Below, piece by piece: positions 1-51,578 of a stretch of 51,578 nucleotides of DNA. Position 1 is the first letter of the stretch. Each line of letters begins with the position of its first letter. A model generated the notes under the pieces. That model did no database searches and was not told the DNA's origin. It saw only the letters and a list, made by a program, of their open reading frames with translations. The stretch lies in contig NZ_LKBG01000001.1 in the NCBI RefSeq assembly GCF_001402945.1, positions 1 through 51,578 of the forward strand, written 5' to 3'. Origin of the DNA: Acidiplasma aeolicum. GTDB lineage: Archaea > Thermoplasmatota > Thermoplasmata > Thermoplasmatales > Thermoplasmataceae. Made by a program: the position numbers and the translations under genes.

Positions 1-68
1 CGCAGCTTGATAGGGAATTGAGGGAGATACTGTTTTCAAATAAGGAATTAAAGGACTTGGGGGACTAA
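1..68 (+). CDS. C-terminal end of an unidentified protein (partial)
   Basis: The codons from position 3 to the TAA at 66-68 are open and give 21 residues, charged and leucine-rich, ending in KDLGD. The upstream part lies outside the window. The next gene is convergent, and the roughly 45 bp between them is A/T-rich. The codon use looks like the neighbouring genes, so this is probably the tail of a real gene, but the family cannot be recognised from so short a piece. Confidence 0.45.
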   Translation, partial: QLDRELREILFSNKELKDLGD

Positions 69-115
69 AAAAAATTTAATTTAATATAAAATTTAATTAT
101 AATATAATTATAAAC

Positions 116-1243
116 TTATGCTAGGTTCATTTCCTTGTAAAGGTATTCTGGAAGTCTTGTCTCCTTTGGTATATCATTCTCGTCAATTGTTTCATTAATA
201 TTGCTTAAAGAAAAATATGCATCAAGGAATTTTTTGATATAAACATCATTTATCATGCCCATGGTTCCAATTCTAATTGTATTTCCCGATATCATTCCCA
301 TGCCCTTGGCAACAACTATATTTTTTTCGGCAAGTAATTTAATCTTTTCACTATTATTATTATCATAAAAGCACACCACAGTACTTGAATATGTATCTGA
401 ATTTCCAAATATCTGTATATTATTCTGATTAAGCATTTTTCTTATAAACTCAGAGGATGCAGCTATGCGTTTTGCCCTTTTTTCTATGGTTTCATCCTTT
501 AATATTTTTAATGCAACGTTAAGCGCATTAAATATCCCTGTAGCAGGTGTATATGCCGTTTCATTTTTTTCAAGGAATTTTAATGATGTTTTTAAATCAA
601 GATAAAATGGGACACCTGACATATCCATTTCCATTACATCATTGTATGCATCCTTGGATAGGAATATTATTGCTATTCCAGGAACACATGCTATATTCTT
701 CTGGCTGCCAGTGGCCATTGCATATATACCATCCATATTTAAATTGTATCCTGCATATCCTGAAACATCATCTATTAAGAGTTTGGCATTTTTTGATTTT
801 ACTATTTTTACAATTTCCTTTATATTATACAATGCTGTGCCGTTTGAAGTTTCATTATGCACCAAAAATAAATAATCGTAGTCTCTTGATTGTATATCTT
901 TAATAAGGCTTTCCGGATCCAATTCATTATAATTTACAAACTCTGCATTTTTTGTTTTTCTTTTTATTGAATCTATAAGGCGCTCTCCAAAATTTCCATA
1001 ACTTATTGAAAGAACCTTTTTGTTTGTATCTATAAGTGAAAATACCATTGATTCAACAGCAAGTGTTCCTGATCCTGTTACCATGACAGTTTTATATGCA
1101 CCTGATAGATAATTAAGCATCTCCTCATTTTCCGCCATTATCTCTCGGAATTTCGAGGATCTGTGATTATCAAGATATGTGGCAGCATCGAGAACAGATA
1201 TCGGTACCTCAACCGGTCCAGGTATTAATAACATTTTTACCAC
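116..1243 (-). CDS. Class V PLP-dependent aminotransferase (serine-pyruvate / alanine-glyoxylate type)
   Basis: This 375-residue protein has the usual length and layout of the alanine-glyoxylate/serine-pyruvate aminotransferase family. Visible motifs are the N-terminal PGPVEVP, HRSSKFR (about 27-33), the PLP phosphate loop TGSGT (56-60), HNETSNG (129-135), IDDVSGYAG (157-165, the Asp that contacts the PLP ring) and SQKNIACVPG, with Lys182 as the probable Schiff-base lysine. Its start overlaps the end of the upstream serA-like gene by 7 bp, so the two are co-transcribed and probably translationally coupled. Archaeal members of this family are known to have broad specificity and can transaminate phosphohydroxypyruvate. 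The pairing with SerA therefore makes a role in phosphorylated serine biosynthesis a good inference; glyoxylate or pyruvate as the acceptor is equally open. Confidence 0.85.
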   Translation of the reverse strand: MVKMLLIPGPVEVPISVLDAATYLDNHRSSKFREIMAENEEMLNYLSGAYKTVMVTGSGTLAVESMVFSLIDTNKKVLSISYGNFGERLIDSIKRKTKNAEFVNYNELDPESLIKDIQSRDYDYLFLVHNETSNGTALYNIKEIVKIVKSKNAKLLIDDVSGYAGYNLNMDGIYAMATGSQKNIACVPGIAIIFLSKDAYNDVMEMDMSGVPFYLDLKTSLKFLEKNETAYTPATGIFNALNVALKILKDETIEKRAKRIAASSEFIRKMLNQNNIQIFGNSDTYSSTVVCFYDNNNSEKIKLLAEKNIVVAKGMGMISGNTIRIGTMGMINDVYIKKFLDAYFSLSNINETIDENDIPKETRLPEYLYKEMNLA

Positions 1244-2154
1244 TCTTTTAGAATATTTTCTGCGGTCATTATTGCAATTCTTTTTTGAGCCTCTGCACTC
1301 TGGGCCCCAAGATGTGGGGTTATAAGCACATTCGGCATCTTTAACATTTCAAATTCATAATCCTCCCTTGCAGGCTCATGCCAGAAAACGTCAGAAACAA
1401 ATGATTTTATTGTGCCATCCCTGAGATACTTAAGCATATCCCTGCCATTTATTGCATTTGCCCTCGATGTATTAACAATAATAACCCCTTTTTTTAACAT
1501 TGATAATTCCTGGTCATTTAATATATATGGTGAATCCTTTCTCATTGTTACATTTATGGATAAAACATCAGAATTTTTTAGCAAATCCTCCAGGGTAACC
1601 TTTTTAACAAAGTCCTGGTATTCAACCGGATATGGGTCATATGCAATAAAATTCATGTTAAATGCCCTGGCGGCATCTGCTATTGCATGGCCAATTCTTC
1701 CATATCCAAGAATGCCAAGGGTTTTACCTGCAAGCTCAAAGCCTTTTAACTTTGTAAAATCATTTTTTCTGGTGTTTTCAATGCCCTTAACAAGATCCCT
1801 GGCACCCATAACCATCATTGCCAGTGTAATCTCCACAACGCTTTCGGTTGAGGAACCTGGAGCGTAAACAATCTTTATATTTTTCGCCTCTGCATAATCT
1901 GTATCTATGTTATCCACGCCAATGCCAGCCCTGGCGATTATTTTTAAATTTTTTCCCCTGTCAATAATATCCCTATCTATTTTTGTTCTGCTTCTCACAA
2001 CAACAACATTATAATCATTAATAATTGATAGAAGCTTATCACGGTTAATTTCGGGCTGATATTCAACATTAAATTTTGATTTTAGTTTTTCTATAAGCAC
2101 ATTATCCACAGGGTCACATATAAGAACTTTTCCTTCCATGACAGGGTATAGCAT
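1237..2154 (-). CDS. serA: D-3-phosphoglycerate dehydrogenase-like 2-hydroxyacid dehydrogenase
   Basis: This protein of 305 residues carries the D-isomer-specific 2-hydroxyacid dehydrogenase fold. The NAD-binding motif is LGYGRIG (about 149-155), followed by the acidic end YDPYP. Catalytic-site candidates are Arg in NTSRANAI, Glu in FWHEP and His281 in TPHLGAQ. RAGIGVDNID (75-84) is typical of SerA. It would oxidise 3-phosphoglycerate to 3-phosphohydroxypyruvate, the first step of serine synthesis. The protein stops after the catalytic domain, so it lacks the ACT regulatory domain of longer SerA enzymes and probably has no serine feedback through ACT. The overlapping downstream aminotransferase supports the SerA assignment over glyoxylate reductase, though that remains possible. 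An alternative start exists at Met6. Confidence 0.8.
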   Translation of the reverse strand: MLYPVMEGKVLICDPVDNVLIEKLKSKFNVEYQPEINRDKLLSIINDYNVVVVRSRTKIDRDIIDRGKNLKIIARAGIGVDNIDTDYAEAKNIKIVYAPGSSTESVVEITLAMMVMGARDLVKGIENTRKNDFTKLKGFELAGKTLGILGYGRIGHAIADAARAFNMNFIAYDPYPVEYQDFVKKVTLEDLLKNSDVLSINVTMRKDSPYILNDQELSMLKKGVIIVNTSRANAINGRDMLKYLRDGTIKSFVSDVFWHEPAREDYEFEMLKMPNVLITPHLGAQSAEAQKRIAIMTAENILKEW

Positions 2155-2345
2155 TATTGCTTATAAAAATTTGTTTAAACGTTATAAATTTTAGAAAAAT
2201 TTAAAATTTTTAAGTCTATCAGAAATAAAATATTACCAATAAGTATATTTTTGAATATTTTTTACAGCTTAAAATAAATTCATAAATTATCTGGTCATTA
2301 AATTGATTACAAAAATTAAAATAATGTTAATTAATTAATTATAGA

Positions 2346-3359
2346 ATGATTAAATTTGGTGTGGCCGGTATACCCCTAACCAGTAAAGGTAGAACATATG
2401 TTGATTCTATAGAGGATACTGCTAATTTGGGTTTAAATTCACTGGAAGTTCAGCTTTTAAGGGTTAATGTAAGTGAGGATCCGGCAATGGATTATGCAGG
2501 CATGTATCCGAAGGATGTTGAGGACTCAATAATAGTTGATGTATTACGGCCAGACGAATCGGGAAATTATAACAGCGTTGGTACTGATACAGTTATAGAG
2601 GAAGACGACATTATTCAGGAACTATTCTGGAATATGGCCAGAAATTATGACGACCTAAATATTGGAAAACAGGTTGCAGAAGAGCTTGACATAGATATAT
2701 CCATGCATTCACCTTACTATATGGACCTTTTAAATGGTGGTGAGATTGCAGATAAGTCTTTTAATCATTTAAAATGGTCATTAATAATTGGCAGGGCAAT
2801 GGGTGCCAAAAGAATAATAACACATACTGGATTTTATTGCAAAACAAAAAATTGCAGTTCTAAGAAGGCATATGAAATATATTCAGAACTTGCAAGGCTA
2901 TTCCCGCATGAGAAGGGGTATCCTTATATAGGTGTGGAAGCCTCAGGGAAAAAGGACATCTTTGGGACGCAGAAGGATTTATTTACACTGGCAGACAAAA
3001 TAAGTGACGTTGAACCAATACTAAATTTTCCGCACATACATGCCTTAAATAACGGGTCATTAATAGAAACAAAAGATTTTGACCATGTAATATCTGCATT
3101 TTCAAAGTATGCTAAGGGGGATCTTTATACAGAATTCGCTGGAGTGGAATATGATAATGGCAATGAAACCAAAATTACTGCAATAAAGCACGGAGACCTT
3201 AAATTTGAAACCCTTGCAGAGGTTCTTATTAACCTTGACCAGGACGTTACCATAATTTCCATGTCCCCACTCCTTGAACACGATGCTCAGTATATGGAAC
3301 TAATGTACTGGCGTGCCTTGTTAAAAAAATATCAGAAAAAACTGGCCAAAAAGGCATAA
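2346..3359 (+). CDS. Endonuclease IV-like TIM-barrel protein (AP endonuclease family 2 / xylose isomerase-like)
   Basis: The 337-residue product shows the strand pattern of the endonuclease IV/xylose isomerase-like TIM barrel. Motifs matching the metal-binding strands are SMHSPYYMDL (His121), ITHTGFY (His160), GVEASGKKDIFGT (Glu198, like the LENTAG strand of Nfo) and LNFPHIHALNNG (His230/His232). The Asp expected just before the last histidine group is not present in its usual place, and the C-terminal Asp-x-His pair is not obvious, so classical AP endonuclease activity is uncertain. Residues about 41-105 form a long acidic segment absent from bacterial Nfo. It is followed 12 bp later by a small unknown gene and a small membrane protein. 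Long A/T-rich intergenic DNA (2155-2345) separates it from the divergent serA. Confidence 0.7.
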   Translation: MIKFGVAGIPLTSKGRTYVDSIEDTANLGLNSLEVQLLRVNVSEDPAMDYAGMYPKDVEDSIIVDVLRPDESGNYNSVGTDTVIEEDDIIQELFWNMARNYDDLNIGKQVAEELDIDISMHSPYYMDLLNGGEIADKSFNHLKWSLIIGRAMGAKRIITHTGFYCKTKNCSSKKAYEIYSELARLFPHEKGYPYIGVEASGKKDIFGTQKDLFTLADKISDVEPILNFPHIHALNNGSLIETKDFDHVISAFSKYAKGDLYTEFAGVEYDNGNETKITAIKHGDLKFETLAEVLINLDQDVTIISMSPLLEHDAQYMELMYWRALLKKYQKKLAKKA

Positions 3360-3371
3360 TGGTGGTTAAAT

Positions 3372-3662
3372 ATGGTTAGAGATTATCCTGTAAAAAAAGG
3401 AATTAAAATGGATAATGATTATATAAAATCAATTTTACAAGAGTTTGCTGGAGGCATAAAGGAGGAAGGTGGACATATAATATCCAATTTCCCTGGGCTT
3501 AAAAGGATAGAATTATGGACTGACGGCAAAAAATTATTTGCCATAACAGAAACAGATACAAGCTATGAAAAACCTCAGGAAACCATAAAGAATTACAATG
3601 CATTAATAGAGAAGCTTACGGGTTACACAGCAAAAGAGAGGAAAAAACTTTTATCAAAATGA
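3372..3662 (+). CDS. Small conserved-looking protein of unknown function
   Basis: This is a 96-residue soluble protein with an alternating alpha/beta pattern (IKRIELWTDGKKLFAITETDT) and a basic C-terminus ending in ERKKLLSK. It resembles a small Thermoplasmata-specific family that I believe is catalogued as DUF5611, but I cannot confirm that here. An internal Met at codon 13 is a possible alternative start. It lies 12 bp after the endonuclease IV-like gene and 34 bp before a membrane protein, so the three probably form one transcript. No catalytic motif is visible. Confidence 0.6.
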   Translation: MVRDYPVKKGIKMDNDYIKSILQEFAGGIKEEGGHIISNFPGLKRIELWTDGKKLFAITETDTSYEKPQETIKNYNALIEKLTGYTAKERKKLLSK

Positions 3663-3696
3663 ATAAAATTAAAGTACAAAGGAGCATAATGTAAAT

Positions 3697-4068
3697 ATGG
3701 CAAAAGATAAATTATTTATTTTATTCACAATAATTTCCGTGGTTTCTATTATATTTTTTATAGCATCTTTAAACGGTTTGGTATTCCAAAACCCATCAGT
3801 AACCAGATTAATAAATATAAGCAAATTGGGTAGCTGGCAGTACTGGATTTTGGTGGCATCATTTATTATATTCATATATTTTGTGTATGAAACCTCAGCT
3901 TATGTAAATGATATATTCAAGTTTAAAAAAATGATAAATACTGAAAGCAAAAAAATATTCCTAAAAAATTTGCCTGAACTTGAAAAAATCTCTAAAAAAT
4001 TTGGTGGCAGTTATAAAATCAAACTTAATGAGGTTAAAAAAAGGTGGAATATAAAAACAAAAAATTAG
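3697..4068 (+). CDS. Small two-pass membrane protein of unknown function
   Basis: The product is 123 residues long. It has two hydrophobic segments, about residues 5-28 and 47-67, joined by a short polar loop, followed by a strongly basic, lysine-rich cytoplasmic-type tail (about 75-123). No family is recognised. It is the third gene of the endonuclease IV-like cluster, and an AAGGAG-like stretch precedes the start. Its 3' end overlaps the 3' end of the convergent spermidine synthase gene by 4 bp. Confidence 0.6.
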
Positions 4069-4886
4069 TCAATCAATTTTTTAACAAATTCTGGAAGTTT
4101 AAAGCAGCCATTAAGCACATCTTCGTTAAAATATTTACCAAAGGATTTTTTTTCATCCCTTATGGACATATCTTTATTAGAACCCATGGTAAATGACCAG
4201 AGTCCACTTGGATATGTCGGTATGAATGCAATATATGTTAGTACATTATTAAAAATCGATTTCATTCCCTTATTTGCCATGGATAGTGCCTCAGGCTGAT
4301 AATATGGTGACCCAGATTGTGTCACCACTATACCGCCATCTGATAAGTGATCGGATACATTCTTGTAAAAATCTTTGGAAAAAAGACCCTCTGCTGGTCC
4401 CACAGGGTCTGTTGAATCTATTATTATTCTATCGAATTTTTCATTTGAATTTTTCATATATTTAATACCGTCCCCTATTATTAATTCCACCCTATTATTA
4501 TCAAAAGATTTGGCTATTTCAGGGAAATATTTTTTGGAAACGTCAACAACGTTTCTGTCTATTTCTACATTTACTATCCTTTCAAAATTTAAATCAACCA
4601 ATCTTTTAGCCGCACCCCCATCCCCGCCTCCAATAATCAGGGCTGATTTGGGTCTTTTATTAAAATAAAAAGGCACCATGGTGATCATTTCATGGTAAAT
4701 ATATTCATCCTTTTCAGTTAGCTGTACAGTTCCATCTATAGATAAAAGCTTGCCAAAATCATAAGTTTCAAAAAGATCTATTCTCTGATAGTCGGTTTTG
4801 ATTGAAAGAAGCTGATCCTTTACCCTGAATGAAAGCTGCAAGTTTTCTGAATATCTCTCTGAAAACCAGTTCTCTATTAATCTCAT
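4065..4886 (-). CDS. speE: Spermidine synthase (polyamine aminopropyltransferase)
   Basis: This 273-residue enzyme transfers the aminopropyl group of decarboxylated S-adenosylmethionine to putrescine or a related diamine, giving spermidine and methylthioadenosine. Visible motifs are the N-terminal beta domain with QRIDLFET and [20 protein letters not shown], the nucleotide-binding GGGDGG (86-91), [16 protein letters not shown] and the catalytic [16 protein letters not shown] (Asp157/Asp160). The length is typical of archaeal and bacterial SpeE. It is transcribed alone and converges on the preceding membrane-protein gene. Elsewhere in this window deoxyhypusine synthase would use the spermidine, and MtnA belongs to salvage of the methylthioadenosine. 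Agmatine as the real acceptor cannot be excluded. Confidence 0.9.
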
Positions 4887-5009
4887 GGTAGTGTATGGTT
4901 ATACAATATATAATTCTTAGCAGATGTTTTTATTTTATTTTTTTTATTATATTTTTGGAATATTCCAGAACTTCGATTTTTCAATAACATAATAAAATTG
5001 TAAACGAAA

Positions 5010-5021
5010 GATTTTAATATG
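5010..5021 (+). promoter_or_regulatory. Putative TATA box for the HU-like gene
   Basis: An A/T-only element (ATTTTAATAT) lies about 35 bp ahead of the HU-like start codon, with a purine-rich stretch just upstream as expected for a BRE. A GGTGA Shine-Dalgarno sequence at about 5042-5046 lies between it and the ATG, so a short leader is expected. Confidence 0.4.
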
Positions 5022-5050
5022 TCTATGTATATAATGGTATTGGTGAAATA

Positions 5051-5323
5051 ATGGTAGGGATAAGTGAGCTTTCAAAAAGCATAGCAAAGAAAACCGGAAT
5101 AACACAGAAAAAAACAGCAGAAATAATTAACGAATTCCTTAAGGAGACAGTTGAGCAGGTAAATAACGGTGCAAAAATAAACCTGGCCGGTTTTGGAATT
5201 TTTGAAAGGAAAAAGCAGAGCGCAAGAACAGCAAGAAACCCACAGACAAAGGCAGAAATACAGGTTCCAGCTAAAGATAAGTTTGTATTTAGGGCCTCTT
5301 CAAAAATAAAATACAAAGAATAA
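5051..5323 (+). CDS. HU-family DNA-binding protein (HTa-type archaeal chromatin protein)
   Basis: The 90-residue protein matches the HU/IHF family over its whole length. It has a helical N-terminus (about 1-45), the family signature GAKINLAGFGIFERKKQSARTAR (about 55-77, within the strands leading to the DNA-binding arm), a proline-containing arm near RNPQTKAEIQVPA and the C-terminal helix. In Thermoplasma the homologue HTa is an abundant protein that wraps DNA and takes the place of archaeal histones. Bacterial origin by ancient transfer is established for that lineage. The gene stands alone between spermidine synthase and kae1, with its own promoter and a GGTGA ribosome site. This gene is one of the strongest taxonomic markers in the window. 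Confidence 0.92.
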   Translation: MVGISELSKSIAKKTGITQKKTAEIINEFLKETVEQVNNGAKINLAGFGIFERKKQSARTARNPQTKAEIQVPAKDKFVFRASSKIKYKE

Positions 5324-5375
5324 ATTTCATATTTTTTATTTTAATATTTATCATTTTGATATTTATAAATTTAAG

Positions 5376-5388
5376 TTAAAATATTAAA
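5376..5388 (+). promoter_or_regulatory. Putative TATA box for the kae1-bud32 gene
   Basis: The element AAAATATTAAAA is centred about 23 bp before the ATG at 5405. This is the spacing expected when transcription begins at or next to the start codon, so the mRNA may be leaderless. No Shine-Dalgarno sequence is visible ahead of this start. Confidence 0.4.
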
Positions 5389-5404
5389 ATGTAATTATAA
5401 TCAA

Positions 5405-7012
5405 ATGATAGTTCTTGGTATAGAGGGTACAGCACATACGATTAGCGCTGGTATAGTTGATGACTCAAGAATTCTCGCAAATGCATCATCAACATACATA
5501 CCTGATCATGGCGGCATACATCCAAGAGAGGCTGCAATACACCATGCAGATAAAATAATGGATGTTATGCATAAGGCCTTTGAGGAGGCTAAAATAGGGC
5601 CAGATAAGGTAGACCTTGTGTCGTTTTCTCAGGGTCCTGGACTTGGCCCATGCCTGAGAATAGCTGCTGTTGCCGCCAGATCATTTTCATTAAAATATAA
5701 TATACCGATACTTGGTGTTAATCATCCCCTTGGGCATGTAGAAATAGGTAGAAAACTTTCAGGTGCCATAGATCCCATAATGTTATACATATCAGGCGGA
5801 AATACCCAGATTATTGCACATGAGGCAGGAAGATACAGGGTTCTGGGTGAAACAATGGATATAGGTCTTGGTAATTTACTTGATAAGTTTGCCCGTGATT
5901 CTGGAATTCCATTTCCTGGTGGGCCCGTTATAGAAAGGCTTGCATTAAAGGGTAGGAAGCTGTTGGACCTACCCTATTCTGTAAAGGGCATGGATACCTC
6001 ATTTTCAGGCATATATACTGCCTCAAAAAGGTATCTGGAGACAGGTGAGAGGCTTGAAGATATATGTTTTAGCATACAGGAAACATCATTTGCAATGGTT
6101 ATTGAGGTGCTTGAACGTGCACTTTATTATACCAGTAAAAATGAAATTCTCCTTGCCGGTGGTGTTGCAAGAAACGATAGACTTAGAAGCATGATTTTAG
6201 AAATGGCAGAAAGTTCGGGCTATAAGGCATACCTGACGGATAAAAAATACTGCATGGATAATGGTGCCATGATAGCACAGGCAGGTCTTTTAATGTATAA
6301 AAATGGTGCCAGGCAGCAAATTATGGAAACACGGGTAAATCAAAGATTCAGAATAGACGAGGTTGAGGTTCCATGGATAAAATCAGTAAAAATTGAGGCA
6401 TGTGTAAATCGTGGTGCAGAATCCAAAATAACCAGAAAGGATTTCTATGGGCGCGATGTGATAATGAAGGAGCGGTTAATTAAATCGTACCGTAACAAAA
6501 AGCTGGATAAAAAAATCAGAAATGAAAGAACGAGAAATGAATTTATGATACTTTATAAGCTCCAATCAGCAGGCATAAAATCACCTATGGTTTATGATTA
6601 TGATAAATATCAAAATATATTAACTATACAGTATATCCCTGGCATTACGCTTAATCAGGCACTAAATGATAACCATGATAAGGAATTCTATTTGGATTTG
6701 ATGGATAAGCTTGGAAATACAATAGCATTAATGCATAATAATAAGATTTCACACGGAGACCTAAATCCAAATAATATTATAATAAATGGAACACAGATAT
6801 ATTTAATAGACCCAAGCATGGGAAAATACCTTGCAAAGGAAGAAGATCTGGCAGATGATATATTCTTATTTACCGAATCATTAAAAAATCTCTATGAAAA
6901 TGGGAAAACTTTAGAAAAATTATTCATTGATTCATATAAAAAATATTACAAGAATCCAGAAGATGTGCTTGCACTTGTAAAAGAAATAGCAGATAGAAGG
7001 CGCTATGTTTGA
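5405..7012 (+). CDS. kae1-bud32: Fused KEOPS subunits Kae1 and Bud32 (tRNA t6A synthesis)
   Basis: This 535-residue protein joins the threonylcarbamoyl transferase Kae1 (about 1-325) to the small kinase/ATPase Bud32 (about 340-535). The Kae1 part has the metal-binding His pair in [13 protein letters not shown] (His107/His111), the ASKH-fold loop [22 protein letters not shown] and [12 protein letters not shown]. The Bud32 part has [10 protein letters not shown], with the ATP-binding lysine, the catalytic HGDLNPNN (His450, Asp452) and the metal-binding DPS near 470. In KEOPS these proteins add the threonylcarbamoyl group to A37 of ANN-decoding tRNAs. Such fusions are known in several archaea. 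The gene is monocistronic or followed after about 80 bp by the XTP pyrophosphatase gene. No other KEOPS subunit lies in the window. Confidence 0.95.
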
Positions 7013-7090
7013 AAATTTAGCCTGAATACATAAATATTATTTCCTGCAATAAATAACCAAAGTAATTAAACAATATTAATATTAGGATTT

Positions 7091-7639
7091 ATGATTTATT
7101 TTGTTACCCATAATAAAAACAAATATATTGAGGCATATAAAGAATTTAAAGAAAATGGTATAGATATCTCATGGATAGAAATGGAATATCCAGAAGTACA
7201 GGGAAATGACAATGAATTTATTTCCCGCTGGAGCTGTGAAAGCCTGGTAGGCCAGGTAAATGAACCATTCTTTATTGATGATACCGGCCTTTATATTGAA
7301 AACCTTAATGGTTTTCCTGGTCCATATGCATCCTATGTCCATGATACGCTTGGAAATTCTCTGATAGTTCGACTTGCATCAGGGTCCAGAGCATATTTTA
7401 AGACAGTTATATCATTTTATTATAAGAATAATATCTACCAGTTTTCAGGAATTTTAAAAGGTATAATAGCAGATGTGGAACATGGTGGACATGCATTTGG
7501 ATATGATCCAATATTTGTACCAGAAAACTCTAATAAAACGCTGTCTGAACTTAGCATTGAGGAAAAAAATAAAATATCACACCGTGGTAAGGCCATAAAG
7601 AAATTCATGGCATTTTTAAAGGATAATAGTATTGTTTAA
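7091..7639 (+). CDS. XTP/dITP pyrophosphatase (Ham1/RdgB family)
   Basis: The 182-residue product has the Ham1 signature throughout: the N-terminal THNKNKYIEA (phosphate-binding SxxxxK type), FIDDTGLYIENLNGFPGPYASYV, HAFGYDPIFVPE and the C-terminal ISHRGKAIKKF. The enzyme hydrolyses XTP, ITP and dITP to the monophosphates, removing deaminated purines from the nucleotide pool. The length is normal for archaeal members. It lies about 80 bp after kae1-bud32 on the same strand, in an arrangement that could be co-transcribed, although an A/T-rich promoter-like stretch precedes it. Confidence 0.93.
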   Translation: MIYFVTHNKNKYIEAYKEFKENGIDISWIEMEYPEVQGNDNEFISRWSCESLVGQVNEPFFIDDTGLYIENLNGFPGPYASYVHDTLGNSLIVRLASGSRAYFKTVISFYYKNNIYQFSGILKGIIADVEHGGHAFGYDPIFVPENSNKTLSELSIEEKNKISHRGKAIKKFMAFLKDNSIV

Positions 7640-7715
7640 ACTTTGATTTAAAAATCTATAATTTTATTAATAAGCATATAATAGGGAATAAATCAAAAAA
7701 TTATGGTGAAATATT

Positions 7716-8099
7716 ATGGCAGTTGCAGTTATTGCTGATAAAAAAACCGGGAAAACGTACAAAAAAGAATTTTCAGACGATGTTCTGGGTTCTCTAACAG
7801 GCAGAAGGCTCGGTGAGGAAATAGATGGCATATTTTTTGATATGCCTGGGTACAAAATGAAAATTACGGGTGGAAGCGCAAAGGACGGTTTCCCCATGAG
7901 AAAGGACCTTCCAATCATGGGTAAAAAAAGATTATTAATAACCTATGAAAGGGGAGAAAAGGCAAAAAAGGGAATAAGGAAAAGGGTCACATTCAGGGGC
8001 AATGTTATAGGGTCCGATATAGCCCAGCTTAATTTGGTTATTACACAGTATGGCCCAAAACCACTAGAAGAAAATAATACTACTGAGGGAGAACAGTAA
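7716..8099 (+). CDS. rps6e: Small-subunit ribosomal protein S6e
   Basis: The 127-residue protein shows S6e motifs: VIADKKTGKTYKKEF, LTGRRLGEEIDG, YKMKITGGSAKDGFPMR and GKKRLLITYERGEKAKKGIRKRVTFRGNVIG. Archaeal S6e lacks the long phosphorylated tail of the eukaryotic protein, and that is so here; instead there is a short acidic tail. A GGTGA ribosome site lies 7 nt before the ATG. The stop is two bases before the aIF2 gamma gene, so the two form an operon coupling a ribosomal protein to an initiation factor. Confidence 0.95.
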   Translation: MAVAVIADKKTGKTYKKEFSDDVLGSLTGRRLGEEIDGIFFDMPGYKMKITGGSAKDGFPMRKDLPIMGKKRLLITYERGEKAKKGIRKRVTFRGNVIGSDIAQLNLVITQYGPKPLEENNTTEGEQ

Positions 8100-8101
8100 A
8101 A

Positions 8102-9319
8102 ATGCAACAGCCTTCGGTAAATATAGGAATGGTTGGTCATGTTGACCATGGGAAAAGTACGCTTACATATGCATTAACCGGCAAAAAAACAGATGTGCAT
8201 TCAGAGGAAGTTAAGCGTGGCATATCAATTAAACTTGGTTATGCAGATACACCAATATATAAATGCGTTAATGCTGAAGGCAAGGTCTTTTATAGCAATA
8301 AAAAAATTAATGATTCGTGTGAACTTTCAAGGGTTATATCAATAGTTGATGCTCCTGGCCATGAAACATTAATGGCAACAATGCTTGCAGGATCATCAAT
8401 AATGAATGGTGCCATTCTTGTTATAGCTGCAAATGAAAAATGCCCCCAGCCACAGACACGGGAGCATCTTACTGCCTTGGAAATAATGGGCATAAAGGAA
8501 ATTATTGTTGTTCAGAATAAAATAGACCTTGTGACCAGGGAAAGGGCAATAGAAAGTTATAATGAGATAAAGGCATTTTTGAAAGGGAGTATAGCTGAAA
8601 ATGCACCAATAATTCCTGTTAGTGCATATCATAACACAAATATAGATGTCGTTCTGGAGGCTATTGAAAATATAATAAAAACACCGAAATTTAATGAGAA
8701 TGATGATCCAATAATGTATGTTGCAAGGTCATTTGATGTAAATAAACCGGGAACAAAAATAAAAGACCTTAAAGGCGGAGTTCTTGGCGGCTCATTAATA
8801 CGTGGCATGCTCAGTGTTGGTGATGAAATAGAAATATCACCAGGTATACAGATTAACCGTGGCAATAAAACGGTTTGGGAAAATATGACCACCAGAATAG
8901 TATCATTAATGGCAGGATCCGAATCATATGACAGAATATATCCCGGAGGCCTTGCGGCTGTTGGAACAACACTTGATCCCTTTTTAACAAAGGGGGATTC
9001 CTTTACAGGTAGGGTAATAGGAAGGATTGGGAAGGTACCAAAAACAATTTTCAATCTCTCCATGGATTCACACCTGCTCAAAAGGGTTGTCGGTTTTGAT
9101 GAGGAGCAGAAGGTTGAACCATTAAAAATTAATGAAATGATAATGCTTACAGTGGGAACTGCAAATACCATCGGCGTTATAACCTCTATTAAAGATGGAA
9201 ATGTTGAGGTTTCATTAAAATATCCGGTTGCGGCAAGTATTGGGGATAGAATCGCAATAGGTAGAAGAATTTCAAATAGATGGCGTTTAATCGGTTATGG
9301 TTCAATAAAAAATATATAA
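8102..9319 (+). CDS. eif2g: Translation initiation factor aIF2 subunit gamma
   Basis: This 405-residue GTPase binds initiator Met-tRNA and GTP. Its G motifs are GHVDHGKS (12-19), VDAPGHE (G3, about 81-87), NKID (G4) and PVSAYH (G5), with the switch-1 segment KRGISIKLGYAD. The knuckle between switch 1 and G3 normally carries two Cys-x-x-Cys pairs. Here only two cysteines remain (KCVN and DSCE), so the zinc site looks degraded. Domains 2 and 3 are intact (VARSFDVNKPGTK, GGVLGGSLIRGML, the C-terminal WRLIGYG). It is co-transcribed with rps6e, and the long gap that follows suggests the transcript ends here. Confidence 0.96.
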   Translation: MQQPSVNIGMVGHVDHGKSTLTYALTGKKTDVHSEEVKRGISIKLGYADTPIYKCVNAEGKVFYSNKKINDSCELSRVISIVDAPGHETLMATMLAGSSIMNGAILVIAANEKCPQPQTREHLTALEIMGIKEIIVVQNKIDLVTRERAIESYNEIKAFLKGSIAENAPIIPVSAYHNTNIDVVLEAIENIIKTPKFNENDDPIMYVARSFDVNKPGTKIKDLKGGVLGGSLIRGMLSVGDEIEISPGIQINRGNKTVWENMTTRIVSLMAGSESYDRIYPGGLAAVGTTLDPFLTKGDSFTGRVIGRIGKVPKTIFNLSMDSHLLKRVVGFDEEQKVEPLKINEMIMLTVGTANTIGVITSIKDGNVEVSLKYPVAASIGDRIAIGRRISNRWRLIGYGSIKNI

Positions 9320-9778
9320 AATGATTTCTGGATTATTACAATGCATTTTTATTGCTTCTATATTTTTCACATGACATGGATAAAACAAATGCGATTGGTA
9401 TTATTGCAAGGTGCATAATTAATGCAGATATTGTGCCATTCATAAATTTATCAGCTATGTTGCAACCAGTTTACAGTTTCTGCTAACAATGTTAACATGC
9501 ACCTTTGTAAGCTATTTTCTCGTTAATGCTTAACCTTCCTGTATAAAACCCAATAACCTATAAACCTATATTCCGTTAAATTATTCAGAAATTGAATTTT
9601 TTATAATATATCACTTGTATAAATGGTTATCAGTATTATCGATAATATGTATGGTAACTGATTTATATACTAAATTTTTATTCGTATAATATAATAAGTT
9701 ATTAAGTATTAATATTTAAAAACTATTTGGTGATAAAATATATAAGAAAAAATAATACTTTCTATTGGATTAAAGGTC
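9320..9778. other. 459-bp intergenic region with no convincing gene
   Basis: The region is A/T-rich with stop codons in all frames. The only hint of coding is a short minus-strand stretch at 9336-9443 (see the separate entry). The right-hand half (about 9600-9778) holds several A/T-only runs that could be promoters for the downstream DUF357 gene. I see no tRNA, RNase P or SRP RNA signature, no inverted repeat longer than a few bases and no mobile-element ends. Confidence 0.5.
9336..9443 (-). pseudogene. Possible remnant of a membrane-protein C-terminus
   Basis: A 35-codon reading frame on the minus strand reads like the last membrane helix and basic tail of a transporter: hydrophobic ALIMHLAIIPIAFVLSMS followed by CEKYRSNKNAL. 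The frame stays open for about nine codons upstream of the Met and then meets a stop. It may be the residue of a decayed gene or chance in A/T-rich DNA. I do not recognise the family. Confidence 0.2.
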
Positions 9779-10063
9779 ATGGAGTTAGAAAATCGTGTTA
9801 AAAAATATTTTGCTATTGAGGAAGAGGCCCTAAAAAAGGTCAAAATATCAGTTCCAAAGGAGTCGCATTTATACCAAATAGCATCGGATCACCTTGAAAT
9901 GGTAAAAAATTATTACAACGATGCACGATATTTTTATGAAAAAAATGATTTAATTAATGCTTTTGCAGCATTGAATTATTCATATGGCTGGCTTGATTCC
10001 GGGATTAGGCTGGGAATATTTACAGGTGGTCCGGACTACCGGTTATTTACTCAGTTTAGATGA
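9779..10063 (+). CDS. DUF357 family protein
   Basis: The 94-residue helical protein matches the archaeal DUF357 pattern: ASDHLEMVKNYYNDARYFYEKNDLINAFAALNYSYGWLDSGIRLGIF, with an N-terminal helix before it. The function of the family is unknown; it is common in Euryarchaeota. The annotated start is ATG with little sign of a Shine-Dalgarno site. Its 3' end overlaps that of the convergent rmuC-like gene by 13 bp. Confidence 0.8.
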   Translation: MELENRVKKYFAIEEEALKKVKISVPKESHLYQIASDHLEMVKNYYNDARYFYEKNDLINAFAALNYSYGWLDSGIRLGIFTGGPDYRLFTQFR

Positions 10064-11214
10064 TTAACCTCATCAGCATTATTTTCAACGCTATATATAT
10101 TAAGGTTTTTATCTTCTTTGGGTATCTCTGTTTTTATTAGTTTTTCAATTACAGGCTCAAGTCTTGAATTTAAATATTTTGATGCCTTATTAAAGGATTC
10201 AACAGTTTTATTTATGTTTCTTGATAAATCATTCAATGCACCTGTAAAATCATCCAGCTGTTTATAAAATTCCTTTACATCAGCAATAAGCGAATTAAAA
10301 TTATTGTATGTGTTAACATCCCTCCATCCCATATGTATTGTTAATAAAAGTGATATTAGGGTTATGGGTGTTGCAATGATAACCTTTTTTGATATAGCAT
10401 CCTCTATTATACTGCTTGAATTTTCCATTATTATACCAAGAAGTGATTCCAAAGGTATAAACATTATAACAAAATCTACAGAATTATTGAATTTTTCCCA
10501 GTATTTTTTATTTGAAAGCTCTCTAACGTGGTTATTAAAGGCGGATACATACCTGGTCAGTTGATCCTTATTTTCTGGATTTTCTAAGTACTCAAAATAT
10601 CCTGTCATTGGAACTTTGGAATCTATTATTACCCGCCTATTATTTGGCATTCTTATTATCATATCTGGTTTTGCCTCACTGTCATTAGATGCTGTTTGTT
10701 CTGAAAAATCACAGTAGGGAGACATTCCGGCCATTTCAACTATCCTCCTTAAAGTTATTTCTCCCCATTTCCCCCTTATGGATGGATTTTTTAATGCATA
10801 TACAAGCTTATTCGTATCTGTTTCAAGGGAGTTTATCTTTTTATATAAATTTTCAATATTGTTATTAAGTGACCCAAGTTCCATTTTTCTGCTTTTTTCT
10901 GCACTTTCTAAATATTCATTATAGCTCTTTAAAGATTCTTTTAATGGCTCAATTATACTGCTTATTTTTAAAAGATTTTTCTCATTTTCCTGCCTTTCAG
11001 TTTCAATGGCGTTTTTAAATACCATTGAACCAGTATTAATTAAATTACTGTTCTGATCATTTATATATTTATTAATGACATCCTTAAAATTCATATTAAG
11101 TTTTTCAAGCATTGAATTCATAGTTTTTCTGGAAATAACGTAATAAATTAAAATGCCTGAAATAATACCGGCACCCATGCCTGAAAGAAACCACTGAAGA
11201 TTTATATTTAGCAT
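10051..11214 (-). CDS. rmuC: RmuC-family protein (membrane-anchored, nuclease-like fold)
   Basis: The 387-residue protein begins with one hydrophobic segment (about 8-27). A long coiled coil follows (about 30-140) and then the RmuC domain, marked by RGKWGEITLRRIVEMAGM, a PD-(D/E)xK-like core KPDMIIRMPNNRRVIIDSKVP (Asp and Asp-x-Lys), FVIMFIPLES and VIIATPITLISLLLTIHMGWRD. In bacteria RmuC limits recombination at inverted repeats and its domain is related to restriction-type nucleases; the biochemical role is not settled. The gene is monocistronic. RmuC is mainly bacterial, so its presence in an archaeon suggests transfer, although base composition here matches the neighbours. Confidence 0.88.
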   Translation of the reverse strand: MLNINLQWFLSGMGAGIISGILIYYVISRKTMNSMLEKLNMNFKDVINKYINDQNSNLINTGSMVFKNAIETERQENEKNLLKISSIIEPLKESLKSYNEYLESAEKSRKMELGSLNNNIENLYKKINSLETDTNKLVYALKNPSIRGKWGEITLRRIVEMAGMSPYCDFSEQTASNDSEAKPDMIIRMPNNRRVIIDSKVPMTGYFEYLENPENKDQLTRYVSAFNNHVRELSNKKYWEKFNNSVDFVIMFIPLESLLGIIMENSSSIIEDAISKKVIIATPITLISLLLTIHMGWRDVNTYNNFNSLIADVKEFYKQLDDFTGALNDLSRNINKTVESFNKASKYLNSRLEPVIEKLIKTEIPKEDKNLNIYSVENNADEVNHLN

Positions 11215-11392
11215 GGTTATAGGATTTAATATAATAATTTAATCTTTGTCATACCTAGTCCAACAAATACTGTAAATTTATTAAATAGTTAAGCATGATA
11301 TACTTAAAATTATAATTTAGAAAATTAATTAAATAAAATATATAATCTGCCTTATAAAAATATTAATTTTTAAATCACGCTATAAATTTAAG

Positions 11393-11466
11393 CGGGTCCG
11401 AAGGGATTTGAACCCTTGACCGATGGATTAAGAGTCCATCGCTCTACCTAGCTGAGCTACGGACCC
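11393..11466 (-). tRNA. tRNA-Lys (anticodon CTT)
   Basis: The minus strand folds into a full cloverleaf: acceptor GGGTCCG/CGGACCC, a D arm GCTCAGCTAGGTAGAGC, an anticodon stem with loop CTCTTAA (anticodon CTT, reading AAG), a T arm AGGGTTCAAATCCCT and discriminator G73. CCA is not encoded and no intron is present. Outside the anticodon and T stems it is nearly identical to the tRNA-Lys(TTT) at 42959. It stands alone between the rmuC-like gene and the divergent GH15 gene. Confidence 0.96.
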
Positions 11467-11573
11467 ACACCTATGTATAACAAAATAGTATTTTAACTTT
11501 TAATAATTATAATCCTCTGTTTAATACATTTAAAATAATAACTTTTAATATTAGTATTGAATATAACCCGTAA

Positions 11574-13478
11574 ATGGTAAGGTATATACCAATTGGCAAT
11601 GGAAAATTGCTTGTTAGCTTTAATAATGATTATAATCTTACGGATATATATTTTTCAAGAGAAATGGCTGAGAATCATAGTGGTGGTAGGCCGTTTAAAT
11701 ATGGTATTTCAGTGGATAATAATTTTGTCTGGATGAACAAAAATTTCCTTATTTCCAAAGATTATTTTGATCATACAATGATTGGAATTGCAAAATATAA
11801 AATTTCAGACGTATATTTTGAGGATCAAAATTTTGTTGATATCTATGAGGATATCTTTGTAAGAAAGGTTAAGATTTTGAATACAACTGATACGATTAAA
11901 AAAATTAAATTATTTTTCCACCAGAATTTTTCAATATACGGAAATAATATTGGTGATACAGCTTTTTATTACCCATACAACAATTCTATAATACATTACA
12001 AGGGAAGGAGATATTTTATGATATCCACCCTGGATGGTAATACCTCCTTTGATCAATATTCCGTGGGAATAAAGGATTTTAATGGTTTGGCAGGTACATG
12101 GAAGGATGCAGAGGATGGTGAACTTGCAATGAATACAATTGCAACCGGATCCGTTGATTCAATAATTAGGCATACAATTTCCATAGACCCAAAAGCATCA
12201 TTTGAACTGTATTATTATATACTGGCAGCCAGAGATTTAAAATCACTTCTTGAAACATCAAAGGAGATAACTGTTGAGAACCTGGAAAGAATGCTTAAGA
12301 GAACTGAAAATTTTTGGGAATTATGGGTGTCAAAATTTCAGGTTAACCTTGACAATTCATTGAATGAAATGTTTAAAAAATCGTTATTTATCATAAGGTC
12401 ACATATTAATGATAAGGGCGCGGTTCTGGCATCAAGCGATAGCGAAATCCTTAGAAGCAATATGGACTCATATTACTATTCATGGCCTAGAGACGCGGCA
12501 TATGCAGCTATTTCAATGATTATGTCTGATCACGGAGACCCTGCAAAATTATTTTTTGATTTTTGTATATCCACAATATCAGATGATGGTTATTTTTATC
12601 ATAAATACAATCCTGATGGTAAAATAGCAAGTAGCTGGCTTCCATATTACATGAATGGAAAAAGAATACTACCAATACAGGAGGATGAATCCGCCCTTGT
12701 CATCATAGCCATTTATTATTATTATTCCGTTTATAAGGATATAGAATATATATCTTATCTTTATGAAAAATTGATAAAAAAAATAGCAGATTTTCTATAT
12801 GAATTTACATACGAAAACGGTCTTCCCAGGGAATCTTTTGATTTGTGGGAAGAAAGATTCGGAATTAACACATATACCGTGGCCACCGTGTATTCTGCAC
12901 TTAAATATGCCTCAGCTTTTGCACAGATATTCAATGACATAGATCTCTCAAAAAAATATATGGATAAGGCTGATTTAATGCTAAAGACATTTAAGTCAAC
13001 ATTTTATTCTGATCTAACTGGTTATTATGGCAGAACAATGAATAATGGGAAGATTGACTTTACTCCAGATTCCTCGGTCCTATCACTTATAAACCTTGAT
13101 GTGCTGCCCCCAGACGATCCGACAATAAAATCAACTGTTAATAATATTGTCTCCAGATTATGGGTTCCTGACACAGGTGGCCTGGCAAGATATGAAAAAG
13201 ATTTTTATCAGAGACGGGATAACAGATATGATATTCCAGGAAATCCATGGATCATTACGACGCTATGGCTTGCGGACTACTATATCAAGATCAAAAATTT
13301 TGATAAGGCCAGAGATTTAATTTCATGGGTTGTGAATCATAGTGAGGCCTCAGGTATATTGTCTGAGCAAATAGACCCTATAACAGGTCAGCCTCTTTCA
13401 GTATCCCCATTAACATGGTCACATGCACAGTTTGTAATTACATTAATTAATTATAAAAATGCCATAAATCAAAAATAA
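11574..13478 (+). CDS. Glycoside hydrolase family 15 enzyme (glucoamylase or trehalase type)
   Basis: The 634-residue protein has the GH15 layout: an N-terminal beta-sandwich (about 1-260, starting RYIPIGNGKLLVSF) and a C-terminal (alpha/alpha)6 barrel. Barrel motifs are NMDSYYYSWPRDAAYAA, SSWLPYYMNGK, IQEDESALVIIAIYYY, FDLWEERFGINTYTVATVYSAL (general acid candidate Glu426/Glu427) and GILSEQIDPITGQPLSVSPLTWSHAQFV (base candidate Glu598). It would release glucose from maltooligosaccharides or glycogen, or split trehalose. Archaeal GH15 members of both specificities have been described in Thermoplasmatales, so the substrate is open. There is no signal peptide, so it acts in the cytoplasm. It is monocistronic. 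Confidence 0.88.
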   Translation: MVRYIPIGNGKLLVSFNNDYNLTDIYFSREMAENHSGGRPFKYGISVDNNFVWMNKNFLISKDYFDHTMIGIAKYKISDVYFEDQNFVDIYEDIFVRKVKILNTTDTIKKIKLFFHQNFSIYGNNIGDTAFYYPYNNSIIHYKGRRYFMISTLDGNTSFDQYSVGIKDFNGLAGTWKDAEDGELAMNTIATGSVDSIIRHTISIDPKASFELYYYILAARDLKSLLETSKEITVENLERMLKRTENFWELWVSKFQVNLDNSLNEMFKKSLFIIRSHINDKGAVLASSDSEILRSNMDSYYYSWPRDAAYAAISMIMSDHGDPAKLFFDFCISTISDDGYFYHKYNPDGKIASSWLPYYMNGKRILPIQEDESALVIIAIYYYYSVYKDIEYISYLYEKLIKKIADFLYEFTYENGLPRESFDLWEERFGINTYTVATVYSALKYASAFAQIFNDIDLSKKYMDKADLMLKTFKSTFYSDLTGYYGRTMNNGKIDFTPDSSVLSLINLDVLPPDDPTIKSTVNNIVSRLWVPDTGGLARYEKDFYQRRDNRYDIPGNPWIITTLWLADYYIKIKNFDKARDLISWVVNHSEASGILSEQIDPITGQPLSVSPLTWSHAQFVITLINYKNAINQK

Positions 13479-13587
13479 AAATTTACAATTGTTTTTATTT
13501 AAAATAAAATATTTGAAGTAAAATTTCATATTATAAAACAATAGAACGTGTGATATCTAAATCAAATGTAATTCAATATAACAAAGT

Positions 13588-13600
13588 TAATAAATATTAA
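13588..13600 (+). promoter_or_regulatory. Putative TATA box of the ribosomal superoperon
   Basis: The run TAATAAATATTAA lies about 110 bp upstream of the L3 start. With the usual 25-bp offset, transcription would start near 13620 and leave a leader of roughly 85 nt, long for this group, which contains the hairpin at 13658-13678. Confidence 0.4.
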
Positions 13601-13657
13601 ATTAATAACCTTAAAAAAACCATACACATTTGGGCAATGCATTTATGCATCCCGGTT

Positions 13658-13678
13658 TATCAGAAGTTCTTTCTGATA
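13658..13678 (+). promoter_or_regulatory. Perfect 8-bp hairpin in the superoperon leader
   Basis: TATCAGAA and TTCTGATA form an exact 8-bp inverted repeat around a 5-nt loop (GTTCT). The element sits 28 bp before the L3 start codon and about 15 bp before its GGTGA ribosome site. The position in the presumed leader of a long ribosomal operon fits a translational or autoregulatory site, but no family match is known to me. Confidence 0.45.
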
Positions 13679-13706
13679 TGGCAGGTGTAACGGTTGGTGA
13701 TAAAAG

Positions 13707-14699
13707 ATGGCAACTCCGCATCATTCCCGTAGGGGATCAATGGCGTACTATCCCAGGGTACGCGCTAAAAAAATTGGGGCTGATATTCGCTCTTGGCCTG
13801 AAATTGAGGGTAAGGCGAAAATTCAGGCATTCGCTGGCTATAAAGTTGGAATGACACATATACAGATGACAGACTATAGAAAAAATAGCGTTACAGCAGG
13901 TAAGACAATAATGGCTCCTGTCACCGTTGTTGAGGTCCCTCCGCTTAATGTAATAGCCATTCGTTATTATGAGGAAGGAGACAATGGTCTGCAGGTATTT
14001 GCAGAGGAACGTGCAGAAAATATAGATAAATCTGTATTTAGGAGAATACCAGAAATTAAAAATAAAAAGGAATTAAAGGTTGAGATTAAGGACGTTGCAG
14101 ATGTAAGATTAATAGTCCATACAAATCCAAAAATGGTTCCAAGCATACCCTCAAAAACCCCAGAAATATTTGAGATAAGGATAGGTGGTTCAACAATAGA
14201 AGATAGAATAAAGCTTGCAAAGGAAAAACTTGGAAAGGAATTAATATTCAGTGATTTTGCATCTGCCGGCTCGTTTATTGATGTTATATCTGTAACAAAA
14301 GGAAAAGGATTCCAGGGCGTTGTAAAGAGATTTGGAGTCAAACTTCTTCCAAGGAAAAACAGAAAGCATAGAAGGATGATTGGTACACTTGGTCCATGGC
14401 ATCCAGACTGGGTCAGGAATACTGTTCCCCAGGCAGGCCAGGTTGGATTTCATCAGAGAACACTTCATAATATAAGGGTTGTTAAAGTTGATACAAAAGA
14501 TCATGTTGATGATATAAACGTTAAAGGAGGTTTTCTTAATTATGGCCTGGTTAAAAATGATTATGTCCTGCTTTATGGTTCAATATCCGGACCAGCCAAA
14601 AGGTTAATTAAACTAAGAGACCCGGCAAGACAGACAAGGCCAAATGTTGAAAATATAGATATAACCTATATATCAAAGGAATCAAAACAGGGTGATTAA
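13707..14699 (+). CDS. rpl3: Large-subunit ribosomal protein L3
   Basis: The 330-residue protein begins MATPHHSRRGSMAYYPRVRA, matching the archaeal/eukaryotic L3 N-terminus. It contains AGYKVGMTHI, DVISVTKGKGFQGVVKRFGV, KNRKHRRMIGTLGPWHPDWVRNTVPQAGQVGFHQR and a normal C-terminus. L3 lies next to the peptidyl-transferase centre and starts large-subunit assembly. The start at 13707 is fixed by homology and by a GGTGA site 6 nt upstream. It is the first gene of a 30-gene plus-strand superoperon, and L4 follows after two bases. Confidence 0.97.
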   Translation: MATPHHSRRGSMAYYPRVRAKKIGADIRSWPEIEGKAKIQAFAGYKVGMTHIQMTDYRKNSVTAGKTIMAPVTVVEVPPLNVIAIRYYEEGDNGLQVFAEERAENIDKSVFRRIPEIKNKKELKVEIKDVADVRLIVHTNPKMVPSIPSKTPEIFEIRIGGSTIEDRIKLAKEKLGKELIFSDFASAGSFIDVISVTKGKGFQGVVKRFGVKLLPRKNRKHRRMIGTLGPWHPDWVRNTVPQAGQVGFHQRTLHNIRVVKVDTKDHVDDINVKGGFLNYGLVKNDYVLLYGSISGPAKRLIKLRDPARQTRPNVENIDITYISKESKQGD

Positions 14700-14701
14700 A
14701 C

Positions 14702-15472
14702 TTGAAGGTTAATGTATATAATATTGATGGTGAGGTCGAAAAACAGATAGATTTGCCTACTGTATTCGAAATTATGCCCCGGGAAGACCTTATACATAAA
14801 GCATTTAAAGCCATTACCTTATCATTACGGCAGCCATATGGGTCTAGCCCGGCTGCGGGAACACGCAGAGTTGGCCATAATCTGGGCCCAAACCATGGAA
14901 TATCAAGAATACCAAGAATCGCTGGCGGTTCACGTGGAGTACTTCTGGCAAGCATGGTTGGTGGTAGGAGTGCCCACTCACCCAGAAGTGATAAGGTCTT
15001 ATATAAGAAAATTAATAGCAAAGAATTAAAATATGCAAGATTAAGTGCAATAGCATTAACTGCCAGTAAGGAACATATAATAAAGAGAGGGCACAGGCTT
15101 GATGAGGATACAACATCAAATCTAACATTTCCAATAGTGGTTGATAATGACATTGAATCAATAAATAAGGCCAAGGATGCTATGAAATTCCTACAAAATC
15201 TTGGTCTTCTGGATGATGTTATTAGGGCAAAAAACGGTGTTAAGATAAGGCCAGGAAGGGGAAAAATGAGGAACAGGCCATATAAACATCCAAAAAGTGT
15301 TCTTATTGTTGGGTCATCACAGGAAAAACTTAGGGCATTTGCAGGCTTGCCGGGCGTTGATGTTGCCACAATAAACAGCCTTAGCATAAGGAAACTTGCC
15401 CCAGGAGGCAACCCCGGCAGGCTTACAGTTTATACCGAAAATGTAATTGAGCAGTTAAGAGGTGTTTATTAA
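14702..15472 (+). CDS. rpl4: Large-subunit ribosomal protein L4
   Basis: The 256-residue archaeal L4 (L4e type) shows LRQPYGSSPAAGTRRVGHNLGPNHGISRIPRI, GGRSAHSPRSDKVLYKKIN, LRKLAPGG-like sequence near the end and the long basic loop that enters the peptide exit tunnel. The start is TTG at 14702, two bases after the L3 stop, with the GGTGA of the L3 3' end as ribosome site; no ATG fits. The last base of its stop codon is the first base of the L23 ATG. Confidence 0.96.
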   Translation: MKVNVYNIDGEVEKQIDLPTVFEIMPREDLIHKAFKAITLSLRQPYGSSPAAGTRRVGHNLGPNHGISRIPRIAGGSRGVLLASMVGGRSAHSPRSDKVLYKKINSKELKYARLSAIALTASKEHIIKRGHRLDEDTTSNLTFPIVVDNDIESINKAKDAMKFLQNLGLLDDVIRAKNGVKIRPGRGKMRNRPYKHPKSVLIVGSSQEKLRAFAGLPGVDVATINSLSIRKLAPGGNPGRLTVYTENVIEQLRGVY

Positions 15473-15720
15473 TGGATTATATAATTACTCCTATAATTAC
15501 AGAAAAAACTACGTTGATGATGGAAAAGGAAAATAAACTTACATTTCTTGTTGACCGTAGAGGTAAAAAGGATCAGATTAAAAAAGAGGTAGAGGAAAGA
15601 TTCAATGTTAAGGTTAAATCTATAAATATTATGATAACAAAGAAGGGCAAAAAAGCCATAGTTAAATTAACCGATGACTTTTCTGCTGAAGAAATAGGGG
15701 GGAGAATAGGAATATTCTGA
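15472..15720 (+). CDS. rpl23: Large-subunit ribosomal protein L23
   Basis: The 82-residue protein has the L23 core: PIITEKTTLMMEKENKLTFLVDRRGKKDQIKKEVEERFNVKVKSINIMITKKGKKAIVKL. It sits at the exit of the ribosomal tunnel, where chaperones and SRP dock. The length is typical of the short archaeal form. It overlaps the L4 stop by one base (TAATG), implying coupled translation. Confidence 0.96.
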   Translation: MDYIITPIITEKTTLMMEKENKLTFLVDRRGKKDQIKKEVEERFNVKVKSINIMITKKGKKAIVKLTDDFSAEEIGGRIGIF

Positions 15721-15731
15721 GGTGAAAATAA

Positions 15732-16430
15732 ATGGGAAAACATATAATTGCACAGAGAAGGGGGCACGGGTCACTTACTTACCGTAGCCCTAGCTTCAGG
15801 CACGTTTCCGAAATTAAACATTTAGGCGATGGTAATTATAAAATTGAGGATATAATACAGGCACCGGGCAGAAATGCACCTGTACTTGTATTAAAAAATG
15901 AAAATAATGAAAAAAAATATATGCTTGCATTCAACGGAGCATATGTGGGTCAGGAAATTACGGTTGGTAATGCTGAATCAACATCCGTTGGTTCCACAAA
16001 TTTTCTTTCAAAAATAGATGACGGTGCCCTTGTATTTAATATAGAGAGCAGGCCAGGGGATGGGGGGAAATTCTGTAGAACTGCCGGATCCTATGGACTT
16101 GTTATAAGCCATGGTGAAAGTGTTTCGGTAAAGCTTCCATCTGGCAGAATTAAAGAGTTTAATCCGGGATGCCGTGCCACAGTTGGTGTTGTTGCCGGTT
16201 CTGGGGCACGTGATATACCTATATTAAAGGCCGGAACCCACATTAAATATCTGCAGAGCAAGGCAAAGAAGCCATATACAGTTAGAGGTGTTGCAATGAA
16301 TGCTGTAAATCATCCACATGGTGGAGGTAATCATCAGCATGTCGGCGGCCCAAGCACTGTAGGTCGTGGTGCACCACCAGGAGCAAAGGTTGGAAGATTA
16401 TCACCTAAAAGGAGGAATAAATCATGGTAG
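15732..16430 (+). CDS. rpl2: Large-subunit ribosomal protein L2
   Basis: The 232-residue L2 begins [14 protein letters not shown]. It shows [19 protein letters not shown] and the universally conserved [21 protein letters not shown] near the C-terminus, with the histidine implicated near the peptidyl-transferase centre. A GGTGA site lies 7 nt ahead of the ATG. It overlaps the start of S19 by 7 bp. Confidence 0.97.
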
Positions 16431-16879
16431 TTAGAAAACAGGCATCTGTAAAATCAATTAAGAGAAGATCACGAAAGGCGCAGAAGGCCATAACAGGGAG
16501 GGCAAAGGAATTCCTTTACCGTGGCCATACACTTGAGGAGCTTCAGGGTATGGAACTGGATGAGCTTTTACCGCTACTTCCTGCTAGGGCAAGAAGATCA
16601 TACAGCAGAGAAATGAATCACGAACAAAAGAAGTTATTTGAAGATCTGCTCAGTGATAAGCAGGATATAAAAACACATGTAAGGGATATAATCATACTGC
16701 CACAGTTCGTGGGAAAAACCATAGAACTATATAATGGTCATAGCTATTTGAAGTTTGATATTAAGGGAGAAATGATCGGCCATTACCTTGGAGAGTTTGC
16801 CCCTACAAGGAAGGAGGTAAAGCATTCTGGTCCAGGTGTTGGTGCCACAAGGTCATCGAAGTTCCTTCCACTGAAGTGA
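16424..16879 (+). CDS. rps19: Small-subunit ribosomal protein S19
   Basis: The 151-residue archaeal S19 (eukaryotic S15 type) has the extended N-terminus with [27 protein letters not shown] and the core [58 protein letters not shown]. It binds the 3' major domain of 16S rRNA with S13. The ATG lies within the end of L2. Confidence 0.96.
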
Positions 16880-16883
16880 TATT

Positions 16884-17333
16884 ATGAGAGGATACAGCAT
16901 AAAAAATTTACCGGAAAAATATGCGCTTGCAAGACTTAAGGAAGAAGACATCTCACTTAAGGATGCAGTTAACATAGCACATTTCTTAAAGGGCAAAAAA
17001 CTAGAATCCGCAAAAAATATACTTGATGGTGTTATAGAAAAAAAGGTACCTGTACCCTATTTTAGGTATCTTGACTCCGTATCACATAGAAAGGGCATCG
17101 GACCCGGCAGATATCCGGTTAAGGCTGCCAAGGCCTTCAAAAGGCTGCTTAACGATGTGTCAGCAAATGCTGAATTTAAGGGTCTTTCAGAAAATCTTTT
17201 AATATATTCCATAGCTGCATCAAAGGGCAGGGTAATAAAAAAATACACCCCAAAGGCCTATGGAAGGGCAGGCGCATTTTACAAGGAGCTTATTAACGTT
17301 GATGTTGTTGTAACTGAGGAGGGTCAGCAATGA
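16884..17333 (+). CDS. rpl22: Large-subunit ribosomal protein L22
   Basis: The 149-residue archaeal L22 (eukaryotic L17 type) shows [64 protein letters not shown] and [14 protein letters not shown], the loop that lines the exit tunnel. It starts 4 bp after the S19 stop and overlaps the S3 start by 4 bp (ATGA). Confidence 0.96.
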
Positions 17334-17986
17334 AAGAGAAAAAATTTGTCAGTGACAATATAAGAAAGCTACTTGTTAGTGAATACCTAAGAAGGGAAAA
17401 TGATAGCGCCGGCTTTGGTGGCATGGAAATGAAGAGAACACCATTTGGTACAAACATAACGCTGTATGTAAACAGGCCTGGGCTTGTTATAGGCCGGCAT
17501 GGAACCAAGATAAAGGACATGACGGAGGAGCTGGAGAAAAAATATAAACTTGAGTCCCCACAGATAGAGGTAAAGGAGGTGGATAATCCAGATTTAAATC
17601 CACAGATTATATCAAAGAAGATAGCCCTATCTCTTGAGAAAGGCTGGAATTATAGAAAGGCAGGGAATACAACATTAAGGCGCGTTATAGATCAGCATGC
17701 ACGTGGCGTATTAATAAGGATCGGCGGTAAAATATCAGGCGAAAGGGCAAGAACGCAGAAGTTTATGTATGGAGAAATTAAATACTCCGGGGAGCCTGCA
17801 AGGGCAGGAGTTGATGGCGGCTTCTCAGTTGCAATGCTTAAAACTGGTGTCATAGGCGTATATGTAAAACTGTTAAAATCTGATTACAGGCTTCCTGATG
17901 AGATTGGCATTAAACAAAACCCTGTACAGCCTGTAAATGAATCGCCTGAAAATAATGAGGTGGAGGATAATGGAACTGAAGAGTAA
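17330..17986 (+). CDS. rps3: Small-subunit ribosomal protein S3
   Basis: The 218-residue S3 has a KH domain with [22 protein letters not shown] and the C-terminal domain motifs [40 protein letters not shown]. It forms part of the mRNA entry channel. The acidic C-terminal tail (about 200-218, [18 protein letters not shown]) is encoded partly across the L29 start, with a 17-bp overlap. Confidence 0.96.
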
Positions 17987-18167
17987 GGATTTAAGATCCA
18001 TGAGCAATGAGGAGTTAAATCAAAAACTCAAATCCCTTAAGGATTCATTGCTAAGGGAAAGGGCATCTGTTGCAATGGGTGGTGCCCCATCAAGCCCTGG
18101 CAAGATGAGATCCATAAGGAGGCAGATAGCCAGAGTGTTAACAATAATGGAGGAAAAAGAAGAATGA
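17970..18167 (+). CDS. rpl29: Large-subunit ribosomal protein L29
   Basis: The start is placed at 17970 ([20 protein letters not shown]), giving 65 residues, because this matches the L29 N-terminus and a GGAGG site precedes it by 3-7 nt. A longer frame from 17937 adds residues that only mirror the S3 tail. The helical hairpin [39 protein letters not shown] is typical. It overlaps S3 by 17 bp and the SUI1 start by 4 bp. Confidence 0.93.
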
Positions 18168-18463
18168 AAGATAAAGATTTTACCGGGATGCCGAAGGAGC
18201 TGCAGCCATGGGAGGGCTTTAACAGGAATAATGAGGTAGTTAGAATAAGTGTAGATAAAAGACGGTACGGAAAAACAGTTACTGTTATTGAGGGAATAGA
18301 CCCAAAATCCGAAAACCTCAACGATATTGCCAAGGTATTAAAGAAGAAGGCTGCCTCCGGAGGAACAGTTAAGGACGGTAAATCTATAGAACTTCAGGGA
18401 GACCATAGGGAAACCATTAAAAAAGAACTAGAAAATATGGGATTTAAGGTTCAATTAGTATGA
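18164..18463 (+). CDS. Translation initiation factor aIF1 (SUI1 family)
   Basis: The 99-residue protein has the SUI1/eIF1 core: VVRISVDKRRYGKTVTVIEGID, LNDIAKVLKKKAASGGTVKDGKSIELQGDHRETIKKELENMGF. It binds near the P site of the small subunit and guards start-codon selection. It is embedded between L29 and the RNase P protein gene with 4-bp overlaps at both ends, a known archaeal arrangement. Confidence 0.95.
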   Translation: MKDKDFTGMPKELQPWEGFNRNNEVVRISVDKRRYGKTVTVIEGIDPKSENLNDIAKVLKKKAASGGTVKDGKSIELQGDHRETIKKELENMGFKVQLV

Positions 18464-18753
18464 TAAATAATGATATATATCTTCAGGAATTCATCGGAAA
18501 CTATATAGAAGTCATATCCTCATCAAATAACAACAACATTGGCCTGCATGGATATGTGGTTGATGAAACAAAGAATACATTGATTATAGATCATTCAGGC
18601 AAACAAAAGGTCGTACCTAAGGCATATTCAAAATTTCGAATATGGATATCAGGAAATCCGTATGATCTGGAAGGTTCATTAATAATAATGAAGCCTGAAG
18701 ATAGGACAAAAGAAAAAAAGAAGATATTTAAAAAATTAAGGAGAAATGATTAA
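18460..18753 (+). CDS. rnp1: RNase P protein component 1 (Rpp29/Pop4)
   Basis: The 97-residue protein matches archaeal Rpp29. It has an N-terminal EFIGNYIEVISSSN, the Sm-like beta barrel IGLHGYVVDETKNTLIIDHSGKQKVVPKAYSKFRIWI and a basic C-terminal helix. It pairs with Rpp21 in RNase P and helps position the tRNA precursor. Its place between SUI1 and S17 is the classical one in archaeal superoperons. Confidence 0.92.
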   Translation: MINNDIYLQEFIGNYIEVISSSNNNNIGLHGYVVDETKNTLIIDHSGKQKVVPKAYSKFRIWISGNPYDLEGSLIIMKPEDRTKEKKKIFKKLRRND

Positions 18754-18754
18754 G

Positions 18755-19075
18755 ATGAAAAACATAGGCATTGATGTTAAACTGCCGGAGAAGGAATGCA
18801 CTGACGTTAACTGTCCATTTCACGGGCATTTGACAGTAAGAGGGCAGATAATAGTAGGTACTGTTGTATCCAATAAAATGAATAAGAGCATAGTTGTCAG
18901 AAAGGAATCCAAGGAGCTTATAAAAAAGTATGAGAGGTATGCAACGAAATTCTCCAAATATCATGCACATCTGCCGGATTGCATCGATGTAAAGCCCGGT
19001 GATAAAGTAAAAATTGCTGAATGCAGAAAGCTTGCAAAAACCATTAGTTTCGTTGTAATAGAAAAGGTGGATTAA
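18755..19075 (+). CDS. rps17: Small-subunit ribosomal protein S17
   Basis: The start is set at the ATG at 18755, one base after the rnp1 stop, giving MKNIGIDVKLPEKECTDVNC as in archaeal S17. An upstream ATG at 18746 would add three residues but leaves too little room after the GGAG site. The core VRGQIIVGTVVSNKMNKSIVVRKE and PGDKVKIAECRKLAKTISFVV is clear. The length is 106 residues. Confidence 0.94.
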   Translation: MKNIGIDVKLPEKECTDVNCPFHGHLTVRGQIIVGTVVSNKMNKSIVVRKESKELIKKYERYATKFSKYHAHLPDCIDVKPGDKVKIAECRKLAKTISFVVIEKVD

Positions 19076-19474
19076 ATGAAGGGTATATCTGGGAATGAAG
19101 CAAGAGGTTTACCACTGGGTGCTGTTATCCCATGTGCGGACAATACCGGTGCAAAATTGGTTAGCCTTATAGGTGTAAAGGCACTTCATACAGTCGCAAG
19201 AAGAATACCTGCAGCCGGTGTTGGAGATTTATTAATAGCTAGTGTTAAGAAGGGCACACCAGAAATGCGAGCCAAGGTTGTATATGCAGTTGTGGTAAGG
19301 CAGAAACGCCCATACCGCCGTGCAGATGGTAACCTTATACAGTTTGAGGATAATGCTGTTGTTCTTGTTACCCCTGATGGCGAGGTTAGGGGCTCTGAGA
19401 TAAAGGGACCTGTAGCAAGGGAGGCTGCTGAAAGGTGGCCCAGGATTGCTGCTATAGCTTCAACAATAGTGTGA
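19076..19474 (+). CDS. rpl14: Large-subunit ribosomal protein L14
   Basis: The 132-residue L14 shows GAVIPCADNTGAKLVSLIGV, GVGDLLIASVKKGTPEMR, AVVVRQKRPYRRADG and QFEDNAVVLVTPDGEVRGSEIKGPVAREAAERWPRIAAIAS. It is highly conserved and lies at the subunit interface. It begins directly after the S17 stop. Confidence 0.97.
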   Translation: MKGISGNEARGLPLGAVIPCADNTGAKLVSLIGVKALHTVARRIPAAGVGDLLIASVKKGTPEMRAKVVYAVVVRQKRPYRRADGNLIQFEDNAVVLVTPDGEVRGSEIKGPVAREAAERWPRIAAIASTIV

Positions 19475-19483
19475 GGTAAAATT

Positions 19484-19960
19484 ATGATAAACAATAAAAT
19501 AAATGTATCATTAAGTAAAGATTTAAGGAAAAAATATGGGATAAGGCGTTTCCCAATTTCTAAGGGTGATGTTGTAACCATAATATCAGGGTCAAGAAAA
19601 GGCGAGGGTGGCAAGGTAATTGATGTTAACCATAAAAATAAGAAGATATCAATTGAGGGCATAACAATAGCGAAGGCAGACGGTAAGCAGGTTGCATACT
19701 ATGTGGATCATAGCAATCTGCAGATAACAAGGCTTGATCTATCAAGGACAGACAGACAGGCCAAACTTAGAGAGATAACTGCCGCCAGGAATCTGCCACC
19801 TCCAGAACCGGAAGAAATTAAACAGGAGGAAACCACAGAGACTGTAACAGAAGGCGGAGAGTCAGAAAAAACGGCAGAAGATGAAGGTAGTGAAGAGGAA
19901 ATTAATGATGAAAATAATAAAGATGTAATAAAAGAAAATGGTGATAATAATGAAAACTAA
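19484..19960 (+). CDS. rpl24: Large-subunit ribosomal protein L24 with acidic C-terminal tail
   Basis: The first ~105 of 158 residues are ordinary archaeal L24, with the KOW-type segment FPISKGDVVTIISGSRKGEGGKVIDVNHKNKKISIEG. From about residue 107 the chain becomes a low-complexity, strongly acidic tail rich in Glu, Asp and Asn (for example EETTETVTEGGESEKTAED). This is unlike most L24 proteins, which stop soon after the core. The tail's last codons overlap the S4e start by 11 bp. A GGTAA site precedes the ATG. Confidence 0.93.
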   Translation: MINNKINVSLSKDLRKKYGIRRFPISKGDVVTIISGSRKGEGGKVIDVNHKNKKISIEGITIAKADGKQVAYYVDHSNLQITRLDLSRTDRQAKLREITAARNLPPPEPEEIKQEETTETVTEGGESEKTAEDEGSEEEINDENNKDVIKENGDNNEN

Positions 19961-20666
19961 AATAATGATGGCCTCAAATAGATTAAAAATACCCAGAAAA
20001 ACCCATTTCTGGTCTGTTACACCATCTCCGGGTACCCATAAAAAGGAAGACGCACTACCATTATTAATTGCCTTAAGAGATTATCTGAAGCTTGGTGACA
20101 AGGAAAGGGAAATAACAAGAATACTTGCAAATGGAGATGTAATGGTAGACAACAAGGTTGTAAAGGATAGGAGATTTCCGGTTGGATTCATGGATACAAT
20201 ATCCATTAAGACCATAAATCAGGATTTTCTCGTACTTTATGATAAGAAGGGTAAAATAATAATTACAAAAAACCCCGAGGAAAATAAGGGAATGAAACTA
20301 TTGCAGGTAAAAACAAAAACAGTAATTGGCAAGGATAAATATCAGATAGGGTTCCATAATGGCTTTTCAATAATAACGGATAAAAATGACCTAAATACAT
20401 ATGATGTTGTACTTGTAAAAATGCCAAAGGTTGAGATACAGGAGGTTATGAGATTAATACCTGGCAATAAAGCGTTTATTATCGGTGGATCACACGTTGG
20501 CGAAATAGGCACAATAAAATCTGTTGAGGTTAATAAATCCTCCGGAAGCAATTTTGTGCATTTCAATGAGGGATTTACAACCGTTAAAAACTATGTGTTT
20601 GTTATTGGCAATCCAAAATACACATTTAAAATACCAGAAAACGAGGTGATGGCATATGATGAGTGA
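19950..20666 (+). CDS. rps4e: Small-subunit ribosomal protein S4e
   Basis: The start at 19950 is preferred because a GGTGA site lies 6 nt upstream; a start at 19938 would add four residues. The 238-residue product has S4e features: LKIPRKTHFWSVTPSPGTHKKEDALPLLIALRDYL, the S4-like RNA-binding region ITRILANGDVMVDNKVVKDRRFPVGFMDTI and the C-terminal KOW-type segment FIIGGSHVGEIGTIKSVEV. The N-terminus is shorter in basic residues than usual. Confidence 0.93.
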   Translation: MKTKIMMASNRLKIPRKTHFWSVTPSPGTHKKEDALPLLIALRDYLKLGDKEREITRILANGDVMVDNKVVKDRRFPVGFMDTISIKTINQDFLVLYDKKGKIIITKNPEENKGMKLLQVKTKTVIGKDKYQIGFHNGFSIITDKNDLNTYDVVLVKMPKVEIQEVMRLIPGNKAFIIGGSHVGEIGTIKSVEVNKSSGSNFVHFNEGFTTVKNYVFVIGNPKYTFKIPENEVMAYDE

Positions 20667-21186
20667 ACAGAAAACAAACCCCATGAGTGCAATTGTTATA
20701 GACAAGGTCGTTATAAATATCGGTGTTGGGGCTGCTGGAGAGCGCCTAAATAAGGCTGCAAAGGTTATAGAACTGTTAACACACCACAAACCAGTGTTTA
20801 CCAAGGCAGAAAAAACAATAAGGGATTTCAATATAAGAAAGGGACTTAGTATTGGTGCCAAGGTAACATTAAGAAAAGATGATGCATACAAGTTTTTAAA
20901 GGAAGCATTTTATGCCAAGGATTATAAAATACCCGTATATTCATTTGATAGGCAGGGTAATGCATATTTTGGAATAACAGATTATACAGATTTTAAGGGA
21001 ATGAAATATGATCCCGATATAGGTATATTTGGCATGGATATAGCAATAGTTTTTAGAAGGCTCGGAGGATACAGAATATCAAAAAGAAGAATAAATCCAA
21101 AGCACATACCCAATAAAATAAGAATAACCAAGGAAGAGTCCATGAAATTTTTAGAGGATAATTTTAATGTAAAAATAGTGAGGTGA
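20656..21186 (+). CDS. rpl5: Large-subunit ribosomal protein L5
   Basis: The 176-residue L5 contains AIVIDKVVINIGVGAAGERLNKAAKVIELLTHHKPVFTKAEKTIRDFNIRKG and IAIVFRRLGGYRISKRRINPKHIP. It binds 5S rRNA in the central protuberance. The start overlaps S4e by 11 bp, with GGTGA 6 nt ahead. Confidence 0.96.
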   Translation: MMSEQKTNPMSAIVIDKVVINIGVGAAGERLNKAAKVIELLTHHKPVFTKAEKTIRDFNIRKGLSIGAKVTLRKDDAYKFLKEAFYAKDYKIPVYSFDRQGNAYFGITDYTDFKGMKYDPDIGIFGMDIAIVFRRLGGYRISKRRINPKHIPNKIRITKEESMKFLEDNFNVKIVR

Positions 21187-21192
21187 ACATAA

Positions 21193-21354
21193 ATGAGTCA
21201 AATAAAGCTTCAACCAAAGAAAAATTTCGGGCATGTAAACGGCTGTGTGAGGTGTGGCAGAAAACGCGGTATTGTAAGAAGATATGGAATCAATATGTGC
21301 AGGCAGTGCTTTAGGGAAACTGCAGGGAAAATTGGATTTAGAAAATACAGCTGA
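21193..21354 (+). CDS. rps14: Small-subunit ribosomal protein S14, zinc-binding type
   Basis: This short gene encodes 53 residues. It starts at the ATG at 21193 (GGTGA 7 nt upstream, [17 protein letters not shown]) and ends at the TGA at 21352-21354. Four zinc-ligand cysteines, Cys18/Cys21 and Cys36/Cys39 (GCVRCG and MCRQCF), are followed by the C-terminal GKIGFRKYS. It sits exactly where archaeal superoperons place S14, between L5 and S8. Confidence 0.97.
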
Positions 21355-21366
21355 GGTGATATTAAT

Positions 21367-21756
21367 ATGAAAAGTGATCCATTAAATGATGTAATAAATT
21401 CAATAAAAATGGCTTCAAGAATAGGAAAGAATGAAATATATCTATCACCAGCATCGGTAGTCATAGGACGTGTGCTAAAGGTTATGCAGGATTATAACTA
21501 TATAAAAAGCTTTGAGGTGGTGGATGAAGAAAGAGGAGGAAAATTTAAGGTGGTTTTAAGCGACACAATAAATAACTGTGGTGTAATAAAGCCCAGATTA
21601 TCTGTAAAAAAATCCAATATAGAAAAATACGAGGCAAGATACCTCCCAGCCCAGGACTTTGGTATTATAATACTTACAACCACGAAGGGCATTATGAGCC
21701 ATCTTGAGGCCAGAAAATATGGTATTGGTGGGAAACTAATGGCCTATGTTTATTAA
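21367..21756 (+). CDS. rps8: Small-subunit ribosomal protein S8
   Basis: The 129-residue S8 shows DPLNDVINSIKMASRIGKNEIYLSPASVVIGRVLKVMQDYNYI and ILTTTKGIMSHLEARKYGIGGKLMAYVY. It binds the central domain of 16S rRNA. A GGTGA site lies 7-8 nt ahead of the ATG, formed by the end of S14. Confidence 0.97.
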   Translation: MKSDPLNDVINSIKMASRIGKNEIYLSPASVVIGRVLKVMQDYNYIKSFEVVDEERGGKFKVVLSDTINNCGVIKPRLSVKKSNIEKYEARYLPAQDFGIIILTTTKGIMSHLEARKYGIGGKLMAYVY

Positions 21757-21773
21757 AATAAATGGTGTTTAAA

Positions 21774-22322
21774 ATGATAAAGTGGGAAGAAAAATCAAGA
21801 ATAAAAATTCCTGGAGACGTTCAGGTTTCAATGGATGGAACCATCCTTAAGGTTAAGGGTAAGCTTGGGGAAACATCCAGAAACTTTAGGGATAAATATG
21901 TAAGGGTATCAATATCAGAAAATAATGTAATTATTGAGGCAAGCAAGGAAAACAAGTTCATAAAGGGCATAGTTGGAACATGGGTGTCTGAAACCAATGC
22001 AATGTTTGAGGGTGTCACAAAAGGCTATAAATATGAAATGAAAATAGATTTCACACACTTCCCAATGAGGGTCTCAGTACGTGGTGATAGCCTGTATGTT
22101 GAGAATTTCCTTGGTGGAAAGTCCCCAAGAATAGCAAAAATTCTTAAAAACTGCAAAGTTTCAGTCAAGGGTGACAGGGTAATAATTGAGGGCATAGACA
22201 AACGCGACATTGGTGATACTGCAGCCAACATAGAAAAGGCAACATACATTAAGCACTTTGATTCAAGAGTATTTCAGGACGGCATTTATTTATTAAAGGG
22301 GGTGAATCCTGATGAGTTATAA
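21774..22322 (+). CDS. rpl6: Large-subunit ribosomal protein L6
   Basis: The start at 21774 has a GGTG site 6 nt upstream; the ATG at 21762 has none and would add four residues. The 182-residue product has the two-domain L6 fold, with GDVQVSMDGTILKVKGKLGETSRNF and VSVRGDSLYVENFLGGKSPRIAKI. It lies near the factor-binding site of the large subunit. It overlaps L32e by 11 bp. Confidence 0.94.
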   Translation: MIKWEEKSRIKIPGDVQVSMDGTILKVKGKLGETSRNFRDKYVRVSISENNVIIEASKENKFIKGIVGTWVSETNAMFEGVTKGYKYEMKIDFTHFPMRVSVRGDSLYVENFLGGKSPRIAKILKNCKVSVKGDRVIIEGIDKRDIGDTAANIEKATYIKHFDSRVFQDGIYLLKGVNPDEL

Positions 22323-22716
22323 ACCCGCACTATCTAAGGAACAAAAGAGATTATTGAAGAAGAAGAATGAGGATAACAGAAGGCGTGTTGAATTCCACAG
22401 GCAGGAATGGTTCAGATATAAGAAGCTTGGTGATTCATGGAGAAGGCCAAGAGGCAAGCATTCAAAGATGGCAAACCATGTTGGTTACCGTCCTCCTGTA
22501 GTAAAACCAGGATACAGAACGCCAAAAATAGTGCGTGGTCTGCACCCCTCAGGATTTAAGGAAGTTCTTGTCCATAACGTTGCTGAACTTAAAAAACTTA
22601 ATCCGGATCTTGAAGGTGCAAGGGTGGCATCAGCCGTTGGATATAAGAAAAGGATTGAAATAGAAAGCGAGGCTGAAAACCTTGGAATTCATGTGTTCAA
22701 TAAGGTGGTAAGATGA
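22312..22716 (+). CDS. rpl32e: Large-subunit ribosomal protein L32e
   Basis: The 134-residue protein has the L32e signature FHRQEWFRYKKLGDSWRRPRGKHSKM, GYRPPVVKPGYRTPKIVRGLHPSGF and VASAVGYKKRIEI. It is specific to archaea and eukaryotes. The GGGGGTG stretch at the end of L6 serves as ribosome site. Confidence 0.96.
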   Translation: MSYKPALSKEQKRLLKKKNEDNRRRVEFHRQEWFRYKKLGDSWRRPRGKHSKMANHVGYRPPVVKPGYRTPKIVRGLHPSGFKEVLVHNVAELKKLNPDLEGARVASAVGYKKRIEIESEAENLGIHVFNKVVR

Positions 22717-23189
22717 AAATGGAAAGCGTTAAGGCTATAGCTGCTGAGGAACTCAAGGTTGGAAAATCAAGGGTATGGGTGGATACAAATAACCTTGATA
22801 AGGTGCTTGATACAACATCAAGGGATGATGTTAGAAAGCTTATAGACCTTCATATAATACAGAAAAAAAATAAAAAAGGCAATTCAAATTACAGGTTAAA
22901 GAAGAGGATTTCCCAGCTTCAAAAGGGAAGGAGAAGAGGACCAGGTTCCGTTAGAGGAACAAAATATGCTAGATATCCACGTAAAAGAAGATGGATCACA
23001 TTAATAAGGGCTCTTAGATCAGAATTAAGAACCTTAAAGGCTGAAAACAAAATAGATCAAAAAGTATACCGCAGATATTATAGAATAATCAAAAGCGGAA
23101 CTTTTACCTCAAGGGCCCAGCTGGTTTCACATCTAAAATCTTCATCAAATATGGCAGGTGATAAAAATGAAAACAATACCAGTTCTTAA
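22713..23189 (+). CDS. rpl19e: Large-subunit ribosomal protein L19e
   Basis: The 158-residue L19e is recognised by AAEELKVGKSRVWVD, LIDLHIIQKK, QKGRRRGPGSVRGTKYARYPRKRRWITLIRALRSELRTLK and the long basic C-terminal helix. It overlaps L32e by 4 bp (ATGA) and L18 by 23 bp. It forms an inter-subunit bridge. Confidence 0.96.
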   Translation: MKMESVKAIAAEELKVGKSRVWVDTNNLDKVLDTTSRDDVRKLIDLHIIQKKNKKGNSNYRLKKRISQLQKGRRRGPGSVRGTKYARYPRKRRWITLIRALRSELRTLKAENKIDQKVYRRYYRIIKSGTFTSRAQLVSHLKSSSNMAGDKNENNTSS

Positions 23190-23640
23190 GAGAAGAAAGG
23201 AAGGAATTACAGATTATTATAAAAGATACAAACTTCTGAAGGCCGGGGCAACCAGGGCTGTTGTAAGGCCGAGCAATAAGGGCTTTACAATACAGTTTAC
23301 AGATTATTCCCCAGACGGGGACAGAATTTTACTTACAGTTACAGATAAAACACTAAAAAAGATATACAATCTTAAGGGAAATAACATTCAGATGTATTAC
23401 CTTGGCGGTTATCTAGCAGGTAAAATGGCAAAGCAGAAGGATATAAGCGAGGCCGTTCTGGATACCGGCAGGTATAAGTTCATGCATGGTGGGCGTTTTG
23501 CCGCAGCATTGAAGGGTATGATAGACGCCGGTATTGACATACCTGCTGATGAATCAGTGTTTCCATCTGAAGAAAGATTAAACGGTGGACATTTAAAAAA
23601 TGCAATAAATCTTGAAGAATATAAAAATAAGGGTGTATAA
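23167..23640 (+). CDS. rpl18: Large-subunit ribosomal protein L18
   Basis: The start at 23167 (MKTIPVLKRRKEGITDYYKR) is favoured, with GGTGA 5 nt ahead; a GTG at 23158 falls inside that site. The 157-residue archaeal L18 (eukaryotic L5 type) binds 5S rRNA. Motifs are YKLLKAGATRAVVRPSNKGF, YYLGGYLAGKMAKQ and FMHGGRFAAALKGMIDAGIDIP. Confidence 0.95.
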   Translation: MKTIPVLKRRKEGITDYYKRYKLLKAGATRAVVRPSNKGFTIQFTDYSPDGDRILLTVTDKTLKKIYNLKGNNIQMYYLGGYLAGKMAKQKDISEAVLDTGRYKFMHGGRFAAALKGMIDAGIDIPADESVFPSEERLNGGHLKNAINLEEYKNKGV

Positions 23641-23642
23641 AT

Positions 23643-24308
23643 ATGGATGAGGAATGGGTTCCAAAAACAGAACTAGGAAGACTTGTGGCAAACGGCCAGA
23701 TCAATACAATAGGTGAGGCACTTCATACTAAATTACCATTGAAGGAATACCAGATAGTTGACTATCTTGTTCCTGATCTTAAGGATGAAATTATAAATAT
23801 TGAAAGGGCTCAGAGAATGACCGATTCCGGTAGGAGAATGAATTATTCCATAACAGCTGTTGTCGGCAATGGCAATGGTTATGTTGGTATTGGCATGGGA
23901 AAGGCAAAGGAGGCTGCACCTGCCATAAGGAAGGCAATAAACAATGCAAAAACCAATATAATAGAAATAAAAAGGGGATGTGGCTCATGGGAATGTGGTT
24001 GCGGAAGGCCACACTCATTACCATTTTACATTGTTGGAAAATCCGGATCGGTTACAGTAAAATTGAAGCCTGCGCCACAGGGAGTTGGTCTTGCTGTAGG
24101 TGATGTGGCAAAGGTTATACTTAAAATGGCAGGAATAGAAGATGCATGGGGATTTGCATCAGGCCATACAAAAACAACAGTCAATTATGCGCTTGCCACT
24201 TTTGATGCGTTAAAGAAAACGGTATCTATGAAAATAAATCCAAAGATTACGCTTTCAACGCCAATTTATGTAGGGGGTATAGGAAATGATAGCAATAATA
24301 AGGATTAG
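23643..24308 (+). CDS. rps5: Small-subunit ribosomal protein S5
   Basis: The 221-residue protein has an archaeal N-terminal extension with the double-stranded RNA-binding core [37 protein letters not shown]. This is followed by [17 protein letters not shown] and [35 protein letters not shown]. It lies in the mRNA entry region with S3. It overlaps L30 by 23 bp. Confidence 0.96.
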
Positions 24309-24780
24309 AGGAAGCACAGGAATAAAACCAGGTATAGAAAAAACATTAGAACTTTTGAACCTTCACAGCATTAATCATATGGTAGTTTATGATGAGACGC
24401 CAAGCATTAAGGGCATGCTTCAAATAGCCAAAGATTATCTAACATGGGGAGAGGTTGATGCAGATACACTTGAATTATTACTTGAAAACCGTATATTACT
24501 GAGAGGCAGGAAAAAAATAGACGATGAGCATCTTAAGGCCATGGGATTCTCATCATATAGGGATCTTGCTGATGCAATTATATCAGGAAAAGTTAAATTA
24601 AATAAATCTAATGATATAATTCCTGTAATAAGGCTTAATCCTCCCAAAGGTGGATATGAGGCAATACAGAAGCAGTATAAACAGGGCGGATCTGCAGGTT
24701 ATCGCGGGAAAAATATTAATGAATTAATTAAAAGAATGATTGTATCTGGGGTTGATTTAAATGGTCAGAACGAGAACTAA
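24286..24780 (+). CDS. rpl30: Large-subunit ribosomal protein L30
   Basis: The 164-residue archaeal L30 (eukaryotic L7 type) shows [50 protein letters not shown] and [42 protein letters not shown] stretch in the S5 end precedes the start. It overlaps L15 by 20 bp. Confidence 0.95.
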
Positions 24781-25183
24781 AAAGCTAAGAGGTGGCCATT
24801 ACGGCCGAGGAATGAAAGCCGGTAGAGGCAAGGGTAAGAAAGGAGGAAATGGAATGGCCGGCCTTGGTGGCCATAGAAAGATCTGGCTCCTTAAGAACGA
24901 TAGAAATCATTATGGTGTTCATGGTTTTCACTCACATGCACAAAAATATGAAAATTCAATTACATTAAATCAGCTGATGAATATCTATGATGATCTTAAG
25001 GCAGATGGGTATGTCAATGATGATGTAATAGATTTAAAATCAGCAGGATATACAAAGCTCCTTGGTACCGGTAATTTTAACATTAAGTCGAAAATAATTA
25101 TAGACAATGCAACCGAAAAGGCTATTAATAAGCTTTCCAATTACGGTATTACGATAGAAAATGACAGAGATTCACAGGAATAA
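24761..25183 (+). CDS. rpl15: Large-subunit ribosomal protein L15
   Basis: The 140-residue archaeal L15 (eukaryotic L27a type) begins [20 protein letters not shown] and continues [23 protein letters not shown], the conserved glycine-rich N-terminus, then [13 protein letters not shown]. It overlaps SecY by 23 bp. Confidence 0.95.
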
Positions 25184-26918
25184 AGGGGCTGCCATTCCAG
25201 TTATATTCGTATTTGCAATACTACTTGTAATTTTTTATTATTTTGATCATTACACTGGCCTTAAACTGGCAATTGCAGGAATTCTTGTTGCACCCGTTTT
25301 CTATATAGCATATCTTTTGTTAAGCTATACAGGGCCAAAGAAAAGCAGGTTATACGGTCTGGAAAACCTAACTGCAAAACTTCCTGCAATAAAAAAGCCA
25401 TCCGGGCATGTGGAATTCAAGTATAAGATGTTATGGACAGTCCTGATTGTCCTGCTTTATTTTGTTTTAACAAATGTTTACATATATGGTTTAAATACAA
25501 AGGATACAATAGATGTATTTGCATCTTTTAGGGCAATATTCGCAGGTGCTTCAGGATCATTAATGGATTTAGGTATTGGCCCCATAGTTACTGCAAGTAT
25601 TGTTATGCAGTTATTTGCCGGGGCCAAGATTTTCAATTTAGACCTTACAAATGCCGAGGATAAGGCCATTTATCAGGGTGTTCAAAAGCTGCTTGTTATT
25701 ATCATGATATTTGTTGAGGCAATACCCCAGGCCTTTGGTTTCCTGGTTCCGGATGCCTCTCTTGTTTCAAACCTTAATGCGGCTGCTCCTGGCTATGGAG
25801 AATTTCTTGCACAGTCAATTATAGTTTTGCAGCTTTTCTTTGGATCATACCTTGTATTTTTAATGGATGAGGTTGTTTCCAAATATGGTATAGGTTCAGG
25901 TATTTCATTATTCATCGCTGCAGGTGTATCACAACAATTATTTACAGGTACATTTAACTGGGTGCCATCCACAATTACAGCCCCATTATCGGTAAGCAAC
26001 CCACCTGCAGGTGCAATACCCAAGGCAATATACCTATTTTTAAACAGTCCGGCCAGTTTAACAAATACCGGCATGGAGCAGATACTATTTGCGCAGCCAA
26101 ATCCCATGATAGCATTAGTCGGCACCCTGTTAATATTCTTTATTGTTGCATATTTCCAGAGCAGCAAAATAGAATTGCCAATATCACATGAAAGGGTAAG
26201 GGGTGCAAGGGGAAGGTACCCGCTTCAATTATTATACGCATCAAATATACCGGTCATACTTGCCACAGCACTTCTGGCCAATATATCAATGTGGACATTA
26301 TTATTCTGGAGCAGTCCTGTGCTAAGCAAGATACCCATACTTGGTCATAATAAACTTCTTGGTGGCTATCCATCAGCAACACAGGTAACCGCATTGGGAA
26401 TATCAAACACAACCCCAACCAGCGGTCTAGCATACTACTTATACACACCAAATGGGCTATCGGACTGGCTGTTCCCTATACTCGAACCAAAAGTTTCCCA
26501 GAATGTACTGTTAGGGCACACACCAATAGAGGAGGTTATACACGTCATTGTATTTATGGCATTTCTCGTTGGTTTCAGTATTTTATTCGCTAAATTCTGG
26601 ATAGAAACTACAAACATGGGTGCAGGTGCCGTTGCCAGGCAGATAAGGTCAAGCGGCATGCAGATACCTGGTTTTAGAAGGGATCCGAGGGTAATGGAAA
26701 AGGTTTTAAGCAAGTACATACCTGCAATCACAATATTTAGCGGCGCCATAGTTGGTTTGCTGGCCGGTGGTGCAGATTTAATAGGAACCGTTGGTGACAC
26801 CAGTGGTACCGGCCTTTTACTTGCTGTTGGTATAGTAATTCAGTTCTACGAGGCAATGGGAAGGGAGCAGTTAATGGAAATGCATCCCATGATAAGACAG
26901 TTTTTCATTGGTGGATAA
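25161..26918 (+). CDS. secY: Preprotein translocase subunit SecY, extended form
   Basis: The 585-residue channel protein is about 100 residues longer than typical archaeal SecY. Two extra hydrophobic segments (about 12-28 and 33-56) precede the canonical start region near residues 65-110 (LTAKLPAIKKPSGHVEFKYKMLW, then TM1). Core motifs include GSLMDLGIGPIVTASIVMQL (plug and TM2), YGIGSGISLFIAAGV, ISHERVRGARGRYPLQLLYASNIPVI and, near the C-terminus, RQIRSSGMQIPGFRRDPRVMEKVLSKYIP, the cytoplasmic ribosome- and SRP-contacting loops. It forms the membrane pore with SecE and Sec61 beta, which are not in this window. It overlaps L15 and abuts adk. Confidence 0.95.
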   Translation: MTEIHRNKGAAIPVIFVFAILLVIFYYFDHYTGLKLAIAGILVAPVFYIAYLLLSYTGPKKSRLYGLENLTAKLPAIKKPSGHVEFKYKMLWTVLIVLLYFVLTNVYIYGLNTKDTIDVFASFRAIFAGASGSLMDLGIGPIVTASIVMQLFAGAKIFNLDLTNAEDKAIYQGVQKLLVIIMIFVEAIPQAFGFLVPDASLVSNLNAAAPGYGEFLAQSIIVLQLFFGSYLVFLMDEVVSKYGIGSGISLFIAAGVSQQLFTGTFNWVPSTITAPLSVSNPPAGAIPKAIYLFLNSPASLTNTGMEQILFAQPNPMIALVGTLLIFFIVAYFQSSKIELPISHERVRGARGRYPLQLLYASNIPVILATALLANISMWTLLFWSSPVLSKIPILGHNKLLGGYPSATQVTALGISNTTPTSGLAYYLYTPNGLSDWLFPILEPKVSQNVLLGHTPIEEVIHVIVFMAFLVGFSILFAKFWIETTNMGAGAVARQIRSSGMQIPGFRRDPRVMEKVLSKYIPAITIFSGAIVGLLAGGADLIGTVGDTSGTGLLLAVGIVIQFYEAMGREQLMEMHPMIRQFFIGG

Positions 26919-27461
26919 ATGAGGGTAATAGTTTCTGGTATTCCGGGGGTTGGCAAGTCCACTGTTATCGATCTGGTTTCGCAGAGATCCGATTATAGTG
27001 TTAAGAACTTTGGCACAATAATGTTTGAAACTGCAAGAACAATGTATCAAATTAATAACAGGGATGAAATGAGGAAGCTGGACATAAAGGCCCAGATAGA
27101 ACTTCAGAGAAATGCGGCCATTGAACTTGGAAAGATGGATAATATAATTATCGACACACATATGTCAATTAAATCACCATCAGGATATCTTCCAGGACTT
27201 CCTGAATGGGTTCTTAAGGAGCTAAATATATCATCATATTTTCTAATTGAGGCGGACCCTGATAAAATACTAACTCATAGATTGAATGACCCCACAAGGA
27301 TTAGGGATAATGACACAGAAAAAGATATAAAAGAACATCAGGAAATAAACAGGTATTATGCCGTTGCCTATTCTGTTTATTCAGGTGCCACAGTTAACTT
27401 TATATATAATCCAGAAAATCATCCAGAGGAAGCAGCAGAAAATATTTTGAGGAGGTTATAA
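26919..27461 (+). CDS. adkA: Archaeal adenylate kinase
   Basis: The 180-residue enzyme interconverts AMP + ATP and 2 ADP. It has the P-loop GIPGVGKST (7-15) and the archaeal-specific pattern QIELQRNAAIELGKMDNIIIDTHMSIKSPSGYLPGLPEWVL, where bacterial Adk differs. It starts one base after the SecY stop, as in other archaeal superoperons. Confidence 0.95.
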   Translation: MRVIVSGIPGVGKSTVIDLVSQRSDYSVKNFGTIMFETARTMYQINNRDEMRKLDIKAQIELQRNAAIELGKMDNIIIDTHMSIKSPSGYLPGLPEWVLKELNISSYFLIEADPDKILTHRLNDPTRIRDNDTEKDIKEHQEINRYYAVAYSVYSGATVNFIYNPENHPEEAAENILRRL

Positions 27462-27463
27462 AA

Positions 27464-28147
27464 ATGCAACAGGCAAATAAACCCGCAGCCCAGCAGCAGA
27501 TGCAAAAGTTTTTGATGATAGAGTTTATATTCATGTTTGCTGGTCTTGGGTTAATATTTATTATTAGCGATCCAGCAATAAGGAATCCCATAGGATACGA
27601 TATGAACAAGGTATTTATGCCAATACTTGGATTTCATTATCAGTACCCTATCTTAACCATAATGCTTACAGGTATTATATTAGGTTTAATATCATCGATA
27701 CCAAGGTATTTTTTCACTGACTGGATTAAAATGGGTAAGGCACAAACTGTCAGCAGGGCATATCAGCAGGCGATGAGACAGGCGATGCGTGATGGTGACA
27801 GGGTAAAGGTTCAGAAACTGCAAAAAATGTCCATGGAGAGACAGATGGATCAGGCTGCAATATCAATGAATACAATGAAACCTCTATTTGTTACAGAGGT
27901 TTTTTTCTTTTTGATCTTTATCTGGCTTTATGTATTCATACTGACATTAAATTATCAGGTTGTTGCAATGCCATGGGATTTTGATCTTAACATAGTAACC
28001 ACAAAGGTTTATATAATACCATTATGGATGGCCCTTTATACACTTGGAAACTTGGCTGTCGGTTATTTTGTAACAATGATCATGAAATATGTTGATTTTA
28101 CATACAAAATAAAGAAAATTGAGGAGGAGGAAGCCTCTTCACTATGA
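27464..28147 (+). CDS. DUF106 / EMC3-TMCO1-like membrane insertase (Oxa1 superfamily)
   Basis: The 227-residue protein has hydrophobic segments at about 17-34, 58-80, 141-165 and 188-212. Between the second and third lies a polar, positively charged helical hairpin (TVSRAYQQAMRQAMRDGDRVKVQKLQKMSMERQMDQ). That is the arrangement of the archaeal DUF106 family, which is related to YidC/Oxa1/Get1/EMC3/TMCO1 and is thought to insert membrane proteins. Its place next to secY supports that role. It overlaps cmk by 4 bp. Confidence 0.85.
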   Translation: MQQANKPAAQQQMQKFLMIEFIFMFAGLGLIFIISDPAIRNPIGYDMNKVFMPILGFHYQYPILTIMLTGIILGLISSIPRYFFTDWIKMGKAQTVSRAYQQAMRQAMRDGDRVKVQKLQKMSMERQMDQAAISMNTMKPLFVTEVFFFLIFIWLYVFILTLNYQVVAMPWDFDLNIVTTKVYIIPLWMALYTLGNLAVGYFVTMIMKYVDFTYKIKKIEEEEASSL

Positions 28148-28662
28148 TAGTTACAATAAGTGGTGAATCAGGATCAGGTAAAACAACGGTTGGAAAATTA
28201 CTGGCAGATAAATTAAATTATAGATTTTATTCTGGTGGTTATTTTTTTAGAAAGAAGGCTGAAGAGTACCACATGAGCCTGATTGAGTTTAGCAAATACG
28301 CAGAGGAAAATAAAAATATAGATATGGAGGAGGACAATTCAATTCTTAATTTTATGAGGGAAAATGACAATATAATAATAGAATCAAGGTTGTGTGGATA
28401 TCTTTCAAAACATAATAATATAGATGCCTTAAGAATTTTTCTGGAGGCTGATGAAGAGACACGTATATCAAGGATATATTCACGCGATAATAATGCCGGG
28501 AGATCATCAATAATATGCCGTGAGAGGTCTGAATTAAGAAGATATATGACATTTTATGGTATTGATTATCGAAATTACATATATTATGATTATATAATTA
28601 AAACAGAACTGTACCGGCCGGAGGATATTGTTAATTATATTTATTCTATTATCAATAGATAA
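28144..28662 (+). CDS. cmk: Archaeal cytidylate kinase
   Basis: The 172-residue kinase phosphorylates CMP/dCMP. It has the P-loop SGESGSGKTT (6-15), YRFYSGGYFFRKKAEEYHMSLIEFSKYAE, IIIESRLCGYLS and RISRIYSRDN. The length agrees with the small archaeal type. It lies in the usual adk-DUF106-cmk-cbf5 order. Confidence 0.92.
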   Translation: MIVTISGESGSGKTTVGKLLADKLNYRFYSGGYFFRKKAEEYHMSLIEFSKYAEENKNIDMEEDNSILNFMRENDNIIIESRLCGYLSKHNNIDALRIFLEADEETRISRIYSRDNNAGRSSIICRERSELRRYMTFYGIDYRNYIYYDYIIKTELYRPEDIVNYIYSIINR

Positions 28663-28663
28663 C

Positions 28664-28702
28664 ATGGAAAATATTAAGTGCATAATCTCAATAAAGCTGT
28701 AA
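28664..28702 (+). other. 12-codon micro-ORF ahead of cbf5
   Basis: One base after the cmk stop an ATG opens a frame of 12 codons (MENIKCIISIKL) that stops 3 bp before the cbf5 ATG. Its first 12 nt are identical to the first 12 nt of cbf5. It might be a leader that feeds ribosomes to cbf5 or simply a duplicated start region. No direct evidence of translation is available. Confidence 0.25.
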
Positions 28703-28705
28703 CTT

Positions 28706-29755
28706 ATGGAAAATATTGAAAACAGTATAAATGGATTCATTGTACTAGATAAACCGGCAGGTCCAACAAGCCATCAGGTGGATTCGTGGGTAAGGGATAT
28801 TACCGGTGAAAAAAAGGTTGGCCATATAGGCACTCTTGATCCAAATGTTTCTGGGGTTCTTGTCATGGCCCTGGGCAAGGCCACAAAGCTAATTGACATA
28901 GTGCATGAAAGGCCAAAGGAATATGTTGCAGTTATGAGATTTTATAAAGAACTTCAAGAAAAAGATATAAGATCAGTATTCTCCCAATTTACTGGAAAGA
29001 TATACCAGCTTCCACCAGTAAGGTCGGCCGTAAGCAGGGAATTAAGGATAAGGGAAATATATTCATTGGATGTACTTGAAATAAAGGATAAGCTTGTTTT
29101 ATTTAAGGTGAAATGTGAATCCGGTACTTACATAAGAACATTATGCACTGATATAGGTTATGTTGCAGGCCCAGGCGGACAGATGGCAGATTTAAGGCGG
29201 TTATCGACTGGAGATTTCACAGAGAATATGGCACACACCCTGCAGGATTTGAGTGATGCTGTTATTTTGTCAAAACTTGGTAAGCCCGAATACCTTAATA
29301 ATATGATTATAGGTATGGACTTTATTTTTAAGAACACACCAAAAATTATAATTAAAAAGAGTGCCATTAAGAACATTCTTAAGGGATCAGATATATTCCC
29401 ACCCGGCATTAAAACTGTGCTGGGGAACCCCAGAAAGGGGGACAGGGTGGCAGTGTATTCAGAGGAAAATGAATTAATAGCCTATGGAACAATGCTTGTG
29501 GATACACTTAATGACCTAAAGGCTGTTGACATAGATGGGCTTCTTGTGGAGAGTGATAACGGTGGAAAAGATAATGTGGTACGGCGTGGTGAGGAACGGA
29601 AAAATATACCGGTTTATAAACCTGGAAAAAGATTACATAAAAATACTGAACATGCTAAGGAGCGGAATAATACCGGAAACGGAAAAAAACCCATCAGAAA
29701 CCATACCGGATTTAAGGGAAATAATTCTTTCTTACGAAAAGGAAAGAATAAATGA
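28706..29755 (+). CDS. cbf5: H/ACA guide RNP pseudouridine synthase Cbf5
   Basis: The 349-residue protein has the TruB-type catalytic domain, NGFIVLDKPAGPTSHQVDSWV and HIGTLDPNVSGVLVMALG with nucleophile Asp45, then SGTYIRTLCTDIG. It also has a C-terminal PUA domain (about 215-285, including PGIKTVLGNPRKGDRVAVYSEENELIAYG). It modifies rRNA and tRNA uridines, guided by H/ACA RNAs or alone. After about residue 288 there is a basic, low-complexity tail of some 60 residues that other archaeal Cbf5 proteins generally lack. The coding of this tail overlaps the start of the nop5 gene in another frame. Confidence 0.95.
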   Translation: MENIENSINGFIVLDKPAGPTSHQVDSWVRDITGEKKVGHIGTLDPNVSGVLVMALGKATKLIDIVHERPKEYVAVMRFYKELQEKDIRSVFSQFTGKIYQLPPVRSAVSRELRIREIYSLDVLEIKDKLVLFKVKCESGTYIRTLCTDIGYVAGPGGQMADLRRLSTGDFTENMAHTLQDLSDAVILSKLGKPEYLNNMIIGMDFIFKNTPKIIIKKSAIKNILKGSDIFPPGIKTVLGNPRKGDRVAVYSEENELIAYGTMLVDTLNDLKAVDIDGLLVESDNGGKDNVVRRGEERKNIPVYKPGKRLHKNTEHAKERNNTGNGKKPIRNHTGFKGNNSFLRKGKNK

Positions 29756-30359
29756 GGAATTCTCAGGAGACCAGTACATTATAAAAATATATTCGGTTAA
29801 AAGGGAACTTGATGAGATTATAAATTTATATCTTGAAAAATTACTGTCAATTTATATGATTATGGACATAAACTACGGTAACGATCCATGTGCATATTTT
29901 AATAAATTATTAAATTCCGATGTAAATGATATAGACCGGCTAATAGCAAATATGGGCATTGAGTTATGCCAGTTCAGGGAGAAAATAAGCGATTATCTTT
30001 ATTCAAAATTAAACAATTACATGCCAAATACAGTAAAATTAATAGGGTATGATTTATGCCTGGAATTTCTCTGGAAAAGTGGTGGTTTAAAAAATCTTGT
30101 AAAGTACCCTGCAAGTACATTACAAATTCTGGGTGCTGAAAAGTCATTTTTTAAGCATATGCGTACAGGGTCACCATCACCAAAATATGGCATACTTTTT
30201 AATTATCCCGGCCTTTCCTCACTTCCGGTAAAAAAGCGTGGAAAGATAGCAAGAATAATTGCCAATAAGATGGCCATAACCATAAAAATGGATTATTTTG
30301 GGAGGTCAGGAGACGTGCAATCCATGAGGGATTATATACTTGAAAAAATGAAAAATTAG
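29574..30359 (+). CDS. nop5: C/D box guide RNP core protein Nop5 (Nop56/58 family)
   Basis: The C-terminal half carries the Nop domain: STLQILGAEKSFFKHMR, GSPSPKYGILFNYPGLSSLPVKKRGKIARIIANKMAITIKMDYFG. A coiled-coil-type segment with INEEFSGDQYIIKIYSVKRELDEIINLYLEKLL matches the middle of archaeal Nop5. Nop5 bridges fibrillarin and L7Ae in 2'-O-methylation RNPs. The start at 29574 (MWYGVVRNGKIYRFI) gives 261 residues, shorter than typical Nop5, with a reduced fibrillarin-binding N-terminus. It means a 182-bp overlap with cbf5; a start at 29535 or an internal start is possible. No fibrillarin gene lies nearby. This ends the superoperon, with a 4-bp convergent overlap with purF. Confidence 0.85.
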   Translation: MWYGVVRNGKIYRFINLEKDYIKILNMLRSGIIPETEKNPSETIPDLREIILSYEKERINEEFSGDQYIIKIYSVKRELDEIINLYLEKLLSIYMIMDINYGNDPCAYFNKLLNSDVNDIDRLIANMGIELCQFREKISDYLYSKLNNYMPNTVKLIGYDLCLEFLWKSGGLKNLVKYPASTLQILGAEKSFFKHMRTGSPSPKYGILFNYPGLSSLPVKKRGKIARIIANKMAITIKMDYFGRSGDVQSMRDYILEKMKN

Positions 30360-31753
30360 GTATAATTTGGCTTTGCAAACGGTGGGATTTCCTCAGGATA
30401 TCTGCCTGTCAGGCAGCCAGTACACAGATTTGATATGCCTATGGCCTTTTTAAGCCCGTTTATTGAGAGATACCCCAGTGAATCCGCACCTATCTCATTT
30501 TTAATGTTCTCCACTGTCTTTTCGTTTGCAATAAATTCATCCTTAGTTTTCATATCCACACCAAAATAGCAGGGTGCAATAATTGGAGGTGACCCTATCC
30601 TTACATGAATTTTTCCCGCGCCATCCTTTTTAAGCAGGCTAATAATGAATTTCATTGTATTTCCACGAACAATACTATCATCTATAAGAACAATATCCTT
30701 ACCTGATATCTCTGATTTTATGGGGTTAAGTTTTAATTTTATTGCATTATACCTGCTTTGCTGATCAGGCATGATAAAGGTTCTATCAGAATATCTATTC
30801 TTGATCAGCCCCTCACTGTACGGTATTCCAAGCTGCACTGCATATCCCAGGGCCTGCGACCTTCCAGAATCAGGTACAGGTATTACAACATCAGCCACTG
30901 CAGGTTCTTCTATTGCAAGTATTTTCCCCAGATTATACCTGACATTAAAAACCTCCCTGCCATCTATAATGCTATCAGGCCTGGCAAAATAGACATACTC
31001 AAACATACAGTGGGAATGCTGCCATTCTATGGTAAATATGCTTTTAATTACACCATTGTTTATCTCAACAAGCTCACCTGGTTTAACATCCCGTATCAAT
31101 TCACCTGAAACTGTGTCTATTGCAGCGCTCTCTGAGGCTATCATGATGCCATCAGAATTCTTTCCTATTACCAAAGGCCTGTATCCCCTGGGGTCTCTTA
31201 AAGCATATAATGTATTATTAATTAGTATGGCCGCTGCATATGAACCTTTAAGTTTAAACATGGCCTTTTTAATTCCATCATATATTCCATATTTATTTAT
31301 CTCACTGGCCATTAAAATGAGCATTACCTCAGTATCGCTGGAGCTTGTGAATATATATCCATTTTTTTTAAGTTCCTCCCTGAGATCATGTGCATTGGTT
31401 ATCTCACCATTGTGTGATATCCCTATATAACCAAGAGAACTGGAAATAACAAAAGGACCAGCATTTTCAATTCCCTTGGAACCTGAGGTAGAATACCTGT
31501 TATGGCCTATTCCTATATTACCAGGCAAAGACGACGATTTAAAAACCTCTGATACAAGTCCCATGCCCTTGTTTATATGTATACTTCCATCATAGGTGGC
31601 CATTCCTGAACTTTCCTGGCCTCTATGCTGAAGGGCCTTTAATCCAAACAAAATATTTATAAAGGCATTATTACCGTAGTATCCAACCACGGCACATTCT
31701 TCACTTGGCTTTTGCCCAGTTGTAGTGTCTGATTCTGGGTGATGGGAATCCAC
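30356..31753 (-). CDS. purF: Amidophosphoribosyltransferase (PurF)
   Basis: The 465-residue enzyme makes phosphoribosylamine from PRPP and glutamine, the first step of purine synthesis. The N-terminal nucleophile is Cys20 (EECAVVGYYG), preceded by a 19-residue propeptide. Glutaminase motifs are LQHRGQESSGMA, GHNRYSTSG and SHNGEITN; the PRPP loop is VLIDDSIVRGNT. Cysteines in SHCMFEYVYFARPDS, APCYFG and NLCTGC match the four ligands of the [4Fe-4S]-containing Bacillus-type enzyme. The start is GTG at 31753. The first 53 bp overlap the end of rpl37e in another frame, so the propeptide is encoded inside a ribosomal gene. Confidence 0.95.
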   Translation of the reverse strand: MDSHHPESDTTTGQKPSEECAVVGYYGNNAFINILFGLKALQHRGQESSGMATYDGSIHINKGMGLVSEVFKSSSLPGNIGIGHNRYSTSGSKGIENAGPFVISSSLGYIGISHNGEITNAHDLREELKKNGYIFTSSSDTEVMLILMASEINKYGIYDGIKKAMFKLKGSYAAAILINNTLYALRDPRGYRPLVIGKNSDGIMIASESAAIDTVSGELIRDVKPGELVEINNGVIKSIFTIEWQHSHCMFEYVYFARPDSIIDGREVFNVRYNLGKILAIEEPAVADVVIPVPDSGRSQALGYAVQLGIPYSEGLIKNRYSDRTFIMPDQQSRYNAIKLKLNPIKSEISGKDIVLIDDSIVRGNTMKFIISLLKKDGAGKIHVRIGSPPIIAPCYFGVDMKTKDEFIANEKTVENIKNEIGADSLGYLSINGLKKAIGISNLCTGCLTGRYPEEIPPFAKPNYT

Positions 31754-31865
31754 AGTAGGAACACCTTTTTTGCCTTATATTATAACTGTTATGGCCGCAC
31801 CTTCTGCAACGTATGTGCATTTTTTTATTATTCATTTTTCCCATTGCTGCTGTACCATTGCTCAT
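31701..31865 (-). CDS. rpl37e: Large-subunit ribosomal protein L37e
   Basis: This 54-residue protein is read from the ATG at 31865 to the TGA at 31701-31703 on the minus strand. It has the L37e zinc ribbon, Cys20/Cys23 and Cys35/Cys38 (IRCRRCG and RCSYCGFP), followed by the basic end SPRIRHYNWAKAK. It starts one base after the LSm stop, with a GGAGG site at the end of the LSm gene. Its 3' part overlaps purF by 53 bp. The LSm-L37e-purF order is found in other archaea. Confidence 0.95.
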   Translation of the reverse strand: MSNGTAAMGKMNNKKMHIRCRRCGHNSYNIRQKRCSYCGFPSPRIRHYNWAKAK

Positions 31866-31866
31866 T

Positions 31867-32118
31867 TTAATCTCCTCCTGATGGTGATATAAATATTATA
31901 TTGTCACCTCTTAAAAGCATCTTATCAAACACACCCTTATTCTCTCCATTAATTGTTTCTGATACATTTTTAAGTACCAAGTTCATGTATATATCATACC
32001 CTTCAAGTATCCCTGAATAGCTTCTGGATCCCTTAACATCTATCATAATGTTTTTCTCAAGTGAATTTTTTAATGTATCCATGGGTCTCGCAATGAATCC
32101 TGGTTTATTATTTGCCAT
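31867..32118 (-). CDS. Archaeal Sm-like protein (LSm)
   Basis: The start at 32118 (MANNKPGFIARPMDTLKNSL) is chosen because GGTGA lies 5 nt upstream; a start at 32130 would overlap that site. The 83-residue protein has the Sm1 motif KNIMIDVKGSRSYSGILEGYDIYMNLVLKNV and the Sm2 motif MLLRGDNIIFI. Archaeal LSm proteins form heptameric rings that bind U-rich RNA. It heads the LSm-rpl37e-purF operon. Confidence 0.94.
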   Translation of the reverse strand: MANNKPGFIARPMDTLKNSLEKNIMIDVKGSRSYSGILEGYDIYMNLVLKNVSETINGENKGVFDKMLLRGDNIIFISPSGGD

Positions 32119-32237
32119 TATTTTCACCATCCAAATTATTAATTACAACGTAATATAGAAATGATATAATAACTTTTATGAAACTTATATAATTTATGTT
32201 TAATTATATATATTATTGGTTATCTATTTTAAAAAAT

Positions 32238-32699
32238 CTATTGGGTTTTTTTAATATTTTGTCTTGATATTATAAAGCTTGAAAATGAAAGTGCCACAAT
32301 TAAAACTGAAATTGATATAATCTCATTAAATTCTATTGCGGAAGAAAATTTGGCCTGAAAAATTATTAATAATATTTCCCTTGCTGAAAACGAGATGGCT
32401 GCATTTAAGATATACTGTACTGTTTTGCCTGTACCATCAAAAAAGTCTGATACACTTTCATATATCTCAAAAATAACAACCGCTAAAAGGGAATTTTCAA
32501 CTATTATATCTATGAATGTATATAAAATGTTCTCCCCGCTGCCTTTATAATACAAAACACTGTTATATATTGCAATGATCATGTAAACTATTACAGCAAT
32601 AAATGCCGCCAGAAGAAGAATTTTTAACAAAACTGTAATCGCATTAATAAGCTTTTTATCCAGATTTTCAAATCTATAGTTCATGTAAAATTGCATCAT
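32238..32699 (-). CDS. Four-helix membrane protein, PsiE-like
   Basis: The 153-residue protein has four hydrophobic segments (about 17-45, 60-80, 88-112 and 122-146). The RE pair in FSAREILLIIF at the start of the third loop/helix is reminiscent of the phosphate-starvation-inducible PsiE family. The function of that family is unknown. The gene is monocistronic, upstream of the LSm operon on the same strand but separated by about 100 bp. Confidence 0.5.
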   Translation of the reverse strand: MMQFYMNYRFENLDKKLINAITVLLKILLLAAFIAVIVYMIIAIYNSVLYYKGSGENILYTFIDIIVENSLLAVVIFEIYESVSDFFDGTGKTVQYILNAAISFSAREILLIIFQAKFSSAIEFNEIISISVLIVALSFSSFIISRQNIKKTQ

Positions 32700-32796
32700 A
32701 TAGATTTATTTAATTATTTTTCTAAATCAATTTAGTAAAAATATGTAGGGAATTTTTAATTGAAAAATTCTAAATTCTTAAAAGGTATTAACAATA

Positions 32797-34065
32797 ATGA
32801 ATTCTGAGGAATTATTTAAGGAGGCACAAACCTTATTTCCAATGGGTGTCAATTCACCGGTGCGTTACTATAAGCCAGTCCCTGTAATATTTAAACATGG
32901 ATATGGGTCCAAAATTTATGATGTTGAAAATCACGAATATATTGACTATTCCCTTGCATTTGGCCCCATGATACTTGGCCATGCCAATAAAACTGTAGCA
33001 GAAAAGATAAAAAATCAGGTGGATTCAGGCATACTTTTTGGCTCACTTACCGAAAATGAGGTAAAGCTTGGAGAGATTATACGGAATGCGGTAGGATCGA
33101 TAAAAATGATGAGGTTTACCAACTCTGGAACAGAGGCAACAATGCATGCTATAAGGCTTGCCAGGGGGTTTACCGGCAGAAAGCTTATAGTAAAGATGGA
33201 GGGTGGATATCATGGTGCACATGATTATGCATTGATTAAATCTGGAAGTGGAAATATAACATTCGGCGTCCCATCATCTGCCGGCGTTCCAGAAGAGGTT
33301 TCAAAGACTGTTCTGGTTGGACAGTATAACGACATTGAAAGTATAGAGACATTATTTAAACAGTACGGCAATGATATAGCATGTGTTATAACAGAACCTG
33401 TACTTGGAAACATAGGCGTTGTAAGTCCAAAAAATGACTTTTTAAAATCTCTCAGGGAAATCACAGAAAAATATTCTTCCCTTTTGATTTTTGATGAGGT
33501 TATTACTGGATTCAGATTCGCCTTTAAGGGTTATCAGGACATTATTGGCATAAAACCTGATCTTACAACCATGGGTAAAATTATAGGTGGTGGAGCCCCA
33601 ATAGGTCTTTTCGGAGGCCGTGAGGACATCATGGAAAAGATCAGCCCAAGCGGGGATGTCTATGAGGCTGGAACATTTTCAGGAAATCCATTATCAACCG
33701 CTGCAGGGATAGCCACACTGGAAATTTTAAGAAATAAGGATTATAACTACATTAATAACTATGCCAGCATGCTGGGAAAGGCTCTGGAAGAAATTACATC
33801 AGAACTGCATATGGATGTCCAAATAAATGTTGCATATTCAATGCTCCAAATGTTTTTCAATAAAACTCCTGTTGTTGATTACAGAACTGCCATTTCATCA
33901 GATGCAAATAAGTTTAGGAGGCTCTTTATGGAATTATTAAAACTTGGCATATATGTACCCCCAAGCCAATTTGAAACACAGTTCATAAGCTTTGCACATA
34001 CAGATTCAGATCTAAATAAAACTGTGGATGCATACACAAAGGCCCTGGAAAGCATTAGAGATTAA
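32797..34065 (+). CDS. hemL: Glutamate-1-semialdehyde 2,1-aminomutase
   Basis: The 422-residue class III aminotransferase-fold enzyme turns glutamate-1-semialdehyde into 5-aminolevulinate. Motifs are [60 protein letters not shown] and the PLP lysine Lys261 in [14 protein letters not shown], then [13 protein letters not shown]. It is followed after about 100 bp by hemA, giving both steps of the C5 route to haem. The gap contains A/T-rich promoter-like sequence, so hemA may have its own start. Confidence 0.95.
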
Positions 34066-34168
34066 TATAAGTGATATATAAACAAATTATGGCTAAATTT
34101 TTTAGTTATTAAAATTTTTCATTTACCAACTAATTTATATAATTTCAAATTATTAAGATTAGACACGT

Positions 34169-35377
34169 ATGTCCCTAATAGACCTAGTTTCCTGGAATTA
34201 TAAGGATACACCAGAAGAGTTTAATAAACAGGTTAGAAATGGGTACGAATATTTTGAGGATTTAATGATTAAAAATTCAATAGATAACTTTGTAATTCTA
34301 ATAACATGTAACAGAATAGAGATATATTTTGAAAATAAGTTGCAAAAAGAAATACCTGCTGATGGTGCAATAAAACTTTCGTATCCAGAATCGGTTTTTC
34401 ATTTATTTAATGTATCCTCCGGTCTTGAATCAATGGTTGTTGGTGAAAATGATATACTAAGGCAGATTAAGGACGCAGCAGATTTATCAAGAAAAAGGAT
34501 GCATATGAGCAAGATTTTGGATTTTACATTTCAGAAGGCACTATCTATTGGAAAGCTTGTAAGAACCCAAACGAATATAGCACATGGAAAAACCTCAATG
34601 GCAGCCATTGCCACCGATATTATAGAAAATAAATATAATTCTTATCATAATTTATGTATAATAGGTACTGGCAAAATGGCAGAATCACTTTTAAATTATT
34701 TAAAGGGTAATAATGGTATTAAAATAACAGTTGCTGGAAGAAATATAGAGCATGCAAAAGATCTTGCCATAAGATATGGATGTTATTATTCAGATTTAAG
34801 CGATATAAATGGTATTGTAAATAAAAATGATATTATAATCACGGCCACATCATCAAAAAAATACATAATAGATTCTGGGATTCTGGCAGGAATTAATGAT
34901 AAAAGAATCTTAATTGATCTTTCAAACCCCCCCAATATAGAAAAAATTGGCAGGAAAAATATCGAAATTTATTCATTTGAAGATATTGGGAAAATATCTG
35001 AAGAAACCAGAAAACAGAGGGACATAGAGATAAGAAAGGCAAGAAGTATAATAGAAGATGAATTTAAATTATATGAGTATAAAATTAACCAGATAAGATC
35101 AGATGATATAATAGCAATATTTTATAAATTTGCTGAAAAAGTAAAGGAAGATGAAGTAAATGAACTTACAAAAAAGGTTGACCTTAACGAGGTTCAGTTA
35201 AAATACATTAATTTGATGATGAATTCATTTACAAATAAGATATTATCACCATACACAAACAGCGTTAAAACATTTATTAAAAATAATGAAAGGTATTCAT
35301 ATATACTCAATGAGTATGAAAAAATGCTTAATGAACGCCTTGGCAGCAATTTAAAAAAGTTATTGGAGGAAAATTAA
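34169..35377 (+). CDS. hemA: Glutamyl-tRNA reductase
   Basis: The 402-residue enzyme reduces glutamyl-tRNA to glutamate-1-semialdehyde. It has the catalytic cysteine Cys47 in ILITCNRIEIYF, GLESMVVGENDILRQIKDA, QKALSIGKLVRTQTNI, an NADPH-binding domain starting LCIIGTGKMAES and the C-terminal helical dimerisation domain (about 300-402). With hemL it makes 5-aminolevulinate; hemB-D are not in the window. A convergent haem O synthase gene follows. Confidence 0.94.
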   Translation: MSLIDLVSWNYKDTPEEFNKQVRNGYEYFEDLMIKNSIDNFVILITCNRIEIYFENKLQKEIPADGAIKLSYPESVFHLFNVSSGLESMVVGENDILRQIKDAADLSRKRMHMSKILDFTFQKALSIGKLVRTQTNIAHGKTSMAAIATDIIENKYNSYHNLCIIGTGKMAESLLNYLKGNNGIKITVAGRNIEHAKDLAIRYGCYYSDLSDINGIVNKNDIIITATSSKKYIIDSGILAGINDKRILIDLSNPPNIEKIGRKNIEIYSFEDIGKISEETRKQRDIEIRKARSIIEDEFKLYEYKINQIRSDDIIAIFYKFAEKVKEDEVNELTKKVDLNEVQLKYINLMMNSFTNKILSPYTNSVKTFIKNNERYSYILNEYEKMLNERLGSNLKKLLEEN

Positions 35378-35440
35378 CTTCCATAGATGATATTATATTA
35401 TTATAACATTGATTTTTAATAATTACCCAGAATCGTATAA

Positions 35441-36331
35441 TTAAATTAATTTAAATGGATGAATTTTCAATATGGTTAATATTAGGCTAATTAGAAATAT
35501 GAATGTTAAATATGGTGCAGTATAAATAAACAGTCTAAATGAAGAATTTTTATCATTATTTTTAATAAATAAATATGAATAATAAATGACAGGTATTGAT
35601 AATATTAAAACTATAATAAGATAGATATAATTGAATATCCCTATAAAATAAGGTATAATTGAGAATACTATCAAAAGTATTGATGAGAATGATATGGCAA
35701 TTGCTGTTGTTTTATCTGAATAAACTACAGGAAGCATCGGGACATTTGCCTTTTTATAATCGTCCTTATACCTGAAGGCAAGGCTCCACACATGAACAGG
35801 AATCCATATCATAACAAGTATAAACAGTATCCAGGGAAGCCATGAAAATGAGTTTGTAATTGAATACCAGCCAATTAAAACAGGAAAAGCGCCGGAAAAG
35901 CCACCAAATATTATGCTAAATGGTGATATCTTTTTAAGCCAGTAACTGTAAATCACAACGTTATCAAAGATTCCAAGAAGCATAAATAATGCTGAAATAA
36001 ATTTTAAAAAAATTATTAAAATTACTATTGAGGATATTGACAGTATGTAACCGAATAAAAGTGCCCCTTTCTTTGATATCTCTCCCCTTGGTAATGGCCT
36101 GCCCTTTGTTCTTTCCATAACAGAATCCATGTTATAATCTATGTAATTTGTAAGGCTCTCTGCACCCATTGACCCAAGCATAACTGAAACTGTTGCTATA
36201 ATAATATATATTACATTTTCAACACTATAATCTTTAACTGCCAAAATTGCACCTGCAAATCCTGTAAAAACTAGTAACCACCATACTCTTGGCTTTGTAT
36301 ATTTAATGTAAATCGAAATTTTATTTGACAT
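35441..36331 (-). CDS. ctaB: Haem O synthase (protoheme IX farnesyltransferase)
   Basis: The 296-residue UbiA-family membrane enzyme attaches a farnesyl group to haem B. The first Asp-rich motif is SLTNYIDYNMDSVMERTKGRPLP and the second conserved region is VWSLAFRYKDDYKKANVPMLPVV, with about eight or nine hydrophobic segments between and after. It implies a haem-copper terminal oxidase using haem O or A and thus aerobic respiration. It converges with hemA, with which it shares the haem theme. Confidence 0.92.
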   Translation of the reverse strand: MSNKISIYIKYTKPRVWWLLVFTGFAGAILAVKDYSVENVIYIIIATVSVMLGSMGAESLTNYIDYNMDSVMERTKGRPLPRGEISKKGALLFGYILSISSIVILIIFLKFISALFMLLGIFDNVVIYSYWLKKISPFSIIFGGFSGAFPVLIGWYSITNSFSWLPWILFILVMIWIPVHVWSLAFRYKDDYKKANVPMLPVVYSDKTTAIAISFSSILLIVFSIIPYFIGIFNYIYLIIVLILSIPVIYYSYLFIKNNDKNSSFRLFIYTAPYLTFIFLISLILTILKIHPFKLI

Positions 36332-36541
36332 CCATACGCCTTGATATTAACCAGATATTTAACTTAAATAAATAACTTTATTGATTTTAAATGAAATAAT
36401 GTGTAATTGAAATGACGGTATGTTATACTCAGGCTTCATAATAAATATAAAAAGTAAAATATACGTAAAATACAAAATTCAGTATTGGGCTTTAAAAGTA
36501 GTGTTTGTGGGGTTATATTATTTTTCAATAATTAAAATATG

Positions 36542-36556
36542 AAAAATTTATAAATA
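36542..36556 (+). promoter_or_regulatory. Putative TATA box for the 36575 gene
   Basis: AAAAATTTATAAATA lies about 25 bp before the ATG at 36575, the spacing of a leaderless archaeal promoter. The rest of the 243-bp gap from the haem O synthase start is A/T-rich without another recognisable element. Confidence 0.4.
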
Positions 36557-36574
36557 AGTTAACAATAGATATGT

Positions 36575-36880
36575 ATGTCACAGTCAGATAATATTAATAA
36601 AATAATTAACAAGGCAAGATTAAACAACTCATTAAGAGATTTACCATCGGTCCTTGTTCCAGTATGGCAGATAAAGATAAGGGAAAGATTTGGCATTAAT
36701 GTTGATAGGGAAATAGCAGAATATATAGTTCTGGCAGCTCATGAGAGTGGAACGTGGAAGAGGCAGAGGGCCATTAGAAAGATAGAGAAGCTTCTTATCG
36801 AAAGGGGTGGAGATAAAACCGAATCATATAATATTGCAAAAAATATAGTGGAGATGGCAGTTGGTAACCCACAGCAATAA
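36575..36880 (+). CDS. Small protein of unknown function, coupled to a METTL5-like gene
   Basis: The 101-residue protein is mostly helical by pattern. It contains PVWQIKIRERFGINVDREIAEY and ESGTWKRQRAIRKIEKLLIERGG, with many charged residues and a tryptophan in each segment. I do not recognise the family. It overlaps the following methyltransferase gene by 20 bp, so the two are translated together. A role in RNA binding or rRNA modification is only an inference from context. Confidence 0.7.
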   Translation: MSQSDNINKIINKARLNNSLRDLPSVLVPVWQIKIRERFGINVDREIAEYIVLAAHESGTWKRQRAIRKIEKLLIERGGDKTESYNIAKNIVEMAVGNPQQ

Positions 36881-37496
36881 CATTTCCAGGAAAAGCCTTG
36901 AAATATTTCTTCAGAATATTGAAAAAATTTCATCTTATAAAATAAATTTAGAGCAGTATCCCACTGATTCCTATACTGCATCATTTATCTTGTGGAATGC
37001 CTATTTCGATGGGAACATAGCACAAAAAAATGTAATAGACCTTGGAACTGGAAATGGCATCCTTGCCATGGGATCAGTATATCTTGGGGCTGCAAGTGTA
37101 ACCGCTGTAGATATAGACCCTGAGGCAATAGAAATTGCAAGGCGCAACTCCATTGAGAATGGCCTAAATATAAATTTTAAAAACCGCGATGTTTCAGACA
37201 TTTCAGGTGAATATGACACTGTTATTATGAACCCTCCATATGGGTCAGTAAACCGGCATGCAGATCTGCCTTTTATTAAAAAAGCATTTGAAATAGGTTA
37301 TTATATATATTCAATACATAATTTTAAATCTCTTGATTTTGTAAGAAAATTATATGAAGAGTGTGGGGAAATAATAAGAATGAATGAAATTGAAATTGCC
37401 GTTCCGCATATTTATCAGCATCATAAAAAAGATTTGTACCATATAAAATCAGTGCTCATTTATGCAAAATCCAAAAAACATGAAAAAATTATATAG
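36861..37496 (+). CDS. METTL5-like rRNA adenine N6-methyltransferase
   Basis: The 211-residue protein starts with TTG and has the METTL5/COG2263 pattern: LEQYPTDSYTASFILWNAY, SAM-binding VIDLGTGNGILAMG (58-71), VDIDPEAIEIARRN and the catalytic MNPPYGSVNRHADLPFI (NPPY at 124-127). Human METTL5 methylates one adenine of 18S rRNA; the archaeal homologue is expected to act on 16S rRNA, but the exact site here is unknown. An in-frame ATG does not occur near the expected start, and the overlap with the preceding gene supports the TTG. Confidence 0.88.
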   Translation: MVTHSNNISRKSLEIFLQNIEKISSYKINLEQYPTDSYTASFILWNAYFDGNIAQKNVIDLGTGNGILAMGSVYLGAASVTAVDIDPEAIEIARRNSIENGLNINFKNRDVSDISGEYDTVIMNPPYGSVNRHADLPFIKKAFEIGYYIYSIHNFKSLDFVRKLYEECGEIIRMNEIEIAVPHIYQHHKKDLYHIKSVLIYAKSKKHEKII

Positions 37497-37542
37497 CTAA
37501 AAGTAATATTAAGCAAAACCTGATCCAGTATGGTTTTATAAT

Positions 37543-37615
37543 GGCCGGGGTGGGGTAATGGATATCCTTGGGGACTGTGGATCCCCGGACCCGGGTTCGA
37601 TTCCCGGTCCCGGCC
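37543..37615 (+). tRNA. tRNA-His (anticodon GTG)
   Basis: The cloverleaf has acceptor GCCGGGG paired with TCCCGGC, a D arm around GGGGTAATGGATATCC, an anticodon loop CTGTGGA (GTG, reading CAC/CAT) and a T arm CCGGGTTCGATTCCCGG. An extra G is encoded at position -1 (37543) opposite C73 (37615), the identity element of tRNA-His. CCA is not encoded and no intron is seen. T-rich DNA follows. Confidence 0.96.
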
Positions 37616-37625
37616 CTCTTTTTAT
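37616..37625 (+). terminator. T-rich terminator after tRNA-His
   Basis: The run TCTTTTTATA directly follows the tRNA 3' end. Oligo-T stretches terminate archaeal transcription. Confidence 0.45.
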
Positions 37626-37746
37626 ATAATGCAAAAATTAACCATAGTTTATCTGGTATTAATATTGTAATATTAAAATATTTTAAAATTAAAATCCACG
37701 TAAAGAGACTTAATTATATTTTTATATTTATTTTATATATTGTTAT

Positions 37747-38691
37747 ATGGCAGATCAAATAAACAGAGATGAGCTATTAAAAGACCCGGTTAAAGATGAG
37801 CATATTAATAAAAATACAACCCTTGGAGAATTAATTAATATTTTTGCCAAGAGTGGTGGATTTACCTCCAAAAAAATTTATGAGGGGTATGAAATACTAA
37901 AAGAAGAATTTACAAGTGATGAAACCACATTTCTGTCCTTTCCTGCAGATATTATATCAACAGGAACAAGAGGTATTATAAATCAGCTTGTAAAAAATAA
38001 ACTGGTGGATGTTATAATTACAACAAACGGTACACTAGACCATGATATAGCCAGAACATATACAAATTATTATGCAGGTACATTCAATTTCGGTGATACC
38101 TTATTAAGGGATTTAAGAATCAACAGGCTTGGTAATGTGTTTGTACCGGACGAAAGTTACGGTGAAATTATAGAAAAAAAGGTAATGCCAGTACTCGAGG
38201 AGCTTTATAAGGTCAAGAAGGAATGGGCAGGCTGGGAACTCATAAGGGAAATAGGGCTTAAAATGCACGATGACAACTCAATATTGTACAACGCGGCAAA
38301 AAATGATATACCCATATTTGTTCCCGGCATTACTGATGGTTCTGTTGGTTCACAGCTCTGGTCATTTTATGAAATGAACCATGACTTTAAAATAAATTTA
38401 TTGGAGGATGAGCATAAATTATCTGACATAATATTTGATGCAAAAAAAACAGGTGCATTAATGATAGGTGGCGGCATATCAAAGCACCATACAATATGGT
38501 GGAACCAGTTCAGGGATGGTCTGGATGAGGCGGTTTATGTAACAACAGCCCAGGAGTATGATGGGTCATTATCTGGTGCAAAACTTGAGGAGGCAATAAC
38601 CTGGAAAAAGGTTAAGGAAAATGCAAAATTTGTAAATATTTATGGAGACGCTACAGTTATATTGCCAATACTTCTTGGGCCATTCCTGTAA
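37747..38691 (+). CDS. dys: Deoxyhypusine synthase
   Basis: The 314-residue enzyme transfers the aminobutyl group of spermidine to a lysine of translation factor aIF5A, using NAD. Motifs are FPADIISTGTRGIINQL, VIITTNGTLDHDIART, PIFVPGITDGSVGSQLWSF, GGGISKHHTIWWNQFRDGLDEAVYVTTAQEYDGSLSGAKLEEAITWKKV, with Lys288 corresponding to the active-site lysine. The length is normal for archaea. It depends on the product of the spermidine synthase gene at 4 kb. The aIF5A gene is not in the window. Confidence 0.95.
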   Translation: MADQINRDELLKDPVKDEHINKNTTLGELINIFAKSGGFTSKKIYEGYEILKEEFTSDETTFLSFPADIISTGTRGIINQLVKNKLVDVIITTNGTLDHDIARTYTNYYAGTFNFGDTLLRDLRINRLGNVFVPDESYGEIIEKKVMPVLEELYKVKKEWAGWELIREIGLKMHDDNSILYNAAKNDIPIFVPGITDGSVGSQLWSFYEMNHDFKINLLEDEHKLSDIIFDAKKTGALMIGGGISKHHTIWWNQFRDGLDEAVYVTTAQEYDGSLSGAKLEEAITWKKVKENAKFVNIYGDATVILPILLGPFL

Positions 38692-38746
38692 ATTTAATTT
38701 ATTTTTAATAAATTATTATCATTTGTTCTGATATTTATTTAAATTT

Positions 38747-40075
38747 TTACGTAAGGGATTTATTTTTTGTTTCGGGTGCGTATTTAATTGTAATTATAAG
38801 TCCTATTAACTCGAATACTGCGAAGTATATTACTATTGTTTTTAAACCATACAATGCATCAATAATTGGAAATGAAAAAACTGCAAGTATGGAACCAAGT
38901 CTTGATACAGATGTTGCAAAGCCCATTGCTGTTCCCCTTATACGTGTTGGGAAAATCTCTACAGGATATGCATATGTCATTGGGCTTGGCCCCAGATTAT
39001 GGAAGAAATGTACAATACCAAATGCACTGAAGGTCATAATTAACCCAACAACCATGTATATATTCATGAAAAAGAATATAATAAGTGCAATGAACGATCC
39101 TAAAAATCCAATTATTAGGAGAGATTTTCTGCCTATTTTATCCACATAGTATATTGCTATTAAAAATCCTATAAATACTGGTATGGATTCTGCCATACCT
39201 GTAAACACTATATAAAGGTCTGCATAATAGGATGTGATCTCTGTTGAAAATATCAGGGGTGAATATGTCCATATGCCATAGCTAACAATGTCATAGGAAA
39301 ACCATGCAACTGAAATAAAAATGGAATAGACAAGATATTTCCCCTTTAAAACGTCCCTGATTTTAGAACCACCAACCTCAAGTTCAGGGATTTTATTTAT
39401 TCTGTATCCTGTATATTTTTCCATTTCAAGCCTTGCCCTCTCACCAGCATTTTTACCAAATTTGTGCTGTATCCAGTATGGGCTCTCTGGCATTTTTTTC
39501 CTAGAATATAATACCAAAATGGGGAATATTGCACCGATTATATACATAAATCTCCATGCATTTACACCAGTAAAAAGCACCAATGGAACGGCGACAAATA
39601 AAAAAATTATTGATCCAATTGAAAATGAAAAAATGTTAATTAAAAGGTATTTTCCCCTTACCTTTTTTGGAGAAAATTCGGCCTGTATTGATGAGCTTAT
39701 TGGATAATCAGCACCAATACCCAACCCCACAAGAAATTGAAAAATTGAAAAGTTTACGTAATTTGTTGAAAATCCAGTTAAAAAAATAAATATGGAAACT
39801 GCTATTAAATCGTAGACATAAATATATCTCCTGCCATAAATGTCTGCCATTTTACCAAAAATAATGCTGCCAGCAAAAACTCCCAGAATTGATGAAATAC
39901 CCATAATTGAAATCTCATAGCTTGTTAATGCCATTACCTTTATTAAATATAGAAGGGCATATGAGAATACAGTAAGTGTGTATCCATCCATCATTATACC
40001 CATGGAGGATAGAATTGTTATTTTCTTTAACATGGGGGTTTGTGGTATGTCCTCAATAGTGTTATACGCCATCAT
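38747..40075 (-). CDS. Major facilitator superfamily transporter (sugar-porter-like)
   Basis: The 442-residue protein has twelve hydrophobic segments. MFS signatures are GKMADIYGRRYIYVYD (loop 2-3), the sugar-porter type PESPYWI before the central loop, YVDKIGRKSLLIIG (loop 8-9), PVEIFPTRIRGTAMGFATSVSRLG and a terminal PETKNKSL. The negative residue Asp30 in the first helix region (MMDGYTL) suggests proton-driven uptake of an organic solute. The substrate cannot be read from the sequence; sugars, organic acids or amino acids are all possible. The gene is monocistronic and divergent from 5S rRNA. Confidence 0.88.
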   Translation of the reverse strand: MMAYNTIEDIPQTPMLKKITILSSMGIMMDGYTLTVFSYALLYLIKVMALTSYEISIMGISSILGVFAGSIIFGKMADIYGRRYIYVYDLIAVSIFIFLTGFSTNYVNFSIFQFLVGLGIGADYPISSSIQAEFSPKKVRGKYLLINIFSFSIGSIIFLFVAVPLVLFTGVNAWRFMYIIGAIFPILVLYSRKKMPESPYWIQHKFGKNAGERARLEMEKYTGYRINKIPELEVGGSKIRDVLKGKYLVYSIFISVAWFSYDIVSYGIWTYSPLIFSTEITSYYADLYIVFTGMAESIPVFIGFLIAIYYVDKIGRKSLLIIGFLGSFIALIIFFFMNIYMVVGLIMTFSAFGIVHFFHNLGPSPMTYAYPVEIFPTRIRGTAMGFATSVSRLGSILAVFSFPIIDALYGLKTIVIYFAVFELIGLIITIKYAPETKNKSLT

Positions 40076-40156
40076 TAAATGTTAATTACAGGTAAATATA
40101 TAAAAATTTTTGTAATTACTCATATATAAGTAATATTGTCCATCCATTACCGCGAA

Positions 40157-40168
40157 AATATTATATAC
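40157..40168 (+). promoter_or_regulatory. Promoter (TATA box) of the 5S rRNA gene
   Basis: AAATATTATATA, preceded by GCG AAAA-type purines, is centred about 25 bp before the 5' end of the 5S rRNA at 40189. The spacing and strength fit a stable-RNA promoter. Confidence 0.55.
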
Positions 40169-40188
40169 CGGCATGTAATTTCTATTAG

Positions 40189-40307
40189 ACGACGGCCATA
40201 ACATCGGGGAAATACCAGGTCTCTTTCCGAACCCGACGGTGAAGCCCGGTGTGTTTCATACTGTACTATCTTCCGCGAGGGGATGGGAACTATGTTTCGC
40301 TGTCGTT
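40189..40307 (+). rRNA. rrf: 5S ribosomal RNA
   Basis: The ~119-nt sequence starts ACGACGGCCATAACATCGGGG, contains the loop C region CTTTCCGAACCCGACGGTGAAG and the loop E/helix IV region GCGAGGGGATGGGAA, and ends CGCTGTCGT, pairing with the start. All 5S helices can be drawn. It stands alone; no 16S or 23S gene or internal transcribed spacer is near, as known for Thermoplasmatales, where the rRNA genes are unlinked. End positions are accurate to one or two bases. Confidence 0.95.
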
Positions 40308-40352
40308 ATTTATATTTAACAAAATTAATTAACCCTCTTATTATTACCTTTT

Positions 40353-41645
40353 ATGATTAACCCTTGGAGTTCAAAACAATATTTTGATTATGAAAAATTA
40401 AAAAAGGATTTTGGAATAGAAAATACAGATAATTTTTTTAATCATTACCTTTTTACAAGGAGATTAATCTTTGGTCAGAGATCCATAAGTTATATAGAGT
40501 TTGCAATAAAGAATAAAATGCCTTTTAATGCCGTTACAGGGCTAATGCCATCTGGAGAAATGCATCTGGGGAATAAGATTACCATAGACCAGATGATGTA
40601 TTTTCAAAGCCTTGGTGCCAGGGTTACAATAGCAGTTGCTGACCTTGAATCATATGCAACAAGGGGCATATCATTTGAAAAGGCAAGAAATATTGCAATA
40701 AATAATTATATTGTTAATTACATATCCATGGGATTAAAACCCTGCAATATATACTTTCAATCAGAAAATTTTGATATGCAGAAAACTGCATATGTTTTAT
40801 CAAACGAAACAAACATGTCTGAACTGAAGGCAATATATGGCCTGGAGGATTCATCATCCATTTTACATGTAAATGCCCCAATAATACAGGCATCAGACGT
40901 ACTTCATGTGCAGTTAGGAAAATACGGTGGCCCTGCTCCAACAATTGTTCCTGTCGGAGTTGATCAGGACCCTCATATAAGATTAATGCGCGATCTTGCC
41001 CAGCGGTACAGAATATACAATGTAAAGAAGGAAAATACTGGAATATCAGTATATATCAGGGGAAAAAATGACCCGCATGAGTTTATTGATAGGGCTGTTG
41101 AAATCCTTTCAAAGAATTTATACAAAACCGAAATTAATTATGAATACAGATCAATAAAAATATCAAATTCAGTCCCAGAGGATGATATTAAAATCGATAT
41201 CATTCTGGCAAACCTTGAAAAGGACTTTAATGATATGACATTTATAGGGCCATCTGCAACATTCCAGAAGCTTGAAACTGGTCTAAAGGGCGGAAAAATG
41301 TCCTCATCTGTACCAGATTCATTGATATCACTCAATGATGATCCAAAGGAGGCTGAAAGGAAAATAAAAAATGCGGTCACCGGAGGAAAAAAAACTATTG
41401 AGGAACAGAAACAGTTTGGCGGCAATCCAGATATATGCCCGGTCTTTGAACTTTATGCCTACCATAATCCTGATAATGAATATGTTACAAGGGTGTACGA
41501 TGAGTGCAAGGGTGGTGCAAGAATGTGTGGCTCATGCAAGGCCGAGGCTGCTGAAAATATATCAAAATTCTTAAAAGATTTAAAAGAAAAAAGGGATGAA
41601 TCCATGACAAAGATTAATGATTATCTCATGAATAAATCCCTTTGA
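40353..41645 (+). CDS. trpS: Tryptophanyl-tRNA synthetase
   Basis: The 430-residue class I synthetase has a HIGH-equivalent PSGEMHLGN (about 76-84) and the GKMSSS loop (about 314-319). It also has IVPVGVDQDPHIRLMRDLAQR, which is typical of the archaeal/eukaryotic TrpRS group. The C-terminal Cys-containing segment EYVTRVYDECKGGARMCGSCK is characteristic too. It attaches tryptophan to tRNA-Trp. It follows 5S rRNA by about 45 bp and may have its own promoter. Its 3' end overlaps that of the convergent mtnA by 25 bp. Confidence 0.95.
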   Translation: MINPWSSKQYFDYEKLKKDFGIENTDNFFNHYLFTRRLIFGQRSISYIEFAIKNKMPFNAVTGLMPSGEMHLGNKITIDQMMYFQSLGARVTIAVADLESYATRGISFEKARNIAINNYIVNYISMGLKPCNIYFQSENFDMQKTAYVLSNETNMSELKAIYGLEDSSSILHVNAPIIQASDVLHVQLGKYGGPAPTIVPVGVDQDPHIRLMRDLAQRYRIYNVKKENTGISVYIRGKNDPHEFIDRAVEILSKNLYKTEINYEYRSIKISNSVPEDDIKIDIILANLEKDFNDMTFIGPSATFQKLETGLKGGKMSSSVPDSLISLNDDPKEAERKIKNAVTGGKKTIEEQKQFGGNPDICPVFELYAYHNPDNEYVTRVYDECKGGARMCGSCKAEAAENISKFLKDLKEKRDESMTKINDYLMNKSL

Positions 41646-42637
41646 ATCATGGAATACAGATTCTTTAGCTCCTCTGGTTTAAATAAACCATATTCAGTTA
41701 TAAAGGCGGTTACATATTCATGTGGGGTAACATCGAATGCAGGATTTCTTGCATGGCTTTCTGCCGGGCCCAAATGCTTATCATTTACAATTAGAACCTC
41801 ATTTTCATCACGCTCTTCTATTGGTATTTCATCACCTGATTTGATTGAAAAATCAAATGTGCTTCCTGGAGCAGCAACATAAAATGGTATGTTGTTTACC
41901 CTTGCCAGTACTGCCTTTTCATATGTGCCTATTTTATTTGCAAAGTCACCATTGGCCGCTATTCTATCGGCCCCAACTATTACAAGATTTACATCCTTAT
42001 TTTTCATGAAATATCCGGCCGCATTGTCTGCTATGATTGAATGTTCTATTCCCTCCTGCTGAAGTTCCCATGCAGTAAGTCTGGCCCCCTGCAATCTGGG
42101 CCTGGTCTCGTCAACGTAAACAAAAATATTTTTGCCGCTATCGTGTGCAATTCTCATCGGTGCCAGTGCAGTACCCCAGTCAACCACGGCCAAAGCTCCA
42201 GCATTGCAGTGTGTTAGTATCTTATCACCAGACTTTATTAATTCATTGCCGTATTCCCCTATTTTTTTTGATCTGGCTGTAATTTCCATTGCATACCTCC
42301 TTGCTGCCGATTCTGCAAATTTATTATTTTTCATATAATCAATAGCCTTAAAGAGATCATATGCTGTCGGCCTAGATGATGCAATGCGCTTAACAGCCTC
42401 ATCCATATTTTCCTTATTCTTACTGGCCATGGCAAGACCATATGCGGCTGTTACGCCAATTGCGGGGGCACCCCTAACCACCATGTTTTTAATTGCATAA
42501 TATATATCATCACTATTTTTAGCGGTAAAAATTTCAATTTTATCTGGTATCAATCTTTGGTCTATCAGCTTTACCTCTCCATTTTCATACCAAACAGCAA
42601 GCAGTGTTTTTGTTTCACCATCAATATTAACTTTCAT
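41621..42637 (-). CDS. mtnA: Methylthioribose-1-phosphate isomerase
   Basis: The 338-residue member of the eIF2B-like isomerase family shows VRGAPAIGVTAAYG, LTHCNAGALAVVDWGTA (Cys144), DETRPRLQGARLTAWEL, DNAAGYFM and VIVGADRIAANGDFANKIGTYEKA (Asp224). Cys and Asp at these places are the catalytic pair of MtnA. It converts methylthioribose-1-phosphate to the ribulose form in salvage of the methylthioadenosine released by spermidine synthase. The closely related ribose-1,5-bisphosphate isomerase of archaeal AMP metabolism is the main alternative, but the NKIGTYEKA and NPAFDVTP segments fit MtnA better. Confidence 0.85.
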   Translation of the reverse strand: MKVNIDGETKTLLAVWYENGEVKLIDQRLIPDKIEIFTAKNSDDIYYAIKNMVVRGAPAIGVTAAYGLAMASKNKENMDEAVKRIASSRPTAYDLFKAIDYMKNNKFAESAARRYAMEITARSKKIGEYGNELIKSGDKILTHCNAGALAVVDWGTALAPMRIAHDSGKNIFVYVDETRPRLQGARLTAWELQQEGIEHSIIADNAAGYFMKNKDVNLVIVGADRIAANGDFANKIGTYEKAVLARVNNIPFYVAAPGSTFDFSIKSGDEIPIEERDENEVLIVNDKHLGPAESHARNPAFDVTPHEYVTAFITEYGLFKPEELKNLYSMIQRDLFMR

Positions 42638-42958
42638 GTTTAGATAATATCAAATCAAATATTAAATTTGCCCATTATCTTAATTTATTGCAAAATAATC
42701 TGGTTTATCAATTTTATTTAGGTTATTATCTAAAAAATTAAAACCTGAATTGACCAACAAATTTTCAGAATACTAATATGATAAAATATCTATAATATTC
42801 ATTGGTGTAATAAATAAGTGTATTAAAATTAAAAATAATAGATAACCGGTGAAAAATCAACATAAAAAAGTAAAAATTTAAAATACTATTTCGTGATATG
42901 GTTAAATACACAAAAAGTTATATCCATAAATAATATATTATAGCGAGCTACTTTGTAT
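42638..42958. other. 321-bp A/T-rich intergenic region
   Basis: It lies between the divergent mtnA and the tRNA-Lys(TTT)-rpo operon. Stops occur in every frame. The right edge contains the tRNA promoter (see the next entry); the left edge should hold the mtnA promoter. No repeat, RNA gene or small ORF with a ribosome site is evident. Confidence 0.55.
42928..42940 (+). promoter_or_regulatory. TATA box of the tRNA-Lys(TTT) / rpo operon
   Basis: AAATAATATATTA is centred about 24 bp before the first base of the tRNA at 42959. As the tRNA ends only 12 bp before rpoH, this may be the promoter for the whole RNA polymerase operon. Confidence 0.5.
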
Positions 42959-43032
42959 GGGTCCGTAGCTCAGCTAGGTAGAGCGTCTGGCTTTTAACCA
43001 GGCGGTCAGGGGTTCAAACCCCCTCGGACCCG
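42959..43032 (+). tRNA. tRNA-Lys (anticodon TTT)
   Basis: It has a full cloverleaf with acceptor GGGTCCG/CGGACCC, D arm GCTCAGCTAGGTAGAGC, anticodon loop CTTTTAA (TTT, reading AAA/AAG), T arm GGGGTTCAAACCCC and discriminator G73. CCA is not encoded and there is no intron. It differs from the tRNA-Lys(CTT) at 11393 mainly in the anticodon and T stems. RpoH starts 12 bp downstream. Confidence 0.96.
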
Positions 43033-43044
43033 TTTGGTGATAAA

Positions 43045-43305
43045 ATGAGTAAGTTTAATGTGCTTGAGCACGAGATAGTGCCTGAACACCATTTGGTGCC
43101 TGTTGAAGAGGAATATAAAGTTTTAAAAATGCTGAATGTTACAAAGGAAAACCTCCCAAGGATAAGCATTAATGATCCTGCCGTTAAGGCACTGGAGGAA
43201 ATCCATGGAAAGTTAGAGCCTGGGAGAATAATTAAAATTATACGGAAGAGTCCGACTGCAGGCTACTATGAATATTATAGAGTAATTGTGAAGAGTGTGA
43301 TATAA
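43045..43305 (+). CDS. rpoH: DNA-directed RNA polymerase subunit H
   Basis: The 86-residue protein equals the C-terminal domain of eukaryotic Rpb5: NVLEHEIVPEHHLVPVEEEY, LNVTKENLPRISINDPAVKAL and SPTAGYYEYYRVIV. GGTGA lies 6 nt before the ATG, starting right after the tRNA-Lys. It is the first protein gene of rpoH-rpoB-rpoA1-rpoA2-nusA, and rpoB begins at the next base after its stop. Confidence 0.96.
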   Translation: MSKFNVLEHEIVPEHHLVPVEEEYKVLKMLNVTKENLPRISINDPAVKALEEIHGKLEPGRIIKIIRKSPTAGYYEYYRVIVKSVI

Positions 43306-46300
43306 ATGAACCCAATTTTGGATGCTTTTTTTAAATCGGAAAGTGTTGTAAACTATCAGATTGACTCCATGAATTATTTTTATGCATCAAAAACAAACCC
43401 GGATAATATAATGCAGCAGATTGTTGATGAGACAAAAATATCTGATGATGCCACACCAGGTGTTATAGAACTTGACACAGCAAAAACCCATGGCCGTGAA
43501 ATTAAAATCTATTTTGGCAGGGAAAGGGATGAGAATGGAAAACCTGTGGGTGACCCAACAATATGGGTTGATAAACCTGAAATTAAGGAGGCCTCAGGTG
43601 CATCAAATCAAATAACACCGCAAGAGGCAAGATTAAGGGACCTAAATTATATGGCCCCTATTATACTTCGCTTAAAGGTTGTCGAAGATGGAGTTGAAAA
43701 GGATACAAGCACAATAAAAATTGGTGAAATACCAGTCATGGTAAGATCAAAAATATGCACGCTGTCCGATCAAAATCTTGATTTATATATAGAAAAAAAT
43801 AACGGCCCTATTGACGGAACAAGGGAGGAGAAATTAAAATATGTTGATGAGGACCCAACAGACCCCGGGGGATATTTCATTATAAAGGGAACAGAAAAGG
43901 TCATTGTCTCACTTGAGGATCTTGCACCAAACAAGATACTTGTTGAATATGAGGAGAAATACGATTCCAAGGTTGAGGTTGCCAAGGTTTTCTCACAGAA
44001 AGGCGGATTCAGGGCATTAATATCAATGGAAAAGGGCAATGATGGAATTATTAATGTATCAATACCCACAGTTGCAGGCAGCGTTCCACTTGTTATTTTA
44101 ATGAAGGCTCTTGGAATAGAGAAGGATGTTGATATACACAATGCCATATATTCTGATATAAGAATGGATCCATTAATTTATGCAAACATAGAAGATGCAA
44201 AGAATCCAAAAATATTACCACCAAATGGTGTCAATACAAAGGATGATGCCATATCATACCTGGAAAAAAGATTTGCAGCGGGCCAGGCCAAGGAATTCAG
44301 GGATAAAAAAATCGTACAGATGCTTGACCGTGCGCTATTGCCACATCTTGGTGGAGATGTTTCAGACAGGCTTAAAAAGGGCATATACCTTGGAAGAATG
44401 GCAAGATCACTTTTGGAATTAAATCTTGGTATAAGAAATGTTGATGATAAGGATCATTATGCAAATAAAAGGATAAAATTATCCGGTGACCTTCTTGATG
44501 AGCTTTTTAGAAATGCATTTCAATCTGTAATGAAGGATCTAAAATATCAGCTTGAAAAAACCTATAATAAAAAGAGGGGAATAAGGCTTAGACCTGCTGT
44601 TAGGCAGGATCTATTAACACAAAAAATCCTTCATTCAATGGCCACAGGAAACTGGATAGGCGGTAGAACTGGTGTTTCACAGCTTCTTGATAGAACATCC
44701 AATATGGCCACGCTAAGCCATCTTAGAAGGATTATATCGCCATTAACCAGATCACAGCCGCATTTTGAGGCGAGGGATTTGCATCCAACACAGTGGGGAA
44801 GAATATGCCCCAATGAAACACCCGAGGGCCAGAATTGTGGACTGGTTAAAAATGCCTCATTAATAATCAATGTAACCCAGGGTATTGATCCTGATATAGT
44901 TTATAATGAACTGAAAAATATGGATATTTATGAAATAACACAGGAGGAATTCTCAGGCAGGGTATATTTAAACGGAGACTTTATAGGTTATCATGACGAC
45001 CCTGCAACATTAACAGAAACAATAAGGAATTTAAGGAGATCCGGAAAGATATCCAATGAGGTTAATGTAAAATATGATAGAAATACAAACGAGGTTATTA
45101 TAAACTGCGATCGTGGAAGATTAAGAAGGCCACTGCTTGTGGTTAAGGATGGCAAAACAGTCCTTAACGAGGACATGCTTGAAAAATTAAGGATGGGTGA
45201 CTATACAGTCAATGATCTGGTAAAGCTTGGGGCTATTGAATGGCTTGATGCAGAGGAGGAGGAAAATGCATACATTGCAGTTTATCCATTTAGCTTCCCG
45301 GAAAAATGTCCAAACTGTGGCGAGGTTCTGTATAGAAATTCAGTAACATGGGTAAATCCTGGCGAGGATAATGTTGTTCTTGAATGCGATAAATGTCATG
45401 CAAGGTTTAAGGGCACAAATCTTCTAGAAAAGGATCATACACACTGTGAAATTGACGCATCAATGATCCTTGGTGTTGTTGCATCCTTAATACCATATCC
45501 TGAGCATAATTCATCTCCAAGAATTACAATAGCCTCTGCAATGATTAAGCAATCCATAGGGCTTCCCGCCGCAAATTACAGGATAAGAACAGATACGAGA
45601 GGTCACCTGTTGCACTACCCACAGGTACCACTGGTAACAACAAAGGTTATGGACTTTATAAAATATTACAGAAAGCCTGCAGGCCAGAATTTTGTTGTCG
45701 CAATATTATCATATCATGGTTATAACATGCAGGATGCCATAATAATGAATAAGGCATCAATAGAAAGGGGCCTCGGAAGAAGTGCATTCTTTAGAACATA
45801 CACAGCAGAGGAAAAGAGGTATCCAGGAGGCCAGGAGGATAAATTTGAGATACCGAGCCATGATGTAATAGGCGCCAGGGCAGAAGAATTTTATAAAAAT
45901 CTGGATGAGGATGGTATAATAGAGCCAGAATCCAGGGTTGAAGGTTCCGATGTTCTTGTTGGAAAGACATCACCACCAAGATTTCTAGAGGAGGAAAATG
46001 CCGACAAGCTTGGGCCTTTAAGGAGGAGGGAATCCTCTGTTACGGTAAGACCAAATGAGTCAGGTTATGTTGACAATGTATTCCTTACGGTTTCAGAAAG
46101 CAACAGCAAGATAGTTAAGGTGAAGGTCAGGAGCGACAGGATACCTCAGCCAGGAGATAAATTTGCCTCAAGGCATGGACAGAAGGGTGTAATCGGCCAT
46201 GTTGTTCCTCAGGAGGATATGCCATTTACCGAGGATGGCATAATCCCGGATTTATTATTTAATCCTCATTCAGTGCCTTCAAGAATGACCCTTGGACATG

Positions 46301-46892
46301 TGCTTGAGATGATGGGCGCAAAGGTTGCAACCATGAGTGGAGAGAATATAGATTCAACAATATTCGATGGCCAGCCTGAAAAGAGTCTAAGAGAGGAACT
46401 TAAAAGATACGGTTTCAGGGAATCAGGTAATGAGGTAATGTATGATGGTATAACTGGCAGAAAATTTAAGGTTGATATATTCATAGGGGTTATTTATTAT
46501 CAGAAGCTTCATCACATGGTGGCAAGCAAATTCCATGCCAGATCCAGAGGGCCAATACAGATATTAACAAGACAGCCCACAGAGGGCAGATCAAGACAGG
46601 GAGGTCTCAGATTTGGTGAGATGGAAAGGGATACATTAATTGCCCACGGTGCATCAATGGTTATAAAGGATAGGCTGCTGGACCAGAGTGATGGAACAAT
46701 ACTTTATGTTTGCGGCAACCCCTCATGCGGCCATATAGCAATATATGATTTCAGAAAGGGTACATTAAGATGCCCTGTATGCGGTAATACAGGAAATATA
46801 TATCCAATAGAGACCAGTTATGCATTTAAATTAATGAGAGATGAATTAAGCTCCATGGGAATTGTCATGAGGCTTGAACTGGGTGATATGAA

Positions 46893-46896
<4 letters not shown>
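43306..46896 (+). CDS. rpoB: DNA-directed RNA polymerase subunit B (unsplit)
   Basis: The 1196-residue subunit is a single chain, not split into B' and B'' as in methanogens and halophiles. Motifs are [70 protein letters not shown], the hybrid-binding region GMI-like [21 protein letters not shown] and [21 protein letters not shown]. Zinc sites are CPNC/CDKC (about 666-700) and the C-terminal CGNPSC/CPVCG. It forms the catalytic cleft with A'. It overlaps rpoA1 by 4 bp. Confidence 0.97.
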
Positions 46897-51076
<4,180 letters not shown>

Positions 51077-51093
51077 ATGGTAGGGTAATTTAT

Positions 51094-51525
51094 ATGAATG
51101 AAATAACTCTTGATAATACAACGCTTGGTTATATTAAGCTATTTGAAAGCTACACAAAAACAAATGTTTATGAATGCCTTGAAAATGAGGAGATGGTATT
51201 ATTCGTAGTTGGGGAGCGAAAGCTGGCAGAGATATTTAAAAAACATGAAAAAATTATAACAGACCTAAAGGATAAAATAAATAAAAGAATACTCATGGCC
51301 GAATATTCTCCAGACCTTCTTACATTTGTGCATAACCTGTTTTTTAGGTACGATGTCAAGGAAATAGATCTGATCTGGAAGGATAATGCAACCAATGTGT
51401 TTGTGTCAATTGCACCTGAAAATATCGGAAGGGCTATAGGAAAGGAGAGCAGAAATGTAAAATTAATGAGGGATGCCATTGCCAGATATTTTAAGATTAA
51501 AAATGTGATTATAAAGCAAAGATAA
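51094..51525 (+). CDS. nusA: NusA-like transcription factor (two KH domains)
   Basis: The 143-residue archaeal NusA has two KH domains: the first around ENEEMVLFVVGERKLAEIFKKH, the second with VSIAPENIGRAIGKESRNVKLMRDAIARYF. It binds RNA and is always found near the rpoA genes in archaea. In many archaea rpl30e lies between rpoA2 and nusA; here it does not. Part of its 3' coding sequence (51420-51474) is repeated exactly just after the stop codon, up to the window end. Confidence 0.93.
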   Translation: MNEITLDNTTLGYIKLFESYTKTNVYECLENEEMVLFVVGERKLAEIFKKHEKIITDLKDKINKRILMAEYSPDLLTFVHNLFFRYDVKEIDLIWKDNATNVFVSIAPENIGRAIGKESRNVKLMRDAIARYFKIKNVIIKQR

Positions 51526-51578
51526 ATATCGGAAGGGCTATAGGAAAGGAGAGCAGAAATGTAAAATTAATGAGGGAT
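51420..51578. repeat. Exact 55-bp direct repeat (51420-51474 and 51524-51578)
   Basis: The 55 bases from 51420 recur without mismatch at 51524, an offset of 104 bp, and run to the last base of the window. The first copy lies within nusA. The second starts in the nusA stop codon and is shifted by two bases relative to the first frame. It could be a tandem duplication continuing outside the window or an assembly end effect; the length of exactly 55 favours the second. Confidence 0.9.

Follow-up and report, generated by a model that had tools for sequence, protein, structure and literature searches.

What lies between the start of transcription and the L3 gene of the ribosomal superoperon in Acidiplasma aeolicum, and could it control the operon? 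In the window, by which we mean the whole 51,578-nt stretch of contig NZ_LKBG01000001.1 analysed here, the original prediction had singled out a hairpin with an 8-bp stem and a 5-nt loop at 13658-13678, just before the L3 gene, as well placed for autoregulation or attenuation. When the L3 leaders of relatives were set side by side, we recognised a larger conserved unit around this hairpin, a 76-nt three-way-junction RNA (13619-13694, forward strand) that consists of the arms P1, P2 and P3 and lies 5' of the L3 gene. We propose, with a probability of roughly 0.7, that the L3-L4-L23-L2... mRNA begins with this element, which would be a new archaeal ribosomal leader, and that a protein of its own operon, with uL4 as the leading guess, would bind the element and repress translation. 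The features on which the argument draws are as follows.

13587-13596, forward strand: weak TATA-like stretch TTAATAAATA, 6 of 8 letters to TTTAWATA, its centre lying 26-28 nt before 13619
13619-13627, forward strand: 5' strand of P1, ACC-A-UACAC (match of covariance model R1 to 13619-13694, E 9.3e-15; pair counts)
13631-13654, forward strand: arm P2 with the internal loop CA(A), containing the ATGCAT pair (fold; pair counts)
13655-13682, forward strand: arm P3, whose core 13658-13678 is the originally noted hairpin (fold; compensatory changes; z-scores)
13685-13694, forward strand: 3' strand of P1, GUGUA-AC-GGU (model R1 match; pair counts)
13696-13701, forward strand: SD-like site GGTGAT, 1 nt after P1 (sequence)
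13707-14699, forward strand: uL3 gene, first of the operon (Pfam PF00297, E 5.8e-77)
14702-15472, forward strand: uL4 gene, leading ligand candidate (Pfam PF00573, E 1.9e-29; start codon as listed among the open reading frames)
15472-17986, forward strand: uL23, uL2, uS19, uL22 and uS3 genes, further candidate ligands (Pfam)

The predicted hairpin is present exactly as described, with the stem TATCAGAA / TTCTGATA at 13658-13665 / 13671-13678 and the loop GTTCT, and it is contained in the minimum-energy fold of 13619-13694, which is the three-way junction (-21.3 kcal/mol, z -2.16). In this fold 13637-13641 pairs with 13646-13650, and the ATGCAT pair that had been suspected of adding structure forms the inner part of P2. 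The closing stem P1 (13619-13627 / 13685-13694) had been overlooked, and the hairpin, real as it is, is one arm of three. Seven of 200 shuffles fold as well as 13619-13694, and by itself the fold of the window is only modestly unusual against shuffles; it is conservation and compensatory change in relatives that lift the element above chance. Leaders folded alone gave the same junction in 54 of the 56 distinct complete leaders of the window's family, the exceptions being one with another fold (L019) and one with P1 partly open (L102). With coding sequence added, P1 of the window is formed in ~35-46% of the ensemble, and with slightly different flanks in 50-68%.

For the analysis of covariation, 96 family leaders were reduced to 58 distinct and 56 complete ones, with two left out that had no recognisable L3 start (L142, L146) and two that ran into contig ends (L002, L014). 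Forty of the 56 were aligned by sequence only with MAFFT. P1 and P2 are paired in 98.3% of the cells of this alignment, 7 of the 15 pairs are changed on both sides, the covariation score is reached by 0 of 500 shuffles, and the pairing is lost once the partners are slid against each other; further pair types do not exceed the shuffles here (59/500 reach their count). Class-wide, P1 and P2 are paired in 97.0% of cells with 9 of 15 pairs double-changed, and further pair types are above shuffles (0/500 reach the count), in 79 sequences that model R1 matched among 85 sources and whose alignment, being fitted to the model, leans to it. Since the sequences are related, none of these shuffle counts is a probability. 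Two pairs illustrate the exchange in the 79 sequences: pair 5-86 is UA in 41, GC in 36 and AU in 2, and pair 8-83 is AU in 44, GC in 28 and UA in 2. Five of the 15 pairs (2-90, 3-89, 7-84, 16-37 and 17-36) are invariant class-wide and uninformative on covariation. Taken over relatives, these counts argue for a conserved secondary structure with covariation, a mark of ribosomal leaders (r-leaders).

P3 behaves differently, varying in length and sequence among relatives. Folded alone against dinucleotide shuffles it has a mean z of -2.37 (n=79), with 85% of the values below -1 and two above 0. The compensation expected for the hairpin stem was found for its outer part: the outer six pairs persist in 7/7 close relatives, with double changes at five (5/8 pairs overall), but the inner two fail in 4/7 and 2/7, and further pair types in this small set are not above shuffles (291/500). 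Compensatory changes thus indicate that the stem is real and about six pairs long in relatives. P3 is the least conserved arm, and the unit is the entire three-way junction. P1 may also extend at its lower end by up to four pairs. The four positions pair in 37, 36, 34 and 30 of 40 class rows and in 34, 30, 23 and 22 of 56 leaders of the window's family; results of the control are mixed (the class slid by -1 gives 38, 2, 32 and 29) and four rows (L179, L230, L236, L238) are misregistered, so that this extension is suggestive only.

Reading the alignments by eye, we found the best-kept letters of P1 to be CCA-K-AC / GU-M-ACGG, with an A opposite AC between two helices, and those of P2 to be GGGCAAU / A(A or U)CCC, with exceptions such as GGCUC in P2 of one genus (L118-L120); the right side of the P3 loop is often UUYUG-like. 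Conserved loop letters together with drifting helices are as expected for a binding site.

The element extends far beyond the close relatives. The window comes from an archaeon close to Ferroplasma, its L3 protein sharing 83% identity with L3 of F. acidarmanus Fer1 (Thermoplasmatales, phylum Thermoplasmatota). Model R1, which has one match in the window's own genome (E 9e-15; next E 6.4), matched 176 of 400 genomes of the class at E <= 0.1, including 110 of 192 good-quality ones. A second covariance model, R2, was built from the class-wide set and found matches in 284 of the 389 phylum genomes at E <= 0.01 (150/204 among good-quality genomes; 103/155 genera). Among the matching genomes listed, one has two matches and the others have one. 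One genome (G008) carries two copies of the element on different contigs (L212, L144), one at a contig end, which is likely a mixed assembly. Of the matches that were fetched, 58/60 lie upstream of L3. They comprise 38 of 40 loci from the class search, with 37 L3 starts recognised by motif and one (L213) by reading MATPHHSRRG, and 20 of 20 further loci, of which 17 lie outside the class; the two class-search loci that could not be judged lie at a contig edge (L212) or are masked (L217). In one locus (L227) the L3 start stands some 300 nt downstream of the element, with no intervening frame over 57 aa. It is comparison that shows the fold, the position before L3 and the spread through the phylum.

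There are lineages in which the element has changed or is missing. Six of the 85 sources, the I-plasma-type relatives, were unmatched by R1, and neither R1 nor R2 matched the I-plasma-type loci given; among 38 loci (5 of I-plasma type, 33 of other archaea) there were two weak partial matches. The I-plasma type has a diverged three-way junction with 26 predicted pairs, 4 of them with double changes; in its family f4 we noted the junction AGCCACACGUC / GACGCAACGGCU and the loss of two P1 pairs. In another family, f15, L3 is present and the element absent in all 8 leaders read, which we regard as a natural loss; since this family does without the element, the control would be dispensable. The L3 leaders of f15 look short, with a TATA-like box near the gene and a GGAGG-like stretch ahead of the L3 start.

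Where does the transcript begin? TATA boxes with 7-8 of 8 letters are centred 26-32 nt before P1 in 43 of 56 family leaders, and a box falls into the 28-45 nt slot in 36 of 51 leaders against 5.3 expected by shuffling. For the class loci, a TATA box stands at 36-51 nt in 37 of 37 usable loci (3 skipped), a range read off afterwards; in the preset slot of 22-40 nt a box occurs in 4/37 only, against 0.9 expected. Among 20 other loci, 13 have a box at 35-50 nt and 7 have none within the 70 nt examined. Because the boxes stand at such steady distances, the RNA should open the mRNA in most lineages, and the element is predicted to be the 5' end of the transcript there. With the transcript start placed by these TATA boxes, the position of the element in the 5' leader of ribosomal-protein genes is consistent across genomes, a further mark of r-leaders. 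In the window, the leader of 85 nt that had been deduced from a good TATA box holds up in its length: the box is weak at 6 of 8 letters, but it sits where relatives have strong boxes, which makes a leader length of about 85-90 nt likely. The gene upstream on the same strand (11574-13478) encodes a protein of glycoside hydrolase family 15 (Pfam E 3e-30) and ends 140 nt before P1.

On its other side the element adjoins the ribosome site. GGTGAT is a 6-nt SD match to the 3' end of the genome's own 16S rRNA, GGATCACCTCC. An SD match starts 1-7 nt after P1 in 52 of 58 distinct family leaders, and the distance from the end of P1 to the start codon is 12-20 nt in these 58; in other families L3 starts roughly 35-105 nt after the element. 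In L180, L182, L188, L201, L232 and other loci, a second conserved segment, approximately GCGAGGUUAGCGAAGANACCCUCGC or, in other families, AGAGAGUGG..CUCUC, lies between junction and L3 and might form a read-out hairpin of its own. For most relatives in the window's family, pairing of the SD with early codons of L3 is predicted (median probability 0.72, n=56, a figure without control); the window is unlike them, its SD at 13696-13701 pairing with 13707-13740 at a probability of 0.08, likewise without control. The gene downstream is L3, as had been assumed and as Pfam confirms. Further along, the operon includes SUI1 (translation initiation factor) and RNase P subunit p29 at 18164-18753 (Pfam), and presumably, further on, the genes of S17, L14, L24 and S4e.

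We suggest the following mechanism, which is probably a feedback control matching the supply of ribosomal proteins to need. An operon-encoded protein in excess over rRNA would bind the conserved core, for which the A-over-AC internal loop of P1 beside its CC:GG pairs, together with the GGGCAAU / A(A,U)CCC loop of P2, is the candidate site. The bound protein would hold P1 shut, and a shut P1 lying 1-7 nt before the SD, as in the window's family, would stand in the way of the 30S subunit and reduce the translation of L3 and the coupled genes. The idea that a structured leader at this place is suited to autoregulation draws support from its position and conservation, with the whole junction rather than the hairpin alone as the acting unit. 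Direct blocking of the SD would not be a universal mechanism, since the L3 start lies far from the element in other families; the read-out may differ there, through other possible hairpins between element and start codon. As to the ligand, uL4 seems the likeliest single candidate, at about one chance in three. Only precedent favours it, since uL4 binds, or is predicted to bind, leaders of the same operon in other organisms; open alternatives are L3, L2, L23, L22, S3 and later operon products.

Ribosomal leaders commonly, though not obligatorily, mimic rRNA, and several such identities were tried. A bacterial 23S hairpin near E. coli 1127-1150, which we took to look like P1 with its strands swapped, was rejected as the model: the genome's own 23S rRNA has neither TAACGG nor CATACA. 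The exact P1 core occurs 0 times in the own 23S against about 3 expected. The 9-mer GUGUAACGG, present in the own 16S rRNA, was dropped, as about one occurrence is expected by chance (a rough estimate) and other families have GUCACGG there. The P1 core pattern occurs in the 16S locus, including flanking DNA, 6 times directly and 4 times swapped (2.2 and 1.5 expected), and a P2-like pattern occurs 5 times directly in the own 23S (1.4 expected), both joining distant segments. The own 23S also contains GCAACCC.GGAA.GGGCUGU, which resembles P2 with exchanged strands where the window reads GCAUCCC, and which presumably lies near the uL4 site; as a mimic of that site, this one 7-mer is weak and a lead only.

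How well do other explanations account for the same observations? The partly formed P1 of the window leaves room for a ligand to shift it, and it equally fits a weak, passive stem. A structure without a specific ligand that protects the mRNA, helps to load the 30S subunit or serves as a thermometer would agree with the predicted 5'-end position and with the marginal stability of P1 once coding sequence is added. We consider it unlikely, as the single-stranded letters of the P1 A-over-AC and the P2 CAA are conserved phylum-wide while the helices drift, and a passive stem has no need of them. A compact junction whose loop letters are conserved would be suitable for a riboswitch that senses a small molecule or ion, but the element is single-copy in the window's genome and the checked places lie in front of L3 rather than of metabolic or transport genes, which leaves this very unlikely. 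Binding by a regulator encoded outside the operon (L7Ae, an initiation factor or some other protein that binds RNA) is quite unlikely given that the element is tied to L3, even though the SUI1 gene within the operon could speak for an initiation factor. A kink-turn has a three-nucleotide bulge and then tandem G-A pairs. In the alignments read, this signature was not seen in the element, tandem G-A pairs being absent from both internal loops, and an L7Ae kink-turn leader was accordingly rejected, although L7Ae is reported to act through archaeal leaders (PMC5539422, PMC6298567).

Attenuation of transcription, the other role originally offered for the hairpin, found no support and appears most improbable. 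The element does stand ahead of the entire operon, and in E. coli uL4 acts partly in this way (PMC10931766). However, a bacterial-type scan, which a bare archaeal U-tract would escape, found no intrinsic-terminator-like site in 13400-13900, and the stretch from P1 to the start codon measures merely those 12-20 nt in the 58 family leaders. Feedback by an operon-encoded protein remains our preferred reading.

To place the element among described RNAs, we searched Rfam 15. At gathering score no family matched the element, either in the window or in 14 related loci (8 of them with the element), where only tRNA and 5S were found; in E-value mode, 13560-13760 gave only two chance matches (E near 3.8), and 20 class and phylum members gave no match. 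No description of a Thermoplasmatota L3 leader was found in the open-licence PubMed Central literature. By position and covariation, the element is best described as a ribosomal leader, new in the sense of not being found in Rfam 15 or in the open-licence literature. The control of ribosomal-protein synthesis in archaea is little charted, and here a small, defined RNA before a major ribosomal-protein operon comes with natural variants and a natural loss (f15), so that ligand and mechanism are directly testable. Separately, L3 leaders of Woesearchaeota and Nanoarchaeota (15 rows) contain a different conserved structure, AGCCUGAAAAG..CUUUUCAGUACAGUU..AACUGUUUUCUA..AAGGC..AAAAGGCU, with 9 of 19 predicted pairs double-changed in 17 sequences (L075 and L080 fit poorly), possibly another ribosomal leader. 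We give even odds to a reading in which a leader from the common ancestor of Thermoplasmatota exerts feedback over the entire L3 superoperon by means of a three-way junction that is no copy of rRNA. Together with the different DPANN L3 leader, this would suggest that leaders control the operon widely across Archaea and that such control has gone unnoticed.

A close counterpart belongs to the E. coli S10 operon, which includes L3, L4, L23 and L2. Its leader is long and multi-hairpin, bound by uL4 and equipped with an attenuator (PMC10931766). The present element likewise stands ahead of an L3, L4, L23, L2 operon, and control by one product, known in E. coli, is what we propose here; unlike the S10 leader, it is one 76-nt junction with no terminator-like site and no Rfam match. 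Archaeal uL1 provides feedback of a ribosomal protein through an mRNA site resembling its 23S site, as outlined in the same source (PMC10931766). Such archaeal feedback through mRNA is what we infer for the L3 leader as well, in another operon and with no rRNA mimic established in the element. Archaeal L7Ae leaders carry a kink-turn and are reported to be bound by a ribosomal protein (PMC5539422, PMC6298567); binding of a ribosomal protein by an archaeal leader would be shared, whereas the kink-turn signature is absent from our element in the alignments read. In its results section, the 2020 survey names four new archaeal r-leaders and gives none for Thermoplasmatota (PMC7247131). The Archaeoglobi L4 r-leader is a prediction that its authors rate as borderline (Eckert and Weinberg 2020, PMC7247131). 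Thermoplasmatota are another lineage than Archaeoglobi, but in both an archaeal, predicted structured leader stands before the same operon (rplC, rplD, rplW, rplB) (PMC7247131).
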